Origin: Verrucomicrobiota bacterium
Lineage (GTDB): Bacteria; Verrucomicrobiota; Verrucomicrobiia; Opitutales; Opitutaceae
Direction: 5' to 3'
Assembly (NCBI GenBank): GCA_003641745.1
Contig: QNAI01000003.1
Coordinates: forward strand, 1-64,000
Length of the DNA stretch: 64,000 bases
Shown: in pieces, positions 1-64,000 of the stretch
Numbering within the stretch: position 1 is the stretch's first letter
How the letters are laid out: the number at the start of each line of letters is the position of its first letter
Notes under the pieces: model-generated
Told to the model about the DNA's origin: nothing
Seen by the model: the letters and a program-made list of their open reading frames with translations, nothing else
Database searches by the model: none
Made by a program: the position numbers and the translations under genes

Positions 1-5
1 GGCGG

Positions 6-1478
6 ATGAACACATCGAATCCGTTTCTTCCCGGGCGAATCGAGGCCGAGAAGAAGGCGCTCGGGGAGGCCTATCGGGAGGGACATGAGCCTTGGAATCT
101 TTCGGCCACCGCAATTCGTAGTGACACCAACCTTGCCGGCATCTATGAACGGGCGGGAGAGTGGGTGGTGCGTCTCCGGGCGGGTGGCGTCGATCAATTA
201 CGCGAGGACGACCCGGGTCGGCTGGCGCCCGCTGACCGGGAACGTATTCAGCACATTGTCTACTTTTGGCTTTACCACACCTACTCGGCGCGCTTCGACG
301 GATTGATTGAGGAGGGCATTGAAAAAGGAGGACCGTTGAGAGCCCTGTTTTTCCGTGCTTTTCAGGAGGACTGGGTCGAGTTGATTGAGCGACCGGGTCT
401 TGGCGGCGAACAGAGCAAGGATGCGCCCCACCTTTTCGCTCTCTACTTTCAGCTTCGTCGGGCCCTCTACCATGTGTTCCGTTTTCTGACGGGTCGATCG
501 CGTCCGATGGCGGAACTGCGCGCTTCGATCTGGCAGTCAATCTTCACCTACGACCTGGACCGCTATCGCCTGGGTCTGTGGGAATACATGGCTGATTTTC
601 ATACCTTGATCACCGGACCGTCGGGCAGTGGCAAAGAACTCGTGGCACGAGCTGTCGGCTTTTCCCGATATCTGCCGGTTGATCCGAAGACGGGTGTATT
701 CGCCGGCGATTTTGCCGGCAGTTTCTTCCCGCTTCATCTGGCGTCTCTCAGCCCGGCCCTGATCGAATCGGAACTTTTTGGGCACCGGAGGGGGGCCTTC
801 ACCGGGGCTCTTCAGGATCGGGCCGGCTGGCTCCAGGTCTGCCCGGCCGATGGGGCTGTTTTTCTCGATGAAATCGGTGAGGTATCAGGCGAGATTCAGG
901 TCAAATTGCTGCGTGTGCTTCAAGAGCGGACATTTCAAAGACTGGGCGAGTCGGAAACCCGCCGGTTTGCGGGCAAGATAATCGCGGCCACCAACCGCAA
1001 CCTGGAAGCCGAGATGCAGGTTGGGGGGTTCAGGAAGGACTTCTTCTATCGGCTGTGCTCAGATCGCATTGTCACGCCTTCGCTCGCCGATCAATTGGAG
1101 GATCGTCCTGATGATCTCGAGTTGATGGTCGGGTACATAGCATCCAGTCTTCCGGGAACCGGCCGGTCGTTCGTGGATCTGTGCATTCGGGGTATCCGCC
1201 GGGTGCTGGGTGCCGGTTATCCTTGGCCGGGGAACTTCAGGGAGCTCGAGCAATGTGTTCGCACCTTCCTGATAAGGGGAGAATACGCCCCGGCGGTTGA
1301 TCCCGGCACCGTTGGGAGTGACTGGAACGATATGCTCGGACCGGCCAGGATGACGACTGCAGCCCTCCTGCATCGATATACGAAACACGCCTATGAGGTT
1401 TCTGGTCGCAATGTCGCTGCGACGGCTCGTCGGCTCGATGTGGACCGACGAACCGTACTGGCCCGATTGGCAGACTGA
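6..1478 (+). CDS. Sigma-54-dependent transcriptional activator (bacterial enhancer-binding protein)
   Basis: An ATPase that would open promoters bound by RNA polymerase carrying sigma-54 (RpoN). The AAA+ core lies at about residues 195-425: Walker A GPSGSGKE (204-211), the sigma-54 contact loop GAFTGA (263-268), Walker B FLDE (286-289), sensor I ATNRN (328-332) and the sensor II region WPGNFRELE (407-415). A Fis-type helix-turn-helix closes the protein (about 467-488). The first 190 residues are mostly helical and match no receiver, GAF or PAS domain I recognise, so the input signal is unknown. The start lies five bases from the window edge, so neither ribosome site nor promoter is visible and the true start could be further upstream. 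It converges on the HAD gene. Confidence 0.9.
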   Translation: MNTSNPFLPGRIEAEKKALGEAYREGHEPWNLSATAIRSDTNLAGIYERAGEWVVRLRAGGVDQLREDDPGRLAPADRERIQHIVYFWLYHTYSARFDGLIEEGIEKGGPLRALFFRAFQEDWVELIERPGLGGEQSKDAPHLFALYFQLRRALYHVFRFLTGRSRPMAELRASIWQSIFTYDLDRYRLGLWEYMADFHTLITGPSGSGKELVARAVGFSRYLPVDPKTGVFAGDFAGSFFPLHLASLSPALIESELFGHRRGAFTGALQDRAGWLQVCPADGAVFLDEIGEVSGEIQVKLLRVLQERTFQRLGESETRRFAGKIIAATNRNLEAEMQVGGFRKDFFYRLCSDRIVTPSLADQLEDRPDDLELMVGYIASSLPGTGRSFVDLCIRGIRRVLGAGYPWPGNFRELEQCVRTFLIRGEYAPAVDPGTVGSDWNDMLGPARMTTAALLHRYTKHAYEVSGRNVAATARRLDVDRRTVLARLAD

Positions 1479-1637
1479 AAACCTCAACGAAGCCTGGAGC
1501 CATAGGAAACCTCAAGAGGATGGAGGGAGTGCCATTTGAAGCCTCATCCAGACGGTATTGAGCCTGCACCCCGGTTTCCGCATGTGGGTGGGCGAGCCCG
1601 GAAACGAGGCGCGGTCGCCCCCATCTGTTCTCCGGAT

Positions 1638-2654
1638 TCAGAGAAACGTATCCTGCTGGGGTGGTTCTGTTTCTTCCTCAGTTTCCGGGTCGCCGGAATT
1701 CAGGTGTTTTGGCGGTTTTGACACACGGAGGGCAAGGTTCGCCTCACGATCGACAATGATTCGATCGCAGATGGCGTTGATGTGCATCTTCAGCCACATC
1801 GAGGTATTGCTGTCCGGCAGGTAACGCGCCGGCCCGTAGGCGTGAATGCGATTGACCTGGAGAAGGCGATCATTCTGTTCGAATTCGTCCATCGCACCAG
1901 GGCCATAAACGGCGTAGGTCATGCCACCGTTTTTCTTGACCACCGAGAAACAGGGAACATCGCTCGGTCCGTCCGCGATATAGATCATGTTTTGAAACGG
2001 AACCCTCCGGTCCTCCGGCTTGATGTCTGAATTGACGTCGATCGACGGATTCTTGTTTGAGCCTTTGTTGATCTCGAAAAGCGCGCGGGTCTTGGTCGTA
2101 TTGTCGATCATCATCCCGATCTGGCTGATTTCCCGATTCGGATCCAGGGGAAGCTCCTTCTGAGTGAGAAAGCCCGGGGGCAGCGGATTCTCGATGAATT
2201 CGCAGCCCCAGATTCCATTGACGCCAGGTGCGATTGCGCTCCCTCGGATCATCTCGGCCAGCCCCGTGCTGATGATATAGTGTTCGAGCCTGATATCATG
2301 TTTAACGCATTCGGGACGCGTCCGGACAAAGTCGCGCAGATCCTGGAAGAACTCGGGCAGGCCCGCGTAAAATTCGATCTCCTTGCCGCATTCGTGAAGG
2401 ATATCGTTGTTCAGGCCCTTGAGCGGGCCGTTGCGGACACAGGTCAGGAGATGGTTGAGATAAACAGTCTCGCCGGAGACATTGTATCCGCGCTCGCGGT
2501 AGAACTCGCTCAGGCTGTTGACCTCATGCCAGAAATTCGGTTCGTCGATCCCGTAACGGGCGAAGAGCGGTCCCTGCATGTAACCCGGGATCAAAGTCTT
2601 GTCAAAGTCCCAGACGCAGGCGATTATGTTTTGAGTGAATAGGACGGTGGCCAT
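1638..2654 (-). CDS. HAD-superfamily hydrolase (putative phosphatase)
   Basis: A 338-residue protein of the haloacid dehalogenase superfamily, which use an aspartyl-phosphate intermediate. Motif I is DFDKT (16-20) with nucleophile D16 and acid/base D18; motif II is the Ser-Thr in ISTG (128-131); a Lys near 188 may be motif III; motif IV is ADGPSD (227-232). The long segment between motifs I and II (about 30-110) is probably a helical cap. The last 25 residues are Glu/Pro rich and look disordered. There is no signal peptide, so it is cytoplasmic. It is divergent from prfA across 129 bp. The substrate cannot be told from sequence. Confidence 0.8.
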   Translation of the reverse strand: MATVLFTQNIIACVWDFDKTLIPGYMQGPLFARYGIDEPNFWHEVNSLSEFYRERGYNVSGETVYLNHLLTCVRNGPLKGLNNDILHECGKEIEFYAGLPEFFQDLRDFVRTRPECVKHDIRLEHYIISTGLAEMIRGSAIAPGVNGIWGCEFIENPLPPGFLTQKELPLDPNREISQIGMMIDNTTKTRALFEINKGSNKNPSIDVNSDIKPEDRRVPFQNMIYIADGPSDVPCFSVVKKNGGMTYAVYGPGAMDEFEQNDRLLQVNRIHAYGPARYLPDSNTSMWLKMHINAICDRIIVDREANLALRVSKPPKHLNSGDPETEEETEPPQQDTFL

Positions 2655-2783
2655 AACGACAGTCGAACCCTAGTGTAGGCGCGGTTGCGCCCATCGGGTG
2701 GGATCACCACACCACAGCAAAGCCGCCAAAATCGGTCGAAGCAATGCACAATTTCCATCTCATCCTGTTCACTCTTTCGACTC

Positions 2784-3875
2784 ATGCCGTCCGTCCCAGA
2801 TATAGCACCTTTCGTCAGACGCCTTGAAGAAATCGGCGCGTCCATGGCGGCGCCTGCCTTTTTTTCCGACACCCGCCGCGCAGCAAGACTTTCGCGGGAG
2901 CACCAGAAACTTCGCGATCTTATCGAGCAATTCGAACAGATGCGGAAGATCGAGAAAGAACTCAAAGATACAGAGAAACTCTCGAGCAGTTCTGAAACCG
3001 ACCTGGAACTGAAGGATCTGGCAGAGGCGGAATTGCCGGAACTGCGGGAGCGCTTTGCCGCATTTGAGAAGTCGGTGCTCGTGGGGATGATTCCCCCGGA
3101 CGATTCCGATTCCCGCAATACGATCGTCGAGATTCGAGCCGGGGCCGGCGGCGACGAAGCTTCCCTTTTCGCGGGGTCCTTGTTTCGGATGTACACCCGG
3201 TTCGCAGAAACCAGGGGCTGGAAGGTGGAGCAGTTGAACGCGTCCCTTTCCGATCGGGGTGGATACAAGGAAGTTATTTTTGAGGTCAGGGGAGAGGAAG
3301 TGTATAAATTGCTCAAGTTTGAGAGCGGGGTGCATCGGGTTCAGCGCGTTCCCGAAACCGAGGCCAACGGCCGCATCCATACCTCGACGGTTACGGTGGC
3401 CGTTCTCCCTGAAGCAGAAGAGGTTGATATCGAAATCGATCCCTCTGATCTTGAGATCTCTGTCACCCGGGCCAGTGGTCCGGGCGGTCAGGGGGTCAAT
3501 ACGACAGATTCGGCCGTCCAGATACTGCACCGACCGACCGGCATGATTGTGACCTGTGCGGATGAGCGTTCCCAGATGAAGAACCGTCATCGGGCGCTGA
3601 CCGTTCTTCGTTCTCGACTCCTCCAGAATAAACAGGAGGAGGAACGTGCGAAGTATGCTGAAAACAGGCGTAGCCAGATCGGTAGCGGCGATCGAAGCGA
3701 GCGCATCCGCACCTACAATTTCCCGCAGAGCCGGCTGACTGATCATCGAATAGGTCTGACCCTGCACAGCCTTCCTCAGATCGTTGAAGGTTCGCTCGAT
3801 GAGGTGGTGGATGCCCTTCAAGATGCCGACCACGCTGCGAAGATCGAAGAACTGACCTCGCGCCCGTCATTCTGA
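2784..3875 (+). CDS. prfA: Peptide chain release factor 1
   Basis: Releases finished peptides at UAA and UAG stop codons. The 363-residue length from the chosen ATG is normal for RF1. The PxT codon-reading tripeptide is PET (190-192) within [10 protein letters not shown], which separates RF1 from the SPF motif of RF2. The catalytic GGQ is at 234-236 ([13 protein letters not shown]); its Gln is the usual substrate of PrmC, encoded 18 bp downstream. The frame is open 33 codons further upstream, but those codons lack RF1 character and the family N-terminus begins at [10 protein letters not shown]. prfA-prmC is a common operon. Confidence 0.95.
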
Positions 3876-3893
3876 AGTCGTCCGGCGATACCG

Positions 3894-4757
3894 ATGCTCA
3901 CCCTGCTCGAGATCGTCAAGCGGACGTCCGATTTCTTCGATAAGCGGGGAATCGAGCAACCGCGTCTGAATGCCGAATTGGTTATTGGACATGCGCTTGG
4001 ACTGGACCGGATGCAACTCTACCTTCAGTTCGAGCGACTGATGACAGAGGCCGAACTCGTTGGTGTCAGGGGCAAGGTCCGGCGGCGCGGTGCCCGGGAG
4101 CCCCTCCAGTATGTCCTTGGCACGACAGCCTTCCATGACCTCGTTCTCGAGGTCGATCGACGGGTGCTGGCGCCCCGGCCTGAAACCGAGCAACTGATTG
4201 AGCGAATCCGCGAAAGGGTCGAACCCGGACCGACGCGGATTATTGACCTGGGAACCGGCAGTGGAGCCATCGCGCTCGCCCTGGCACAAGTTTTCCCGAA
4301 GGCGGCTGTGGTCGGGGTGGATTCCAGTTCGAAGGCACTCGAAGTTGCACGGGCCAATGCCGGTTCGAATTCGCTGGGTGACCGGGTTGTATTTGTTGAA
4401 TCCGATTGGTTCGACCGGATCGATCCGAGCGAGCGATTCGACCTTATTGTCTCCAATCCGCCCTACCTCAGCGAGCGCGAATGGTCCGAAGCGCCTCCGG
4501 AAGTCAGGGAGCATGAACCCAGATCCGCTCTGGTGGCGGACGACGACGGTTATGGAGCTCTCGAAGCGGTTCTTGAAGCGGCGCGTGATCGGATCGAACC
4601 GGGTGGCCATCTGTTTCTCGAGACAGGCATGGATCAACACGCTCGCCTGGTGGCAACGGCGCGCGGGTTGGGCTACGCAGAGGTTGAATCGCTCCACGAC
4701 TGGTCGGGTCGGGATCGATTCCTGGTTGCCTCCGGTCCCGAGTGGGCGTCCCAATAA
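3894..4757 (+). CDS. prmC: Peptide chain release factor N5-glutamine methyltransferase
   Basis: SAM-dependent enzyme that methylates the GGQ glutamine of release factors. The N-terminal helical substrate domain covers about residues 1-90, followed by the family RPETE segment (95-99), the SAM-binding loop DLGTGSG (118-124) and the catalytic NPPY (188-191). At 287 residues it has full family length. It lies 18 bp after prfA, whose product is its substrate. A hairpin 40 bp after its stop probably ends the transcript. Confidence 0.95.
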   Translation: MLTLLEIVKRTSDFFDKRGIEQPRLNAELVIGHALGLDRMQLYLQFERLMTEAELVGVRGKVRRRGAREPLQYVLGTTAFHDLVLEVDRRVLAPRPETEQLIERIRERVEPGPTRIIDLGTGSGAIALALAQVFPKAAVVGVDSSSKALEVARANAGSNSLGDRVVFVESDWFDRIDPSERFDLIVSNPPYLSEREWSEAPPEVREHEPRSALVADDDGYGALEAVLEAARDRIEPGGHLFLETGMDQHARLVATARGLGYAEVESLHDWSGRDRFLVASGPEWASQ

Positions 4758-4796
4758 GTTCTTTCATCTTCTGCCATAGCGAAATCGTGGCCGGTG

Positions 4797-4836
4797 TTGG
4801 CTTTCGGCACACGGGCCATCAGGCCCGCGAAGCCAA
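4797..4836. terminator. Hairpin between convergent prmC and prc
   Basis: A perfect inner stem CGGGCC/GGCCCG (4812-4817 and 4822-4827, loop ATCA) is enclosed by an imperfect outer stem TTGGCTTTCG/CGAAGCCAA. Short A runs on the prmC side and the position between two convergent genes fit a two-way terminator. There is no strong T tract, so termination strength is uncertain. Confidence 0.55.
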
Positions 4837-4918
4837 AAGCCGCCTTGCCCACGATCCGCTATTCCCTCGCAGAAGTGGAAGAAGCTTACTGGGACGTCCA
4901 CTAGACCGGGGAATTGAG

Positions 4919-7171
4919 CTATCGAAGCGCCCCGGTACTCGCCGGTTCGCGCTGGGCGGTCAACGTTTCGCTATCGGTCCAATCGCGTGGATTCGGGGAA
5001 TAGTCGAGTGCATCGGCCAGGATGCGAAGGCTCTCCCGGAGATGGATGTCGAAGCGGGGCGGGTTCTTGTCCGTTTCTTCCTCGGCCAGCTCCACATCCT
5101 CTTCTGTATCCTCGGCAGGTTCTTCGATTTCCTCTTCTTCCTCCTCCTCGGAGGCCCTGTTCTTCAGCACTGAATCGAGCAGATGCTCCGTGGAGTCGAA
5201 ATTCAGATCTGCCAGGATTGTTTGCTCCCTGTCCATCTCTTCCGTGAACGCCTCGTCGATTACCTTCCGGGTCCGACGTTCTTCGAGATTGAGTGAGATC
5301 GCCTTCTGTTCCTGTTTCACCTTGAACCAGTCGATGCGTCGATTCAGGAACTGAAATTCGCCCAAGGTGTTCTGGCGATCAAGCGATCGTTCCCGCAGAT
5401 TGTCGAGCAACTCGGATCGGATTGAGAAACCGGTGAAACGAGCCGGGCGGATGGTGTCCCAAACCATGGCATTGGGAAGATCCGATTCACCAAAGGGGAG
5501 CAGGTCGTCTATCGACGGAAGGGCGACGTCGGACAGGACACCCTTGTTCTGAGTCGAGAAACCGTTCGGGAGGTAGAACTTCTGGACGGTCAGCTTGGCG
5601 GCCCCTGTTTTCTGGCTCTCGTTGAAGGTGCGACGCGGAATAAACGATTTCATTTCCAGGACGGCCTGGACGGTCCCCTTGCCATGGGTGGAACTGCCAC
5701 CGGTGATCAGGGCTCGTCCATAATTCTGGAGCGCACCGGCGACGATCTCGGAGGCGGACGCGCTGAAGTGGGAGGTCAGCACCATCAGGGGACCGTCGTA
5801 GACGACTTTGGGATCAAGATCCGGTTTGACGTAGATCTGACCGTTTGAGTCCCGGACCTGCACAACAGGTCCTTGGGGAATGAAGAGCCCGGTCATGTCG
5901 ACTGCTTCGGACAGAAGTCCACCTCCATTATGCCGGAGATCGAGCACAATGCCCTCCACACCTGCGTTCTGCAGCTTAACCAGCAGTTCCTCAACGTCCT
6001 GGGTAACTGACTTCCGGTCTTTCTCCTCTCTGTCCTCTTCTTCCACCGGACCATAGAACGAGGGGATGTTGATGACACCCAAGGGAACGATCCCATTGGG
6101 TCCGGGCACTTCGAAGATCTCGGCTCTTGCGCGGCTTGCGTTCAACTGGACGACGTCGCGGACGAGGGACAACTCGCGACGAACCGATGAGTCAGCCGCA
6201 TCGCCCGGTAAAATAGTGAGCCGAACCTCGGAACCCTTGTCGCCTCGGATCTGGTTGACGATCTTGCGCAGACTCATCCCGATGACGTCAACGGATTCGT
6301 CACTGCCTTGAGCGACTCCCACGATCTTGTCATTCGGGGCCAACTGCTTGCTCAGGGAAGCGGGCCCACCTGGAATCAGCTCCTTGACCACGCAATAGCC
6401 GTCCTCCTGGGCGAGAAGGGCGCCTATGCCCACCAGCGAAAGGCGCATGGAGATGCTGAAATCCTCCAGCGTATCGGCCGAAAAGAAGACCGAATGCGGA
6501 TCGTACATCCGCGCCAGGGTCGAGAGGAAAAGCTCCTGGATCTCGAGCTCGCCGATCTCGTTCAGGTTCCTGGCCAATCTCTCATATCGCTTGCGAACGT
6601 TCACGCGGGCTTCGTCGATCGGCTTGTCGTTCAGGAGATCCTGAAGCAACTCGTATTTCAGGCGGCGTCGCCAGAGATCGTCCGATTCCTCCACCGTCCC
6701 GGGCCAATCGACCTCGTCTCGATCAAATACATAGGTTTCTTCGGCATCGAAATCGAACTCTCCTTCCAGTCTCTCGAGGATCCACTCGAGTCTGCGATCG
6801 GCTCGGACGTGATAGGTGGCAAATATCCTGAAAGGCGCCTCCAAGCTTCCCTCCTCCCGGAGGCTCCTGCCGAGGGATTTGCTGTAGGTTCTGAGGAAAA
6901 ACGAGCGATCCGAATCAAGAAAGAACAGCCGATGGGTGTCGAGTTCAGCCATATAATCGGTCAGCAGGGTCTGAAAAGCCTTCTCCTTCATCTGCTCGTT
7001 CTTGTAGTGAACCGTCTCGAGAAGCTGAACCACAAGTCGGGTTTCATCAGCCATCACCGACGTTTCGGTGAACGTTTTGGGTGGTGAAACAGAGGGTGCT
7101 TCGTCCGCTCGGACAGAACAGAGCGCCACGATTGGCAGGAGGTGAAGGATCAGTCTTTGGCGCAAAAACAT
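4919..7171 (-). CDS. prc: Periplasmic carboxy-terminal processing protease, S41A (Prc/Tsp type)
   Basis: A 750-residue Ser/Lys protease expected to degrade or trim proteins in the periplasm. I chose the ATG at 7171 because it begins a clean signal peptide (MFLRQRLILHLLPIVALCSV); an in-frame GTG 12 codons earlier would bury it. In order: a Prc-type N-terminal helical domain (about 40-240), a PDZ domain (about 240-340), then the S41 core with the nucleophile in SASASE (Ser about 472) and the general base in HGKGTVQ (Lys about 498), the same pairing as E. coli Prc. The C-terminus has a highly acidic Glu-rich run. It is longer than E. coli Prc (about 680 residues). No partner gene is obvious. Confidence 0.9.
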   Translation of the reverse strand: MFLRQRLILHLLPIVALCSVRADEAPSVSPPKTFTETSVMADETRLVVQLLETVHYKNEQMKEKAFQTLLTDYMAELDTHRLFFLDSDRSFFLRTYSKSLGRSLREEGSLEAPFRIFATYHVRADRRLEWILERLEGEFDFDAEETYVFDRDEVDWPGTVEESDDLWRRRLKYELLQDLLNDKPIDEARVNVRKRYERLARNLNEIGELEIQELFLSTLARMYDPHSVFFSADTLEDFSISMRLSLVGIGALLAQEDGYCVVKELIPGGPASLSKQLAPNDKIVGVAQGSDESVDVIGMSLRKIVNQIRGDKGSEVRLTILPGDAADSSVRRELSLVRDVVQLNASRARAEIFEVPGPNGIVPLGVINIPSFYGPVEEEDREEKDRKSVTQDVEELLVKLQNAGVEGIVLDLRHNGGGLLSEAVDMTGLFIPQGPVVQVRDSNGQIYVKPDLDPKVVYDGPLMVLTSHFSASASEIVAGALQNYGRALITGGSSTHGKGTVQAVLEMKSFIPRRTFNESQKTGAAKLTVQKFYLPNGFSTQNKGVLSDVALPSIDDLLPFGESDLPNAMVWDTIRPARFTGFSIRSELLDNLRERSLDRQNTLGEFQFLNRRIDWFKVKQEQKAISLNLEERRTRKVIDEAFTEEMDREQTILADLNFDSTEHLLDSVLKNRASEEEEEEEIEEPAEDTEEDVELAEEETDKNPPRFDIHLRESLRILADALDYSPNPRDWTDSETLTAQREPASTGALR

Positions 7172-7686
7172 AAAGGAGGGTGCATGTTCGATTTGATCGA
7201 CCGTCACCTTCAGGTGAGGTCGCTCGCGAATAGGGTCTTCCTGAGTAAACGAGTTAATCGGTGGCTTTCAAGCGCTGTTGAGCGGATTGGCCGGCGGGAA
7301 ATGAGGTTCTGTTCTGTCGGCCAGTTCGGCATCTGCGATTGTGGGCCGTTTCGCGGGACGGGTTCTCGAGAGGGATTCAAAGTGGGTATGGGTTTCAGAA
7401 AAAAATGAAATAAGCCCGTTACCTCCCGGATCCGGAAGGGTCTGACACAGGCCACTGGTGTAGGCCGCCGCACATAAAATGATGGGTAAAGGTGGAGAGG
7501 GTTTATCCCTCGATGGCTAGTTTGATCGAGGCGTAAAGCCTCTCCTACAGGCAGAAAAATGGGTGAGCTCGATCGGAGGAAGGTCTCTCAGGACCCCATC
7601 ATTTCACCTGTGGTGGTGCGCTGGCGTCCCGCTTCGCTTGGATCGAAAAGGATTCTGGTATTGGAGCTCATTTGTCGGACAGGACA
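7172..7686. other. Intergenic region between prc and the rhomboid gene
   Basis: About 515 bp with no convincing gene on either strand; open frames here lack family features and ribosome sites. It holds the prc upstream region, a small GAGGC/GCCTC hairpin repeat (7524-7549) and a copy of a 24-bp boundary repeat (7666-7689). No tRNA fold was found. A 27-codon frame at 7671-7588 on the minus strand starts inside that repeat and is probably not a gene. Confidence 0.5.
7524..7549. repeat. Short hairpin repeat (GAGGC-GTAAA-GCCTC)
   Basis: A perfect 5-bp stem with loop GTAAA (7528-7542) followed by TCCTACA. It resembles the 'gtaggag-ggcttta-cgcc' intergenic palindromes that I recall from Opitutaceae and other bacteria. 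There is only one copy in this window, so repeat status rests on recollection. Confidence 0.35.
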
Positions 7687-7689
7687 CTA
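7666..7689 (-). repeat. 24-bp boundary repeat, copy 1
   Basis: Identical to 13404-13427 at 22 of 24 positions. Read on the minus strand it begins with the TAG stop codon of the rhomboid gene, continues GTGTCCTGTC and ends CAAATGAGC with an ATG. Here that ATG opens only a 27-codon frame; in copy 2 it is the start of dxr. Confidence 0.7.
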
Positions 7690-8556
7690 GCGGCGATTCA
7701 GGGCATCATGGGCCTCATCGAGGATCTTTTTTTCCCGATCGGTCAGGGACCCGAAACCGGAATTGTTGATTTTGTCGAGTATACGATCGACCTCCGCTCG
7801 AACATTCCGGGGTCGAGTGACGTTGACCTTGAAACGATTCGGTGTCGAAGGGACTGCCTTGCGGCGGAACCACTTCGGTACCTCGATCTTCGGTCGAACA
7901 TTTGCGAACTCTCCAGTCCGGTGGTGAACGTGGCGAAAATACAGCCAGCCGGCGAGCATGCCGCCGAGGTGGGCGGAGTGTGCGACATACTCATTCCCCG
8001 GCAGTTCCTGAAAAAGGAGTCCGAATACCGCGATACCCAGGAAGATGAGCGCAAGGTGTTTTGGCTTTACGGTGACCGGTATGATGAAGAAGAGGAGAAA
8101 TGTGATCGGCTTGTTCGGATAGAAGCAGGCAAAAACCGTCAACAAGGCGAATACCGCGGCCGAACCGCCAAGCAGTATGCCGCCTGTATGAGTGAAACTC
8201 ACAGCGAGCCAGGTCAGTCCGCCGACAATAACGGCTCCTATGTAGAGGCCGACAAATCGTGCGGGTCCGAGGATCGGGAGCAGTTCACGCCCGAGAAAGA
8301 AGGTCACGAGCAGGTTGACCAGGAGATGCAGCGGTCCCGCGTGAAGGAAACCGTAGGTCACCAGACTCCAGACGAAACCGTTCGCCATCGCGATCTGAGA
8401 AAGCGCGAAAATGTCTTCGATAAACGTGCTTTTGAACCAGACCCGGAAAATGGTCTGCACCACGAATGCGACGATCGTGATGCCGATGATCCACGCCAGG
8501 ACAGAAATTTCCCGGCGACCAAAGTCGCTCCGCATATATGGGCGATCGTAGATCAT
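7687..8556 (-). CDS. Rhomboid-family intramembrane serine protease
   Basis: A polytopic membrane protein that should cleave transmembrane segments of other proteins. From the chosen start (MIYDRPYMRSDFGRR, a typical rhomboid N-terminus) it has 289 residues; an ATG 21 codons upstream also exists. About six hydrophobic segments lie between residues 18 and 205. The catalytic Ser is in GGSAAVF, where most members have GxSG, so the second Gly is Ala. The partner His is in the later AHSAHLGGMLAGW. A soluble basic tail ending in LTDREKKILDEAHDALNRR follows. The stop codon lies inside a 24-bp repeat also found at the cdsA stop. Confidence 0.82.
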   Translation of the reverse strand: MIYDRPYMRSDFGRREISVLAWIIGITIVAFVVQTIFRVWFKSTFIEDIFALSQIAMANGFVWSLVTYGFLHAGPLHLLVNLLVTFFLGRELLPILGPARFVGLYIGAVIVGGLTWLAVSFTHTGGILLGGSAAVFALLTVFACFYPNKPITFLLFFIIPVTVKPKHLALIFLGIAVFGLLFQELPGNEYVAHSAHLGGMLAGWLYFRHVHHRTGEFANVRPKIEVPKWFRRKAVPSTPNRFKVNVTRPRNVRAEVDRILDKINNSGFGSLTDREKKILDEAHDALNRR

Positions 8557-8721
8557 TAGCGTTCGAAAGTAGAGTGAATCATGTGGATTGACAAGCCGAC
8601 AGGTCAGAGAGGCGTCCATCGATGGGACTCCGGAGCCCGAAATCGGTTCCCAGGAGAAAGCATCGACGGGAAGTCACCCTGAATGAAACGGCTGTACGCA
8701 GGATCTCCTTGAGATCCCGGC

Positions 8722-10761
8722 TCAGGGCACGGCGGGCTCGGGTTCCATCCATTTGCCGTGTTCCCTGATCAGATCAATCAAGCGCCGGTCGGCTTCTTCG
8801 GCCGGGATATGGGTTTGGACGCAGGTCTTGCCCACATAGAGATTGATCTTGCCCGGGGCGCCTCCGACATAGCCGAAATCCGCGTCCGCCATCTCTCCCG
8901 GACCGTTCACGATGCATCCCATGATGGCAATCTTCACCCCTTTCAGGTGTCCGGTCTGCTCCCGGATCCGCTGCGTGGTGGTCTGGAGGTCAAAAAGCGT
9001 GCGTCCGCAACTGGGGCAGGCGACAAACTCAGTCTTGGAAATCCGTGCGCCTGCCCCTTGCAGAAGGTTATAGGCCACCCTGGTCGAGCGAACGGGGTCG
9101 GTCTCGGTCTCGAAGCTGATCAGATCGCCGATCCCGTCGCAGAGCAGGGAGCCCGACAGCAGGCTGGCTTCAAGCAATCGGCTCAGAAAAGTATCCTCTT
9201 GCCGCACCGCTGACTCCTCGGTCACCCGAATCCAGATCGGCAGGCGGAGTCCGGCCTGGCGGAGTGCCTCGGCCAGGCGCCGGTATCGGCCCGTTGCATG
9301 ACTGCCGGCAGGCGGGGCGCAGGATTTGCCGGTTGTAACGAACGAACGGTCCTCATCGCTTCCCTCCAGTATGGGTGCCAGATGATCGACCGCTTCCGGA
9401 TCCAGATCGAGAATGGTGATCATCCCCAGGTCATGGCCACTCTTCAGGAAAGTCTCGAGTTCGCCCGGATCCCCCCGTTCAAAGGCACGAAGAATGGCCA
9501 TCGGCCCCCTGACCTTCGGTATCGCCGCAAGGAGCGATCGCCAGTCGACCTCCCCCGCGACTTCGACCACCGTGGTGACCATGGCGTCCGAGAGGTTCCG
9601 AACCAGAACCGCCAGTGCATTCGCCTGGTGATCTGACTCGATGGGAATCAGGATGCCCTCGATGGGAGTCTCGCGGAGTTGCATCCGGGTCTCTTCCCAT
9701 TGAGCGATGAAACCGTCCGGATCGTGCAGGGCGTCCGGCATCCGCACCAGTACGCGAGGGGGCTGGTCGACGCCGATCCTGACCTTGTTTCCCAGATCAA
9801 CGGTCGAAATCCCGCGCCGGCCATAGCTATATGGATCGACTGAATCGCTTTCCGGATCGCCGCCCACGGCGCCATCCTGCCAGAGAGCCATCGCTTTGTC
9901 GGCGATCGCCCGCGCGACCGGCACTTCATGGACTGAATCTTCGGTCAGCGATACGCGAATGGTGTCGCCGAGCCCGTCCAGAAGCAGGCTGCCAATACCG
10001 ATCGCACCCTTTATCCGTCCGTCTTCGCCGTCGCCCGCTTCAGTGACTCCGAGGTGCAGGGGATATTCCATTCCCTCGCCGGCCATGCGTTCGACCAGAA
10101 GACGATAGGCCTGTATCATGACCTTCGGGTTGCTCGCCTTCATGGAGAGCGTGAGGTCACGGTAGCCGTGGCTTTCGGCAATCCGGAGAAATTCGAGGGC
10201 CGACTCGACCATCCCGAGTGGCGTATCTCCATACCGGTTCATGATCCGGTCGGAGAGGGACCCATGGTTTGTGCCGATGCGCATGGACCGGCCCAGGGTC
10301 AGGCAGCGCTTGACCAGGGGAGAAAATGAATCGTGGAGGCGTTCGAGTTCCTCATTGTATTGATGTTCTGAATACTCACGGACGTCGAATTGTTTGCGGT
10401 CGGCGTAATTCCCGGGATTGATCCGGACCTTCTCGACGTGCTCCACCGCTTCCAGCGCCGCGGCCGGAAGGAAGTGGATGTCGGCCACCAGAGGCTCGAA
10501 TATCCGTCGTTTCTGAAGTTCACGGCGAATCGCCTTCAGGCAACGGGCGGCTGAAACATTGGGTGCGGTTATGCGGATAATCTCGCATCCGACCTCGGCC
10601 AGAGCCACGCATTGGGCGACGGTGGCGGCGACGTCCTTCGTGTCGCTCGTCGTCATGGACTGGATACGGATGGGGTTCGAGCCGCCGACGCCCACGTCCC
10701 CTACCATGACCTCGCGGGTCTGGCGTCTGATGGTGCGAAACCGGGATGCGCAGTAACCCAT
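8722..10761 (-). CDS. ispG: 4-hydroxy-3-methylbut-2-enyl diphosphate synthase, long form
   Basis: Penultimate enzyme of the MEP isoprenoid pathway: reductively opens MEcPP to HMBPP using a 4Fe-4S cluster. At 679 residues this is the long form known from Chlamydiae, Bacteroidetes and plants, with an extra domain between the TIM barrel (about 10-290, starting RQTREVMVGDVGVGG) and the C-terminal cluster domain. Cluster ligands are visible in CPSCGR and GCIVNGPGE in the last 130 residues. It is the last gene of a minus-strand operon, 9 bp after rseP and sharing it with dxr, the committed step of the same pathway. Confidence 0.95.
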   Translation of the reverse strand: MGYCASRFRTIRRQTREVMVGDVGVGGSNPIRIQSMTTSDTKDVAATVAQCVALAEVGCEIIRITAPNVSAARCLKAIRRELQKRRIFEPLVADIHFLPAAALEAVEHVEKVRINPGNYADRKQFDVREYSEHQYNEELERLHDSFSPLVKRCLTLGRSMRIGTNHGSLSDRIMNRYGDTPLGMVESALEFLRIAESHGYRDLTLSMKASNPKVMIQAYRLLVERMAGEGMEYPLHLGVTEAGDGEDGRIKGAIGIGSLLLDGLGDTIRVSLTEDSVHEVPVARAIADKAMALWQDGAVGGDPESDSVDPYSYGRRGISTVDLGNKVRIGVDQPPRVLVRMPDALHDPDGFIAQWEETRMQLRETPIEGILIPIESDHQANALAVLVRNLSDAMVTTVVEVAGEVDWRSLLAAIPKVRGPMAILRAFERGDPGELETFLKSGHDLGMITILDLDPEAVDHLAPILEGSDEDRSFVTTGKSCAPPAGSHATGRYRRLAEALRQAGLRLPIWIRVTEESAVRQEDTFLSRLLEASLLSGSLLCDGIGDLISFETETDPVRSTRVAYNLLQGAGARISKTEFVACPSCGRTLFDLQTTTQRIREQTGHLKGVKIAIMGCIVNGPGEMADADFGYVGGAPGKINLYVGKTCVQTHIPAEEADRRLIDLIREHGKWMEPEPAVP

Positions 10762-10770
10762 GGTCGCGCC

Positions 10771-12237
10771 TTATTCTCCGGGGGAGGTTTCCTCGGATTT
10801 TTCGAAGACCGGTTCGATCGTATTGTCCCGGTATTCCCGTCCGTCCCGTTTATCCCTGAAACAGCGCCCGATGTCGTTGAAACTCACAAAGACCAAAAGG
10901 GAAAAGAGCAGGATCATGAACGTGCTCTGGGCGGCGGCCATAAAGTTGGGGGGGAGGGGGCGGCCGGCCAGTTTCCCGATGGTGGCAAAAAGCATGTGCC
11001 CGCCATCGAGGACGGGGATGGGGAGAAGATTGAAGATGGCCAGGTTCACGTTGATGATGATGGTGAACCAGATGACGATCCTTATGTCCACCTGAGCGGT
11101 CTCCCAGAGGATTCGGGCGATGCCCGGGGGGCCACTCATGTGTCCGATTCCCAGGTCGGACTTCGGGTTTACCAGGCCACTGAGTATCCGATACATGATC
11201 ACGAAGGTCTTCGTGATCTGTTCCGGAGGGGTGGGGTGGATCGTTTTCCTGGGATAGGCGAATGCGGCGCCGATGGTTATCGCCTTGTCACCTTCCTTCG
11301 TGATCCGGATCTCGGCCGGCCGGATGAATTTCACAATCAATTCGCCGTCTCGTTCGATGGTGAATTCGATATCGCGGTCGCGATTGGTCTCCAGGTAGTC
11401 CTGCAACTGAAATCGGGAATAGAAGTGCCTGCCATCGATGGCCGTGAGCACATCTCCCGACTTCAATCCGGCGAGGGCGGCCGGCGAATTCTCAAGGGTT
11501 CTCTCGACCATCAGGGTCTCGGCCGGAGTGATTCCGATCCTGCGAACATTGTCGTCGCCTGAAACACGCGGGTAGATCTCGATCTCCATCGATTCGCCGT
11601 TTCGGTCGATGGTCAGAACGGACTTGGGTTGATCGTATTCGTCCCGCCCCGTTCCCGAGACCAAGGTCTGCAGCAGAGATCCCCAATCGTCGACTTCCTT
11701 TCCGTCGATAGCCGTGATGGTGTCACCTTCCTGCAGGCCTGCGTAGCTGGCCGGACTGGTAACCTCACTCCCGTCCTTCAATTCCAGGGTCTCGGTCACG
11801 AACCCGATCTGGGTCGTGGTCTGGATATCCGTGGTGGGAAGTCCGAACTGCCAGATGACAAAGGAGAGGGCGACGGCGAAGAGCAGATTGAAGACCGCAC
11901 CCATGACCGAGACGATCATCTTCGAGGTGTAGCTGATGGGAGGGAGGCTATCGAGCTCCGCGGCCCCTTCGCCTTCGACGCCACGCATGTCGGCGAGCTG
12001 TGGCAGGGCGACGTAACCACCCAGGGGGATCCAAGAGATACGGTATTCGACCCCGTCTCGTTTCCAGGCCACGATCTTGGGACCGAAGCCGATTGAGAAC
12101 CGCTCAACTCGAAGGCCGCGGCGTCGTGCGGCCAGAAAGTGGCCGAGTTCGTGGACGAAGATCGATCCTCCGAAGAAGAGGATGATCAGGGCCAACGACC
12201 AGACGTTGGAGAAAATATTGGCGGCGAGATCGGTCAT
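10771..12237 (-). CDS. rseP: RIP zinc metalloprotease (site-2 protease RseP)
   Basis: Inner-membrane protease that cuts transmembrane segments such as anti-sigma factors after a first cut in the periplasm. The zinc motif HELGH is at residues 29-33 in the first membrane segment; the third zinc ligand is in NLLPIPVLDGGH near the C-terminus. Between them are two PDZ domains (about 125-230 and 230-320). At 488 residues it is slightly longer than the usual 420-450. It sits 8 bp after dxr, in the widely conserved order uppS-cdsA-dxr-rseP. The Prc-type and rhomboid proteases nearby are possible partners but nothing here proves it. Confidence 0.95.
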   Translation of the reverse strand: MTDLAANIFSNVWSLALIILFFGGSIFVHELGHFLAARRRGLRVERFSIGFGPKIVAWKRDGVEYRISWIPLGGYVALPQLADMRGVEGEGAAELDSLPPISYTSKMIVSVMGAVFNLLFAVALSFVIWQFGLPTTDIQTTTQIGFVTETLELKDGSEVTSPASYAGLQEGDTITAIDGKEVDDWGSLLQTLVSGTGRDEYDQPKSVLTIDRNGESMEIEIYPRVSGDDNVRRIGITPAETLMVERTLENSPAALAGLKSGDVLTAIDGRHFYSRFQLQDYLETNRDRDIEFTIERDGELIVKFIRPAEIRITKEGDKAITIGAAFAYPRKTIHPTPPEQITKTFVIMYRILSGLVNPKSDLGIGHMSGPPGIARILWETAQVDIRIVIWFTIIINVNLAIFNLLPIPVLDGGHMLFATIGKLAGRPLPPNFMAAAQSTFMILLFSLLVFVSFNDIGRCFRDKRDGREYRDNTIEPVFEKSEETSPGE

Positions 12238-12245
12238 GGATCAGA

Positions 12246-13409
12246 TTATGGAGCTACCCATCGAGAGGCGATACCTCGAGCCTCTTTGTCTGCCTCGGTG
12301 ACATCGTCAAGTCTGGAAGGTTCGCGATTCGGGATCACCTCCAGTGTTTTTTCGATAATGACGGGGATTTTCATGAACCCGATCCTTCCGTCCAGAAAGG
12401 CCTCGACCGCAACCTCGTTGGCCGCGTTGAACGCTGCGGGCAGGATGCCGTTCCCCTCGAGGGCCTGGCGAGCCAGAGTCAGGCAGGGGAACTTCGATGT
12501 GTCAGGCGGTTGGAAATCCAGCCTCATGGCGGTGCTGAAATCGAGGCTTGGATGGGTGCCGGTGGCTCGATCCGGGAAAAGCAGGGTGTGTTGGATGGCG
12601 AAGGTCATCGATGGAGGCGAAAGTTGGGCCAGAATGGATCCATCGACAAATTCCACCATCGAGTGCACGAAGCTCTGGCGATGGATGACCACATCGATGG
12701 AGTCCGATCGCAGGTCAAAGAGCCACCTTGCCTCGATCAGCTCAAGGCCTTTGTTGGCCATGGTGGCGGAATCAATGGTGATCTTGTCGCCCATCGACCA
12801 ATTGGGGTGATTCAAGGCTTCTGCAGGAGTCACCCGGTCCATGGTCTCGATCGGCCGGTCGAGGAAACTCCCGCCGGATGCGGTCAGGATGATCCGTTGC
12901 ACGTCCCGATGATGAGCCCCTTGAAGACATTGAAAGATGGCGTTGTGTTCGCTGTCCAGGGGCAGGATCAGAACCTGGTTTTCTCTCGCCGCACGGGTCA
13001 CAAACTCCCCGGCCAGAACGAGGATCTCCTTGCTGGCGAGTGCGATCGTCTTTTTTGCTTCGATGGCCGCCAGGGTGGGCTTCAGTCCCGCGGTCCCGAC
13101 AACCGCGACGACCACCAGGTCGGCGTCGGGCAGGGTTGCCAGGGAAGCCACCTCATCCACTCCATGGTAGAACACAGTGCCGCTCTTGAATCTCGGGTCG
13201 GCCGCGGCCCGGGCTCCGGCGGCAGGGTCAAAGAGCCCGACCTGCCTGACCCCGAACTTGTCGGCGATTTCGGCCAGCCCGTCCACATTGCTCCGAGCCG
13301 CGATTCCGACCAGCTCCAGCCGATCAGAGTGGTTTTCCAGCACTTTCAAGGTGCTTGATCCGATCGAGCCGGTGGCACCGAGCAGGACGATCCGTTTCCG
13401 GGTGCTCAT
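12246..13409 (-). CDS. dxr: 1-deoxy-D-xylulose 5-phosphate reductoisomerase
   Basis: Converts DXP to MEP with NADPH, the committed step of MEP isoprenoid synthesis. NADPH loop LLGATGSIGSS is at residues 9-19; metal and substrate motifs include PLDSEHNAIFQCL, LTASGGSF and HPNWSMGDKITIDSATMANK. The usual LANKE segment reads LASKE, a conservative change. Length 387 is normal. Its ATG lies inside the 24-bp repeat 13404-13427, which also carries the cdsA stop. Confidence 0.96.
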   Translation of the reverse strand: MSTRKRIVLLGATGSIGSSTLKVLENHSDRLELVGIAARSNVDGLAEIADKFGVRQVGLFDPAAGARAAADPRFKSGTVFYHGVDEVASLATLPDADLVVVAVVGTAGLKPTLAAIEAKKTIALASKEILVLAGEFVTRAARENQVLILPLDSEHNAIFQCLQGAHHRDVQRIILTASGGSFLDRPIETMDRVTPAEALNHPNWSMGDKITIDSATMANKGLELIEARWLFDLRSDSIDVVIHRQSFVHSMVEFVDGSILAQLSPPSMTFAIQHTLLFPDRATGTHPSLDFSTAMRLDFQPPDTSKFPCLTLARQALEGNGILPAAFNAANEVAVEAFLDGRIGFMKIPVIIEKTLEVIPNREPSRLDDVTEADKEARGIASRWVAP

Positions 13410-13427
13410 TTGTGAGACAGGACACTA
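13404..13427 (-). repeat. 24-bp boundary repeat, copy 2
   Basis: Matches 7666-7689 at 22 of 24 positions. On the minus strand it supplies the TAG stop of cdsA (13427-13425) and the ATG of dxr (13409-13407). It therefore forms the whole cdsA-dxr junction. Confidence 0.7.
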
Positions 13428-14267
13428 ACTAAATATCGCCCGGAAAAGAAAGTAAGCGACGGGAGCGCCCAGGATGAGACTGTCGGCCAGGTCGAAAGCA
13501 CCGCCAATACCCGGAATCCACTTGCCCGAATCCTTGATCTCGGCGCGGCGTTTGAATATTGACTCAATAAGGTCGGACACGATCCCGGCCGAAGCCACCG
13601 GAACCGCGGTCAGGGCTGCGATCAGCGGCGTGAGTGTCGGGGGGAAGAGGTTGGGGAAGACCAGGACAAGGCCCGCCCCGACCAAGGCGGCAATAATCAC
13701 GCCTCCGACCGCGCCCTCCCACGTTTTTTTCGGACTGGCATGGGGCGCCATCTTGGTGCGACCGATGACCATTCCGACCAGGAGTGCGCCGACATCGCAG
13801 AACTTTGTGACGGCGACGACCCAGATTCCGAGCATGAGACCGATTTTGGGATCTTCGGGCAGAGCCATGACCCGGATCTCGAAATTGAGCATGAAAGGGA
13901 TGTAAACGAGGCCGAAAACAGTGTAGACAATGGTCTCAAGGCGATTCGAACTGTCTCGCTCCCGCATGATTCGGATGCATGCGATGACGATGCAGACGGC
14001 GATAATCCCGGCATCGAGTCCCTGCATCTCCCCGTGCGAGAAAATGGCATTGGTGTAGTAGGATGCCAGAATCATGACGAGTCCCAGTATCAGGCCGAGG
14101 GCGCGAAAGGGGCGCTCGCCCATCTTCTCGAACATCGTGTAGAGTTCGTGCTGGCTGGCGACCGCCACGATGGCGACGATCCATACCGCACCGGCGATGC
14201 CGAAGGCGTAGAGAACACCGATGGTCACCGACCAGAGACCGATGGTACTTATGATTCGTTTGGCCAC
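13425..14267 (-). CDS. cdsA: Phosphatidate cytidylyltransferase (CDP-diglyceride synthase)
   Basis: Inner-membrane enzyme making CDP-diacylglycerol, precursor of all phospholipids. The signature is visible: SPKKTWEGAVGG, then SDLIESIFKRRAEIKDSGK and PGIGGAFDLADS (the family usually has PGHGG, so His is Ile here). About eight hydrophobic segments. I chose the GTG at 14267 (280 residues, the usual length), which lies 7 bp after the uppS stop and gives MAKRIIST. A longer reading from 14366 would overlap uppS by 92 bp with residues that are not membrane-like. Confidence 0.9.
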   Translation of the reverse strand: MAKRIISTIGLWSVTIGVLYAFGIAGAVWIVAIVAVASQHELYTMFEKMGERPFRALGLILGLVMILASYYTNAIFSHGEMQGLDAGIIAVCIVIACIRIMRERDSSNRLETIVYTVFGLVYIPFMLNFEIRVMALPEDPKIGLMLGIWVVAVTKFCDVGALLVGMVIGRTKMAPHASPKKTWEGAVGGVIIAALVGAGLVLVFPNLFPPTLTPLIAALTAVPVASAGIVSDLIESIFKRRAEIKDSGKWIPGIGGAFDLADSLILGAPVAYFLFRAIFS

Positions 14268-14274
14268 GGCGACT

Positions 14275-15033
14275 TCAGAATTGCATGATGGAAGGTTGGC
14301 CCCGGACCTGTTCGCCGGTGAGTCCGTAGCGCCGTTCACGACTCCGGAAACTCTCGATTGCTTCAACGAAATGCTCGCGGGAGAAATCAGGCCAGAAAAC
14401 AGGCGAGAAGAACATCTCGGCGTAGGCGCATTGAAGCAGGAGAAAATTGCTCAGGCGGGTTTCTCCCGACGTGCGGATCAGCAGGTCGGGGTCCGGGATA
14501 TCGGCCGTGTCAAGGTAGCGGGAGAATCGAGTCCAATCGCACGAGGCGGTGTCCTCATCCCCTCGGATCGCAGCTTCGGCGTATTGTCGGGCTGCCCGGG
14601 CGACTTCGCTGCGCGACCCGTAGTTGAGAGCCATGATCAGGTTCCATTCGTCGAACCCGGCCGTGGCGTCGATCGCCTTCCTGAGCGAGGCCAGGGTCTT
14701 GGAGGGAAGATCGTCGATGCAGCCGATCGTTCGCAGACGAACCTTCCGCCGAATCAGGTCGGGGAGTTCGTGGTTGATCGATCGGACGAGCAGCTTCATC
14801 AATCCGTCGATCTCATCTTTCGGTCGTTTCCAATTTTCGACTGAAAAAGCAAACACGGTCAGGTAACGGATGCCGAATTCCCGACACGTTTCCATGGCGC
14901 GACGGATTGCTTCGCCTCCCCGCCGATGCCCTTCCAGCCGGGGAAGTCCGCGTTCTTTCGCCCAGCGACCGTTGCCATCCATTATGATGGCGACATGGTT
15001 TGGCGTCTTTACCGCGGGAAGGTCCTTGCCCAT
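14275..15033 (-). CDS. uppS: Isoprenyl transferase (undecaprenyl diphosphate synthase)
   Basis: Cis-prenyltransferase that extends farnesyl diphosphate with IPP to the C55 carrier of cell-wall and LPS sugars. Family motifs: IMDGNGRWA with catalytic D19, AFSVENWKRP, and the C-terminal IPP site DLLIRTSGETRLSNFLL. Length 252 is normal. First gene of the minus-strand operon uppS-cdsA-dxr-rseP-ispG; its promoter should lie in 15034-15277, shared with the divergent gene at 15278. Confidence 0.95.
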   Translation of the reverse strand: MGKDLPAVKTPNHVAIIMDGNGRWAKERGLPRLEGHRRGGEAIRRAMETCREFGIRYLTVFAFSVENWKRPKDEIDGLMKLLVRSINHELPDLIRRKVRLRTIGCIDDLPSKTLASLRKAIDATAGFDEWNLIMALNYGSRSEVARAARQYAEAAIRGDEDTASCDWTRFSRYLDTADIPDPDLLIRTSGETRLSNFLLLQCAYAEMFFSPVFWPDFSREHFVEAIESFRSRERRYGLTGEQVRGQPSIMQF

Positions 15034-15277
15034 CGAATGAGCCGGTTTTAGGGGGCGGAACTCCCGTGGTCAAATCCTATCCCCATCGCGGTCGTTTGAC
15101 AGGCAACTTGCCGAGGACAACAGTGCGAGTTGATACGAGGTCACGCAGAAGGACGTTCAACTGGCGGGTGCGATCCGCCACTTCCCCGGGGTGGAGCGGA
15201 TTTCGCCCGATTTCGGGGAGATTGAAACATTTCCTCCATCCAGTGCGTCTCAGCAGGGCACATCCCTTTCATTACCG

Positions 15278-16237
15278 ATGAAAACAAAGATTCTCCCGAT
15301 CCTTTTATTGGCCACAACCGCGGCCGGCGCCATGCTGTCAGCCTACCTCTACCAGGAAAACCGTTCCCTCCAGGCCGCTCTTCAGGAAGCCAATCGAGAG
15401 GTCCCGCCACCCGTTGTGCCGCCGGAGATCATGATCGCGGAAACAACCGTCGCGGTCGCGGCCCCATCGCAGGAACGGGTCGAAGTGGCCGAGGCGGAGC
15501 CCCGCCCGCGTCCTCCCGATCGCTTCGAGCGTTTCCGGCAGATGATGGAGAACCCCGATTTCCGGAGCGCGATTCTCGAACGCTCAAAATCGAGAATCGA
15601 GCGTGATTTTGCCGGACTGTTCCGGGCATTGGACCTGGACGAGGAAGGAGTGGAGATCTTCAAGACGTTGTTGGCCGAGCGCAGTATGATCGAACGTCAG
15701 GCAGCCTTTCAGAGGAGGGCGGGGTGGGGCGATCCGGACGCCATGCTCGAAACAGAATTCATGCTGGAAGAGAATCTGGCTCAGATCGACCGGAGTCTTG
15801 CCGAGGTCCTCGGTGAGGACAGATATGCCACCTACGATTACTATCAGGATACGCTCCCGCAGCGGCAGGCGGTCGATGAGCTGACGCGGCGACTTTCGTA
15901 CAACGGGACACCGTTGACCGAAGAACGGGCGGAGGTGCTGGTGGGCGTCATGGCGACGGTGGAGGATTCCCATGCCTATACCGTGGATCTTCCCCGACTC
16001 TCGCGGAGCGAACGTTCGTCCCTGACGGAGATTGATGTCGCCCTTTATCTCGACGAGAAGGAATCCCTCAATCAGACGATCCTATCGGAAGCCGCTGTGG
16101 TCCTTGAACTGGACCAGTTGGAGGCATTGGCCGAGCAACAGATTCGCGAGATTGAGCAGATTGAGCGCCGGGCCAGTCTGGGTCTTGAAAGTCGCGGTGG
16201 GTTCGGCGGTCGAGGTGGCGGCCCTCCAGGGGGCTGA
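15278..16237 (+). CDS. Secreted or membrane-anchored hypothetical protein
   Basis: I do not recognise the family. From the ATG at 15278 it has 319 residues, starting with an N-terminal membrane segment or signal peptide (MKTKILPILLLATTAAGAML). A Pro-rich linker (about 45-85) is followed by a strongly helical, charged region with many Glu and Arg and no cysteines, then a Gly-rich tail ending GGFGGRGGGPPGG. The helical region is loosely like Spy/CpxP-type periplasmic proteins but no LTxxQ motif is clear. Longer readings upstream would hide the hydrophobic N-terminus. It converges on pyrC with 23 bp between. Confidence 0.7.
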   Translation: MKTKILPILLLATTAAGAMLSAYLYQENRSLQAALQEANREVPPPVVPPEIMIAETTVAVAAPSQERVEVAEAEPRPRPPDRFERFRQMMENPDFRSAILERSKSRIERDFAGLFRALDLDEEGVEIFKTLLAERSMIERQAAFQRRAGWGDPDAMLETEFMLEENLAQIDRSLAEVLGEDRYATYDYYQDTLPQRQAVDELTRRLSYNGTPLTEERAEVLVGVMATVEDSHAYTVDLPRLSRSERSSLTEIDVALYLDEKESLNQTILSEAAVVLELDQLEALAEQQIREIEQIERRASLGLESRGGFGGRGGGPPGG

Positions 16238-16260
16238 AACTGCGTCCTGGTCTGGATCGG

Positions 16261-17559
16261 TTATCCGGTCAGAATCCGACCGTCGGCAAATACGGGCTTC
16301 CCCTCGAGCAAGGTCTTTCTGACGCGGCCCTTGAGTGCGACGCCCAGCCATGGCGAGTTGGCGGACTTGCTGTGAAGGGATTCCGGGGTGACCGTCCATG
16401 TCTCATCCGGGTCGATAATGGCGATATCGGCCTTGGCGCCCTCGCCGATCGATCCTGCATCCAGGTTCATGACGTCGGCCGGCTTCGAGGTCAGCAGACT
16501 GATCGAATCGAGCAGGGAAAACCCGGATTCGCGGTGCAGGACCTGAAGGGAGATGGGCAGAGCCGTTTCCAGGCCCACGATACCGAACGGGGCGAAATCG
16601 AACTCCTTGTCCTTTTCGTAGTCGGTATGTGGGGCGTGGTCGGTGGCCACGCAGTCGAGGGTTCCGTCGCGCAGACCATCGATCAAAGCCTGGCGATCCT
16701 CCTCGGTCCGGAGCGGAGGGTTCATTTTGAAATTGGTGTCATACTCGGCAATCGTGGCTTCGGTCAGAGCGAGATGATGGGGCGTGGCCTCGGCCGTGAT
16801 ACTGACCCCGCGCTTTTTCGCGCGCCGGATGATGTCGACTGAAGTGGCGGAACTGATGTGCTGAAGGTGGATGTGAGCCCCGGTGTGAGTTGAGAGTATC
16901 ACATTTCTAGATACAATGATGTCCTCGGCGGCGGCCGGCCAGCCCTGCAATCCGAGTCGGGTCGACATGACGCCTTCATTCATGACCGCGCCCCGGGTCA
17001 GGCTCGAGTCTTCACAGTGATCCATCACCGGCAGTGAGAACATCGAGGCGTATTCGACCGCCCGTCTCATCAATTCATTGTTCTGTACGCATTTCCCATC
17101 GTCGGTGATGGCGACCACACCGGCGCGTTTGAGTGACCCGATCGGAGCGAGGCGTTCGCCGTTCATGCCCACCGTAATACACCCGGTTGGATAGACGCGG
17201 ACGACGGCCTCTCGTTGGATGGCGTCCTGAATGTATTGAATGGTGCCCGCATCGTCGGCGGCAGGGGTGGTGTTGGGCATGCAGATGACGCTGGTGAAAC
17301 CACCCGCAGCCGCGGCATGGGAACCGGTCTGAATGGTTTCTTTATGGGTCTGGCCCGGTTCCCGAAAATGGACATGGATGTCCACCAGTCCCGGACAGAC
17401 CAGCAGGCCCCCGGCGTCGATCACATGGGCGCCTTTTCTTTGCCCGGTGGAAAGGCTGCCCACGATCCGCCCTTCGTTTACATAGATGTCGCCGACTTCG
17501 TCCCGGCCATTAACCGGGTCGACGATTCGTCCGTTCTTGATCCAGGTGAGGTCCGGCAT
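16261..17559 (-). CDS. pyrC: Dihydroorotase, type I
   Basis: Third step of UMP synthesis: cyclises carbamoyl-aspartate to dihydroorotate. Amidohydrolase-fold zinc enzyme with DIHVHFREPG (His 62 and 64) and a later ATDHAPH carrying the catalytic Asp. The 432-residue length and sequence are of the long type I class that often sits next to pyrB. It lies 22 bp after pyrB in the order pyrR-pyrB-pyrC. Confidence 0.95.
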   Translation of the reverse strand: MPDLTWIKNGRIVDPVNGRDEVGDIYVNEGRIVGSLSTGQRKGAHVIDAGGLLVCPGLVDIHVHFREPGQTHKETIQTGSHAAAAGGFTSVICMPNTTPAADDAGTIQYIQDAIQREAVVRVYPTGCITVGMNGERLAPIGSLKRAGVVAITDDGKCVQNNELMRRAVEYASMFSLPVMDHCEDSSLTRGAVMNEGVMSTRLGLQGWPAAAEDIIVSRNVILSTHTGAHIHLQHISSATSVDIIRRAKKRGVSITAEATPHHLALTEATIAEYDTNFKMNPPLRTEEDRQALIDGLRDGTLDCVATDHAPHTDYEKDKEFDFAPFGIVGLETALPISLQVLHRESGFSLLDSISLLTSKPADVMNLDAGSIGEGAKADIAIIDPDETWTVTPESLHSKSANSPWLGVALKGRVRKTLLEGKPVFADGRILTG

Positions 17560-17581
17560 GGTGAAAAAAGAATTTATTGTC

Positions 17582-18535
17582 TCAGGAAGCGGGCGCGGAC
17601 TTGAGCATGGCTTCGGGCGAACCGCCTGCGCAAAGGTAGAGTACGGCCATGCGCACGGCGATGCCGTTGGTGACCTGTTCGAGAATCACAGATTGACCGG
17701 AATCGGCCAGATCGGAGTCGATCTCGACCCCGCGATTGATCGGACCGGGATGCATGATGATGGCATCGGGCTTCAGCCAACCGGCCCGTGTCCTGTTCAG
17801 GCCGAACATGCTGGTGTATTCACCCAGGGACGGGAAGTGGGTCGAGGTCTGCCGTTCGTGTTGTATCCTGAGAAGCATGACCGCATCGGCATCGGCCAGG
17901 GCGGTGCGGAGGTTGTGGGATACCTTGACCCCCATCGAGGTGAACCAATGGGGAACCAGGGTGGAGGGTCCGGCCACCGTGACCTCGGCCCCCAGTTTCG
18001 TCATGGCCCAGATATTGCTTCGGGCCACCCGGCTGAAGAGAATGTCTCCCAGAATCGTGATCCGCCTGCCTTTGAGGCTGCCGAGATGTTCCACCAGGGT
18101 GAAGCAATCGAGCAGGGCCTGGGTCGGGTGCTCGTGCGAGCCGTCGCCCGCGTTGACGACCGGAATCCGGAGCAGTCGGGACAGGTAAAGCGGCGATCCC
18201 GGCGCGGTGTGGCGGATCACAATCATGTCCGCTTTCAGAGCCTCTATATTCTGCGCCGTATCCCTGAGGGTTTCGCCTTTCGTGGTGCTGCTGGCCGCCA
18301 TATCGAGGGAGATGACATCGGCGCTCAAGCGGGTGGCGGCCACTTCAAAGGCGATTCGCGTTCGCGTGCTCGGTTCGAGAAAGAGATTCACGATGGTCTT
18401 TCCCCGCAGGGCGGGCAGCTTCTTCACGCTGCGTCCCATGGTGCGTTTCAGGGCGGCGGTCACTTTGAAGATCTGCTCGATCTCTTCGACCGAGAGATTT
18501 TCAATTGTGATCAGGTCTTTGCGGTTCCAGGGCAT
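17582..18535 (-). CDS. pyrB: Aspartate carbamoyltransferase catalytic subunit
   Basis: Joins carbamoyl phosphate and aspartate, the committed step of pyrimidine synthesis. Carbamoyl-phosphate loop LEPSTRTR (53-60), HPTQALLD for the second substrate site, and HPGPINRGVE near the C-terminus. No pyrI regulatory subunit is adjacent, consistent with pyrR-linked systems. It lies 15 bp after pyrR. Confidence 0.95.
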   Translation of the reverse strand: MPWNRKDLITIENLSVEEIEQIFKVTAALKRTMGRSVKKLPALRGKTIVNLFLEPSTRTRIAFEVAATRLSADVISLDMAASSTTKGETLRDTAQNIEALKADMIVIRHTAPGSPLYLSRLLRIPVVNAGDGSHEHPTQALLDCFTLVEHLGSLKGRRITILGDILFSRVARSNIWAMTKLGAEVTVAGPSTLVPHWFTSMGVKVSHNLRTALADADAVMLLRIQHERQTSTHFPSLGEYTSMFGLNRTRAGWLKPDAIIMHPGPINRGVEIDSDLADSGQSVILEQVTNGIAVRMAVLYLCAGGSPEAMLKSAPAS

Positions 18536-18550
18536 GGTCGATGGAGTGTT

Positions 18551-19126
18551 TCAGTCGCGACTGGTGATCGTGATACGGTCGTCCGCCGGTTGGTTCTGGT
18601 TCAGGTTCACGACCACATCTTCCGAGAGATCCGTCTCCTCCACGAATCCGGCCACATCGGCCGAAAAAGGCAGGCAGTGGTGTCCGCGATCGACGAGGAC
18701 CGCGAGTTCGACCCGGCCCGGGCGACCAATCGAAAACAATTCCTCGATCGCAGCCCGGATGGTGCGGCCGGTTGAAAGGACATCGTCGACCAGCAGTACG
18801 GTGGCATTATCGACATCCGCAGGGAGGTGAGTGGCTGCCGCCTGTTTTGGAATCGGATTCTGGCCGATATCATCGCGCTGGAAGGCGACGTTGACGACTC
18901 CGGTTTCAAGGGTGCGTCCCAGTGCCTGGTCCAGTAACTTCGTGAGCCTTCGGGCCAGTTCGACCCCGCCGTCCGCGATTCCAACCACGATCAGGGAATC
19001 GGTCTGGCCATGCCGTTCGGCCAGGGTTGCGACCATCGTGGTCAGGGCTTCTTTGATTTCGGGTGAATCGATTGTCTTGCGAACGGGCACGGATCGGATG
19101 TTTGGCTGTGGAAGGGATTCGCTCAA
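18551..19126 (-). CDS. pyrR: PyrR: pyrimidine attenuation regulator / uracil phosphoribosyltransferase
   Basis: A phosphoribosyltransferase that in many bacteria binds pyr mRNA leaders when UMP is high and also makes UMP from uracil and PRPP. The PRPP loop is VLLVDDVLSTGRT (110-122), and the PyrR-specific ELAVLVDRGHHCLPF follows. Length 191 is slightly above the usual 180. It starts 20 bp after the helicase stop, leaving no room for its own leader attenuator, and the gaps before pyrB (15 bp) and pyrC (22 bp) are also too short. Confidence 0.93.
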   Translation of the reverse strand: MSESLPQPNIRSVPVRKTIDSPEIKEALTTMVATLAERHGQTDSLIVVGIADGGVELARRLTKLLDQALGRTLETGVVNVAFQRDDIGQNPIPKQAAATHLPADVDNATVLLVDDVLSTGRTIRAAIEELFSIGRPGRVELAVLVDRGHHCLPFSADVAGFVEETDLSEDVVVNLNQNQPADDRITITSRD

Positions 19127-19146
19127 GGATTTTCAGATCGGAAGAT

Positions 19147-21534
19147 TCAAGGAAGATGGAGGTTGGCCTTTTCAGACTGTCTCTGAGAGTCGTTCTGAAG
19201 CCAGGATTTGAGTGTATCGTCATCGGTGATCCAGGATCCGTTTTGATATTCGGGTGCGAGTAGATCGTGGTAACTCGATTCCGAAAACCTGCGACAGTGA
19301 AGCAGCACGCGTGCCCGGTGGCCGGGGGCGCGAACGAGGCGTCCCAATGCCTGGTTGACCTTCTGGATTCCCGGGATCTGGAAGACCCGGCGAAACCCGG
19401 CCTCCCGCGTTTCCCGACCTCTCATACCGAGGCGTGCCTCCTGGATGGCATTGACTTCGGGAAGGGCCGGTCCGGCGATGAGCGCGGATCCTATCCGCCC
19501 TCCGAGCAGATCGATGCCCTCTGCGAATCCGCTGCCGAGGACGAGGAGAAGGATGTCGGAGAGGGCCAGTGACTCCTCGAGGAATTCGGTCTGTTCGGCG
19601 AGCGTCTGCCGTCCCCGTTGCATGGACACCCGGAGGAGAGGGTGATCCCTGGCCAGGGCACGATCGACTGACCGGGCATAGGCGTAAGAGGGGAAAAAGG
19701 CTGCGATCGGGCCGGTTGAGTGCTCACGCAGCGCGGCGATGGTTGCGGCTGTCGTGTCCAGGTGCTTCTCGCGCAATCGGAAACGGGTATCGACCCGAAG
19801 ATCGACGGCCACATCGAATGCACCCGCCCGCCAGGGAGTTTGCGCCAGGAGATGGAATGGCTTTGTGAGGCTGTCATGCAGGCCACAACGTTCGGCAAAA
19901 TCGTCGGTCGGGCTCAACGTTGCGGACAGGAACAGGACTTCCCGGAAACGCTCCACGGTCGATCCGATTGCGGGAGCGGCGTCAAGGCAGGTGGCGGTCA
20001 GTCGACCGTTTTCAGGGCACCAGAGCAACCGGGGCAGGGCGGCGCGTTCGTCTGCTTCATTCAGTGTAAGGCTGTTGAACAGGACGTCGCAGGGGTTGGG
20101 GCCAAGAGCGGAATAGTCCGGCGGGGTGCGGTTCAATTCGGATCTGACCGACCTGAGGAGGTCATGGATCTCGGCTTCCTGGAATGGGTCGAGCGAGTCT
20201 GCCGCCTTGAGGAGGGAGAGAAAGAGCGTCCATTCCCGCCAGGCGTGGCGCAGACCGACTGCCGCGGATTCCGATTCGAGCGCGCTGAGGGTGAATTGAG
20301 CCTGGGTGGCATCGACAAGCAACGAGTGGCTGTCGGCGACACGACTGGGCAGATTGTGTGCTTCGTCAATGATCAGGAGCGTCTGGCCAGGGTCGTAACC
20401 AGGCAGACTTTCCAGCACGGTTCGACTGGTGGGAGAGAAAACGTAGTTGTAGTCGCCGATCCACAGGTCGTTGATGGGCAGTGCGGCTCGGGTGATCTCA
20501 TAGGGGCAGATCCGTGCGTCCCTTCCGATGTCGCGAAGCTCTTCGATGCCCCGTGGAAAGAGACTTCCGGTCAATCTCAGCGCAAGTCCGCTCCGGGTCC
20601 AGCGTTCCTCCTGGCCATCGAGGAATGTGCAGGAATTCCTGAAACAGTGAAAGATGTCATTGGTGCAATGTTCCGCCTTATTGCGGATCTGCCAGCGCAT
20701 GGCGCCGGGCGGATCGCCGAGCATGGAATCGAGCTGGGCAATCACCTGAAGTTGTCCGGTTGATTTGCCCGTCAGGTAAACGACGCGGGTGACTGTTCCC
20801 TCCCGAAGTCGACCCAAGGCGTACTCGAGCACGCTACCCGTCTTCCCATACCCGGTCGGGGCTTCAAACAGAACCATCTTGGATCGGGATGCCGCCTCCT
20901 CCAAGTCTTGCCGGATGGTTTCCTGTCCCTCGCGAGGTCGATCGAAAGCGGGTCGGAAGCGAAGGGTTTTCAGTCGTTCGAGCCCGCTGCGCCGCTGTTC
21001 GACGAACTGCACCAGCCGGTTGAGTTGGCGATCGAATGCCCGCCGGTCTTCCTCGTCCAGCGCCACCGGCTGGGTCACTCCGGTTTCGATATCGATGAAT
21101 ACCATCTCACAGGTGACGGAGTCCCCGGCCCCGTCACTTCCTCCGCGCACCAGCCGATCATAGGCAGCCAGTTGACGAAAATGCGATGCATAGCCATCCC
21201 GCAGTTCTGATTCGGGAGCCGGCAGGACCGAGCGAATGGTCTTGATCTCGCGCAGCAGGTCCCCGCCGGATCGAGGGACTATCTGGTCGATTCTTCCGCT
21301 CAGATGGATCTGCCAGCTCTTCCATCGCACGATCCCTGTGGTCACACTCTCAAACTGCGCCCGCGGATCGGTTTTGAGGGTTCGTTCGCGCATTTCATCG
21401 TGCCAGGCCTGTCCCAATTGAGCCCGCCAGTGAGCGCCCCGTCCGGCATCGCCCCCGGTCGGACCAAAGGTGAGGGTTGCGAACTCGCCGACACTCAGGG
21501 AAACCTTCCGCCTGTTCAGATCGATCTGCATCAA
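19147..21534 (-). CDS. PD-(D/E)XK nuclease fused to XPD/DinG-type Fe-S helicase
   Basis: A 795-residue two-part DNA enzyme. The N-terminal ~200 residues fit a RecB/Cas4-like nuclease: GRID (Asp 83), REIKT (Glu 96, Lys 98) and QLAAY (Gln 121, Tyr 125). The helicase part has Walker A APTGYGKT (225-232), DEAH (390-393) and a late QALGRLVRAPGHR box. Between motifs I and II are Cys 290, 297, 302 and 343, the spacing expected for the 4Fe-4S cluster of XPD/DinG helicases. Its start overlaps the RecO-like gene stop by 4 bp, suggesting coupling and a shared repair role. It may be a bacterial 5'-3' repair helicase; function is inferred. Confidence 0.85.
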   Translation of the reverse strand: MMQIDLNRRKVSLSVGEFATLTFGPTGGDAGRGAHWRAQLGQAWHDEMRERTLKTDPRAQFESVTTGIVRWKSWQIHLSGRIDQIVPRSGGDLLREIKTIRSVLPAPESELRDGYASHFRQLAAYDRLVRGGSDGAGDSVTCEMVFIDIETGVTQPVALDEEDRRAFDRQLNRLVQFVEQRRSGLERLKTLRFRPAFDRPREGQETIRQDLEEAASRSKMVLFEAPTGYGKTGSVLEYALGRLREGTVTRVVYLTGKSTGQLQVIAQLDSMLGDPPGAMRWQIRNKAEHCTNDIFHCFRNSCTFLDGQEERWTRSGLALRLTGSLFPRGIEELRDIGRDARICPYEITRAALPINDLWIGDYNYVFSPTSRTVLESLPGYDPGQTLLIIDEAHNLPSRVADSHSLLVDATQAQFTLSALESESAAVGLRHAWREWTLFLSLLKAADSLDPFQEAEIHDLLRSVRSELNRTPPDYSALGPNPCDVLFNSLTLNEADERAALPRLLWCPENGRLTATCLDAAPAIGSTVERFREVLFLSATLSPTDDFAERCGLHDSLTKPFHLLAQTPWRAGAFDVAVDLRVDTRFRLREKHLDTTAATIAALREHSTGPIAAFFPSYAYARSVDRALARDHPLLRVSMQRGRQTLAEQTEFLEESLALSDILLLVLGSGFAEGIDLLGGRIGSALIAGPALPEVNAIQEARLGMRGRETREAGFRRVFQIPGIQKVNQALGRLVRAPGHRARVLLHCRRFSESSYHDLLAPEYQNGSWITDDDTLKSWLQNDSQRQSEKANLHLP

Positions 21535-22163
21535 TCGTTTTCCGGTCGGCTTTCGAGGCGAATATCGGTAAAATGGACCAGGTAGTGTTCAAGACTCCTC
21601 CGGATGGAAACCACCTGCTCCGGGTCGATCTCCTGGTCCTGGATCGGGAGGTTGACCAGGGAGACCGCTCGAACTCGTTCCTGCTCGGGCAACTGCGGCC
21701 ACCAGCCCTCCCTGACCGCGTAGCCTTCGTCGCGTGCGAAGACATAGAGGCACTTGAAGGCAACCACGTCTTCGCGGTCCCCGCGTTCCCAGGCCCGCAA
21801 TGCGTGTCCCAGCAGGGTGTACACGGATGCCCGGGAGTCTTCGTGCACCGGATTGGCCGAAAGGATTCGCGCAAAAATACAGGCTTCGCGGAGGACCGGG
21901 TATCGACGGCCAAGACCGGGATGCCGGGCGATCACCCTGACTTCACGAGCGAACCAGCTTCCCGAGGGTGTCCTGCGTTCCAGGGTGGCGGTTACGCGAT
22001 CGAATAAATCAACCGGTGACGAGGAAAGAGACCGGTGGGAGATTCGCTGGAGAAAGGCGACCACCCCGGACTCGGGTGAGAGCAGGGTGATTCGAACCCA
22101 TTTCTCCCCGGTTGGTTCCCGCAGCAGCACGTATCCATCGATCAGCAGAGTCGGTCCCGGCAT
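21531..22163 (-). CDS. RecO-like protein, putative DNA repair
   Basis: A 210-residue protein with a RecO-like outline: an N-terminal segment compatible with an OB fold (about 8-70, LLIDGYVLLREPTGEK and VRITLLSPESGVVAF), then a helical region. It has only two cysteines (in EACIF and FKCLY), so the RecO zinc finger is absent. Coupling to the nuclease-helicase by a 4-bp ATGA overlap supports a DNA role. Identity as RecO is a weak inference from general pattern; a lineage-specific helicase partner is the alternative. Confidence 0.5.
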   Translation of the reverse strand: MPGPTLLIDGYVLLREPTGEKWVRITLLSPESGVVAFLQRISHRSLSSSPVDLFDRVTATLERRTPSGSWFAREVRVIARHPGLGRRYPVLREACIFARILSANPVHEDSRASVYTLLGHALRAWERGDREDVVAFKCLYVFARDEGYAVREGWWPQLPEQERVRAVSLVNLPIQDQEIDPEQVVSIRRSLEHYLVHFTDIRLESRPEND

Positions 22164-22174
22164 CCGGTTGATCG

Positions 22175-22921
22175 TCAGGTTGATGGGGGCGTATCCGCAG
22201 TCAGCTCAGCGCCTCCCGGCGATCCGGGTGCCCGGTGGGGCGCCGGCCCGGTGGGGTTCGAGATGGGGGTGTCGACCTCTCGGCTGAGTTCGGGATTCCA
22301 CACCGGCACGAGTGCCCCACCCGAGATGATTACCTTCATGCCGTCGCCGACAGTCATATCGAGTTCCGTGATCTCGTTTTCCGGGAACATGACGAGGAAT
22401 CCGCTGGTTGGGTTGGGTGTTGTCGGCACAAAGATATTCCAGAGAATGTCGTCTGTTCTTCCCTGGATTTCGCCCTTGACCCGGTTGGTCAGAAAACCGA
22501 GCGCATAGACGCCGGCGCGCGGGAATTCGACCAATGCCACCTTGGTGAAGATGGCTCTGTTCTGGGTGCTGAAGGTATCGACGATTTGCTTGACCGTTCC
22601 ATAGACCGCATTGACGAAGGGAACCGTTCGCACGACCCGTTCCGCGATCCCGATGACATACCTTCCGAAAAAGTATCGCGAAAGGTAACCGAGTATCGCG
22701 ATCAGGATGAGGACAATCAGGGTCGCCAAGAAGTTCCAGAGAAGCACCAGATTTGCCTTTTCGAGCAATGGATCGGGAAGATAGAAGAAGAAATAGCTCC
22801 GGAAACGACCGCCGATATTCTCCACCAGCCAGGAGAAGACCAGCAGAGTGATGCTGATCGGGGCCAGGAGAATCACCCCGGCAAAAAAGGCGGTTCGAGC
22901 AGATTTGAAAAAACGATTCAT
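22175..22921 (-). CDS. DUF502 family membrane protein
   Basis: A 248-residue protein with two long hydrophobic segments (about 10-32 and 58-82) followed by a soluble domain with family segments PFVNAVYGTVKQI, VALVEFPRAGVYALGF and IFVPTTPNPTSGFL. DUF502 proteins are widespread but their role is unknown. The C-terminal ~40 residues are Pro/Gly rich and look disordered. It is the first gene of a minus-strand run leading through the RecO-like and helicase genes to pyrRBC; gaps along the run are at most 22 bp. Confidence 0.88.
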   Translation of the reverse strand: MNRFFKSARTAFFAGVILLAPISITLLVFSWLVENIGGRFRSYFFFYLPDPLLEKANLVLLWNFLATLIVLILIAILGYLSRYFFGRYVIGIAERVVRTVPFVNAVYGTVKQIVDTFSTQNRAIFTKVALVEFPRAGVYALGFLTNRVKGEIQGRTDDILWNIFVPTTPNPTSGFLVMFPENEITELDMTVGDGMKVIISGGALVPVWNPELSREVDTPISNPTGPAPHRAPGSPGGAELTADTPPST

Positions 22922-23032
22922 GGTGGGGGTCCGTCCCTCAAACCGTGACCGCGTTTCGGAGGCAATGAAAGGCGTTTCCCAGAAAAAGGGTTGCCGGGCG
23001 ATACCCGAGGTCTACGATCCGACCTTTTGTCG

Positions 23033-25525
23033 ATGCAGATCCACGGTCCAAAGCGGGTTTACACCCAGGGTTCCCTCGAATTCTGGTTCGATAGACTCGT
23101 CCATCCCTGGGACTCTTTTTTCCCGGTCGATCATCTGAAAAGCGGTCGAAATCTCTATCGCAACGGCGGGATTCGTGAAATTGAGCTGGGTCCGGATGAC
23201 GCGGTTGTGCACGTGAAACTGGACGGCAAGGAAGAGTATGCGGTCATCGAGTGGCGTGACAGGGGACCGACCGTACGCTCATCTTCTCCCGACAAGGTCC
23301 TGGCCAATTCCATCGCCGTGGCCGGACTGCACGAAATCGAGGAATTGGTCGCCGACGAGATCAAGATCATGCCTTTGGAAATCCAAGTGGAAGAGAAGGA
23401 TTCCGACATTCGGATGAACGGCGCCAGTCGACCGGAGAAGGTCGAACCCATCCGAACCATGATTCTTGTTCTGACGGTGACGGATGCCGGATTGGTCTGC
23501 GACCCCTATTGGGAAGACGGGCGCGGGCAACGTTGCAAGGCTCTGGGTTCAAACGGAAACAATGGGAACGGGCCCTCCCAGGCGGAAAGAGGCAAGGTGA
23601 TTTCGCTCACGGCACAGGCCCGGAAGGCACATTTCCATTTTGATGGAGACCTCAAAGCGTATGTTCTGGATGAGATTTCCGACATTCCACATTTCGTCGG
23701 GCATGTCCTTCCCGGCTGGAAGAAGCGCTTCAGGATCGAGGAGGGTGATAGCGTGGATCGCCTGAAGAACGGGGTGCGCCGGGTCGAAGTCGAAGCTCGC
23801 GCACGTCGAGGCTCATCGGATGCCGGACTGGATCTCGAGTGGGTGTTTCGCGTTGGTGAGCAACTGCTTTCCAGCGATCAGGTGTCCGCCCTGTCTCAGG
23901 TGTCCGGTGGCGCCATCCTCATCCCGGAGATCGGGATGGTCACGGTCGAACCGGCGAAACTGCAGAGCGTCGGCGACTGGAACCGGTCGCTCAAGGTTCT
24001 GGATCTCAAGAACCTTCCTCCTTATCTGCTCTTCTCACTTTTCGGCGATCAAAACCTCAAGGTAACCGTGACGCCCCAACTCGATGCCTGGCGGAAGCAA
24101 CTCGCCGCGGGTCCCGTTCGGCTGGATAATCTGCCCGAGTTCCTGAGACCCTACCAGCAACGGGGTGTCGAGTGGCTTGCCCATCTTTGCGAGCACGAAT
24201 GCCATGGACTCCTGGCGGACGAAATGGGACTGGGGAAGACGGTTCAAATGATCAGCCTGATTGCCTGCCGACCGGTGAAGGAAGCGCAGCATATTGTGGT
24301 CTGCCCGGCCAGTGTCGTTCCTGTCTGGCAGGACGAAATTCATAAGTTCTTTCCGAATATCCCGGTCCATATCCTGAATGCGGACAACGATTTTCTGCAG
24401 AACAGAAAATCGGGCTTGTGGATCGCCAGTTATGCCCAACTTCGCAACCACCGCGCCATGCTGGGCAGGAAGTCCTTTGGATACGCCATCTTGGATGAGG
24501 GACAGTTCATCAAGAATCCCGATGCCAAAGTGACCAATACCTGCTTTGAAATCCAGGCCCGTCACCGGATCGTTCTGACCGGGACCCCGCTCGAAAACAG
24601 GCAGCTCGATCTCTGGTCCCTTTTCCATTTTCTGCTGCCCGGTCTGTTGGGCACGCGTCAGCAATTCGAAGCCTCATTGGGCAGGGACCGTGAGTCGATG
24701 GTGGTGCGCCTGCGGGCTCAGTTGGCTCCTTTCATGTTGCGGCGAACCAAGGCCCAGGTGGCCAAGGAACTTCCCCCGAAGGTCGAGACGATACTCCTGA
24801 GTCCATTGACGGATCTGCAACGTCGGGAGTATGCCCGGGTCTGTTCCGAAGGACTCGCCCGACTGGGCGACGATATCGGGAAGGCCCTGAAGGAAAAATC
24901 GTTTGGTTTTCTCAGTCTCCTGACCCGACTCCGGCAGATCTGTTGCGATCCCGATCTGCTGCCCTGGCTGGATGCCGATCCGTCGGAAAGCGGGAAACTC
25001 AATATGTTGGTCGAGAAATTGGAGGAAGCGATCAGCGGCGGGCACAAGGTTGTTGTTTTCAGTCAGTTTGTCATGCTCCTGAACCGGGTGAGGGGGGTGC
25101 TTCAGGACCAGTTCGTCGGCCTCCCTCGTTTCGAGTTGACCGGATCGACCCTCGATCGCCAGAAACCGGTCCAGGAGTTTCAGGGTATGGACGGACCGGC
25201 TGTGATGCTGGTCAGTCTGAAGGCAGCCGGCACGGGGATCACCCTGCACGCGGCGGACTATGTTTTTCTCCTCGATCCCTGGTGGAACCCGGCGGTCGAA
25301 GAACAGGCGGTCGATCGGGTGCATCGGCTCGGGCAGACCCGAACCGTATTTGTTTATCGTATGGTGACCTCCGGAACAATTGAGGAACGCATCCAGATTC
25401 TGAAAGGGGAGAAGAAGCAGCTCTTCAGCCAGATTGTGGAATCAAAGGGTGGCCAGCTGAGGTTTCGGGAGCATTTCCGGACCCTGAACAGCCTTATTGA
25501 GCTTGAAGAGACGTCGGAAGACTGA
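23033..25525 (+). CDS. SNF2-family DNA/RNA helicase
   Basis: A double-stranded DNA translocase of the Snf2/RapA superfamily, about 830 residues from the ATG at 23033 (an upstream ATG at 22991 adds 14 unconvincing residues). The N-terminal ~375 residues form an accessory region I cannot assign. The motor has LRPYQQRGVEW, Walker A DEMGLGKT (396-403), a box II reading DEGQ (488-491) instead of the more common DEAQ/DEAH, TGTPLEN, and the C-terminal SLKAAGTGITLH and DRVHRLGQTR. Its role could be chromatin-like remodelling, RNA polymerase recycling or repair. Divergent from DUF502 across 111 bp. Confidence 0.88.
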   Translation: MQIHGPKRVYTQGSLEFWFDRLVHPWDSFFPVDHLKSGRNLYRNGGIREIELGPDDAVVHVKLDGKEEYAVIEWRDRGPTVRSSSPDKVLANSIAVAGLHEIEELVADEIKIMPLEIQVEEKDSDIRMNGASRPEKVEPIRTMILVLTVTDAGLVCDPYWEDGRGQRCKALGSNGNNGNGPSQAERGKVISLTAQARKAHFHFDGDLKAYVLDEISDIPHFVGHVLPGWKKRFRIEEGDSVDRLKNGVRRVEVEARARRGSSDAGLDLEWVFRVGEQLLSSDQVSALSQVSGGAILIPEIGMVTVEPAKLQSVGDWNRSLKVLDLKNLPPYLLFSLFGDQNLKVTVTPQLDAWRKQLAAGPVRLDNLPEFLRPYQQRGVEWLAHLCEHECHGLLADEMGLGKTVQMISLIACRPVKEAQHIVVCPASVVPVWQDEIHKFFPNIPVHILNADNDFLQNRKSGLWIASYAQLRNHRAMLGRKSFGYAILDEGQFIKNPDAKVTNTCFEIQARHRIVLTGTPLENRQLDLWSLFHFLLPGLLGTRQQFEASLGRDRESMVVRLRAQLAPFMLRRTKAQVAKELPPKVETILLSPLTDLQRREYARVCSEGLARLGDDIGKALKEKSFGFLSLLTRLRQICCDPDLLPWLDADPSESGKLNMLVEKLEEAISGGHKVVVFSQFVMLLNRVRGVLQDQFVGLPRFELTGSTLDRQKPVQEFQGMDGPAVMLVSLKAAGTGITLHAADYVFLLDPWWNPAVEEQAVDRVHRLGQTRTVFVYRMVTSGTIEERIQILKGEKKQLFSQIVESKGGQLRFREHFRTLNSLIELEETSED

Positions 25526-25685
25526 TCCCCGAAGGGGTAAAGGGCACTTTTGAGGGGTGGGTTGACAGTCGGCGTTGGTGGGGCAACTTCGGAGATGCTA
25601 CCGGGATTCACGGCTCGATGGCATGTCAGTTGCTCCTGGGTGAGCGACATTTCACCACAATACCCGTCCGTGACCCGCCCTCCCA

Positions 25686-28121
25686 ATGAAGAAGCCCTCC
25701 CGTAAGGTTATCGTCTTGTTTTGCCTCACCGCCCTGATCCCGGCCCGGGTCTGGAGTCAGAGAGTCGCCGGGGATTCATCCCGGGAAGTTGCCAATGAAG
25801 AGGTCGTAACCCTTGAGGAGTTCAATGTGAACGATATTCCCATCGAAGAGAATATCCTCCCGACTGCCCGACCATTCAGCTCAGTCTATGGCAGCGATCG
25901 GAATATCATCGATACACCGAGAAATGTGACCATCATATCCCGCGCTCAGCTCGACGCCATCAGCATCAAGGATGTGCGTGATTTCTCGAAACTGACCTCG
26001 TCCAGTTACACCCGAAGCAATTTCGGGGCTCCGGCCAATCCAGACCTCCGCACCCAGATTGCCGACACCTTTGTCAATGGAATGCGGCGTGGCCTGACCA
26101 GCAATGGGAACGGACTGCCGGTGAATTTCAACGCGATCGAGTCTGTCAACATCGTCAAGGGTCCGGCCTCGGTTGTCCACGGGGCCTCCATGTATGTTGG
26201 CGGGTATGCGGATCTGGTGACCAAGAGACCGTATTTCGACCGGGCTCGCGGTCAGGTTACGGCTACCGTCGGCCAGTACAGCCAGTTGCGGTGGAATCTC
26301 GATTACGGAGCTCCGGTCGGCGAGAACACGGCCTACCGCTTCAGCTACACCGGCGAGAATTCCGGCAGTTACTACGATGATGGGAAAAAGAATGTTCAGG
26401 CGCTCTACGGCGCCATGACCTTCAACTTCTCGGAAAAATATTCCCTCTTCCTCAATGGTGAGATTTTCTGGGCCAATTACACCGAGAATTTCGGGATCAA
26501 TCGCCCGACCCAGGATTTGATCGATAACGGGATGTATATCCCCGGAGTGAACAATAATCCTGCCCCGGACGAAAATGGTGGATACGTGGATGAAAACGGC
26601 GACCCGATCGATTTCGGCAATATCGGTGTTCCGGCCGGAGACCCGGCGCCTCGTTCCAACGCCCAGAATTCTGCATGGGTGGTGACCGGTTTTCCCGTGG
26701 TCAACCGGATGGATTTCGGTACGCCGGTTGCGCTCGATCGGTCGGTTCGTCTCCTGCGCCCGGGCGATGATGCCACCGGTCACAATATCTCTCTGCAGGC
26801 CATCCAGACCTACAAGATGGAGCAGGACAAACACATCGTTAACAACACCTACTTCAACTACATCGAGCGCGACACTCTGAGCTCCTATCTCTATTCGGAG
26901 ATCATCGACCCGAGTTGGGGGATCGAGAATCGGACGGAGTACCGCTATTACGGCGACCGCCACCAGATCACAACCGGAGTGTCGCTCTACTACCAGAGGG
27001 TCAAGGCCTACAATGACTTCTTCCAGGAACCGGCCAATGTATGGGACCTCACCCTGGATCCCGGCGTTATACTGATGCAGAGCTCGGTCAACTATCCCAA
27101 CGGATCGGCGCCGGTTCCCGGTTGGGAAGGACGCGTTGCCACCCCCGGTGTTTTCAATGGAGATACGACGGATTCGACCGCTTTCCAGGTGGGACCGTTC
27201 TACCAACACGACTGGAAGATATCGGAGCAGTTCTCTTTTCTCTTTGGTGGGCGGGTCGATTTTCTCAACCTCGATGTCAAGGATCCGCTCAAGCCCTCCT
27301 TCATCGCGAGCGCCGACGACACTGCTTCTGTATCGCTGCTCAACTACAATGCCAGCCTCCTTTACAAACCGCAACCGGGCCTTTCGTTCTACGCCACCTA
27401 TAATTACAGCGAGAATCCGGGTGGGGCCGTTTCCAATGGCGGTGGTTTCGGACAGCTTGAGGACGGCGACGGAGATGGGGTCTACACCATAACCGAGAGT
27501 CGCCTGCAGCAGGAGAGCACCTTGGTGGAAGTTGGTTTCAAGACCAGTCTCCTGGAGGAGAAACTTTTCGTCGGTGGTGCGATCTACCATCAGATCCGGA
27601 CCAACCTGAATATCGACGGCAGCATCTCGGAATTCGAGGCGACGGGATTCGAGGTCGAGGGTAATTACCAGCCGACCCGGAATTTCTTTCTGACCCTCGC
27701 CTATTCCTACACCGATTCGGTAACGAACGAACCGGTCTTTGATGTGAACAATACTTCCCCTCTGCTACCCGGACAGACACCCTTCTATTTTCTCGAAGGC
27801 GAGCAGCCGCGGCAGGGGGTCCCAGATCACCTGTTCAGTGGAGTTACGACCTATAAGTTCACCCGGGAATTCGGCGTTTCGGTCGGGGCGGTAATCACAT
27901 CTTCGATCAATAACAATGTGGCCGGCACCCTGGTGATCCCGACGCAGTTCAATCTCGATACGACCGTCTTTTATGAAACCGAGTCGTGGGGTGCCCGTCT
28001 CGCCCTGCTCAATACAACCAATCAGAAAAACTGGTCCCCGCCCAATCAGGTGTATGGTGGCGAATCAATTGTCGCCGAATTGCCCTTCCGGGCCGAGCTG
28101 ACGGTAATGTACCGATTCTGA
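25686..28121 (+). CDS. TonB-dependent outer-membrane receptor
   Basis: An 811-residue receptor with a signal peptide (KVIVLFCLTALIPARVWSQ), a TonB-box-like region near EEVVTLEEFNV (about 39-49), a plug domain (about 55-185, with VNIVKGPASVVHGAS) and a 22-strand-type barrel to the terminal aromatic TVMYRF. The plug and barrel resemble siderophore receptors of the FecA/FhuA group, but the ligand cannot be read from sequence. No siderophore or regulator genes are adjacent. A 569-codon antisense frame on the opposite strand is a codon-bias artefact. The gene is followed directly by a repeat cluster. Confidence 0.9.
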   Translation: MKKPSRKVIVLFCLTALIPARVWSQRVAGDSSREVANEEVVTLEEFNVNDIPIEENILPTARPFSSVYGSDRNIIDTPRNVTIISRAQLDAISIKDVRDFSKLTSSSYTRSNFGAPANPDLRTQIADTFVNGMRRGLTSNGNGLPVNFNAIESVNIVKGPASVVHGASMYVGGYADLVTKRPYFDRARGQVTATVGQYSQLRWNLDYGAPVGENTAYRFSYTGENSGSYYDDGKKNVQALYGAMTFNFSEKYSLFLNGEIFWANYTENFGINRPTQDLIDNGMYIPGVNNNPAPDENGGYVDENGDPIDFGNIGVPAGDPAPRSNAQNSAWVVTGFPVVNRMDFGTPVALDRSVRLLRPGDDATGHNISLQAIQTYKMEQDKHIVNNTYFNYIERDTLSSYLYSEIIDPSWGIENRTEYRYYGDRHQITTGVSLYYQRVKAYNDFFQEPANVWDLTLDPGVILMQSSVNYPNGSAPVPGWEGRVATPGVFNGDTTDSTAFQVGPFYQHDWKISEQFSFLFGGRVDFLNLDVKDPLKPSFIASADDTASVSLLNYNASLLYKPQPGLSFYATYNYSENPGGAVSNGGGFGQLEDGDGDGVYTITESRLQQESTLVEVGFKTSLLEEKLFVGGAIYHQIRTNLNIDGSISEFEATGFEVEGNYQPTRNFFLTLAYSYTDSVTNEPVFDVNNTSPLLPGQTPFYFLEGEQPRQGVPDHLFSGVTTYKFTREFGVSVGAVITSSINNNVAGTLVIPTQFNLDTTVFYETESWGARLALLNTTNQKNWSPPNQVYGGESIVAELPFRAELTVMYRF

Positions 28122-28122
28122 T

Positions 28123-28158
28123 CGGGGGGTCCGGGGGGTCCGGGGGGTCCGGGGGGTC
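28123..28158. repeat. Tandem 9-bp repeat, four units of CGGGGGGTC
   Basis: Four exact head-to-tail copies start two bases after the TonB receptor stop. The unit is the left edge of the adjacent palindromic element, which begins CGAACGGGGGGTCATT at all three sites, so this looks like slippage expansion of that edge. Confidence 0.85.
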
Positions 28159-28165
28159 CGAACGG

Positions 28166-28218
28166 GGGGTCATTGCTCAATATCATGCATGCCAATGCGT
28201 GATATGTGCTTTGACCCC
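28166..28218 (+). repeat. Palindromic element 1a (GGGGTCA...TGACCCC)
   Basis: 53 bp with inverted ends GGGGTCA and TGACCCC, loop TGCATGCCAATGCG and inner stem ATATCA/TGATAT. Closest relative is 2a at 43772-43823. Followed by TTCAAACGG, a flank also seen elsewhere in the family. Confidence 0.85.
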
Positions 28219-28272
28219 TTCAAACGGTTCCTTCAAACGGTTCCGCAAACGGTCCGAACGACGCCAACCGAA

Positions 28273-28356
28273 GGGGTCAAACCTTGTACCGAGGCAGCCG
28301 TGCTCCCGACATCAGCCACTCCCGCATTGGCATGCACGATTACAAGGAATGACCCC
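28273..28356 (-). repeat. Palindromic element 1b, inverted, with ~31-bp extra arm
   Basis: 84 bp. Read on the minus strand it has the family ends and loop TGCATGCCAATGCG, an outer stem CCTTGTA/TACAAGG, and an extra segment TGGCTGATGTCGGGAGC followed by ACGGCTGCCTCGG inserted before the right arm. Element 2b carries the same extra segment in the opposite orientation. Confidence 0.8.
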
Positions 28357-28391
28357 ATGCATGCCAATGCGTGATTTGTAGCTTTGACCCC
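28357..28391 (+). repeat. Partial palindromic element 1c
   Basis: 35 bp holding only the loop and right half (ATGCATGCCAATGCG ... TTTGACCCC), joined directly to the end of 1b. Element 2c at 43929-43963 has the same truncation point and the same join. Confidence 0.75.
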
Positions 28392-28427
28392 TGCTTCGGA
28401 ACAGGTTCAAGCAGTCCTTCAAGCAGT

Positions 28428-28453
28428 CCTTCAAACGGTTCCGCAAACGGTCC
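28428..28453 (+). repeat. 26-bp direct repeat, second copy
   Basis: Exact copy of 28230-28255 (CCTTCAAACGG then TTCCGCAAACGGTCC). The pair brackets elements 1b and 1c and ends 10 bp before the SIS gene stop. Confidence 0.85.
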
Positions 28454-28463
28454 TTCAACCTCT

Positions 28464-29519
28464 CTACGGCATCCTATAGAATCCGTAGAGAGGGTCGTCC
28501 TTCCCCTTGCTCGGCCAGTTGATCTGGTCGACTTTGAAGTGTTCGATCAGGTGCATGATCAGGGTATTGAAGGTGGCTTCGAATTCGAGAATGGAAAGTG
28601 GCGGTTCGAATTGTCCGGTGATCGTGATGTGGGGCAGTGATACGCTTTCCAGCATGTCCCGGGTCCGTGAGGCCAACTCTGCTTCCGTGTCTCCAGGGCC
28701 TTCGAGAATGACGACCGGTCTCGGATGGAGGCTGACTTCCTGAAACGGGCCGTGGGCAAACTGGAGGTAATCCCAAATTGCCGGTGACGACCAGAAGAGG
28801 CCCTCAAGAAACTTGTATCCGAGGTTCTGTGCTGTCTCGCACAGAGGTGCGCCTGCGATCAGGTAGAATCCTCGCTTGAAATGTTCGGACTCGGTAATGA
28901 ACGTCCGGGTGGTTTCCGGATCGATCTCTGAAGCGAGAAGGTGCCGGAGATCCTGCGGTGTCACTGGTGGCAAGGCATCCGGCTTGAGGGAACGGGAGTA
29001 AAGGTAGGTTGACAGGAAACAGGCCATCGGTCCGACGAATCGTATCAGGGTTGAATACTCTTCCTCGAGAGGCCCCCTGATGAACTCGACTCCTGCGGAT
29101 TCGAGGTCGCGGATGAGCTGGGCACGGGCGGTTTTCCCAGCTGCGGCCGCGCCCTCCGCCGTCGTCGCGGTGAATACGATGGTATGGGCGAAGGAGGCGA
29201 ACTCATTGATCGCGACCTGGGCATTCGGAGACAGACCCTGACTGACCACGACCAGGGTCTGGTCACTTGCCGCGATGGGTGTGGAAGCGCAGAATCCGGA
29301 AAGAGGGACGAACTCCGCCGGTCGGTCGGCGTAACGATTGAGCAGGTTGACCAGGAAACGGGCGTGGGCCTCCGAACTCCCGGTTCCGGTCACGATGAAT
29401 CCGGTTGATTTGAGGGTTTTCGGATCGGCCCGGGGAGGATCGCCCAGCATGCCGACCAGGAGGTCGGGAATCTGTTTCAACCTTCGGCGCAGGAGCGCAT
29501 GTCCAAACGGATCCGTCAT
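28464..29519 (-). CDS. SIS-domain (sugar isomerase fold) protein
   Basis: A 351-residue protein with two SIS-type halves: the first has GTGSSEAHARF (about 45-55) and VVVSQGLSPNAQVAI, the second runs from about 215 to 300. SIS domains bind phosphosugars in isomerases, deaminases and regulators. No N-terminal glutaminase domain is present, so it is not a complete GlmS. Its ATG directly follows the stop of the GTP cyclohydrolase II-like gene, so the two are almost certainly co-translated. Substrate unknown. Confidence 0.8.
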   Translation of the reverse strand: MTDPFGHALLRRRLKQIPDLLVGMLGDPPRADPKTLKSTGFIVTGTGSSEAHARFLVNLLNRYADRPAEFVPLSGFCASTPIAASDQTLVVVSQGLSPNAQVAINEFASFAHTIVFTATTAEGAAAAGKTARAQLIRDLESAGVEFIRGPLEEEYSTLIRFVGPMACFLSTYLYSRSLKPDALPPVTPQDLRHLLASEIDPETTRTFITESEHFKRGFYLIAGAPLCETAQNLGYKFLEGLFWSSPAIWDYLQFAHGPFQEVSLHPRPVVILEGPGDTEAELASRTRDMLESVSLPHITITGQFEPPLSILEFEATFNTLIMHLIEHFKVDQINWPSKGKDDPLYGFYRMP

Positions 29520-31106
29520 TCACTCATCGCCGGTTTTGTCTTCGAGATATACCCAATTCTCGACCTCGATCTGGTGGGCGCTCAGTGTCGACGCGTACTC
29601 TGTTTTCTTTACCAGGCTGGACGGAGAGTTCACGATCATCTGTATTTTTTCGTTCGGGACATGATGTTTCAGGAGCAGGACCGATGCTTCATAATCCCGA
29701 CTGTCGTAGCTGACCCCCAGCTTCTGGTAGGATTCGTTGCTCGAAAGACTCAACCCTTTCTCCGTCATCATCCGATCGGAAGCGTAGGCCCCGAAACCTG
29801 CTCCGCGACCATCGTAGTAGAGAAGGATGATCACGCCGGTTCCGTAGCGCACGATGTGTCGGACCGAGAGCATGAACCTCTCACGGTTATCGGCCACGCG
29901 AAGAGGAAAGCGGTTGAAAAGTGACTCACTCTGAAGACGAACGACCGGGACATCGTTCGCTTCAGGCCGGCCATAGGTGAGGACGACAAATTCCTGACTG
30001 TTGACGATATCATAATAGACGTGAACCCGGAACCAGTAAGGCGTGGTCAGCAGGTCACCGATCAGATCATCGGGATGCCCGCTTCGAAAGGCCTTCAGAT
30101 TCCGACTGTCGACTCGGATTGCGTATCGTTGGTTGCGAAGGGGCTCAATCCCAAGAATAAGCGGATCCGTGCCGTCTGTGTATTGTTGGATCGAATGCGG
30201 GTGGCCCAGTCGGTCGAATTGATCACCGGCCAGGATGATCTCGTTGTCGACCGGTCGCATCGGGAGGAAATAACTCGCCGAAGTTATGAATCGTTCGGCG
30301 CCGGGGAGGACGTGCGGTTTGAACGGAACCACGGGTTCCGGCGGCAAAGCGCTTCTGACTGAACTGTCTCGTGGGTGGCTCAGGATGTGTCCCGCCGCTG
30401 CTTTGGAACTGAGGTAAGCGAGATTGAACGGAGACGGCTGAAACTCGAGTGTTTCCGTCCCCAGGACCTTCAGTCCCTGGTTTTCCATCGCGCTCACTTT
30501 ATCCGGGTTGTTGGTCAAGACCGTGAAACCGGCCTTGATTCCCAGAAGGTGGCAGATGTGAGAGACATTCTCGTAGCTGCGATGGTCTTTTTTTAGGCCC
30601 ATGCATGCATAGGCCTGGAAGGTTGAGACCTGATCGAGTGAGGCCTGCACCAGCATTCTGTCCCTCGCCTTGGCCACGAAGCCGACGCCACGTCCCTCCT
30701 GCATCAGGTAAAAGAGAATACCGCGCCCTTTCTTCGCGATGACCTCCAGGGCGCCTTCAAGCTGTTGGACGCAGTCGCAGTCGCACCCGCGCAGAGTTTC
30801 GCTTGTCACGCAGGAGGAGTGTATCCGCATGGGAAGTTCGTCCGCCGAGACGATATCCCCGAAGGTCAGGGCGATCAGGTAGCCCTTGTGAATCATATCC
30901 TGAAAGATGAAAGCTTTGAATTTGCCGAAAACGGTGTCGACCGCGCAGTTGGCTATATAGAGCGTGATGCCATATAGAGGACGCTCGTTGACCGGCATCA
31001 GATCGCTGACGCAACCTGGAGCGGGTTGCATCAGGTCCATCAGGGCCTGGTGACTGGAAGTCTCGTTTCGGGCCGCGTCGGATGAAGGCTCTTTTGGGGA
31101 CGTCAT
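29520..31106 (-). CDS. Two-domain GTP cyclohydrolase II (RibA)-like protein
   Basis: A 528-residue protein, more than twice the ~200 residues of RibA. The first domain (about 45-225) keeps the zinc cysteines Cys 99, 110 and 112 in HSSC...CDCDC with RibA spacing, the nucleotide loop QEGRGVGF and VLTNNPDK. The second (about 330-520) follows the same order but is degenerate: SES replaces the first Cys, the CDC motif is gone, EGRG is DGRG and TNNP is VNSP. No DHBP synthase domain or other rib gene is adjacent. It is followed directly by the SIS gene and preceded by a purine-type permease 21 bp upstream. A riboflavin role is possible, but a specialised purine-derived pathway fits the context as well. 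Confidence 0.8.
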   Translation of the reverse strand: MTSPKEPSSDAARNETSSHQALMDLMQPAPGCVSDLMPVNERPLYGITLYIANCAVDTVFGKFKAFIFQDMIHKGYLIALTFGDIVSADELPMRIHSSCVTSETLRGCDCDCVQQLEGALEVIAKKGRGILFYLMQEGRGVGFVAKARDRMLVQASLDQVSTFQAYACMGLKKDHRSYENVSHICHLLGIKAGFTVLTNNPDKVSAMENQGLKVLGTETLEFQPSPFNLAYLSSKAAAGHILSHPRDSSVRSALPPEPVVPFKPHVLPGAERFITSASYFLPMRPVDNEIILAGDQFDRLGHPHSIQQYTDGTDPLILGIEPLRNQRYAIRVDSRNLKAFRSGHPDDLIGDLLTTPYWFRVHVYYDIVNSQEFVVLTYGRPEANDVPVVRLQSESLFNRFPLRVADNRERFMLSVRHIVRYGTGVIILLYYDGRGAGFGAYASDRMMTEKGLSLSSNESYQKLGVSYDSRDYEASVLLLKHHVPNEKIQMIVNSPSSLVKKTEYASTLSAHQIEVENWVYLEDKTGDE

Positions 31107-31127
31107 GCGAATCTCAGGTGGACGGGG

Positions 31128-32474
31128 TCAGAAGAGTGCGGCAAACAGGTTTATCAGGAGTGATTCGCAGAAATGTATAAGGAAAAGCACAGCCAATACG
31201 ACGGTGACAAGACCCAGTTCTTTCCGTCTCCCTGAGAAGAGGAGAATGGTCGAATAGGCGATCATGCCGATTCCGATACCGGCACTGATACTGAAAGCCA
31301 GAGGCATGACGATGATGGTCAGGACGGCCGGCGCCATGGTGCCGAAGTCCTCCAGATCGAGATGGACAACCGACTGCATCATGAAGATGCCCACGATGAC
31401 GAGGGCGGGTGCCGTCGCCTGGGCCGGAATGGCAAGGATGACCGGTGTGAAAAACAGAGCCAGGAGAAAGCAAAGGGCCGTAGTGAGTGAGGTCAGGCCG
31501 GTCCGGCCGCCGGCCTCAACGCCGGCTGCTGATTCGATATAGGAGGTCGTGGTGGAGGTTCCAAGCAGGGCACCCACCACCGTGGCGGTCGAGTCGGCCA
31601 TGAGCGCTCTGCCCACCTTCGGCAGTTTTCCGTTCCTGTCGAGAAGTCCGGCTCGCTGACAGACCCCGATCAAGGTGCCCACCGTGTCGAACAGATCGAC
31701 AAAGAGCAGAGTGACGATGATTGGCAACGCCTTGGTGAAATCGTGAATCAGAAACTCAAAGTCGAGTTTGAACGCTGTTTCGGCGATCGATGGCGGCAAC
31801 GATACGAGACTTTCAGGCAGCGAAGTGACCTTGTTTCCGTCGAGGCCCGGAATGATAAGCCCGAGCACCGTAACCAGCAGAATACCCAATATAATCGCGC
31901 CCGGGACCTGTCTGGTGATCAGAACGGCAGTCAGAATGATACCAGAGAAAACGAGAAGAGCGGGCGGAGCTCCCAGGTCGCCCAACGTAACGAAAGTATT
32001 CGGGTCGCCGATGATAATTCCTCCGCTTCTCAGGCCAAGGAATGCGATGAACAGGCCGATCCCGCAGGTGATGGCAACTTTGAGTTGATTCGGGATGGCA
32101 TCGACGATTTTCGTCCGGATTCCCGATGCCGAGAGGGCCATGAAGATGATGCCGTTTACGAACACCAGGCCGAGCGCGGATTGCCAGGCTACGCCCATGC
32201 CGAGGCAAACGCTGAAGGCAAAGTAGGCGTTGAGTCCCATGCCCGGCGCCAGGGCGATGGGGGTGTTGGTCAGAACCGCCATCAAGGCTGTTCCGATTGC
32301 GGCGGCGAGAGCGGTGACAGTGACGAGGGCCGCCTTGTCCATTCCTGCTGCGGCCAGCAGGGTGGGGTTGACCGCCAGGATATAGGACATGGCCGCAAAG
32401 GTCGTGAGGCCGGCCTGAGCCTCCCGCCATGGCGTGGTCTGACGCCGGGACAGCTTGAAAAAGCGTTCGAGCAT
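31128..32474 (-). CDS. AzgA-type NCS2 purine permease
   Basis: A 448-residue membrane protein with about 12-14 hydrophobic segments. Family hallmarks: YILAVNPTLLAAAGMD (about 31-46), ALAPGMGLNAYFAF and FVDLFDTVGTLIGV. Relatives (AzgA, PbuG, GhxP) import adenine, guanine or hypoxanthine with protons. First gene of the permease, RibA-like, SIS run; importing a purine next to a GTP cyclohydrolase-like enzyme is a sensible pairing. I saw no purine riboswitch in the 205-bp leader. Confidence 0.9.
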   Translation of the reverse strand: MLERFFKLSRRQTTPWREAQAGLTTFAAMSYILAVNPTLLAAAGMDKAALVTVTALAAAIGTALMAVLTNTPIALAPGMGLNAYFAFSVCLGMGVAWQSALGLVFVNGIIFMALSASGIRTKIVDAIPNQLKVAITCGIGLFIAFLGLRSGGIIIGDPNTFVTLGDLGAPPALLVFSGIILTAVLITRQVPGAIILGILLVTVLGLIIPGLDGNKVTSLPESLVSLPPSIAETAFKLDFEFLIHDFTKALPIIVTLLFVDLFDTVGTLIGVCQRAGLLDRNGKLPKVGRALMADSTATVVGALLGTSTTTSYIESAAGVEAGGRTGLTSLTTALCFLLALFFTPVILAIPAQATAPALVIVGIFMMQSVVHLDLEDFGTMAPAVLTIIVMPLAFSISAGIGIGMIAYSTILLFSGRRKELGLVTVVLAVLFLIHFCESLLINLFAALF

Positions 32475-32679
32475 GGATTGGGTCTGCGACAGGGTGATGA
32501 ATCGGATCCGTCCGAGTCAATGAGGTTGCCGGTGCATTGCCAAGGATTGAAGGGCGCCTTGATGCATCAGGGTTTCTGTCAGTCTCCAATTTTTCAAAGT
32601 GCCCTTCAATGACGTCCGCCCGCTCTGAAGGGCGATGTAGTGGCTTGACCTCGGGGCTCCCGTTGCGGCTCAATCAGTC

Positions 32680-33615
32680 TTGTTGGTCGCAAGAATAATT
32701 GACAGTCACGTTCATCTCTATCCCGCGGAAGTTTCCGGGAATCCCGCGACGTGGGCTGCATCGCGGTCGGAGACGCATTGGGGCAAGCTTGTTTCGCCCC
32801 GAAACGGGCGGCCCTCGCTCCAGGGGTGGGCGGATATCGACGATCTCCTGCGTGAGATGGACCGCTCCGGAGTCGATCGTGCTGTATTACAGGGATGGTA
32901 TTGGGAGCATCAGGAAACCTGCGACTGGCAGAATCAATACTATGCCACCTGCATGAAGGCGCATCCCGATCGCATTTCAGCTTTTGCAACGGTCAAACCG
33001 TCTGCCGGCAAAGCTGCCCTGGATGCAATTCGCCGGGCTCGGGAAGACGGGTTTTCAGGTCTGGGTGAACTCTGCCCTCGGATCCAGGGCGGGGCATTGT
33101 CTGATCCGGAGTGGGTCGAGGCGATGACACTGGCGGCGGAATGTGAGTTGGTTGTCCTGTTCCATGTGGATGAACAGGTGGGTCGCGACCATGCGGGTCG
33201 CATGCGGACCGCCCCCGAGGATTTCCAGTGGATTGCCGAAGCGTGTCCGAATCTGCGAATCATACTTGCTCATTTCGGAGGCGGCCTTGTCTTCCACCGG
33301 CTCAACCGGGGAGTCAAAAAGGTTTTCGATCGGATCTGGTTTGATACGGCGGCGTCACCTTTGCTTTACGACTCAGCCGTCTATGGAGCCGCGATCGCGT
33401 GCGGGGTGGGTGACCGCCTGCTTTTCGGCAGCGATTTCCCGCTGATAACCAGGCCGCGTCGATCCAGCCTGCCTGCTGGCGGCTACGATTGGGGCCGGCC
33501 CGAGATGGGGTCTCATCTCAACGAGATCCGCGGATCAGGACTCAGCGATTCCGATCTGAGCCGGATACTTGCTGGAAACGCCGCCGATCTGTTGGGGCTC
33601 CACCTGGGTACATAA
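32680..33615 (+). CDS. Amidohydrolase-family metal hydrolase (amidohydro-rel/TIM barrel)
   Basis: A ~311-residue TIM-barrel metal hydrolase: HxH in IIDSHVHLYP (His 10 and 12), a later AHFGGG metal His and FGSDFPL with the catalytic Asp. The frame opens at TTG 32680 (or the next TTG, 32683); no ATG lies before the HxH motif, so a non-ATG start is needed. Relatives hydrolyse or decarboxylate cyclic and aromatic acids. Divergent from the permease across 205 bp, so co-regulation is possible. A strong hairpin terminator overlaps its stop. Confidence 0.8.
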   Translation: MLVARIIDSHVHLYPAEVSGNPATWAASRSETHWGKLVSPRNGRPSLQGWADIDDLLREMDRSGVDRAVLQGWYWEHQETCDWQNQYYATCMKAHPDRISAFATVKPSAGKAALDAIRRAREDGFSGLGELCPRIQGGALSDPEWVEAMTLAAECELVVLFHVDEQVGRDHAGRMRTAPEDFQWIAEACPNLRIILAHFGGGLVFHRLNRGVKKVFDRIWFDTAASPLLYDSAVYGAAIACGVGDRLLFGSDFPLITRPRRSSLPAGGYDWGRPEMGSHLNEIRGSGLSDSDLSRILAGNAADLLGLHLGT

Positions 33616-33647
33616 CAAGGCCGGGACTCGAAGATCCCGGCCTTGTT
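33614..33647. terminator. Strong hairpin terminator between convergent genes
   Basis: A perfect 13-bp stem AACAAGGCCGGGA/TCCCGGCCTTGTT (33614-33626, 33635-33647) with an 8-nt loop, directly after the amidohydrolase stop and 25 bp before the TPR gene stop. Suits termination from both sides. Confidence 0.8.
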
Positions 33648-33672
33648 TCAATTCAGAAATCGTCAGCCCGAC

Positions 33673-35070
33673 TCAGAGTGCGTCACGCGCATTTCGGATC
33701 TGCTGGAGGTAGCGTGCCTTGTTGTCACTCGGGTCGATGGACATGACTCGCTCCATCAGCGGAACTGCACCGGCGAAATCACCGGTTCCGACCAGCATCT
33801 GGGCATGGGCGAGAAGTGCGCGGGCTTCATAATCGCGGATTTTTGCGGCGCGGTCATAGATAAGCGCGGCCTTGGCGATCAGGTCTTCCTTCTCATCTTC
33901 GGTCAGCCCCTCAGCCCGGGAATAGAATCGTGCGAGCAGGATGAGAGCCTCGCCGTCAAGGGGTTCACGTTCCACGATCTGCTCAAGTACTCCGATCGCA
34001 TCCATGTGTCGGCCCTTTCCGATGTCGTTTCGGGCCTGGAGTTTGAGCAGGACAAGATCAATATCGTTGGAAATGTCGGAGTAATTTTCCCGGATCCGAT
34101 CGATGATCAGTTGGGCTTCATCCAAGGCGCCCCGGTTGGTCAAAACCTCCGCCGCGCGGAGAGGACGGCTGATATCCTGATCGCGGTCCAGTTTCATGGC
34201 ACCGAGATAAGCCTCCAAGGCGAGTTCCTTCATGTTTTCATTCATGTAGATGTCGCCGAGCAGATTGAGGCTTTCACCGGTGGCTTTACCGAGCCGTGTG
34301 ACGATTTCGTAGTTGGCGGCGGCTTTCTTGGTCTCGCCCATGCCCAAGTAGGCGTTGGCCTGGACCAGCCAGAGGGCGGAGTCGTCGGGTTTGAGCTTGA
34401 TCAGGTAATCGAGAATGGCGATGGATTCGTCGAACTTCTGTTGCTCCAGCAGGGACCGGGCGAGTCCCAGCTTCCAGTCCTTGGTTTTGGGGGCGAAAAC
34501 GATCGCGTTCCGGTAGGCTGCTTCAGCGGACAACGGATCGCTGGCATTGAGGAAACAGAGACCGAGCAGACCATAGATGATTCCGTCCGGATTCCCGAGA
34601 GTTATGGTCTTGGCCAGAGGATCGATGGCTTCGGCAAACTGGCCCTTCTGGACGAGGATGATCCCCAGATTCTTGTGGGCCCGGAGGAAGTCGGATTCCT
34701 TCTGGAGGGAGGATCGGTAATAGCGTATGGCGTTATCGAGCTCTCCCGTCTCAAAATAGAGATTGCCCAGCGTGAAGTCCAGTGCCGCGCTGGCCTCTGG
34801 AGTGACCGATGGGATCAACGTCTGGATGGCGAGTACCTTGTTGCCCGTCTTCAGGATCTCGATGAGTTCCTTGAGAATAACCTGCTCTTCGGTCGAGATC
34901 TTTGGTTCGACAGGTCCAAGCACACCGTAGGTGCCCAGGAAGGCGTTGATATTGTCGGGGTCACTCCAGAAGGCCTCGCTCGGATAGCGGAGCTGTCCCA
35001 TGGCTGCCGTGCCCACGGTTAATGCGAGGAGCGTGGCCAGGAGCCGATTTGGTTTAATGAATCTGATCAT
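33673..35070 (-). CDS. Secreted tetratricopeptide-repeat protein of the ExbB/ExbD locus
   Basis: A 465-residue periplasmic protein with a signal peptide (FIKPNRLLATLLALTVGTAA) from the ATG at 35070, and at least seven TPR-like helical pairs from about residue 85 to the end (for example AHKNLGIILVQKGQFAEAI and ALWLVQANAYLGMG). A longer reading from 35250 adds 60 residues that are not protein-like and overlaps exbD. Last gene of DUF3450-ExbB-ExbD-ExbD-TPR; in TonB-Exb-TPR systems of marine Proteobacteria a TPR protein has the same position and supports energy transfer. Confidence 0.87.
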   Translation of the reverse strand: MIRFIKPNRLLATLLALTVGTAAMGQLRYPSEAFWSDPDNINAFLGTYGVLGPVEPKISTEEQVILKELIEILKTGNKVLAIQTLIPSVTPEASAALDFTLGNLYFETGELDNAIRYYRSSLQKESDFLRAHKNLGIILVQKGQFAEAIDPLAKTITLGNPDGIIYGLLGLCFLNASDPLSAEAAYRNAIVFAPKTKDWKLGLARSLLEQQKFDESIAILDYLIKLKPDDSALWLVQANAYLGMGETKKAAANYEIVTRLGKATGESLNLLGDIYMNENMKELALEAYLGAMKLDRDQDISRPLRAAEVLTNRGALDEAQLIIDRIRENYSDISNDIDLVLLKLQARNDIGKGRHMDAIGVLEQIVEREPLDGEALILLARFYSRAEGLTEDEKEDLIAKAALIYDRAAKIRDYEARALLAHAQMLVGTGDFAGAVPLMERVMSIDPSDNKARYLQQIRNARDAL

Positions 35071-35152
35071 TACGCGATTTCTGACTTGGGTTATTGGCTG
35101 TGATTTTAAGGAATGGAAACGCCCTGGCGATTGATGCAGGCTGAGTTCGTAA

Positions 35153-35557
35153 CTAGAGGCGCAGGGCGGAAAGGCTGACTTTGGTCGCTCCCGCAAGTTT
35201 TGCTTCGTCGATGGCACGCACCACCAGGCTGCCCGGCGCGTTTTCATCAATCTGTAGAATGACTGGCATCGCGTCCTTCTGGGTCAGGCGCCGAACGATG
35301 GCCCGAACCCCGCCAATCCCGATATCCTTTCCTCCGTAAACGATACGGGCATTCGAGGTGATGGCGATCAGGATGCTGTTCTTTTCCAGGTTCTCGATCG
35401 AGACGGCACGAGGCTTGTTTACTTCCACGCCCGGCTCTTCAACAAACACCGTGGTGACAATGAAGAAGATCAGGAGGATGAATACCATGTCGATGAGCGG
35501 CGAGATATTGATATCCGTCTGCTCTTCGGTGGCGGTCAGTGAGGATTTGTTCTGCAT
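35153..35557 (-). CDS. exbD: Biopolymer transport protein ExbD (second copy)
   Basis: A 134-residue ExbD/TolR protein: one transmembrane helix carrying the proton-path Asp in [17 protein letters not shown] (Asp about 23), then a periplasmic domain. Works with ExbB to convert proton flow into motion. It is 32 bp downstream of the first exbD; the two share the membrane helix almost exactly but differ in the periplasmic part, so they probably form a heteromer. Confidence 0.92.
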
Positions 35558-35589
35558 GGGCGGTGTGCCGTCCTGAAAGGAGGTTTTGG

Positions 35590-35988
35590 CTATTCGCCGG
35601 AAAGGCTGATGTTCTGCGCGCCGCCCAGTTTCGACTCATCAATCACTCGGACCACGAGACCGGCGAGGGCGCCTTGTTCCACATTGATGATCACCGGCAA
35701 TTGCTCCCGGGCGTTTTTCTGCCGGACCTTGGCTCGCACGCCCCCGATTCCCACGTCCTTCTCTTCGTGCAGGACCTGGCCGTTTCCGGTCAGCTGAAAT
35801 ACGATTGTATCCTTGTCGAGATTGTTGGCGGAGACGGGCGATGGCTTGTTTACGGCCATCCCTTTCTCCTCCACGAAAACAGTCGTGACGATGAAGAAGA
35901 TCAGGAGGATGAAGACCATGTCGATCAACGGGGAGATGTTGATGTCCGTCATCTCGCTGTCCCCTGCAAAATTGCGACGTACTCTCAT
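35590..35988 (-). CDS. exbD: Biopolymer transport protein ExbD (first copy)
   Basis: A 132-residue ExbD/TolR protein with the same helix [18 protein letters not shown] and a periplasmic domain ending in SLSGE. 61 bp after exbB. The paired exbD genes fit the two-ExbD arrangement common in TPR-linked Exb systems. Confidence 0.92.
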
Positions 35989-36049
35989 GACTTGTGAATC
36001 TTAACCTTCTCGGGCTCGGCAGTGATGGATTGCTTGGTCGGTGCGGTTC

Positions 36050-37447
36050 TTATTCCGCCCGCCGGTTGGCGAGCCCGTTGACGAATGCGACTGAGGTCTG
36101 TTCCATCTCACTCAGGGTTCCCTTGGCCTTGCGGGAGAGAAGCGCTCCGGCGAGGAGGGCCGGGATCGCGACATAGAGACCAAACTCCGTCGTAATCAGG
36201 GCCTCGGAAATACCCGATGAGAGTGACTTGGCGTCACCTGTGCCAAAGACGGTGATCAGCTTGAAGGTCTGGATCATACCGGTAACGGTACCGAGCAGAC
36301 CGAGCAGCGGAGCGGCGCCGGCAGTCAGCGCGATAAAGGCCAGCATACGCTCCAGTTTAGGCTGGGTGGCCAGGAGTCGCTCGTAGAGAATCTCCTCGAG
36401 CAGTTCCTTTTCTTCGTCGGCGTGATTGACGCCGGCGACGAGAAGATCGCCGAAGGGACCGGGAACGCTGGAAGCTATGGCCAGAGCCTGGTCCTTTTCA
36501 CCCCGGTTGAGGTGGTTGAGTATGGTCTGGAGATCGCCGGTTTTCGGTCGTTTCACCGAGTTGATGTCAAACCACTTGAAGATGGCGACGAGGGTCGCCG
36601 CCAAGGCAAGGGTGAGGATGAACCAGATGACCATGCCGCCTTTGTTGATGTGCTGCCAGAGGGTCTCGGAGGTGAGCTCAATCTTGATCGCGTTGCCGAG
36701 AGACGGGTCGACCGGCAGGCGCCCGGATCCGGTGGTGGCCAGACTGGTAATATCGGAATCGAACTGGGCACCGATATTGAAAATAACCGGAAGATCGCTC
36801 TCGGCGTTGGCCTGAAGCTCCGCCAGGCCGGTGTTGGCGCCATCGGTGCTCGAGAAAACGCCGATCGGGCCGACCAGGGCGTAGGTGCCTTCCTTGAGGA
36901 TTCCGCCCTCAACGATGCCGTTGCCCTCGAAGCTGTTCCCACCGATGATGTCCGCCACCCGATCGAGTGATGCCTGGACCAGTTTGACCTGCGCAGCAAA
37001 TTTCTCGGCTTCGGTGAGATTCACATCGTCGACGGATGTCTGGGCAATATGGGCGAGTTCGTCGAATTTCTGGATCTCAGAAACGTGCATCCGGGTTCGG
37101 AACGCGCGGATATATTCGGTCAGGAGGCTCCTGACGTAGGTGTTCTGCTCCTCGCGGGCCTCGACTTCATCTTCAAGGGCGTTAAGGTCAACCTGGCGAT
37201 TGTCGCGAACGTTCTCGACCCGAGCGGCTTCCCGACGCTTGGCAAGCACCTCGTTTTCGAGACGGTTGAGATCCTTGGATAAAGGAATCTTTTCGTCCGC
37301 GATCAAATTGCGCAGAGCGGAGAGTTCTGCCTGGACCTCGGTGAGATCCTCAATGGCGGAAGCCGAGGCCTCTTCGAACGTCTGGGCGGTTGAAAAACTG
37401 CCGGCGGCAATCGCGGTTACTAGACTGATGAAATTACGAATCTTCAT
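36050..37447 (-). CDS. exbB: MotA/TolQ/ExbB proton channel with long coiled-coil N-terminus
   Basis: A 465-residue protein: signal peptide (residues 1-20), a periplasmic region of about 240 residues with heptad-like Glu/Arg/Leu patterns (25-115), then three membrane segments of the ExbB type (about 275-295, 365-395, 410-440) with LLGLLGTVTGMIQTF and ISEALITTEFGL. Ordinary ExbB is ~240 residues, so the extension is substantial; TolR/ExbB-fusion proteins in DUF3450 loci have the same layout. It should form the motor with the two ExbD proteins. Confidence 0.9.
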   Translation of the reverse strand: MKIRNFISLVTAIAAGSFSTAQTFEEASASAIEDLTEVQAELSALRNLIADEKIPLSKDLNRLENEVLAKRREAARVENVRDNRQVDLNALEDEVEAREEQNTYVRSLLTEYIRAFRTRMHVSEIQKFDELAHIAQTSVDDVNLTEAEKFAAQVKLVQASLDRVADIIGGNSFEGNGIVEGGILKEGTYALVGPIGVFSSTDGANTGLAELQANAESDLPVIFNIGAQFDSDITSLATTGSGRLPVDPSLGNAIKIELTSETLWQHINKGGMVIWFILTLALAATLVAIFKWFDINSVKRPKTGDLQTILNHLNRGEKDQALAIASSVPGPFGDLLVAGVNHADEEKELLEEILYERLLATQPKLERMLAFIALTAGAAPLLGLLGTVTGMIQTFKLITVFGTGDAKSLSSGISEALITTEFGLYVAIPALLAGALLSRKAKGTLSEMEQTSVAFVNGLANRRAE

Positions 37448-37471
37448 TGGGTTAAGTCTCGGGTCGGGCCT

Positions 37472-38245
37472 TTAGTTGATTTCGACGGGCAGTGGCACGA
37501 ACTCGGCCAGCTTTTCGTTTTCATAAATCTTCACGACGTTGCGAATGGTGGTGGCGAGATCGTTGCGGATCTCCTCCTTCCAGCCGTCGGCCGTGGGTTT
37601 GACGATTCCTGCGTATTGGGCGTTTTCGTCGACGAAGTAAGCCTGGCCAAGCCCGATATAGACTGTTTTGACCTGCGCCACTTCACCAGACTCGAGGGTC
37701 TTCAGCTCGGTCACGATTGTGATCTGCTTATTGAACTTTTCGACTTCCTGGAGAATTCCGACGATATTCTGAACGCGTTCACCGAGGGCGACCCGGGTGA
37801 CCCTGGCTTTCTCGGCTGAAGGCATGCGCTTCACGAGCTGCTCGATCCGTTTGGTGAGGGCATCCGGGAAGTGTGTGATCAACTCCCGAATCTGCGCCTC
37901 CATCTCAGGCATGATATCCTCGACGGCCCGCGAGGCCGCCTTGAGAACGTCATTCTCCCCGGCCAGCTTCTCTCGCATCTTGTCCGCCTCCGTGGTGTTT
38001 TCCTCGGCCTCGAGAATCCGGTCTTCCAGCAGACCCATTTCAAGACCCAGGACATCGACGGTGTCCGCCATGAGTTCCTTGTCGATTCGCCAGTTGGTTT
38101 CCTCCTCGGAGATCAGCTTCCGGAGTTCGACCCACTCCTCCAACGCAGTGCGCGTCTCATGGAGATTTGGCCCCTCCGCACGGGAGAACGGGGAGACGAT
38201 GAGCAGCGGGAGAACTGCCAACTTGATTAAGGTTTTTTTAGTCAT
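37472..38245 (-). CDS. DUF3450 family periplasmic protein
   Basis: A 257-residue secreted protein (signal peptide about 1-23, cleavage near SRA-EG) with long coiled-coil helices (about 30-115) and a globular C-terminus with YIGLGQAYFVDEN, a DUF3450 hallmark. DUF3450 occurs almost only beside ExbB/ExbD and TPR genes and is thought to help energise the outer membrane. First gene of the minus-strand operon, 24 bp before exbB. Confidence 0.88.
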   Translation of the reverse strand: MTKKTLIKLAVLPLLIVSPFSRAEGPNLHETRTALEEWVELRKLISEEETNWRIDKELMADTVDVLGLEMGLLEDRILEAEENTTEADKMREKLAGENDVLKAASRAVEDIMPEMEAQIRELITHFPDALTKRIEQLVKRMPSAEKARVTRVALGERVQNIVGILQEVEKFNKQITIVTELKTLESGEVAQVKTVYIGLGQAYFVDENAQYAGIVKPTADGWKEEIRNDLATTIRNVVKIYENEKLAEFVPLPVEIN

Positions 38246-38814
38246 CGGTCAGTTGTTTGCGAAAGGGGGAAGATTTATCGCCTTGGAAGCGTTTGGGAAG
38301 ATGAGGTTGTGCGCCATTTGGTTTTGGGGAGGATCAAGCGGGTTGTCCTGCTTCCATCTTTCGTGGCACTGTGCGAAGGATGGCCTCGTGTAAAGCGTGA
38401 TTGTTTGGGCCGATCGACTTCAGGACAAGCCTGAATTCGCTGGCATAACGATTTCGACCGAGGGTGAAAGGGGGTTGATCAATACGATTGGATTGTCCAA
38501 AATCCGACCAGCCACAGATCCGGCAGAGGATTGGGATTTGGTTGAGGGGCCCGAGGCGCTGGACTGAGGGTCTCGCTTGATCAGAACGGATGAGCACGGA
38601 GAGAAATTTGGCTCACTGCAAGAATTTTTATGCCATCCGGGATTGACTTTTTGCAGTGCGGCCTCCGGAGCCTGTTGGAAACACCTCGCCTCCCTGGCCG
38701 TCCAGGTCGGATCAGGTTCGACTTTCCAAGGCGCCCATCGGTCAGAATACACGCTTGGATCCGCATTTCGCTCGATTCGAACACCAATCCGCGAATTCTG
38801 AGCGTATCACACCC
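38246..38814. other. Intergenic region upstream of DUF3450 and the ABC importer
   Basis: 569 bp between divergent operons. No gene is supported on either strand. Searched by eye for TPP, FMN and purine riboswitch cores without success. It must contain both promoters. One frame continuing into the ABC ATPase upstream of 38815 has no protein character. Confidence 0.5.
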
Positions 38815-39579
38815 ATGTCCATCCATCCACACGTGCTGATTGAGGGGTTGTCCAAACGCTACGGCGACGGACCCTCTGTTCTCCATGGGCTGGACCTGGA
38901 GGTGTCCGCGGGCGAATTTGTTTCGCTCATCGGTCCGAGCGGATGCGGCAAGTCGACGATTCTCAAGTTGATTGCCGGACTCAATCCCGTGACAGCCGGT
39001 CGGTTGCTCGTGCGGGGGCAGGCGCCCGAGGTGGCGCGGGACCGGATGGCATTCATCTTTCAGGAACCCACTCTCCTGCCATGGTTGACCGTGATTCGGA
39101 ATATCGAGATACTTCTGCGGATTCGCAAGGTCCCGCGGAATCGGTGTCTCAAGATCGCTGACGGGATGTTGGCTCTGGTCCGTCTGAACCATGTGCGCAA
39201 TCACTATCCGCGTCAGCTTTCCGGCGGCATGAAGATGCGGGTATCCATCGCACGGGCCCTCTCCCTCCTGCCGGAGCTTCTCCTGCTCGACGAACCCTTC
39301 GGGGCGTTGGACGAGATGACGCGCGACCATCTCAATGAGGAACTCCTCGACTTGCGCAAGGACCAGAACTGGACTGCGCTTTTTGTCACCCATTCCGTGC
39401 GGGAAGCGGTCTTTCTTTCCAATCGCATCGTGGTCCTTGCGGCGAATCCCGGGCGCATACACGAAGTGGTCGAGGTGCCGCTGACCTACCCCAGAACCAA
39501 TGAGACGCGGGACTCGAATGCCTATCTCAGGGTCGTGTCCGAGGTGTCCCATGTCCTCCGATCGGTCGAAGGCCAATGA
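38815..39579 (+). CDS. ABC transporter ATP-binding protein (nitrate/sulfonate/pyrimidine type)
   Basis: A 254-residue ATPase that powers import. Walker A GPSGCGKST (about 40-48), signature LSGGMKMRVSIARA, Walker B LLLLDEPFGALDE, and the SsuB/TauB-type C-terminus. The ATG at 38815 gives the usual length. Its stop overlaps the permease start by 4 bp (ATGA). Confidence 0.92.
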   Translation: MSIHPHVLIEGLSKRYGDGPSVLHGLDLEVSAGEFVSLIGPSGCGKSTILKLIAGLNPVTAGRLLVRGQAPEVARDRMAFIFQEPTLLPWLTVIRNIEILLRIRKVPRNRCLKIADGMLALVRLNHVRNHYPRQLSGGMKMRVSIARALSLLPELLLLDEPFGALDEMTRDHLNEELLDLRKDQNWTALFVTHSVREAVFLSNRIVVLAANPGRIHEVVEVPLTYPRTNETRDSNAYLRVVSEVSHVLRSVEGQ

Positions 39580-40376
39580 AACCTCGTGAATATTGGACCT
39601 GTGCGCGCTGGTTTCTTCCGGTGTTTTCGGGCGGGTTGATCGTCCTGGCCTGGTATGCGGTGCGCATACTCGGCGACATCGAGCCCTATGTGCTGCCGAC
39701 CCCGGGCGAAATTATCAGGGCGGCGGTGGAGGAACGGTCCGTCCTGTTCTCTGCGGCCCTGACCACCCTGAAAGGGGCCGTTCTCGGGTTCCTGACCGCC
39801 GCCCTGGTGGGGTTTGGGCTGGCCCTGGTCCTGGCTTACTCGCGGTCTTTCCGTTTTGCCCTCTACCCGCATGTGCTGGTGGTCCAGATGTTTCCGGTCA
39901 TTGTGCTCGCCCCCATATTTGTACTTTGGGTCGGCCCCGGACTGCCCAGCGTGGCCCGCATCGCGTTCCTGATCAGTTTCTTCCCAGTCGTCGCCAACGC
40001 AACCCAGGGGCTGATTTCAACCGATGCGAATATGGTCGACCTGTTTCGAATGGCGAACGCATCCCGTCTGCAGGAGATGCTCCTGCTCAGGGTTCCCTTT
40101 GCGCTGCCTTTTTATCTGACCGGGTTGCGGATCGCGGCCAGTCTCGCCATGATCGGCGCCATCGCCGGTGAGTTCTTTGCGGGCAGCTCCGCCGGAGGGA
40201 CCGGAGGCCTCGGGTTCATGGTCATTATCTATTTTGCCCAGCTCAAGACAGCGGCCCTTTTTGCCACTGGATTCGTGGCCTGCCTGTGCGGGTTCCTTTT
40301 TGTGTCAACCGTCCTGGGTTTGAACTGGCTCCTGCTGCGCAAATGGCACGATTCCTTCGAACGGACTGATCGGTGA
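39576..40376 (+). CDS. ABC transporter permease (SsuC/TauC type)
   Basis: A 266-residue inner-membrane protein with six hydrophobic segments and the coupling loop region around LRVPFALPFYLTGLRIAASL. Partner of the ATPase upstream and the lipoprotein downstream. Coupled at both ends: ATGA overlap with the ATPase stop and a GTGA junction with the next gene. Confidence 0.92.
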   Translation: MKPREYWTCARWFLPVFSGGLIVLAWYAVRILGDIEPYVLPTPGEIIRAAVEERSVLFSAALTTLKGAVLGFLTAALVGFGLALVLAYSRSFRFALYPHVLVVQMFPVIVLAPIFVLWVGPGLPSVARIAFLISFFPVVANATQGLISTDANMVDLFRMANASRLQEMLLLRVPFALPFYLTGLRIAASLAMIGAIAGEFFAGSSAGGTGGLGFMVIIYFAQLKTAALFATGFVACLCGFLFVSTVLGLNWLLLRKWHDSFERTDR

Positions 40377-41515
40377 TGCATCCTGGTGGATTTTTCAGCT
40401 GTATAGTAGAGGAGTGTAGCCGCGTCGCTGTGCTGACGCGTCCCCGGGCATTCAAAGGGTGTAGCCGCGTCGTCGCTGCACCTGATGGTCCGAACCGGGG
40501 TGGTCTTCGGGGGAGGGACATCCGGCCCGGGAAGGCGTTGTTCATCATCTTGCAGGCAGCCGGCCTGCTGCTCCTTGCAGGCTGTCGACCCGAACCCGTG
40601 ACGGAGATGCAAGAACCCGCGACGGGCCTCTTTCCGATCGTCCTGCAGACCGACTGGTTTCCTCAGGCCGAGCACGGGGGCTTTTATCAGGCCGCCGCCC
40701 GGGGGTTCTTTCGAAACGAGGGACTCGATGTGGAGATCCTTCCCGGTGGGCCGGGTGCCATGATCAAGCACAAGGTCACCCGGGGCCAGGCTCACTTTGC
40801 CATGAATCGCAGTGATGACGTGGTGGTCGCCATCGACCGGGGTTTGCCCCTGATCATGGTCTTCGCGGTCATGCAGCGCGATCCGCAGGCCCTTATGATG
40901 CACCCGTCTCAGGCGGTGGCCGGGTTCCGAGAACTCGACGGCCGGACCGTGATCGCCTCACCGGGCCTCAATTGGATTCCGGTTATCGAGCGCCAATACT
41001 CGATCCGGCTCAATATCCAGCCGCATACCTATGGGCTGACGCATTTCCTGAAGGATGAATCTCTTGTTCAGCAATGCTTCGTGACCAGTGAGCCGTACTA
41101 TGTCCGCCAGCATGGTGTCGACCCGGTCGTCCTGATGCTTGCGGATTCGGGTTACGAGCCCTACCATGTCGTGTTCGCGAATCGTGAATTTGCAGACGAG
41201 GCGCCCGACCGGGTCGCCGCCTTTGCCCGGGCTTCGCTTCGGGGGTGGGCGGATTACCTGGAGGGGGATCCGACCGCCGCCCATAAGGTCATCATGGCCC
41301 GCAATCCGAATATGACGCCGGAGTTTCTGGAATTCTCACGCCGCACCATGATCGAGCAAAATCTCGTCACGGGCGACCCCTCGAAGGGCGACGAGCTGGG
41401 CCGGATTGATCCGGGGCGCCTGCAGACCGAGATCGATCGCCTCAGGGAATTCGGAATGATCGACGAGCCCCTCCTGGTCGAAGAGGTCGTGGTCCCTTCC
41501 CTCTATCGCGAATAG
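40373..41515 (+). CDS. ABC substrate-binding lipoprotein, NMT1/THI5-like
   Basis: Periplasmic binding lipoprotein. Mature domain begins near TDWFPQAEHGGFYQAAARGFF, typical of NMT1/THI5 proteins that bind thiamine-pyrimidine or related ring compounds. The lipobox LLLLAGC puts the lipidated Cys at residue 71 of the long reading. The GTG at 40373 overlaps the permease stop, but the first ~55 residues include a repeat (40414-40477) and are not signal-like; a TTG at 40538 would give a short leader with Cys 16. The start is therefore undecided. No thi gene or TPP riboswitch is adjacent, so the substrate is open. Confidence 0.82.
   Translation: MMHPGGFFSCIVEECSRVAVLTRPRAFKGCSRVVAAPDGPNRGGLRGRDIRPGKALFIILQAAGLLLLAGCRPEPVTEMQEPATGLFPIVLQTDWFPQAEHGGFYQAAARGFFRNEGLDVEILPGGPGAMIKHKVTRGQAHFAMNRSDDVVVAIDRGLPLIMVFAVMQRDPQALMMHPSQAVAGFRELDGRTVIASPGLNWIPVIERQYSIRLNIQPHTYGLTHFLKDESLVQQCFVTSEPYYVRQHGVDPVVLMLADSGYEPYHVVFANREFADEAPDRVAAFARASLRGWADYLEGDPTAAHKVIMARNPNMTPEFLEFSRRTMIEQNLVTGDPSKGDELGRIDPGRLQTEIDRLREFGMIDEPLLVEEVVVPSLYRE
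40414..40477 (+). repeat. GTGTAGCCGCGTC repeat pair with hairpin
   Basis: Two direct copies of GTGTAGCCGCGTC (40414-40426 and 40459-40471). The first continues into a CGCGTC/GACGCG hairpin (40421-40426, 40435-40440). It lies inside the apparent N-terminal coding region of the binding protein. Confidence 0.65.
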
Positions 41516-41542
41516 GCATCCGTGCCCACCACGGATCCTGGG

Positions 41543-42310
41543 TTAGAACTTGAGGTGCCTTACGGTCAACCGGTTCTCGATCAGCTGGCGCAGGGCCTCC
41601 AGGCCGATCTTCAAGTGCTCAGAGACGAATTTCTCGGTGACCTTTCGATCGCTCTCCTGGGTCTTGATACCCTCGGGGAACATCGGCTGATCGGATACCA
41701 GGAGCAGTGCGCCGGTCGGGATGTGATTGTGGAAACCCACCGTGAAAATGGTGGCGCTTTCCATGTCGATTGCCATCGATCGGGTGCGCTGCAGGTAGCC
41801 TTTGAAGGTATCGTCGTGTTCCCAGACCCGTCGGTTGGTCGAATAGACCGTGCCGGTCCAGTAGTCCTTCTGATGCTCGCGGATGGTGGTTGAGATGGCC
41901 TTCTGCAGGGCGAAGGCCGGCAGGGCGGGTATCTCCGGGGGGAAATAGTCGTTCGACGTCCCATCGCCGCGGATGGCGGCGATGGGGAGGATCAATTCGC
42001 CGAGTCCGATTTCCTCTTTGATGGAGCCGCATTTGCCCAGGAACAGGCAGGCCTCCGGGTGGATCGCCGTCAGCAGGTCCATGATGGTCGCTGCGTTGGC
42101 ACTGCCCATTCGGAAATTTATGATGGTGATGCCTTTGGCCGTTGCGTTCGGCATTTCGCAGTCGGTCCCGCGAATCGGAACCCGGTGCCAGTTCGAGAAC
42201 AACTTCAGGTACTGGTTGAAATTGGTCAGCAGGATATAGCGACCGAACTCCTCCACCGGCACCCCGGTGTAGCGGGGCAACCAGTTATGGACGATATCGT
42301 CCCGGGTCAC
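41543..42310 (-). CDS. amn: AMP nucleosidase
   Basis: Splits AMP into adenine and ribose 5-phosphate. Nucleoside-phosphorylase fold with LGKCGSIKEEIGLGEL, RGDGTSNDYFP and MAIDMESATIFTVG, as in the short AMP nucleosidases of Bacteroidetes; lacks the regulatory N-terminus of the E. coli enzyme. I chose the GTG at 42310 (255 residues), which overlaps the stop of the upstream phosphatase by 4 bp; an ATG at 42358 would overlap by 52 bp. Confidence 0.88.
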   Translation of the reverse strand: MTRDDIVHNWLPRYTGVPVEEFGRYILLTNFNQYLKLFSNWHRVPIRGTDCEMPNATAKGITIINFRMGSANAATIMDLLTAIHPEACLFLGKCGSIKEEIGLGELILPIAAIRGDGTSNDYFPPEIPALPAFALQKAISTTIREHQKDYWTGTVYSTNRRVWEHDDTFKGYLQRTRSMAIDMESATIFTVGFHNHIPTGALLLVSDQPMFPEGIKTQESDRKVTEKFVSEHLKIGLEALRQLIENRLTVRHLKF

Positions 42311-43710
42311 GGTTGAGCCGAAAACGTGAGTTCCTTCGCTTTCAGAGTGTGCGTCCATCGGAGGGTGTTGGTCTTGTCGTAGCAGTGGAGGGTCAGCGAT
42401 CGGTCGTCCGGTGGTCCCGCCATGTCGATCCGGCAGTAGTTCTGATCGCCGACCACGGTGCCGTCAATCCGGTTGGGATCGCTCATGATACCGGGCAACC
42501 GGCGCCGGCTGACGCCCGAACTCAGCGGGGACGATGTGAGTTCGAAAAGTGGATACATCCCGGGCCTGTCGTGGCGCTGCAGAACGGTGGTGTGGATGTC
42601 GCCGGTCAGAAAGACCACCCCGGTGATGGCATGGTCGCGTATGAAGTCGATGATCTCCTCCCTTTCCCGGCGAAACTCGTTGGCTGACTCACCCCCGGTC
42701 GTGTGGGACTGGAGAAACCGGGACCCGGTAACGATGAACTTGAAGTTGAAGTGGGGTGGATGCTGGGCCTGCAGAAGGCTCTGTTTCAGCCAGTCGAGCT
42801 GACGGGCGCCATACATGGTCTTTTCGGGATTGAGATCCTGGTCGAGACGGCTGTCATCCCGGTGGAAGCGGTTGTCGAGCAGGATGAAGGCGGCGTCTCC
42901 CCGGAAGAACTTCGTGTAAATGCCCGGGTTGTCCTGTTCACCCGCCGTCGGGTTTCCCCAATAGGCATTGAACGCGGCCAGAGTGGTTTCCTTCATCTCG
43001 AAGGAGCGGTTCGAATTGTCGGGTCCGAAATCGTGATCGTCCCAGATCGCCCAATGCGGCATGCTCGCAAAGAGCTTCTGGAGGTCGGGCGTGCCGCGAT
43101 CGTGCCGATAGCGATACCAGATCCCGCTCTCGGAGCTCCAGTCGGCCTCCCTCAGGTACAGGTTGTCCCCAAGCCAGACCATGAAGTCCGCCCCTGAGTC
43201 CGCCATGTGTCGGAAGATCCCCGTTCCCTTTCCGTAGGGCGTGCCCGGGCGATCGTAGACCGCTTCGTTGAGGTAGGCGCCGGATCCGGTCAGGAACGAA
43301 AGGTCGGGCGGGCCGTCCCGCCATTCCCAAAGAATGCGGGTTTTGAAATGGAGCGGGGTGGGGAACTCGAGCGGTTCGCCGTCGATGGAAAGCGAATAGT
43401 GATAGGTCGTGCCCGGATCGAGTAATCCGGGCCGGAACTTGACAATGGAACCTCCGGCGGGATGCGGTGGGGGCGCGGCGATTTCAATCGAATGAATCGC
43501 ATCCGGCTCACCCTCCGCCCAATAGGTCATGGAGACGGAACCCGCGTCCTCGACCTCGACCCATACCAGGACTTCACGGTGTTCGGAATAACCGAGCATG
43601 GGACCCGATACAAGGGCGCCGGACTCGCATCGCATCACGGTCGCGCATCCGGCGAATACCATGAGTGCCAGGCGGAAAAGGAGTGTCCCGGAAGAACGGC
43701 CTGTGACCAT
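42307..43710 (-). CDS. PhoD-like phosphatase/phosphodiesterase, lipoprotein
   Basis: A ~467-residue alkaline phosphatase D-family enzyme, probably outer-membrane anchored: from the ATG at 43710 the leader ends in a lipobox VFAGC. An N-terminal fibronectin-like domain (about 35-130) precedes the metallophosphatase core with WLGDNLY, WAIWDDHDFGPDNSN, FLTGDIHTT. PhoD enzymes use Fe/Ca and act on phosphoesters. An upstream ATG (43779) would lie in the repeat region. Coupled to amn by a 4-bp overlap, suggesting nucleotide scavenging, an inference. Confidence 0.87.
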   Translation of the reverse strand: MVTGRSSGTLLFRLALMVFAGCATVMRCESGALVSGPMLGYSEHREVLVWVEVEDAGSVSMTYWAEGEPDAIHSIEIAAPPPHPAGGSIVKFRPGLLDPGTTYHYSLSIDGEPLEFPTPLHFKTRILWEWRDGPPDLSFLTGSGAYLNEAVYDRPGTPYGKGTGIFRHMADSGADFMVWLGDNLYLREADWSSESGIWYRYRHDRGTPDLQKLFASMPHWAIWDDHDFGPDNSNRSFEMKETTLAAFNAYWGNPTAGEQDNPGIYTKFFRGDAAFILLDNRFHRDDSRLDQDLNPEKTMYGARQLDWLKQSLLQAQHPPHFNFKFIVTGSRFLQSHTTGGESANEFRREREEIIDFIRDHAITGVVFLTGDIHTTVLQRHDRPGMYPLFELTSSPLSSGVSRRRLPGIMSDPNRIDGTVVGDQNYCRIDMAGPPDDRSLTLHCYDKTNTLRWTHTLKAKELTFSAQP

Positions 43711-43771
43711 GCCCAAGAAATGGCGGTTTGGACCATTCAGCGCAAGCGTCGGGGTAAAACGGTCCGAACGG

Positions 43772-43823
43772 GGGGTCATTGCTCATATTGTGCATGCCAA
43801 TGCATGATATGTGCTTTGACCCC
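43772..43823 (+). repeat. Palindromic element 2a
   Basis: 52 bp, GGGGTCA/TGACCCC ends, loop TGCATGCCAATGC, inner stem CATAT/ATATG. Sister of 1a, with the same CCGAACGG left flank and CTTCAAAC right flank. Confidence 0.85.
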
Positions 43824-43845
43824 TTCAAACCGAACGCCAACCGAA

Positions 43846-43928
43846 GGGGTCAAACCTGAATGGCTGATGTCGGCAGAATCGCTGCCTCGGTACCTGCGTT
43901 GGCATGCACGAATGCAAGGAATGACCCC
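43846..43928 (-). repeat. Palindromic element 2b, inverted, with extra arm
   Basis: 83 bp. Family ends and loop (here TGCATGCCAACGC on the minus strand) with the same ~31-bp extra segment as 1b, but with that segment reversed relative to the ends. Contains its own hairpin GGCAG-CGATT-CTGCC. Confidence 0.8.
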
Positions 43929-43963
43929 GTGCATGCCAATGCACGATATGAGGCTCAAACCCC
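43929..43963 (+). repeat. Partial palindromic element 2c
   Basis: 35 bp half element (GTGCATGCCAATGC ... AAACCCC) joined to 2b exactly as 1c is joined to 1b. Its right flank CCTTCAAACGGT supplies the lipA stop codon (43967-43965). Confidence 0.75.
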
Positions 43964-43964
43964 T

Positions 43965-44837
43965 TCAAACGGTCTGCAGCCCTTCGCTCGCGTACCGGGC
44001 CGACTGTTCATCGGCGTGATAGGATGATCGGACCAGGGGACCGGATTCGACCACGTCGAACCCGATCGAAAGCCCGACTTCCTTCCATTCGGAAAACTCT
44101 TCCGGTGTGACCCACCGGTCGATCGCCAGGTGCCGGGAGGTTGGCTGCAGGTACTGCCCGATGGTCAGGATGGCGACACCGTCGTCGACCAGGTCGCGCA
44201 TGGCCTGGGCCACCTCGTCCTTGCGTTCGCCCACGCCAAGCATGAGCCCGGACTTGGTCGTGAACCCCCTCGAGGCGGCGTGGCGAAGGATGAGGCGGGA
44301 ACGATCGTAGCGCGCCTGAACCCGGACCGGACGCTGAAGGCGTTCGACCGTCTCCAGGTTGTGGTTCAGGATATCCGGCTTCGCCTCCAGGATCGTGTCC
44401 AGATCCCGCGTTCGCCCCTTCATGTCGGGTATCAGGACCTCTATGCCGCAGCTGGGATTGAGGTGGCGGATCGCACGAATGGTCTGGGCCCAGATGGACG
44501 CGCCCCCGTCCTTCAGTTCGTCGCGCGCCACCGATGTGATCACGCAATGCCTGAGCTTCATGCGGGCCACGGCTTCGGCCACCCGGGCGGGTTCACCGAT
44601 ATCAGGCGCGGCCGGTCGCCCCGTTTCAATTGCGCAAAACGTGCAGGATCGTGTGCATATATTACCGAGAATCATCAGGGTGGCGGTCCCGCGGGACCAG
44701 CATTCACCCATATTGGGGCACTGTGCACTTTGGCAAACCGTGTGCAGGTTGTTGTGGTCGACCAAGTTGCGCACCTGCTTGTATTCAGGTCCGGAAGGAA
44801 GTTTCGCTCGAAGCCATTTGGGTTTGCGCGTGTCCAT
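43965..44837 (-). CDS. lipA: Lipoyl synthase
   Basis: Radical-SAM enzyme that inserts two sulfurs into octanoyl groups on lipoate-dependent enzymes. Auxiliary cluster cysteines 35, 40 and 46 (CQSAQCPNMGEC), radical-SAM CTRSCTFC (Cys 61, 65, 68) and the C-terminal RSSYHAD serine are all present. 290 residues, usual length. The last codons and the stop fall in the flank of a repeat element. No lipB is adjacent. Divergent from lysS across 93 bp. Confidence 0.96.
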   Translation of the reverse strand: MDTRKPKWLRAKLPSGPEYKQVRNLVDHNNLHTVCQSAQCPNMGECWSRGTATLMILGNICTRSCTFCAIETGRPAAPDIGEPARVAEAVARMKLRHCVITSVARDELKDGGASIWAQTIRAIRHLNPSCGIEVLIPDMKGRTRDLDTILEAKPDILNHNLETVERLQRPVRVQARYDRSRLILRHAASRGFTTKSGLMLGVGERKDEVAQAMRDLVDDGVAILTIGQYLQPTSRHLAIDRWVTPEEFSEWKEVGLSIGFDVVESGPLVRSSYHADEQSARYASEGLQTV

Positions 44838-44930
44838 TCAGCGCAACAGTCGCATGACCACTTTGAAGTTCAAGCCCTCACTTCTTACTTCACACAGCGC
44901 CCCCGGTGCCGCTAATGTCGGCGGTTTCCC

Positions 44931-46394
44931 ATGAGTGAAAGCCTTTCAGATATTTCCCATGATCAGATTGCCGTCCGATTGCGCAAACTCGAGGAGATGC
45001 GTGCGGCCGGGACCGATCCCTACCGAACAGGGTTCCTGCCGACCCACACCGCTTCCGATGCACTGGCGGCCTACGAGGAAGGTGCGGACACCCAATGCGT
45101 GGTCGCCTCGGCGGGCCGGCTCATGGTCATGCGCGACATGGGCAAGAGTTGTTTTGCCAAGATCCAGGACCAGACCGGGCAGATTCAGCTCTATGCCCGA
45201 AAGGATGTTCTGGGCGAAGAGGCCTATGGCTGGTTCAAAAAGCTCGATATCGGGGATATCATCGGAGTCGAAGGCGAACTCTTCAGAACGCGCACCGGTG
45301 AAATCACGATTCGAGCGACCCGTTACGCAATGGTCAGCAAGTCGCTGCGGCCCCTGCCCGAGAAATGGCACGGGCTGAGCGACTCAGAGCAGATCTATCG
45401 CCAGCGCTATCTCGACCTCATCGTCAATGCGGACTCCCGCAGGCGATTCCTTCAGCGCAGCCGGATCGTATCCGGGATCCGTCGCTTTCTCGAGGATCGC
45501 CGATTTATCGAGGTCGAGACGCCTGTATTGCAAAACGTGGCCGGGGGTGCGGCCGCCCGTCCCTTCAAGACCGAGTTCAATGCCCTGGGGTGTGAATTTG
45601 TGCTGCGGATCTCGATCGAACTCTTTCTGAAGAGGATGCTGGTGGCCGGGTTCGACCGTGTCTTTGAAATCGGACGCAATTTCAGGAACGAGGGTCTGTC
45701 TCGCCGACACAATCCCGAATTCACCATGCTTGAGGTCTACCAGGCCTACAGCGACCACCGTGGCATGATGGATCTGGTCAGGGACCTGGTGCAGACCCTG
45801 GCCCGGGACGTTCTGGAGAACCTGGACCTGGAGCAGCCGGACGGCACCGTGATCCATCTCGGCGGCGAATGGAGGGAAGTCACCTACAGGCAGCTGGTCG
45901 TCGAGGAGACCGGAGCCGACGATTGGTTTCAACTCTCCAAGGACGAGAAAATGGCTCGGGCAGGCGAAATGGATTTGAAGATCGATCCGGATTGGGAGGA
46001 CTTCGAGGTGACGAACGAGGTCTTCAGCAAGCGGATCGAACCGACCCTGATTCAGCCCACTTTTGTGACCCGGTTGCCCAGGGAACTCTGTCCCCTGGCC
46101 AAACTCAGTCAGGAGGATCCGGGCACCTTGGATGTATTCGAGCTCTGCATTGGCGGGATGGAGATTGCACCCGCTTATTCCGAGCAGAACGATCCCATGG
46201 TTCAACGCGAGATGTTCGAGGTCCAGGCCGGCGGGGATATCCAGAACGTGGACGAGGACTTTCTGACTGCCCTCGAATACGGGATGCCACCCGCCGGTGG
46301 GATGGGGGTGGGGATCGACCGCCTGGTGATCCTGCTGACGGGTGCCGAGAGTATTCGCGATGTCATCCTCTTCCCCCAGATGCGCCCGGAATGA
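44931..46394 (+). CDS. lysS: Lysyl-tRNA synthetase, class II
   Basis: Charges tRNA-Lys. N-terminal OB fold for the anticodon (about 55-150), then class II core: motif 2 FRNEGLSRRHNPEFTMLE (about 250-267) and motif 3 GMGVGIDRLVILLTG near the C-terminus. 487 residues, normal. 43 bp separate it from the Lol genes, which may share its transcript. Confidence 0.96.
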   Translation: MSESLSDISHDQIAVRLRKLEEMRAAGTDPYRTGFLPTHTASDALAAYEEGADTQCVVASAGRLMVMRDMGKSCFAKIQDQTGQIQLYARKDVLGEEAYGWFKKLDIGDIIGVEGELFRTRTGEITIRATRYAMVSKSLRPLPEKWHGLSDSEQIYRQRYLDLIVNADSRRRFLQRSRIVSGIRRFLEDRRFIEVETPVLQNVAGGAAARPFKTEFNALGCEFVLRISIELFLKRMLVAGFDRVFEIGRNFRNEGLSRRHNPEFTMLEVYQAYSDHRGMMDLVRDLVQTLARDVLENLDLEQPDGTVIHLGGEWREVTYRQLVVEETGADDWFQLSKDEKMARAGEMDLKIDPDWEDFEVTNEVFSKRIEPTLIQPTFVTRLPRELCPLAKLSQEDPGTLDVFELCIGGMEIAPAYSEQNDPMVQREMFEVQAGGDIQNVDEDFLTALEYGMPPAGGMGVGIDRLVILLTGAESIRDVILFPQMRPE

Positions 46395-46437
46395 GCGGGC
46401 TGGATGCGAAGCCTTTCCGATTGTAATCGACCGAGCC

Positions 46438-47667
46438 GTGCCCTGGTACCTCTATATAGCCCTCAAGCAACTCCTTCCCTCGGGTCGAAGATTCCCTTTT
46501 TTCACCTTCGTCTCCGTCTGCGGGGTCACGCTGGGAGTCGCCCTCCTCATCATCGTGCTGAGTGTGATGAACGGGTTCGGACGGGAAATTCGTACCAAGA
46601 TTGTGGAGACGCAAGGTGATGTTCTTGTTCAATCAGGACGGATAGAGAATGAGCCGGAGGCATTGATGACCCTGCTGGAAGCCTTCCCCGAGGTTGCGGC
46701 GGTCGCACCTTTCACCCAGGGGCCGATCATGCTGCAGTACCAGAGCCAGCCCCGCTTCCCGGTCATATATGGTATCGACCTGAAGCGGGAGCTGGAGGTT
46801 GTTCCGCTGGCGAAATTTCTCCGCAGCGGTGACCTGGACGACCTTGATGATGACTCGATTCTCGTCAGCTCGGAACTCGCCTCGGGATTGCGCCTTGGGG
46901 TCGGGGTGGAGGTCGAGGTCTATTCGCCGCTTCTGGTCGAACGTCTCAAAAACGACGAAATCCTCCTGCCGCGTGCAGTCCGGGTGGTCGGGATCTTTGA
47001 GACCGGATGGAACCAGATTGATGGAAATACCGTGATCGGATCCCTGAGGCTGATGCAGGATCTTTACGGCCTCGGAAACGGCGTCCACGGGGTCAAGCTG
47101 CGGCTGAAGGAAGGCGTCGATGTCGATACCGCGGTGCAGGCGATCAACGACCGCCTGGATTGGGGCTTTCGGGCGCTGTCCTGGATCGATAGCAACCGGG
47201 ACTTCCTCTTCGTGCTCCAACTCGAGAAAAATATCCTCTTTTTCCTGCTCCTCTTCGTCGTTCTGGTCTCGGCTTTCGCCATCACCAGTTCGCTCCTGAT
47301 CACGGTGGTCCGGAAGACACGCGAGATCGGCCTCTTCGGCGCCTTGGGCGGTAGACGGTGGCAGGTGGCCGCCTGCTTCTGCCTCCAGGGACTGGTCATC
47401 GGAGTGGCCGGGACCGTTCTGGGCTTTGGTCTGGCCTCGGTCGCCCTGGCCTTCAGGAACGACATCATCCACGCCTTTGCCAAGGTCACCCAGAGCGAGG
47501 CCGCCCTGTTGAGGTTCTATCAATTCGCCGATCTGCCATCGTATTCAAATCCCAAGGACATGATCATCATCGCCTGTGCGTCCGTTGTCATATCCACCGT
47601 TGCCGGCATGATCCCGGCCTGGCGGGCGGCGCGGCTCAAGCCGGCGGAGGCCCTGCGAACAGAATGA
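46438..47667 (+). CDS. lolC: Lipoprotein-releasing ABC transporter permease LolC/LolE type
   Basis: Inner-membrane protein that extracts outer-membrane lipoproteins for LolA. About 409 residues from the GTG at 46438, which gives the family N-terminus VPWYLYIALKQLLPSGRR; an earlier ATG (46342) would start inside lysS. One N-terminal membrane helix, a periplasmic MacB-like domain (about 45-260) and three C-terminal helices with TREIGLFGALGGRRWQV. Only one such gene is here, so it may work as a homodimer (LolF-like). Confidence 0.9.
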   Translation: MPWYLYIALKQLLPSGRRFPFFTFVSVCGVTLGVALLIIVLSVMNGFGREIRTKIVETQGDVLVQSGRIENEPEALMTLLEAFPEVAAVAPFTQGPIMLQYQSQPRFPVIYGIDLKRELEVVPLAKFLRSGDLDDLDDDSILVSSELASGLRLGVGVEVEVYSPLLVERLKNDEILLPRAVRVVGIFETGWNQIDGNTVIGSLRLMQDLYGLGNGVHGVKLRLKEGVDVDTAVQAINDRLDWGFRALSWIDSNRDFLFVLQLEKNILFFLLLFVVLVSAFAITSSLLITVVRKTREIGLFGALGGRRWQVAACFCLQGLVIGVAGTVLGFGLASVALAFRNDIIHAFAKVTQSEAALLRFYQFADLPSYSNPKDMIIIACASVVISTVAGMIPAWRAARLKPAEALRTE

Positions 47668-48365
47668 ACGCCGTCGACTCCATCCTGAGTTGCCGCGAAC
47701 TGGTCAAGACGTTTCCGAGCGGTGACCGCACGATCGAGGTGCTGACCGGGGTGGATTTCCGCCTCAATCGGGGCGAAAGCGTGAGTATCCGCGGTGAATC
47801 GGGCAGCGGAAAGACCACCCTTCTGAGTGTCCTGGCCGGGCTCGAGGAGCCCGACTCCGGCGCCCTGCTGTGGTCGGGAGAGGATGCGTTCGCAATGAGT
47901 TCGGACACAATGGCCAGGACACGGGGTGGTTTTATCGGCCTGGTCTTCCAGTCATTCTACCTGATTCCGGAGTTGAACGCCTTCGAGAACGTTCTGATCA
48001 GCCGGCGCATGCTCGGTTCGCTCAATCGGGGTTATCGGGAAAGGGCCCGCATGTTGCTTGACCGGGTGGGCCTGACCGAGCGTCTGAACCATCTTCCATC
48101 CCAACTGTCAGGGGGTGAACGCCAGCGGGTTGCCCTGGCCCGGGCGTTGATGAACGGTCCCCGGGTGGTGTTGGCCGACGAACCGACGGGCAACCTCGAT
48201 GAGACAACGGGCAATAACGTGATTGATACGCTTCTACGATTGTGCCGGGAGGATGGCGTGAGCCTCGTCCTCGTCACTCATAACCAGGAGCATGCTGCGC
48301 GCACGGATCGCCAGATGCTTCTTCACTCGGGTCACCTTGAAAAGATGAGAGAATCAACGCTGTGA
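47664..48365 (+). CDS. lolD: Lipoprotein-releasing ABC transporter ATPase LolD
   Basis: 233-residue ATPase partner of LolC. Walker A GESGSGKTT, signature LSGGERQRVALARAL, Walker B VVLADEPTGNLDE. Its ATG overlaps the lolC stop by 4 bp and its own stop overlaps the next start by 4 bp. A longer reading upstream is a different frame of lolC. Confidence 0.93.
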   Translation: MNAVDSILSCRELVKTFPSGDRTIEVLTGVDFRLNRGESVSIRGESGSGKTTLLSVLAGLEEPDSGALLWSGEDAFAMSSDTMARTRGGFIGLVFQSFYLIPELNAFENVLISRRMLGSLNRGYRERARMLLDRVGLTERLNHLPSQLSGGERQRVALARALMNGPRVVLADEPTGNLDETTGNNVIDTLLRLCREDGVSLVLVTHNQEHAARTDRQMLLHSGHLEKMRESTL

Positions 48366-49294
48366 GCGACGGGAGAATTTTAAAATGCGGGGTGGCCGGA
48401 GTCGGCTATCTCGGACGCCATCACGCCCGGATCCATGACGCCCTTGATGGGGTGAACCTGGTCGGGATCTACGAGGTTGATCGGGGCCGGGCTGACGAAG
48501 TGTGCCGGGAATACGGATGTCGGCGATTCGATTCGCTCGAAGCCCTCGGGGAAGCCTGTGATGCCGTCAGCGTGGTCGTTCCGACCGATCGGCATTGCCA
48601 GGTGGCTCTTCCCCTGCTCGAGCAGGGGTGCCACCTCCTGATCGAGAAACCGCTCTGCTCGTCGGTGGAAGAAGCGGAGAAGATTGTCGGGGCCGCCCGC
48701 CGGGCCGGCGTCCTCGTCCAGGTGGGGCACGTGGAACATTTCAACCCCGTTATGAGTTACCTCGAGACCGAGGTCGACCGTCCGCGGTTTATCACCACTG
48801 AGCGGCTCGCCCCGTTCCAACCCAGGGGCACCGAGGTCGGTGTGGTTCTGGACCTGATGATTCACGACATCGGCGTCGTCCTTCAACTCGTCCGTTCCCC
48901 GGTCGCCCGGGTGGAAAGCGTGGGTGTTTCGGTGCTTTCGCCGACCGAGGATATCGCCAATGCCCGGATCACTTTTGAGGACGGCTGTGTGGCCAATCTG
49001 AATGCCAGCCGGGTAAGCCTGAAAAAGCTGAGGGAGATTCGCGTCTTCCAGGCTTCGGCCTACCTTTCCCTCGATTTCATGAACCAGTCCGGCCATCTGG
49101 TGAAAAAGGAAGGGCTTGCCCTGAACAAGCAGGATATCCCGATCGAGAAGGGGGAGCCGTTGCGGTTGGAACTGGCGTCCTTTGTGGATAGCGTTCAGCA
49201 GGCCCGTGAGCCGAAGGTGGGTGCGTCCCTGGGGAAGTCCGCGTTGGAAGTGGCCCTCACCATCACGGAACAGATCCGCTCGGCCGGCAGCTGA
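48362..49294 (+). CDS. Gfo/Idh/MocA-family NAD(P)-dependent oxidoreductase
   Basis: A 310-residue dehydrogenase: Rossmann loop GVAGVGYLGRHHARI (about 10-24), EKPLCSSVEEAE (catalytic Lys in EKP, about 97-99) and GHVEHFNPV. GTG start overlaps the lolD stop by 4 bp. Relatives oxidise sugars and sugar nucleotides; in some lineages they sit beside lipid A genes, so a role in LPS sugar synthesis is possible, but the sequence does not decide it. Confidence 0.85.
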   Translation: MSDGRILKCGVAGVGYLGRHHARIHDALDGVNLVGIYEVDRGRADEVCREYGCRRFDSLEALGEACDAVSVVVPTDRHCQVALPLLEQGCHLLIEKPLCSSVEEAEKIVGAARRAGVLVQVGHVEHFNPVMSYLETEVDRPRFITTERLAPFQPRGTEVGVVLDLMIHDIGVVLQLVRSPVARVESVGVSVLSPTEDIANARITFEDGCVANLNASRVSLKKLREIRVFQASAYLSLDFMNQSGHLVKKEGLALNKQDIPIEKGEPLRLELASFVDSVQQAREPKVGASLGKSALEVALTITEQIRSAGS

Positions 49295-49646
49295 GATTGT
49301 AATAAATTTCCTGATACAGGAAGAAAGGACCCGGGTGCGGATCGGTTGCCGATCCGAAGCGGTTCGGTAACCGATTGGTTACCATATACTGTTTGAGCGG
49401 CTCTCCGCAGATCCGATTCTCCGGTCAGTCACATCGTTCGGATCGCGGAACGCAGAAGGGTGCCGTTTTGGCGCATTTCGCCGTCGCCCGCTACCAATCC
49501 CATGATCACCACCCATGCATACGACAGGAATTCTTCAGGGAATATGAGGTGCTTCCCCCAGTTCATAAGGGGTAGAAGAAGCCGTAATATAGGGTATTTG
49601 AGGTGAGGACCGGTCTCACAGACGAACCGTAACGGACAATAACGCT
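49295..49646. other. Intergenic region with two hairpins upstream of the Ig-like gene
   Basis: 352 bp without a gene. Two perfect hairpins: CGGATCGG/CCGATCCG (49338-49356, loop TTG) and GGTAACC/GGTTACC (49366-49383, loop GATT). They follow the lolCD operon and could end it, though no T tract follows. The last 100 bp before 49647 should hold the promoter of the Ig-like gene; a CCCC/GGGG stem at about 49555-49572 may be part of its leader. Confidence 0.45.
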
Positions 49647-51803
49647 ATGCTGGAATTTCAATCAGGCCGCCTGACGGCTTTGGCTTCACCGCGGCTGCAG
49701 GCCGCGGCCACTGTATTCGTTCTCTTATTGCAGAGGACTCCGATCCTGAAGGTCCTGGTGGAGGCGGATGTCCGGGTGGCGGCCGGTGTGCCCCAGATCC
49801 TGCGTTCGGCCGTGGTCGCAGCGGTTTCACTTGGGGCCTGCGACACGCTTTCGGGAGCGACCACCTTTGTCAGCAATCCGGAGAGTCCGGCCAATGCCAC
49901 GCAAGGGGAGGGCTTTGGCCTGGTATTCTCCGTCATCGGTTCGGAGAGTGCCGGTGGTGGCGCCGGATCGTGGACCATTTTCGGACCGCTTCCACCTGGC
50001 CTGGCCATTCCCGGCGCGGTGGAGGGCCCCACCAACACCTTCAGACTCAACCAGGGCAGCGGAGCCATCACGGGTACGCCGACCGAATCCGGTTCCTGGG
50101 ATATTACCTTCAAGGCCTGGGAGAAAGCAGGCCAGAAAGGCGAGCCGTGGAATACCGCAAAGCTGGGCCCGTTGCCTGTGGTGGAAATCGTCGTTTCGGC
50201 GAGTGGCGAACTCGTCTTCACTTCCCAGCCGATGTCGGTTTCAGTTCGGGAGGGCAAGACCTTCAACGTCGGCGTGACGACTTCGGGTACGCCGGCCCCG
50301 ACTTTCCAGTGGCGCAGGAATGGGGATCCCATTGCCGGCGCGACGAGCGAAATATTCTCGATCATCGCCGTGACTCCCGATGATGCCGGTGACTACAATG
50401 TAGTTGCGACCAATTCCGGCGGATCGATCACGAGCGACATTGCCACCCTGACCGTCACCTCGGCCCCCCGGATCACGGCCCAACCGACGGCGCAGTCTGT
50501 TGTCCTGGGCGCATCGGCGTCATTTTCAGTCGTGGCCACAGGTTCTCCCGCCCCGACCTATCAATGGCGAGCGGGTGGCTTGGCCATATCGGGGGCGACG
50601 AATGCTGACTATACGATCGTGGCGGTTTCGGACACCGATATCGGGAGCTATACGGTCTTTGTCCAGAACTCCGAGGGGTCCGTGACCAGCGAAGCTGTTG
50701 AGCTGACCATTCAGTCGGCTCCTCCTGTCATCGCGGCCCATCCCGAATCCCAGTCAGTCGTCCCGGGCGCCGGGGCGACCTTCATTGTCCGCGCGGGAGA
50801 TGGCGCCGGGTTGTCCTTTCAATGGGTCAAGGACGATGCAGCCTTGGCGGGCGAAACGGATCCCATCCTCAACCTGGAGAATCTTCGAGCCATCGATGAA
50901 GGTGACTACTCCGTCCAGGTTTCGAACGGCTCGGATACGACCACCTCTGAGGTGGCGTCCCTATCGGTTCTCGCCTCGGGATTCAGTCGGCTGAGCAATC
51001 TTTCGACCCGGACCCGAATTGAACCCGGAGCTGTTCTGATCCCTGGCTTTGCCGTGGTGGGCAACGGGCAGGTTTCTCTTCTGGCTCGGGCGGTGGGCCC
51101 AACCCTTGGAAGCCTGGGGGTGGTGGGAGTCATTTCGGATCCGCAGTTCCGGCTCGTGTCCGGACCGGATGAACTGTTTGCCAATGATAATTGGGAGGAT
51201 GCGACCGACCAGGCCAAACTTGAGGCCATTCGCGTTGCCGTGGGCGCCTTTGAATTGAATGCCGGATCGACTGATGCAGCCTTGGCTGTATCCCTTGACG
51301 CAAAGCCCTACACCTTGCCCACCACCGGGGTATCGGGTGCGACCGGCGTGGTACTGATTGAACTCTATGATGGCGGAGAGACGGGGCCGGATCAACCTCG
51401 ATTGGTCAATCTGTCCGCCCGCTCGCAGGTGGGAACGGGGGCCGACAAGTTGATTCCGGGTTTTGTGATCGCCGGCGACGTCGCCAAAACGCTTCTCATT
51501 CGCGCGGTGGGCCCGACCCTGTCCGGATTCGGAGTGGGCGGAGTGCTTGAAAACCCGGTCATGCGCCTGTTTTCCAGTTCCGGGGAACTCGCTTCCAATG
51601 ATGACTGGGGGGCTGGATCCCGAACCGACGCGATCGCGGTGGTTGCCGGAACCGTGGGCGCCTTCCCGATCGATTCGTCGAGCAGGGATGCGGCGCTCCT
51701 CATCACCTTGAATCCGGGAGCCTACACCGTGCAGGTGTCGGGTGTGGATAACACGACCGGCGTCTGCCTGGTCGAAGTTTACGAAGTCCCTCCCGCCCCC
51801 TGA
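49647..51803 (+). CDS. Secreted Ig-like domain protein with two RAVGPTL modules
   Basis: A 718-residue exported protein. An unusual leader (about 1-72: LLLQRTPILKVLVEAD, then PQILRSAVVAAVSLGACD and TLSGAT) is followed by a putative-Ig/cadherin-like domain (about 75-185), three Ig-like domains (about 188-280, 281-370, 371-455, with FQWRRNG, YQWRAGG, FQWVKDD) and two copies of a C-terminal module with LLARAVGPTLGSLG / LLIRAVGPTLSGFG and ANDNWEDA / SNDDWGAG. Such tandem modules are frequent in Opitutales secreted proteins. No catalytic domain is present; a surface-binding or scaffold role is inferred. Confidence 0.8.
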   Translation: MLEFQSGRLTALASPRLQAAATVFVLLLQRTPILKVLVEADVRVAAGVPQILRSAVVAAVSLGACDTLSGATTFVSNPESPANATQGEGFGLVFSVIGSESAGGGAGSWTIFGPLPPGLAIPGAVEGPTNTFRLNQGSGAITGTPTESGSWDITFKAWEKAGQKGEPWNTAKLGPLPVVEIVVSASGELVFTSQPMSVSVREGKTFNVGVTTSGTPAPTFQWRRNGDPIAGATSEIFSIIAVTPDDAGDYNVVATNSGGSITSDIATLTVTSAPRITAQPTAQSVVLGASASFSVVATGSPAPTYQWRAGGLAISGATNADYTIVAVSDTDIGSYTVFVQNSEGSVTSEAVELTIQSAPPVIAAHPESQSVVPGAGATFIVRAGDGAGLSFQWVKDDAALAGETDPILNLENLRAIDEGDYSVQVSNGSDTTTSEVASLSVLASGFSRLSNLSTRTRIEPGAVLIPGFAVVGNGQVSLLARAVGPTLGSLGVVGVISDPQFRLVSGPDELFANDNWEDATDQAKLEAIRVAVGAFELNAGSTDAALAVSLDAKPYTLPTTGVSGATGVVLIELYDGGETGPDQPRLVNLSARSQVGTGADKLIPGFVIAGDVAKTLLIRAVGPTLSGFGVGGVLENPVMRLFSSSGELASNDDWGAGSRTDAIAVVAGTVGAFPIDSSSRDAALLITLNPGAYTVQVSGVDNTTGVCLVEVYEVPPAP

Positions 51804-51871
51804 TCGCCGCTCCTTGCCCGATGCCCGGATCCGTGCCGCGCTGACAGTCTCGAATTAATCATAGTACCCTC

Positions 51872-53056
51872 ATGCTTCATCCACAGTGGTTTCCTTCGAT
51901 GCGATCCGGCGGAAAGAGTCATTTCCGGATTTCGCTGTTCGTGCTCGCGTTCAGCCTGCTCCAGCCCAAGGGGGCGCGGGCGGAATACTCGGCCAGCTTC
52001 AAGATCCAGGACTACCAGGAGGATGACGACCGTATCCGGGTCAAATCGCAATACCTGCTGGGGAAGGCGACCATCGGTGATGACTTCGTGCTCAAGGTCG
52101 AAGGCCTGGTCGATTCCATATCGGGAGCGACGCCATCCGGCCAACCGGCACCGGAAGACAGCGACCAGGTGCCGCTGTCCGATCTTTCCGATCGCCGCAA
52201 AGCCGTGATCATCGACGCGTCCAATCAATTTGGCCCGCAGAACGTGACCTTCCAATTCGCCTACAGCACGGAAAGCGACTACGACTCGACCGGGTATACC
52301 CTTCGCACCATCAGGGGCTTCAATCAGAAGAATACAACCCTGACTCTGGGCTATTCCTATACCGATGATCTCATCCGGGCCGGTTACCATGAGGAGTGGC
52401 AACCACGGGATACCCATGATTTTCTGATCGGGATTACCCAACTTCTCGACCCCAGGACCATTCTCAAGGTCAATCTGTCCTATGGCGACGCCTCGGGCTT
52501 TCTCAACGATCCCTACAAGATCATCCAGAAGACCACCGAAATTCTCCCGGGCCTGTCGCTCCCGTTGACCTTTCCGGAGAACCGCCCGACCCACCGGACG
52601 AAGACGGTTCTCTATTCCGAACTGACCCACCATCTGGAGAAGATCAACGCGACGGTGGAAGGGTCGTATCGGTTTTTCCATGACAACCAGGGCGTCGGCA
52701 GCCATACCCTGGGGCTGGCCTGGTTTCAGAAGATCGGTTCGCAATTCATTCTCCGTCCCTATGTGCGCTGGTACCGGCAGTCGACCTCGGATTACTACTA
52801 TGTGTCGCTGGACGGGACTCCCATTGAACCCACGCCGATCCCAACTGGAAACGCGCCCTACTATTCGGCCGATTACCGGATCTCGGCTTTGGATGGCTTG
52901 ACCTACGGGATCAAGGGCATCGTGGATCTGACTGAGTGGTTGCGTCTCGACCTCACCGCCGAGCGCTACGAGATGACCGGTCGGGATGACCAGACCTCAG
53001 CTTCCGCCTATCCGAAAGCGACTGTCCTGACCGCGGGGGTGAGCGCATGGTTCTAG
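51872..53056 (+). CDS. DUF3570 outer-membrane beta-barrel protein
   Basis: A 394-residue protein with a signal peptide (FRISLFVLAFSLLQPKGARA) and the alternating pattern and terminal aromatic (SAWF) of a barrel. DUF3570 hallmarks: QDYQEDDDRIRVKS and DSISGATPSGQP (about 75-90). In other bacteria DUF3570 is found with ApbE, a thioredoxin and DUF4266, as here. Its last 10 bp overlap the ApbE start. Function unknown; likely an outer-membrane part of a redox pathway. Confidence 0.85.
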   Translation: MLHPQWFPSMRSGGKSHFRISLFVLAFSLLQPKGARAEYSASFKIQDYQEDDDRIRVKSQYLLGKATIGDDFVLKVEGLVDSISGATPSGQPAPEDSDQVPLSDLSDRRKAVIIDASNQFGPQNVTFQFAYSTESDYDSTGYTLRTIRGFNQKNTTLTLGYSYTDDLIRAGYHEEWQPRDTHDFLIGITQLLDPRTILKVNLSYGDASGFLNDPYKIIQKTTEILPGLSLPLTFPENRPTHRTKTVLYSELTHHLEKINATVEGSYRFFHDNQGVGSHTLGLAWFQKIGSQFILRPYVRWYRQSTSDYYYVSLDGTPIEPTPIPTGNAPYYSADYRISALDGLTYGIKGIVDLTEWLRLDLTAERYEMTGRDDQTSASAYPKATVLTAGVSAWF

Positions 53057-54042
53057 AATCGGAGTTGAAGGGCGCCTCTGCCTTGAAGGTGTCGACGGGA
53101 CCACGGGAGGGTGTTTCCAAGCTCGCCTTCCGGGCGCTCGGCACGGAATGCTCGATTCAATTTGTTGCGGAAAACGAGGACCAGGCAAATTCCTTTGGAC
53201 AGGCCGTCGTGGATTGGGTGGGGAAATTCGAGGCGCGTTACTCGCGGTTTCGGGATGACAGCCTGATCAGCCGGATAAACGCGGCGGCTGGACGGGATTG
53301 GGTCGGGATTGATGATGAGATGGATCTGCTGCTCCAACTCTGTGATCAACTTTACATGACGACTTCGGGTATCTTTGATCCGACCGCGCTTCCGTTGATT
53401 CGGCTTTGGTACCGGAGCCTTGGAATGTCGGTGCCGGAGATACCACCCGACTCGGCGGTTCGGGATGCGATGGGAAAAGTGGGCTGGCTTCGGGTGGAAA
53501 AGGATGCGGGCAGGATCAGACTGCCCGACGAGGGGATGGCCATCGACTTTGGGGGCTTCGGCAAGGAGTATGCGGTCGATCAGACCGCGAGCATCGCGGA
53601 GGCGCACGGGCTCGAGGCCTACCTGGTCGACTTTGGACACGATATCAGGGTGGCCGGAGCGCCTCCTGGTTTACCCTGTTGGCACATCGGCCTCGAGGAT
53701 CCTTTCAGACCGGGGCAATGCTGGAGCAGCCTGGGCATCACCGATAGAGGAATTGCCTCGTCCGGCGACTATATCCGGTCTTTTGTCCGCGATGGACGGC
53801 GGTATGGGCACATCATCGACCCGCGAACGGGCTACCCGGTTTCGAATGAAAACCGGTGTGTGACGGTGCTGGCGGATACCTGTCTTGAAAGCGGTATTCT
53901 TTCGACCACCGCCTTTATCCTGGGTCCCGGGGAGGGCCGCAATCTGATCGATGCCACTTTCGGAGCCGAAGGCTGTGTCGTTTCTGAAAAAGAGACCGAT
54001 GAAACACGAGGATTTTACCAATATGTCGTACCCGAAAATTAA
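53047..54042 (+). CDS. FAD:protein FMN transferase (ApbE family)
   Basis: Flavinyl transferase that attaches FMN from FAD to Ser/Thr of target proteins, usually outside the cytoplasm. Visible motifs: ARYSRFRDDSLISRIN, DFGGFGKEYAVD, ASSGDYIRSF and HIIDPRTGYP. 331 residues, but I see no clear signal peptide or lipobox, unlike many ApbE proteins. No target domain (FMN-binding, DxxxSGAT) is recognised in the window apart from the DUF3570 segment DSISGAT, which is similar and worth testing. Confidence 0.87.
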   Translation: MVLESELKGASALKVSTGPREGVSKLAFRALGTECSIQFVAENEDQANSFGQAVVDWVGKFEARYSRFRDDSLISRINAAAGRDWVGIDDEMDLLLQLCDQLYMTTSGIFDPTALPLIRLWYRSLGMSVPEIPPDSAVRDAMGKVGWLRVEKDAGRIRLPDEGMAIDFGGFGKEYAVDQTASIAEAHGLEAYLVDFGHDIRVAGAPPGLPCWHIGLEDPFRPGQCWSSLGITDRGIASSGDYIRSFVRDGRRYGHIIDPRTGYPVSNENRCVTVLADTCLESGILSTTAFILGPGEGRNLIDATFGAEGCVVSEKETDETRGFYQYVVPEN

Positions 54043-54544
54043 AATTCTGACTGCGATCAGCGCTTGCCTGTTTTTCTTCGCGACAGGATCCATGGCTGTT
54101 CATTGGTCCGAAGGGGATCGCCTGCCCAACCTGGAGGAGTTCGTCCTGGATGGAGCGATACCGGATCTGGAAGGCAAGGTTGTATTGGTCGACTTCTGGG
54201 CCTCCTGGTGCACCCCCTGCAAGGCCTCCTTCCCCGCCTTGGATGAAATCGAGGCCACCTACCGCGATCAGGGACTGGTTATTCTCGGGATCAACGTCGA
54301 CACGGATTCCAAAGCCTTCGAAAAGTTCATGAAGCGAATGAAGCCGGGTTTCTCTGTTGTTCGGGATTCCAGACAGGAAGTGGTCGCCGATGCCGGAGTC
54401 GAGACCATGCCGTCGTCGTTCCTGGTTGGTCGCGATGGAGTGATCCGTTCGGTTCACTCGGGTTATCACGGCAGGAAGACGCGCGACCAATATATCGGCG
54501 AAATCGAGTTGCTGCTGGCTGAACCGGATGGGGGTGAAGGATGA
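54023..54544 (+). CDS. Secreted TlpA-type thioredoxin
   Basis: 173-residue thiol-disulfide protein with a signal peptide (IKILTAISACLFFFATGSMA) and the active site WASWCTPCK (about 60-68), then cis-Pro in TMPSSFLVGRDG. ATG 54023 overlaps the ApbE gene by 20 bp and follows a GAGG 11 bases earlier; ATG 53999 is an alternative. Probably reduces a partner in the cell envelope, such as the CGCN tail of the next protein (inference). Confidence 0.87.
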   Translation: MSYPKIKILTAISACLFFFATGSMAVHWSEGDRLPNLEEFVLDGAIPDLEGKVVLVDFWASWCTPCKASFPALDEIEATYRDQGLVILGINVDTDSKAFEKFMKRMKPGFSVVRDSRQEVVADAGVETMPSSFLVGRDGVIRSVHSGYHGRKTRDQYIGEIELLLAEPDGGEG

Positions 54545-54762
54545 AGGGGCGACTGATGGTGCTTGCCTTGCTCCTGATCGGAGGACTCGGGCTCTCCGGG
54601 TGCACCACGGTACAGCCGTGGGAGAGAGGCTATCTGGCCGACTATACCATGCGCGAGGATCGCGACGAACTCGAGGTCAACATGAGTGAGCACATGTATT
54701 TCTCCCGGGAAGCTTCAGCCGGAGGGAAAGGCGTCGGCGGCGGTGGATGCGGCTGTAACTGA
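54541..54762 (+). CDS. DUF4266 small lipoprotein with C-terminal CGCN
   Basis: 73 residues: signal with lipobox LGLSGC (Cys 21), a conserved middle VQPWERGYLADYTMR and a Gly-rich end GGGGCGCN. DUF4266 proteins share this cysteine tail and accompany DUF3570, ApbE and thioredoxin. The CGC pair could be a redox site or a metal ligand. Start overlaps the thioredoxin stop by 4 bp (ATGA). Role unknown. Confidence 0.85.
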   Translation: MKGRLMVLALLLIGGLGLSGCTTVQPWERGYLADYTMREDRDELEVNMSEHMYFSREASAGGKGVGGGGCGCN

Positions 54763-54800
54763 AAAGATTTGAAATGGATTGATCCGAATGGCCCGAACGG

Positions 54801-54853
54801 GGGGTCATTCCTCAAGATCTTGCATGCCAATGCGAGATCTGAGGTTTGACCCC
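54801..54853 (+). repeat. Palindromic element 3a
   Basis: 53 bp, GGGGTCA/TGACCCC ends, loop TGCATGCCAATGCG, inner stem AGATCT/AGATCT and outer CCTC/GAGG. Stem differs from 1a, 2a and 3b but pairs fully. Confidence 0.87.
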
Positions 54854-54910
54854 TTCGAACGATCCGCCCCCTGTTGCCATTCGAAGGGTCCCATCACGCA
54901 TGGCGCCCAC

Positions 54911-54963
54911 GGGGTCATTCCTTGCATTCCTGCATGCCAATGCGGGAATCAAGGTTTGACCCC
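54911..54963 (+). repeat. Palindromic element 3b
   Basis: 53 bp, same ends and loop as 3a, but stems ATTCC/GGAAT and CCTTG/CAAGG with one mismatch. Same direction as 3a, 57 bp apart. The 299 bp between DUF4266 and lpxB hold nothing else. Confidence 0.87.
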
Positions 54964-55061
54964 TTCGAATAGCATTAACTCGGCGCCATTCGGCTCATTC
55001 CTTTTCAGGCGCATTGCAGATCGGGCTCGATTGCGCCCGCGAATGTGATTCACTCCTGTGA

Positions 55062-56243
55062 ATGGGTTCAACCCAACCTGTACCGGCCGAATTCGCGCCT
55101 CCCTCCCATGGCGCTGTCGACCTGTTGATCATTGCCGGAGAGCATTCCGGCGATCAGCAGGCAGCCCGTATGCTGCGCGGGGTCATGAAGCGGCGGCCGG
55201 ACCTGAAAGTGGCGGCCGTGGGTGGCACCGAGCTCCGTGAGGCAGGCGCCCAGCTGCTTTTTGACCTGACTCATTCGTCGGTCGTTGGCTTGGCTGAGGT
55301 GCTCAGAAACTACGGGTTCTTCCGGCGGATTTTTGCGCTTACCAGACGGTGGATTGACGTTCACCAACCCAGCGTTGTCTGCCTGGTCGACTATCCCGGA
55401 TTCAACCTGCGGCTGGCCAAGGCGCTGTTTCGCGATGGCATCAGTCGAAAGGGCGGTGGACGAGTGTCGGTTGTCTACTACATCAGCCCCCAGCTCTGGG
55501 CCTGGAAAGCGGGTCGACGGTTTACCATGGCGCGCCACCTCGATGCCCTTTCGGCAATTTTTCCGTTTGAGGTCGAGTGCTATGCCGACACCAATCTACC
55601 GGTCGATTTTGTCGGCCATCCGTTCATGTCCGACGATTATGCATCCTCACTTGGCTACGATCGGGAGGGTCCGGTGCTCCTCCTGCCGGGCAGTCGGCGG
55701 GCGGCGGTATCGAGGATCGCGCCGATCCTGCTCGATTCGTATGCCCGGTATCGGTCGGGTGGGGGCAGGCGCGAGGCGGTTATAATCACGCCCGGCCTGG
55801 AACTCGAACGTTTGATTGGTGGCTACCTGGGCTTGCGGCCTGAGATTCAAACCCATGTGAAACTGATTCCGAAGGAGGAATCGATCGCGGGAGCGGCTGT
55901 CCTCACCAGTTCGGGCACCATGTCGCTGGCCTGCGCCCTGGCGGGCATACCGGGGGCGATCACCTACCGGGCCAATCTTATCACCTACCTGATCGCGGTT
56001 CAGGTCATCCGGGTGCCTTACCTGGGCATTGCCAACCTTATTCTGGAGTCCCCCATCTATCCGGAGTTTCTGCAGAGAGCGGCTCAGCCGGGCCGATTGG
56101 CACTGGAAATCAAGGCGGCCCTTGAGGATGAGGAGCGCATCAGGCAAACCGCGGTCGCGGCGGCCCAACTTCGAAAACGTCTCCATTGTCCGGATACGGG
56201 TGGGGCGCCGGAATGGATGATCAACTGCTTGGACGAACGCTGA
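55062..56243 (+). CDS. lpxB: Lipid-A-disaccharide synthase
   Basis: Joins UDP-diacylglucosamine and lipid X in lipid A synthesis, a peripheral membrane glycosyltransferase. Motifs: IIAGEHSGDQQAA (about 22-34), YYISPQLWAWK, DFVGHPF, LLPGSRRAAVSRI and LTSSGTMSLACAL. 393 residues, usual length. Supports an LPS-bearing outer membrane. Its last 23 bp overlap the end of hemA on the other strand. Confidence 0.95.
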   Translation: MGSTQPVPAEFAPPSHGAVDLLIIAGEHSGDQQAARMLRGVMKRRPDLKVAAVGGTELREAGAQLLFDLTHSSVVGLAEVLRNYGFFRRIFALTRRWIDVHQPSVVCLVDYPGFNLRLAKALFRDGISRKGGGRVSVVYYISPQLWAWKAGRRFTMARHLDALSAIFPFEVECYADTNLPVDFVGHPFMSDDYASSLGYDREGPVLLLPGSRRAAVSRIAPILLDSYARYRSGGGRREAVIITPGLELERLIGGYLGLRPEIQTHVKLIPKEESIAGAAVLTSSGTMSLACALAGIPGAITYRANLITYLIAVQVIRVPYLGIANLILESPIYPEFLQRAAQPGRLALEIKAALEDEERIRQTAVAAAQLRKRLHCPDTGGAPEWMINCLDER

Positions 56244-57300
56244 GTTCCGTGCGGGTTCCGGATTCACTGATTCTGGGGGGGTGGATGGCAGACCAGGCTC
56301 GACGGGCCCGCTCCTCCAGGATGACCCGGCATCGTGCGACCTCGGTATTTCTCTGGGCCAGGTTCTCGGCGGCGATCCCTGAGAGGTCGTCAATATTGTA
56401 GAGATAAACGTTGTCGAGGTCGCCGGCCCCGGGCTCGATATCCCGTGGCACTGCCAGGTCGATCAGAAAGAGCGGATGCCGACCGCGCCGCTTCAGGGCT
56501 GCTTCAACCCGGGCGAGGGTGAGGATGGGAACGGGTGACGAGGTGGAGGAAACGACGATGTCGAAGGTGCCGAGGGTGCGGTCGAGGACCTCTATCGGTT
56601 CGGAATCGGCACCCACACTGGCTGCGAGCGCTTCAGCCGTCGCTTCGGTTCGACTGGTGACGGTCACTTCCCGGGCCCCGCGACTTCGAAGCGCCCGGAC
56701 TGTTTTCTCCCCGATCTCGCCCGCGCCGATCACCAGGACCCGTGTTCTGTCGAGTCGGCCAAAGATCTTGAGGGCAAGGTCAACCGCCACCGTGGCCGTG
56801 CTGATCTGGCCCTCTCCCAGAGCGGTGTGCGTGCGGATCCATTTTGCGGCTTGAAAACTTTTTTGAATCAAACGGTTCAGGGTCGACCCGACGGTGCCCT
56901 GATCGATGGCGAGAATGTAGGCCTCTTTCACCTGTCCGAGGATTTCCGCTTCGCCGACTATCTGTGAATCGATCCCGGCCGCGACGTCGAAGAGATGATG
57001 GACGGCATCGAGGTCGGAATGTCTCTGCTGGATCTGTTCGAACTCCTCGCGATCGACCTGATTGAAGTCGCAGAGGAACCGTGTGACGGCCTCGACGGCA
57101 TTGGCTCCCTGGATCGTGGCATACACCTCCAGGCGATTGCAGGTACTCAGCACGAAACTCTCATCGACCTGTGGAAGTGCGTTCAGTCCCGAGTAGAATT
57201 CGGCGACCCGTGAGACATCCAACGATAGCCGTTCCCTCTGGGCGACGGTTGCGGTTCGATGGCTCGTGCCCACCAGGAGGAGGTGTTCGGGAACCTTCAT
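56221..57300 (-). CDS. hemA: Glutamyl-tRNA reductase
   Basis: First step of C5-pathway haem synthesis: reduces Glu-tRNA to glutamate semialdehyde. Catalytic Cys 54 in STCNRLEVY, QIVGEAEILGQVK, and NADPH loop VLVIGAGEIGEKT. 359 residues from ATG 57300, which overlaps the ccsA stop by 4 bp. A longer reading upstream is a different frame of ccsA. Confidence 0.95.
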   Translation of the reverse strand: MKVPEHLLLVGTSHRTATVAQRERLSLDVSRVAEFYSGLNALPQVDESFVLSTCNRLEVYATIQGANAVEAVTRFLCDFNQVDREEFEQIQQRHSDLDAVHHLFDVAAGIDSQIVGEAEILGQVKEAYILAIDQGTVGSTLNRLIQKSFQAAKWIRTHTALGEGQISTATVAVDLALKIFGRLDRTRVLVIGAGEIGEKTVRALRSRGAREVTVTSRTEATAEALAASVGADSEPIEVLDRTLGTFDIVVSSTSSPVPILTLARVEAALKRRGRHPLFLIDLAVPRDIEPGAGDLDNVYLYNIDDLSGIAAENLAQRNTEVARCRVILEERARRAWSAIHPPRISESGTRTELSVRPSS

Positions 57301-58145
57301 TCGGAAAGGGTCCCGGTGGTCGCAGAGGGTTCCTGCCCGCTCCTGCTGACCGGATCGAGGGTCAGCAGGACAAGTCCAAAGAGAACAATGCAGGTCCAGG
57401 CCAGCAGGTTTGAACGCAGGAGCCGGGCCTGTCGCAGAGTAAGTACCATCACATAGGCGGTCCAGGTGAGGCCGATGGAGGCGAATTTCATCGGATTGAC
57501 CGCATCCTGGTCCTGCAGGAAGTAGAAATAACCGATCCCGAGAGAAAGTGACAGCAGGGTGAGTCCGAGCAGGAGAAGACGGATCTTGGCCTGCTCTAGT
57601 GCGACAATTGACGGGAGCAGGCGGAAGATCCCGGTGAAACGTTTTCTTTTCAGGCTGTAGTCCTGGAGAACGTACATGGCCGAAGTGATCGCGAGCAGGC
57701 CAAACGCGCCGTAGCTCAGCATGCCGATGGCGGCATGGAATTCGATCCACGGATTCTCGCTGAACAGCGAACTGCGGTGGGCGGAATCCCAACTGGATGC
57801 GGCCAGTGAAACCAGGGTCAGCACGGACGCCAGTCCCGAAGTGAAAAACCCGAGCAGCGTCAGGCGGAACGCCGGTCCGACAATCAGGAAGAGAACGATG
57901 GCCGACCAGACGAGAAACTGAACAACCTCGAATTTGTTCCCGATCGGACAGCCGCCCATCACCATCCCGCGTTGGTAGAGGCCCGTCGTCTGCAGGACGA
58001 AGCCGACGGCGACGAGAACGAACAGTGTGGTGCGGGAATGTTGCCGCCTGCGAACGATCGACGAGACCGCAAGGCCGAATGCGACCGCATAGCTGAGGGC
58101 GGCCGCCCAAAGCCAGAGCCGGTCGGGAAAATCGAGAAAGTCCAT
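57297..58145 (-). CDS. CcsA/HemX-family cytochrome c assembly membrane protein
   Basis: 282 residues, about eight hydrophobic segments. Contains the haem-handling segments GNKFEVVQFLVW and WIEFHAAIGMLSYGAFGLLAI with conserved His (about 142). CcsA helps deliver haem to cytochromes c; HemX homologues next to hemA influence its level. Coupling to hemA favours HemX, the histidine pattern fits either. Confidence 0.85.
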   Translation of the reverse strand: MDFLDFPDRLWLWAAALSYAVAFGLAVSSIVRRRQHSRTTLFVLVAVGFVLQTTGLYQRGMVMGGCPIGNKFEVVQFLVWSAIVLFLIVGPAFRLTLLGFFTSGLASVLTLVSLAASSWDSAHRSSLFSENPWIEFHAAIGMLSYGAFGLLAITSAMYVLQDYSLKRKRFTGIFRLLPSIVALEQAKIRLLLLGLTLLSLSLGIGYFYFLQDQDAVNPMKFASIGLTWTAYVMVLTLRQARLLRSNLLAWTCIVLFGLVLLTLDPVSRSGQEPSATTGTLSE

Positions 58146-58294
58146 CGTGTCGTTATGGATCGATCAGGACTGAAACACGCATCCGGCCCAACGCCGGACG
58201 AGTCGCCCGCGACCGGGGCTGTGCGACTTCCAGTCAGTCACCTGCCGGGGGTCAGAGACAGGGGGTGACGGGAGCCTGCCGGTCCCGACCTGCT

Positions 58295-58393
58295 TCAGCT
58301 GGGCTTCGCCGAGGCCTTTGCCTGCTGCTTCCGGCGCTTGAGCAAGGCCTTGCGGCGTTTCCGTTTCAGTGTAACTCGGTGTACTTGTCCCAT
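58295..58393 (-). CDS. 32-residue Lys/Arg-rich basic protein
   Basis: ATG at 58393 to TGA at 58297-58295. The peptide (MGQVHRVTLKRKRRKALLKR at its start) has 14 Lys/Arg and no acidic residue. The run VTLKRKRRKALLKRRKQQAK looks like very small ribosomal or ribosome-associated proteins (bL34, bTHX, AURKAIP1-like). No strong ribosome site is seen upstream (ACGAGAT). Supported by composition and a single clean frame, not by a family match. Confidence 0.5.
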   Translation of the reverse strand: MGQVHRVTLKRKRRKALLKRRKQQAKASAKPS

Positions 58394-58662
58394 ATCGATC
58401 TCGTAATGTTTGGTGTTTTCGCGAAAAGGGGCCGATCGTCGCCAAACAGCTACGACCCGTCAAGACGACAGTTCCGGGTGCTTGATACCTGCGCAGAGTC
58501 GCAGAGATGATGGTTCCGGATTTCTTGGACAGGATTAACCCGACTTCGCTCGAAGAGCTACGACGGGCACAGCAGGATTTACAGGATGAAGTTGACCAGA
58601 CAGGCGGGATTCGGTTTGGCAGTCATTTATTCCTCAATCTTAAGGCAAATGTTTCAAAAAAA

Positions 58663-58740
58663 CCACAGAGGACACAGAGAGCACAGAGGAAGGAAGGATG
58701 AGGTTGCCTGGATACTCTGTGCTCTCTGTGTCCTCTGTGG
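58663..58740. repeat. 26-bp perfect inverted repeat (CCACAGAGGACACAGAGAGC type)
   Basis: Arms 58663-58688 and 58715-58740 match perfectly around a 26-nt loop and are bordered by A runs on both sides. I recall the same sequence family as a frequent intergenic hairpin in Planctomycetes and Verrucomicrobia. It could act as a terminator. Confidence 0.85.
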
Positions 58741-58861
58741 TAAAAAAAACTACACTTTCAGTGAACCTGTAAACTTTGCTATATTTTCCATAACTTATTT
58801 GAATTCAGATAATTATGGATAATTCAGTTTGATTTTTTGAGACTATGGGGTTAATTCATGG

Positions 58862-58924
58862 ATCCCAAATCCCAAATCCCAAATCCCAAATCCCAAATCC
58901 CAAATCCCAAATCCCAAATCCCAA
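58862..58924. repeat. Tandem array, nine units of ATCCCAA
   Basis: Nine exact 7-bp units, ending 3 bp from the uxaE stop codon. Likely variable by slippage; not a CRISPR because there are no spacers. Confidence 0.95.
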
Positions 58925-58927
58925 TCC

Positions 58928-60178
58928 CTATCCGGCATTCAGCAGTTCCAGATGCTTCCCGAGATGGTTCTCGAGAACCTCGCGGTGAAGGGCGGTCTCC
59001 GTATCAAGGTTCTCCAGAATCGCGTCCCGAAACGGTCGACCCGCAGGGCTCTTTCCCACAGTCAGGACCGAGCCGTAGGTGACGTGGAGCAATTGCCGCC
59101 CGGGAATGGTTTCGAGGAAGATCTCTTCGCGGTCCCGGTTTCCTCCGAAGAGGGCGGAGATCTGTTCATCCGTGGTTGAGATAAGATAACTGTGCTTGTC
59201 CTCGGCGAACCGCGAACGGCTGTATTCGGCGATCTGGTCGAAGAGCGCGGGTTCGGTCCGGCAGGTGACCCGGAGGGCCTCCAGGTAGCTTGTCCCGGCT
59301 GTTTTGACGTGCAGGAGCGGTCCGCATATCCGGCCGATGATCGGGTAGATCGAGAATTTGTCCGAACCGGTGTGGATACTGACCTTGTAGGGTCCGAAGG
59401 TTCGGGCGATGGCTACGTGGCGCCGCAGCTCGGTCTCGAAAGAATTCAGATCCCCAATATAATCGATGCCTTTTTCAAACGCGCCGACGAACCGCGGGGC
59501 CAGGCTGACAACCGGTATCTCCCGCCGTTTGAGTTCGAGGGCAAAGAAGAGGTGCTCCAAGGGAGAGGTCGGCGAATCGGTTTCATCGACCGATACCTCC
59601 AGTTCCCGTTTTTCCGCAGGAACCGTTGCTGCAATATGAGCGGAGAGGATTCCACAGTGATCGATCGCACGGGCATACTTGACCGCAGCGCGATGAAGCG
59701 ATTCGGAATCGAAACGGAGCGGTTCCCCCTGGCCGATGTCGAATTCCCGGCCCAGATAGCTTTCGGTCCAACCCCCCGAAAGAATGCCGTCCGCAACCAA
59801 GGCGTGAACCTGCGTTTTCAATGCTTCCTCATCCATGGTATCGGCCCGGTTTTCGACGAACTCCGAAGGGTCGAGGGTGAAAAAACAGAAGCCGGCCGAT
59901 GCCGTGAGATCGATGTCCGCCACTGTTTTCAGATGGTCGGCATCCGCGCCCCAGGCTTCGTTGAAACCAGCCTCGGCCAGGGCGTTGCGGGCGGCGCCCA
60001 TCACGTCGCCCGGCGTGCGCCGGGTGCGGTCCATTTCGCGGATGGACTGCTGGGCGAAGATCGGAGCGAAATCGTACCGTTGGGCGGCGGCCAGATGGCC
60101 GGGTGTGGCCAATCCAAGCCGGTCGCCGAATCCAAACGATTTACTCAAACCAAGGGGGGTGGGATCTTGAAGTGTCAT
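58928..60178 (-). CDS. uxaE: Tagaturonate/fructuronate epimerase-like protein (UxaE family)
   Basis: 416 residues. UxaE enzymes interconvert D-tagaturonate and D-fructuronate in galacturonate breakdown. Family segments: LGLSKSFGFGDRLGLATPGH at the N-terminus, VSVDETDSPTSPLEHLFFA, APRFVGAFEKGIDYIG and SIHTGSDKFSIYP. Divergent from the LacI regulator with a palindromic operator between, so uronate-responsive control is likely. Other family members act on related acids, so substrate is inferred. Confidence 0.82.
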   Translation of the reverse strand: MTLQDPTPLGLSKSFGFGDRLGLATPGHLAAAQRYDFAPIFAQQSIREMDRTRRTPGDVMGAARNALAEAGFNEAWGADADHLKTVADIDLTASAGFCFFTLDPSEFVENRADTMDEEALKTQVHALVADGILSGGWTESYLGREFDIGQGEPLRFDSESLHRAAVKYARAIDHCGILSAHIAATVPAEKRELEVSVDETDSPTSPLEHLFFALELKRREIPVVSLAPRFVGAFEKGIDYIGDLNSFETELRRHVAIARTFGPYKVSIHTGSDKFSIYPIIGRICGPLLHVKTAGTSYLEALRVTCRTEPALFDQIAEYSRSRFAEDKHSYLISTTDEQISALFGGNRDREEIFLETIPGRQLLHVTYGSVLTVGKSPAGRPFRDAILENLDTETALHREVLENHLGKHLELLNAG

Positions 60179-60207
60179 GGGGGGAATTGGTTAATAGGAT
60201 TGCAATT

Positions 60208-60221
60208 CAAACACGTGTTTG
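60208..60221. promoter_or_regulatory. Palindromic operator between uxaE and lacI
   Basis: Perfect 14-bp palindrome CAAACACGTGTTTG with a central CG, the form bound by LacI/GalR repressors. It sits 13 bp before the regulator start and 30 bp before the uxaE start, so one site could control both. Confidence 0.7.
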
Positions 60222-60233
60222 TATCTTGCCGAC

Positions 60234-61289
60234 ATGTCAACCCCTAAGCCGGATCAGCCGATCGCTTCGACCACGGCGCTGGCTCAGCATCTGGGGCTTT
60301 CCCGGTGGACGATTTCCCGGGTTCTGAACGGGCATCCCGAGGTCAAAGCCGAGACGGTTCTTCGGGTGCGCGATGCGATGAAGAAACTGGGTTTTGTCCC
60401 CAATCCCATGGCGCGTGGGTTGCGCGGTGCCCCTACGGGGATGATCGGCGTCTGCTTCCAGGGGTTTGATATTCCGATTTTTGTGCAAAAAATCGCCGTG
60501 CTCCAGGGGGCCTTGCGCGCGGCGGGTTACCGGGCGCTGATCGAATTGACCCATCGCGATCCAGACCTGGAACGCGAGGTGGTCCGTCACTTTTCGGCGG
60601 TGAAGGTTGAGGGTGTTGTGCTTGTGGGCGGTCCGACGCCGGGCGACCCTGCCGGGGTGATCCGCTTCCTTCAGGACCGGAAGATACCGACCGTGATCAT
60701 CGATCCGGGCTTTCCCGCCTCCCTTCCGGTGGTTGAAGTGGATCGTCGTGCCGGCATGAAGTCTGTTCTGATCCATCTTCTGGGTCTCGGCCACGAACGG
60801 TTTGCACTGTTCGGAGTCGATCGGACGATGGTCTACGGCGCCAGCCGCTGGAGCGGGATTGAATCGATTATTGAGGAAAGGGGCCTTTCCATGGACGAGC
60901 AGTTCATCGTATTGACCGAGCCCGGAGGCGACGGCATGGACTATGACTACGGACGGCGATTGGCGGATCGTTTCCTCGATATGGGCGACCGGCCTACGGC
61001 TGTCATCGCCTTGAACGATCAGGTTGCCATCGGGGCCATGGCGCGGTTTGGGGAATCTGCCCTCACGGTGCCACGCGACATCTCGGTGGTGGGGTTCGAT
61101 AATCTCGAGGTTTCAGCCCATGTGTCGCCGGGTCTGACCACAGTGGACCAGGGAGTCGTCAATTTGATGGAAACGGCTGTGGAAGTGTTGAAGGGTCAGC
61201 TTGAAGGCCCCGGGAATTCCGGTAAGCCACCCGTATTTATCCGGCCCAATCTGGTGATTCGGAAATCGACCGGCCCCAGGACCGGCTGA
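60234..61289 (+). CDS. LacI/GalR-family transcriptional regulator
   Basis: 351-residue regulator. Helix-turn-helix and hinge at about 10-60 (TALAQHLGLSRWTISRVLNG, ARGLRG), then a periplasmic-binding-type ligand domain with GVDRTMVYGASRWSGIE and GFDNLEVSAHVSPGLTTV. The ATG at 60234 gives the usual N-terminus; TTG 60219 would fall in the operator. Likely controls uxaE and itself through 60208-60221. Confidence 0.92.
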   Translation: MSTPKPDQPIASTTALAQHLGLSRWTISRVLNGHPEVKAETVLRVRDAMKKLGFVPNPMARGLRGAPTGMIGVCFQGFDIPIFVQKIAVLQGALRAAGYRALIELTHRDPDLEREVVRHFSAVKVEGVVLVGGPTPGDPAGVIRFLQDRKIPTVIIDPGFPASLPVVEVDRRAGMKSVLIHLLGLGHERFALFGVDRTMVYGASRWSGIESIIEERGLSMDEQFIVLTEPGGDGMDYDYGRRLADRFLDMGDRPTAVIALNDQVAIGAMARFGESALTVPRDISVVGFDNLEVSAHVSPGLTTVDQGVVNLMETAVEVLKGQLEGPGNSGKPPVFIRPNLVIRKSTGPRTG

Positions 61290-61312
61290 GAGGCTGTCTA
61301 TAGACGGCCTCT
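61289..61312. terminator. Hairpin after lacI
   Basis: AGAGGC-T-GTCTA/TAGAC-G-GCCTCT folds into an almost uninterrupted stem starting at the last base of the lacI stop. It lies between convergent genes and could stop both. No T tract. Confidence 0.5.
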
Positions 61313-61346
61313 GAGGCATTCGGGCACCGGTCCACGGAGCTGGGCC

Positions 61347-62627
61347 CTATTGGGCAAATTTCTCTTTATGGGCCCAGAGGCCGAGAGCGGGGTTGCTGAT
61401 GTAGAATATCTCTTCACCGTCGGGCAGCGTATTGAAGCCATCCTTCAGTTCGTTCGGATTGTAGCGTAAGGCCATTTCGTCGTACGCGACAGCCTCGAAA
61501 CCCACCGACCGGATCTCCTCGAGCGTCATGTTATCGCCGGGACAATAGGTGATCTTGAAACGTCCTTCCGATGAACCGTGGATAATGTGCGCCGCCGCAC
61601 TGAGGTTGCGCCGCAGTTCCTCATTTTCCTCCACCGCTTTGAGTGTGGCAGGCGTTCCACAATAGCCAAACTTGCGAATCAACCGGTCAATGGTCGGATC
61701 CTCGCCGAACTCCTTGAGTGCCGGAGCCAGCACGACCAGTTCGCCGTCGTCCGCAATGGCCATGCGGGTGCGGTAGACCGCCTTGTTGCCCAGCCACGTG
61801 CTCTGGAATTCGTGCGGGTCGAGATAGACGACGATCTTCTTCGGCTCGCGGTCGAGCAGGATAATGTTCACCGCGCGCGCCAGCTTGCAGGCCTCCTCGA
61901 ATACGGACACCTCCTCGCCGGAATAGAAGCCGCGCATGTGCATTTCGCGCGTGGTGTAATCCTGCTCCATCACTGTCAGGATATAGGTGATCGGCAATTC
62001 GCTCAGATACGTCTCGACCGCATGGTTGAATAGACGGCGCACCGGAGAATCGGTCTTTCCAAGAATGTTTTCGAGCCCCGCCACCGCGCCGAGAAAGTGC
62101 GATTTATTGATGATATCCGCCCCGCCCGCACCGACCACCACATTCTTGGTATAGTTGGCCATGCCGACCACTTCATGCGGCACCACCTGCCCGACCGACA
62201 GGATCAGGTCGTAGTCATCGAACAGCATCCGGTTGACTTCAACCTTCACGGTGTAGTCGACCTTGCCGCCGGATAACTCCGAGAGCATTTCTCCTTCGAT
62301 CAATCCCTTTTGAACCACCTCGTTCCGCCAGTCGTGCACCTTGAAGGCCTCGAGAGGTATCGAGTCGCCGAACATCATGCGCAACTGCACTTCCGTCATC
62401 GGATTGTGAGTTCCAAGGGTTGGAAGAATGTCGACCTGGGCCGTCGCTGAAAGCTTCTCGTAGACCATCGACGTGATCGGACCCGCCATGGAATTCAGCC
62501 GGGTGTGATCCGGCGGCAGGATCAGAACCTTATTCAGCGGCTTTCCGCAATTTCCCAACGTTTCAAAAACCAGGTCGCGCAACTCATCCAGCTGGATGGA
62601 AACGTCTTTTCCGAATCTCTTGATCAT
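61347..62627 (-). CDS. LarA-like protein (DUF2088, lactate racemase family)
   Basis: 426 residues from the ATG at 62627, preceded by a strong AGGAGG; a longer frame to 62729 runs through a palindrome and is rejected. LarA enzymes racemise or epimerise 2-hydroxy acids using a nickel-pincer cofactor. Family segments PPDHTRLNS (about 39-47), LPTLGTHNPMTE (His about 74) and VVVGAGGADIINKSHFLGA are visible. No larB/C/E cofactor genes are adjacent. Next to uxaE and gnd a sugar-acid substrate is more likely than lactate. Confidence 0.83.
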   Translation of the reverse strand: MIKRFGKDVSIQLDELRDLVFETLGNCGKPLNKVLILPPDHTRLNSMAGPITSMVYEKLSATAQVDILPTLGTHNPMTEVQLRMMFGDSIPLEAFKVHDWRNEVVQKGLIEGEMLSELSGGKVDYTVKVEVNRMLFDDYDLILSVGQVVPHEVVGMANYTKNVVVGAGGADIINKSHFLGAVAGLENILGKTDSPVRRLFNHAVETYLSELPITYILTVMEQDYTTREMHMRGFYSGEEVSVFEEACKLARAVNIILLDREPKKIVVYLDPHEFQSTWLGNKAVYRTRMAIADDGELVVLAPALKEFGEDPTIDRLIRKFGYCGTPATLKAVEENEELRRNLSAAAHIIHGSSEGRFKITYCPGDNMTLEEIRSVGFEAVAYDEMALRYNPNELKDGFNTLPDGEEIFYISNPALGLWAHKEKFAQ

Positions 62628-62655
62628 AGGTAATCCTCCTGTTCGCAGACGTGAA

Positions 62656-62719
62656 GGGGTCAGGCCGTTGTTTGTATACGGTCTGACCCCAGACCGTATA
62701 CAAACAACGGCCTGACCCC
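62656..62719. repeat. Perfect 29-bp inverted repeat with GGGGTCA/TGACCCC ends
   Basis: Arms 62656-62684 and 62691-62719 pair perfectly around GACCCC. Each half also ends in GGGGTC/GACCCC, so two ~35-bp units overlap head to head. It resembles the REP-type targets of RAYT transposases and may end gnd transcription. Inner sequence unrelated to the TGCATGCCAATGC family. Confidence 0.85.
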
Positions 62720-62738
62720 CTTCTTTCAAGGGCCTCGT

Positions 62739-64000
62739 CTACACTATATAGGTCGAGGCGGAGGTTTCGCCGCCACGGCCGGTCCAATTGGTGTGAAATA
62801 CCTCACCGCGCGGTTTATCGATGCGCTCATAGGTGTGCGCACCAAAATAGTCGCGCTGGGCCTGAAGCAGGTTGGCCGGGAGGCGGGCGGCGCGGTAGCC
62901 ATCGTAATAAGCCAGTGCGGCACCGATCGCCGGCATCGGGATGCCCAGTTCGACCGACTTCATGATCACCCGACGCCAGGCAGCCTGCGCGTTTTCAAGC
63001 GCACCCTTGAAGAATGGATCGAGCAGCAGGTTGACGAGGTCGGGGTTGGAATCGAACGCCTCCTTGATCTTGCCGAGGAAAACCGAACGGATAATGCATC
63101 CCCCGCGCCACATCAGCGCGATGCCTCCATTATTGAGCGCCCAGCCGTATTCTTCGGCTGCGGCCCGCATGAGCTGATAGCCCTGCGCATAGGAGACGAT
63201 CTTCGAAGCGTAGAGCGCCTGCTTGAGGTCCTCGATCATCGCGGCCTTGTCACCGTCGAAGCTTGCATCGGGGCCGCTCAATATCTTGGAAGCGGCAACC
63301 CGCTCGTCCTTCAGCGCAGAGAGGCATCGGGCGAAGACGGCCTCGCCGATGAGCGTCAGCGGCTGACCAAGGTCGAGTGCTGAAATCGCCGTCCATTTCC
63401 CGGTCCCCTTTTGCCCGGCGGTGTCGAGAATCTGATCGATGACGGCTTCGCCCTCTTCAGTCTTGAAGCCCAGGATGTCGCGCGTGATTTCGATGAGGTA
63501 GGAATCGAGCTCGCCCTCGTTCCAAACCTTCAGAACTTCATGCATCTCTTCGTTCGAGAGGCCGAGCCCTTCCTTCATCATCTGATAGGATTCGCAGATC
63601 ATCTGCATGTCACCGTATTCGATCCCGTTGTGGACCATCTTGACAAAGTGCCCCGCACCGTTTTCACCGACCCAGTCGCAACAGGGTTCGCCCGCATCTG
63701 TCTGGGCGGAAATTTTCTGAAAGATCGGTTTCACCGCCGGCCACGCAGCGGGCGATCCACCCGGCATGATGGACGGGCCGAGCAATGCGCCTTCTTCGCC
63801 GCCGGAGACGCCGGTGCCGATGTAGAGAAGACCCTTGCCCTCGACATATTCGGCGCGGCGGATCGTATCGGGAAAGTGGCTGTTGCCGCCGTCGATCACG
63901 ATATCGCCTTCTTCAAGATACGGGATGATCTGTTCGATGAAATCGTCCACCGCCTGGCCGGCCTTGACCAGCAACATCACTTTGCGTGGCCGTTTGAGGT
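62739..64000 (-). CDS. gnd: 6-phosphogluconate dehydrogenase, decarboxylating (5' end outside window)
   Basis: Oxidises 6-phosphogluconate to ribulose 5-phosphate and CO2 with NADP. The frame is open to the window edge (upstream residues [14 protein letters not shown] match the family), so about 60 N-terminal residues are missing. Motifs: [46 protein letters not shown] (catalytic Lys) and the C-terminal [15 protein letters not shown]. Links hexonate breakdown to the pentose pathway, fitting its sugar-acid neighbours. Confidence 0.95.

Follow-up and report, generated by a model that had tools for sequence, protein, structure and literature searches.

The 64,000-nucleotide stretch of Opitutaceae DNA analyzed here (the window) may encode a flavinylation system dedicated to proteins of the outer membrane, in which electrons from thiols would be passed to a flavin at the outer membrane, a reading to which we give about even chances. 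Its core consists of four adjacent genes, for a DUF3570 barrel, an ApbE, a TlpA/ResA-like thioredoxin, and a DUF4266 lipoprotein, all with Pfam matches over cut-off (Table 1). An earlier note on this DNA described the genes as overlapping, which the coordinates and Pfam matches confirm: neighbors overlap by 10 bases (DUF3570/ApbE), by 92 bases (ApbE/thioredoxin, or 20 with a later thioredoxin start), and by 4 bases (thioredoxin/DUF4266). The same note took the gene set to be recurrent and its role not to be established; the set does recur, and its function was left open by Meheust 2021 (PMC8238504), but the core four-gene set was already published there and is not new. What look new are the dedicated ApbE subtype and an extra surface protein.

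Table 1. Positions in the window of the cluster genes, the upstream gene, and the residues discussed
Feature	Position	Strand	Basis
Secreted Ig-like protein, 718 aa, conserved LLLQRTP head; probable fifth component	49647..51803	+	Ig_3 8.7e-32
DTLSGAT at end of conserved head, candidate second flavinylation site (Thr72)	49842..49862	+	relatives and AlphaFold2
DUF3570 outer-membrane barrel, 394 aa	51872..53056	+	PF12094 3e-66
Flavinylation site DSISGAT, residues 81-87; acceptor Thr87 (mature Thr50)	52112..52132	+	homologue conservation
Leaderless ApbE-family FMN transferase (predicted), DUF3570-dedicated subtype, 331 aa	53047..54042	+	PF02424 1.5e-66
Codon of ApbE Glu174 (GKE; Gly in canonical ApbE)	53566..53568	+	subtype alignment
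Codon of ApbE Gly283, place of the Mg-ligating Asp (Asp301 in Listeria FmnB)	53893..53895	+	alignment to solved ApbEs; PMC8906456
Periplasmic thioredoxin, TlpA/ResA type, WCTPC	53951..54544	+	AhpC-TSA 9.9e-18, Redoxin 1.5e-17
DUF4266 lipoprotein, 73 aa, lipobox LSGC, tail GGGGCGCN	54541..54762	+	PF14086 2e-21

The order DUF3570-ApbE-thioredoxin-DUF4266 is found in 84 of 111 loci, a sample slightly inflated by at least three loci that were entered twice (L043=L127, L048=L143, and L060=L101). Relatives in the plasmid collection are confined to Vibrio and Hymenobacter; the order on a Vibrio plasmid, as read from its ORFs, is thioredoxin-DUF4266-DUF3570-ApbE-DsbD, which places the thiol donor inside the operon there. 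The window cluster is flanked, according to Pfam, by an oxidoreductase, an Ig protein, and LpxB, with no DsbD among the neighbors in the ORF list or by Pfam, and it belongs with the DsbD-less DUF3570 flavinylation clusters; its own genome has a DsbD_TM match on another contig (C15). The presence of DsbD was uninformative about the electron donor, since DsbD_TM matches occur in 280 of 288 genomes; one DUF3570-positive genome (G160) has no such match.

The barrel, its dedicated ApbE, and the thiol proteins

The AlphaFold2 model of DUF3570 (pLDDT 94.8, 18 strands listed) is that of a closed antiparallel outer-membrane β-barrel, in line with the barrel assigned in the earlier note, with a signal peptide predicted by eye at residues 1–37 and an aromatic C-terminus (Trp-Phe). 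Fold matches of the model (Foldseek, VIA) are barrels (best match Z 22.8, rmsd 3.3, 274 aligned); the highest-ranking of these (BamA model, PelB, BcsC, CymA) are general barrels and give no function. The proposed similarity of DSISGAT to sites flavinylated by ApbE holds up among homologues. In an alignment (A1) of 27 DUF3570 proteins found by the Pfam model, independently of the site, Gly is kept in all 27 and Ala in 25 (Ser in two), the first residue is Asp (18) or Asn (9), the fourth is Ser (16), Ala (7), Thr (2), or Val (2), and the acceptor is Thr in 21 and Ser in six; the strict D-x-x-[ST]-G-A-[ST] form is relaxed, yet an acceptor Thr/Ser is kept in 27/27. The 80 loci retrieved by a site-containing pattern were excluded from these counts. 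The window DUF3570 has a single [ST]GA[ST] acceptor motif and no second flavin site; a second xGATP occurs within a long insert in 5 of the 27 relatives.

In the barrel model mature Thr50 stands at the end of strand 3, on the side that carries all the long or variable loops, the opposite side having turns of 1–6 residues, and with the membrane orientation assigned by rule the FMN threonine is presumably extracellular. Residues 36, 38, 40, and 44 show a polar phase that suggests a lumenal orientation of Thr50, with residues 42 and 46 breaking the pattern, and an FMN held where strand 3 ends on the outer side would probably face the lumen.

The window ApbE scores 225.1 bits against PF02424 (curated cut-off 25.6) and 486.6 bits against a model of the subtype, and by sequence it is a DUF3570-dedicated ApbE. 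When the best seven candidates of each of 288 genomes were scored, the subtype was found in 26 of the 30 DUF3570-positive genomes, with scores of at least 436 bits, and in none of the 258 others; the next best match reached 244 bits. In one genome (G283) the DUF3570 locus has no adjacent ApbE, and the subtype ApbE stands apart beside type II secretion genes. Position 174 is Glu in 97/97 subtype proteins and Gly in 5/5 other ApbEs and 19/20 next-best ApbEs, while position 283 is Gly in 97/97 subtype proteins versus Asp in 5/5 other ApbEs. Active-site residues are kept, with His at position 255 in 102/102 and Ser in the Ser240-equivalent column in 101/102. No signal peptide or lipobox was found in the window ApbE: even when extended as far as possible, the N-terminus contains no stretch that is hydrophobic by our own hydropathy threshold, and neither a start codon nor a hydrophobic segment lies in frame upstream. 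Likewise by our own threshold, a hydrophobic N-terminus is absent from 92 of the 94 subtype ApbEs measured and present in 93 of 97 partner thioredoxins. Both the missing signal peptide and the missing Mg-binding Asp had been overlooked in the earlier note.

The thiol partner and the lipoprotein with a CGC tail were correctly recognized there. The likelier start of the thioredoxin is the ATG at 54023, ahead of a hydrophobic signal sequence. Its best NCBIfam match, the ResA model (5.9e-26, 91.4 bits), lies below the cut-off of 170, and the protein is therefore thioredoxin-like by Pfam only, short of TlpA/ResA/DsbE membership. Matches to the DUF4266 model, collected with no tail filter, end in GCGC[NYF] in 102 of 103 cases, the remaining one being an out-of-frame artefact in the window thioredoxin gene; the CxC tail is thus invariant among all 102 in-frame matches. 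Poor conservation of DSISGAT or of this tail, which the earlier note would have taken as a refutation, is therefore not what the homologues show.

The upstream Ig-like protein

The Ig-like gene lies on the same strand as DUF3570 and ends 68 bases before it; this gene, with its second D-x-x-S-G-A-T, had escaped the earlier note. Its head family is present at 75 of 111 DUF3570 loci, and in the genome search (best 17 candidates per genome scored) the head was found in 15 of the 30 DUF3570-positive genomes versus at most one weak match in the 258 others. The protein is, on this sequence association, a probable fifth part of the system, and may serve as another substrate for flavinylation: all 91 relatives keep [HDNQ][STA]x[ASVT]GA[TS]. 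The strict motif is seen once, in this protein, in 51 window ORFs (20,914 residues; chosen greedily, with the DUF3570 frame falling outside the set), for which 0.12 occurrences are expected by chance (300 shuffles).

The main rival to a second substrate is that this GAT is merely the signal-peptidase I site of a bipartite signal peptide, that FMN is carried by DUF3570 alone, and that the neighbor is a co-operonic surface protein, which we regard as a serious alternative, if somewhat less than evenly probable. Ala, Ser, Thr, or Val at −3 and Ala at −1 satisfy the small-x-Ala rule, with Thr following, and in the AlphaFold2 model a helix (48–69) that ends three residues before Thr72, with a strand starting at residue 73, looks like a signal h-region; the head, with its two hydrophobic stretches, also resembles extended signal peptides. 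On the other hand, the residue at −2 is Gly in 91/91 and that at +1 is Thr in 87 and Ser in four, as is also the case (Gly and Thr/Ser) for 39/39 matches outside the GA[TS]-selected seed, whereas genuine signal cleavage sites at these loci, read heuristically, vary at −2 (Arg in 56/96 DUF3570 and 32/85 thioredoxins). Ancestry can itself fix a +1 residue, and DUF3570 in these loci has Glu there in 71/96. Further points against a mere cleavage site are that the −6 residue is always His, Asp, Asn, or Gln, and that the head is nearly confined to genomes having the dedicated ApbE. Covariation between the DUF3570 and Ig-protein sites was considered and rejected: residues are equal in 33/69 pairs versus 21.9 when permuted (none of 20,000 permutations as high), but the signal is lost with the tree, where about two independent pairs agree in the residue before GAT, none disagree, and the rest show no difference (median p 0.5), a non-significant outcome that favors the signal-peptidase explanation.

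A possible electron route and its alternatives

Under the flavinylation-system reading, the leaderless ApbE, which we assume to transfer FMN without the Mg-Asp, would act in the cytosol, either ahead of export or while it proceeds, taking FMN from FAD and attaching it to Thr87 of the DUF3570 precursor, and may likewise modify Thr72 of the Ig-like neighbor. The DUF3570 substrate of C. luteolum (Chlorobium) was expressed cytosolically and then purified out of the pellet with 6 M guanidine (PMC8238504), which implies that an unfolded barrel can be modified. The modified proteins would then be exported by Sec, with DUF3570 folding as an outer-membrane barrel in which strand 3 carries the FMN at its outer end. 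On the periplasmic side, the thioredoxin, charged by a cellular DsbD-type protein, would reduce the C-terminal Cys-Gly-Cys arm of DUF4266, and this long, glycine-rich, membrane-tethered arm could enter the barrel and reduce the FMN. Reduced FMN would give its electrons to an outside acceptor, directly or with the Ig-like surface protein as intermediary; many relatives encode this protein alongside genes for type II secretion.

Type II secretion genes lie directly upstream in 33 of 110 loci, and none were found at the window cluster. Type II secretion was rejected as a private component of the system, since GspM relatives occur in 37 genomes out of 288, and 27 of those 37 have no DUF3570; it is the order's general system, which adjoins the operon at roughly one locus in three. 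The most complete version of the proposal is a haem-free outer-membrane conduit, in which the leaderless ApbE, with its Asp lost and Glu174 gained, would tag the barrel and Ig-like precursors in the cytosol, Sec would export both FMN-loaded, type II secretion would deliver the Ig-like flavoprotein to the cell surface, and thioredoxin electrons would be driven to it through the barrel by a swinging DUF4266 Cys-Gly-Cys arm. We consider this version rather unlikely as a whole. If the proposal holds, a cluster of orphan genes found in several phyla would gain a named role open to testing, and electrons would have a haem-free crossing of the outer membrane; in addition, ApbE substrates would prove modifiable ahead of export, the idea that ApbE requires its Mg-Asp would fall, and flavinylated surface proteins would gain a new class recognizable by a simple sequence signature.

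Electrons might instead run inward or serve detoxification, the barrel flavin taking electrons from, or reducing, surface oxidants (oxygen, peroxide, quinones), with the thioredoxin and DUF4266 as a thiol repair or sensing branch. Reduced flavin reacts easily with oxygen, many of the sampled hosts are, by their record titles, bins from aerobic freshwater and soil, and no dedicated acceptor gene is linked within the window; however, the annotated subset of neighbor families shows no recurrent peroxidase, catalase, or sensor, and we hold this alternative to be unlikely. A similarly low probability is given to metal uptake, with outer-membrane electrons reducing Fe(III), or the CxC tail binding copper or zinc, for import. 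CxC can bind metals, and 25 DUF3570/DsbD-type clusters are accompanied by a VIT1 iron transporter (PMC8238504), but neither VIT1 nor another metal transporter is present beside the window cluster or among the annotated neighbor proteins, and the metal pathway suggested in the earlier note finds no support in the window. Least probable, in our view, is that the ApbE subtype does not carry out the usual FMN transfer, being a chaperone-like pseudoenzyme or using another metal site or nucleotide cofactor. The invariant Asp-to-Gly and Gly-to-Glu exchanges speak for such a change, as does the finding that alanine at Asp301 of FmnB, a metal ligand, greatly reduces or abolishes activity (PMC8906456). 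Conversely, the active-site His and Ser and the acceptor of the substrate are kept, and the carboxylate gained beside the FAD-contacting Lys could, we infer, stand in for the one lost.

Comparison with known systems

The clusters of Meheust 2021 (PMC8238504) combine ApbE, DUF3570, a thioredoxin-like protein, and DUF4266, with DsbD or, in 316 cases, without it, and have in common with the window cluster the four families, DUF3570 as ApbE substrate, and the CxC tail of DUF4266. The window cluster differs in having no adjacent DsbD, in its one [ST]GA[ST] site versus two (co-expression and Ser-to-Ala mutants established two flavinylated sites in the C. luteolum DUF3570), in its TlpA/ResA-like thioredoxin in place of PF13899, and in its leaderless ApbE subtype and Ig-like neighbor with a second motif. 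Searches of that study's main text found neither Verrucomicrobia nor immunoglobulin domains mentioned, nor an ApbE located in the cytosol. With canonical ApbE/Ftp/FmnB (PDB 1vrm, 5mgy, 7esa, and others) the window ApbE shares the fold family, the active-site His and Ser, and the Lys of GGxxK; unlike them, it has Gly in place of the Mg-Asp and Glu in place of the Gly after the Lys, and it is without signal peptide or lipobox.

The FmnB-PplA system of Listeria monocytogenes, in which an extracytosolic protein with ApbE-attached FMN passes electrons outward (PMC12052999), is alike in the attached FMN on an extracytosolic protein and in the outward direction, which we infer for the window. It differs in being Gram-positive, with neither an outer-membrane barrel nor a thiol donor. 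Porin-cytochrome conduits (MtrCAB) offer a works-like analogy, a barrel and redox centers moving electrons over the outer membrane, and the Mtr barrel is among the fold matches of DUF3570 (6r2q_B, Z 17.1, rmsd 8.5, 292 aligned), as are many other barrels. No CxxCH haem motif was found by eye in the four window proteins, and in contrast to MtrCAB the proposed redox centers of the window system are FMN and thiols instead of multihaem cytochromes.

Gene cluster, acceptor site and barrel

The window cluster is a genetic unit that combines thiol carriers with a dedicated transferase and an acceptor site. The positions and overlaps of its four genes, as proposed in the earlier note, were confirmed in the window, and both motifs singled out there are conserved: in 27 DUF3570 proteins that the family model retrieved, the DSISGAT site retains Gly (27/27) and Ala (25/27), the acceptor being Thr in 21 and Ser in 6, and the CGC tail recurs as GCGC[NYF] at the end of 102/102 in-frame DUF4266 hits. 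The exact order DUF3570-ApbE-Trx-DUF4266 is present in 84 of 111 loci (the window, 30 from the phylum sample and 80 from a scan with a pattern that included the site), the remainder being contigs broken off or variants.

Features of the cluster and its surroundings in the window
Feature	Position	Strand	Remarks
Oxidoreductase GFO_IDH_MocA	48362-49294		in ABC-transporter/oxidoreductase pair on one side of cluster
Ig-like secreted protein	49647-51803	+	ends 68 bases upstream of DUF3570; head LLLQRTP...DTLSGAT
DUF3570	51872-53056	+	overlaps next gene
ApbE	53047-54042	+	overlaps both neighbours
Thioredoxin (Trx)	53951-54544	+	overlaps both neighbours
DUF4266	54541-54762	+	overlaps preceding gene
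lpxB	55062-56243		other side of cluster

An AlphaFold2 model of DUF3570 (27 sequences; pLDDT 94.8, pTM 0.88, 18 strands listed), whose structural matches are outer-membrane barrels in general, places the acceptor Thr50 (mature numbering) at the end of strand 3. Acceptor-side segments include ones of 13 (11-130 in homologues), 36 (25-42) and 11 (10-14) residues, and on the other side the turns are 1-6 residues long; judged by the convention for barrels of this kind, the acceptor side would be extracellular. In a long-insert clade an acceptor-side loop is 50-119 residues longer, and a second xGATP lies inside the loop insert of this clade in 5/27 DUF3570 sequences.

Several loci depart from this arrangement. 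L052 (genome G121) has a stop codon (TAG) inside DUF3570 with ApbE, thioredoxin and DUF4266 apparently intact, and L085 has DUF3570, DUF4266 and the Ig-like gene without adjacent thioredoxin or ApbE. A divergent DUF3570 type (L063, L064, L065, L152, L153), present in other Verrucomicrobiota and on Hymenobacter plasmids, has the site D-Y-x-S-S-A-S, a secreted ApbE without the Glu/Gly swap described below, and DUF4266 upstream of DUF3570 wherever both are seen. In the window, within 47358-56243, the cluster and Ig-like gene are flanked by an ABC-transporter/oxidoreductase pair and lpxB, as if inserted among genes for lipid A or for lipoprotein export. Behind DUF4266, in a gap of 300 bases, the 16-base word ggtttgaccccttcga is present twice (54843 and 54953), with no further exact match anywhere else in the window; the pair is possibly a small repeat element.

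A dedicated ApbE subtype

In the window ApbE, His255 and the Ser of the active site are intact, but an Asp of solved ApbEs is replaced by Gly283. In Listeria FmnB the Asp at this place, Asp301, is a ligand of both Mg ions, and alanine variants of metal-site residues had greatly reduced or abolished activity (PMC8906456). Glu174 of the window ApbE occupies the place of the Gly following the FAD-contacting Lys. This Glu/Gly swap occurs in 97/97 ApbEs linked to this DUF3570 locus type, versus 0/5 comparison ApbEs (three from divergent loci L063-L065 and two others from the same genome), and is present in a Vibrio plasmid ApbE from another phylum.

A subtype model, scored on the best seven candidates in each of 288 genomes, gave 28 matches of at least 436 bits in 26 genomes, all DUF3570-positive, the next match scoring 244 bits (Fisher p 4e-33, with genomes counted as independent, though related). 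The four DUF3570-positive genomes without it comprise three with divergent loci (G059, G126, G216), whose ApbE is the secreted canonical type, and one fragment (G180). Among 20 of the 28 weaker matches, the two positions were Gly/Asp in 18, Gly/Glu in one and Glu/Gly in one, the last a second copy in the DUF3570-positive genome G283; the swap was absent in 17/17 from DUF3570-negative genomes. G283 has a DUF3570 locus without adjacent ApbE, and a subtype ApbE alone elsewhere, after type II secretion genes.

By hydropathy, using our own threshold, a hydrophobic N-terminus is absent in 92/94 subtype ApbEs measured (exceptions, sister loci L086 and L088; L053 borderline at 1.80) and present in 93/97 thioredoxins of the same loci. 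Flavin attachment in the cytosol and a role of DUF4266 as an arm are inferences, as are the direction of electron flow and its acceptor.

The Ig-like head protein and its likely exporter

The Ig-like gene is a probable fifth component of the cluster. A profile of its head found 91 ORFs across 75/111 loci, mostly just 3′ of DUF4266. Their head end, [HDNQ][STA]x[ASVT]GA[TS], is present in 91/91 (Gly 91, Ala 91, Thr 87, Ser 4); 52 of these belonged to a seed chosen by GA[TS], which is also kept in 39/39 outside it. This motif is very similar to the DUF3570 site in those loci, [DN][AST][IV][SATV]G[AS][TS], and Thr72 of the window protein is a candidate second flavinylation site. A signal-peptidase site would have the same appearance, and the DUF3570 signal site does have a preferred +1 residue (Glu, 71/96); however, the true signal sites that DUF3570 and Trx have in these loci do not require Gly at -2. 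Pfam has no family covering the head, He_PIG matches starting at residue 75, and the structure model (pLDDT 79.7, with low confidence in the first 70 residues) runs from a helix (48-69) through Thr72 to the Ig fold.

Like the ApbE subtype, the candidate substrate is tied to DUF3570 across genomes. With the best 17 candidates per genome scored, the head was found in 16 of 288 genomes, 15 at E ≤ 7.4e-10, all DUF3570-positive; the sixteenth, the DUF3570-negative G091, has E 4.7e-4 and a stop inside. The head thus occurs in 15/30 DUF3570-positive genomes versus 0-1/258 others, and in 11/11 versus 0-1/14 in the window's own family; it was not found in the other 15 DUF3570-positive genomes, which include the whole long-insert clade (nine genomes). 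Elsewhere in the window genome, unlinked to the cluster, is another copy whose DTLSGAT is identical and whose C-terminus differs. L081, L098 and others have two or three tandem QRTP-head Ig-like genes after DUF4266, two of the L098 copies being nearly identical; such tandem copies suggest a varying surface repertoire.

Same-strand gspG-M genes end within approximately 190 bases of, or overlap, the DUF3570 frame in 33/110 DUF3570 loci (32 when one twice-fetched locus is counted once), with Pfam support for T2SSG (2e-28), GspH and T2SSK; GspL and GspM were assigned by similarity among loci, GspM being weak by Pfam. Type II secretion genes also precede the lone ApbE of G283 and the unlinked head protein of G143. 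Since 27 of the 37 genomes with GspM are without DUF3570, we rejected type II secretion as a private part of the cluster and read it as a general system, likely the exporter of the Ig-like protein.

Relation to described systems

A literature search on DUF3570 and DUF4266 found no treatment beyond Meheust et al. (2021); DUF3570 does not occur in the main text of a 2024 paper from the same group, and nothing was found joining flavinylation with Opitut* names. The envelope redox cluster put forward in the earlier note was largely correct in its core interpretation, but is not new, as Meheust et al. had already published it. That paper reports the C. luteolum DUF3570 flavinylated by its own ApbE at two [ST]GA[ST] sites, covers the same clusters, some with DsbD and some lacking it, and terms their function uncertain (Meheust et al., 2021; PMC8238504). 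FMN itself was demonstrated by others, in this homologue only. Two elements are new here: an ApbE subtype that is dedicated to this system, has no leader and carries a swapped residue at the metal site, and an Ig-like protein as candidate for a second substrate.
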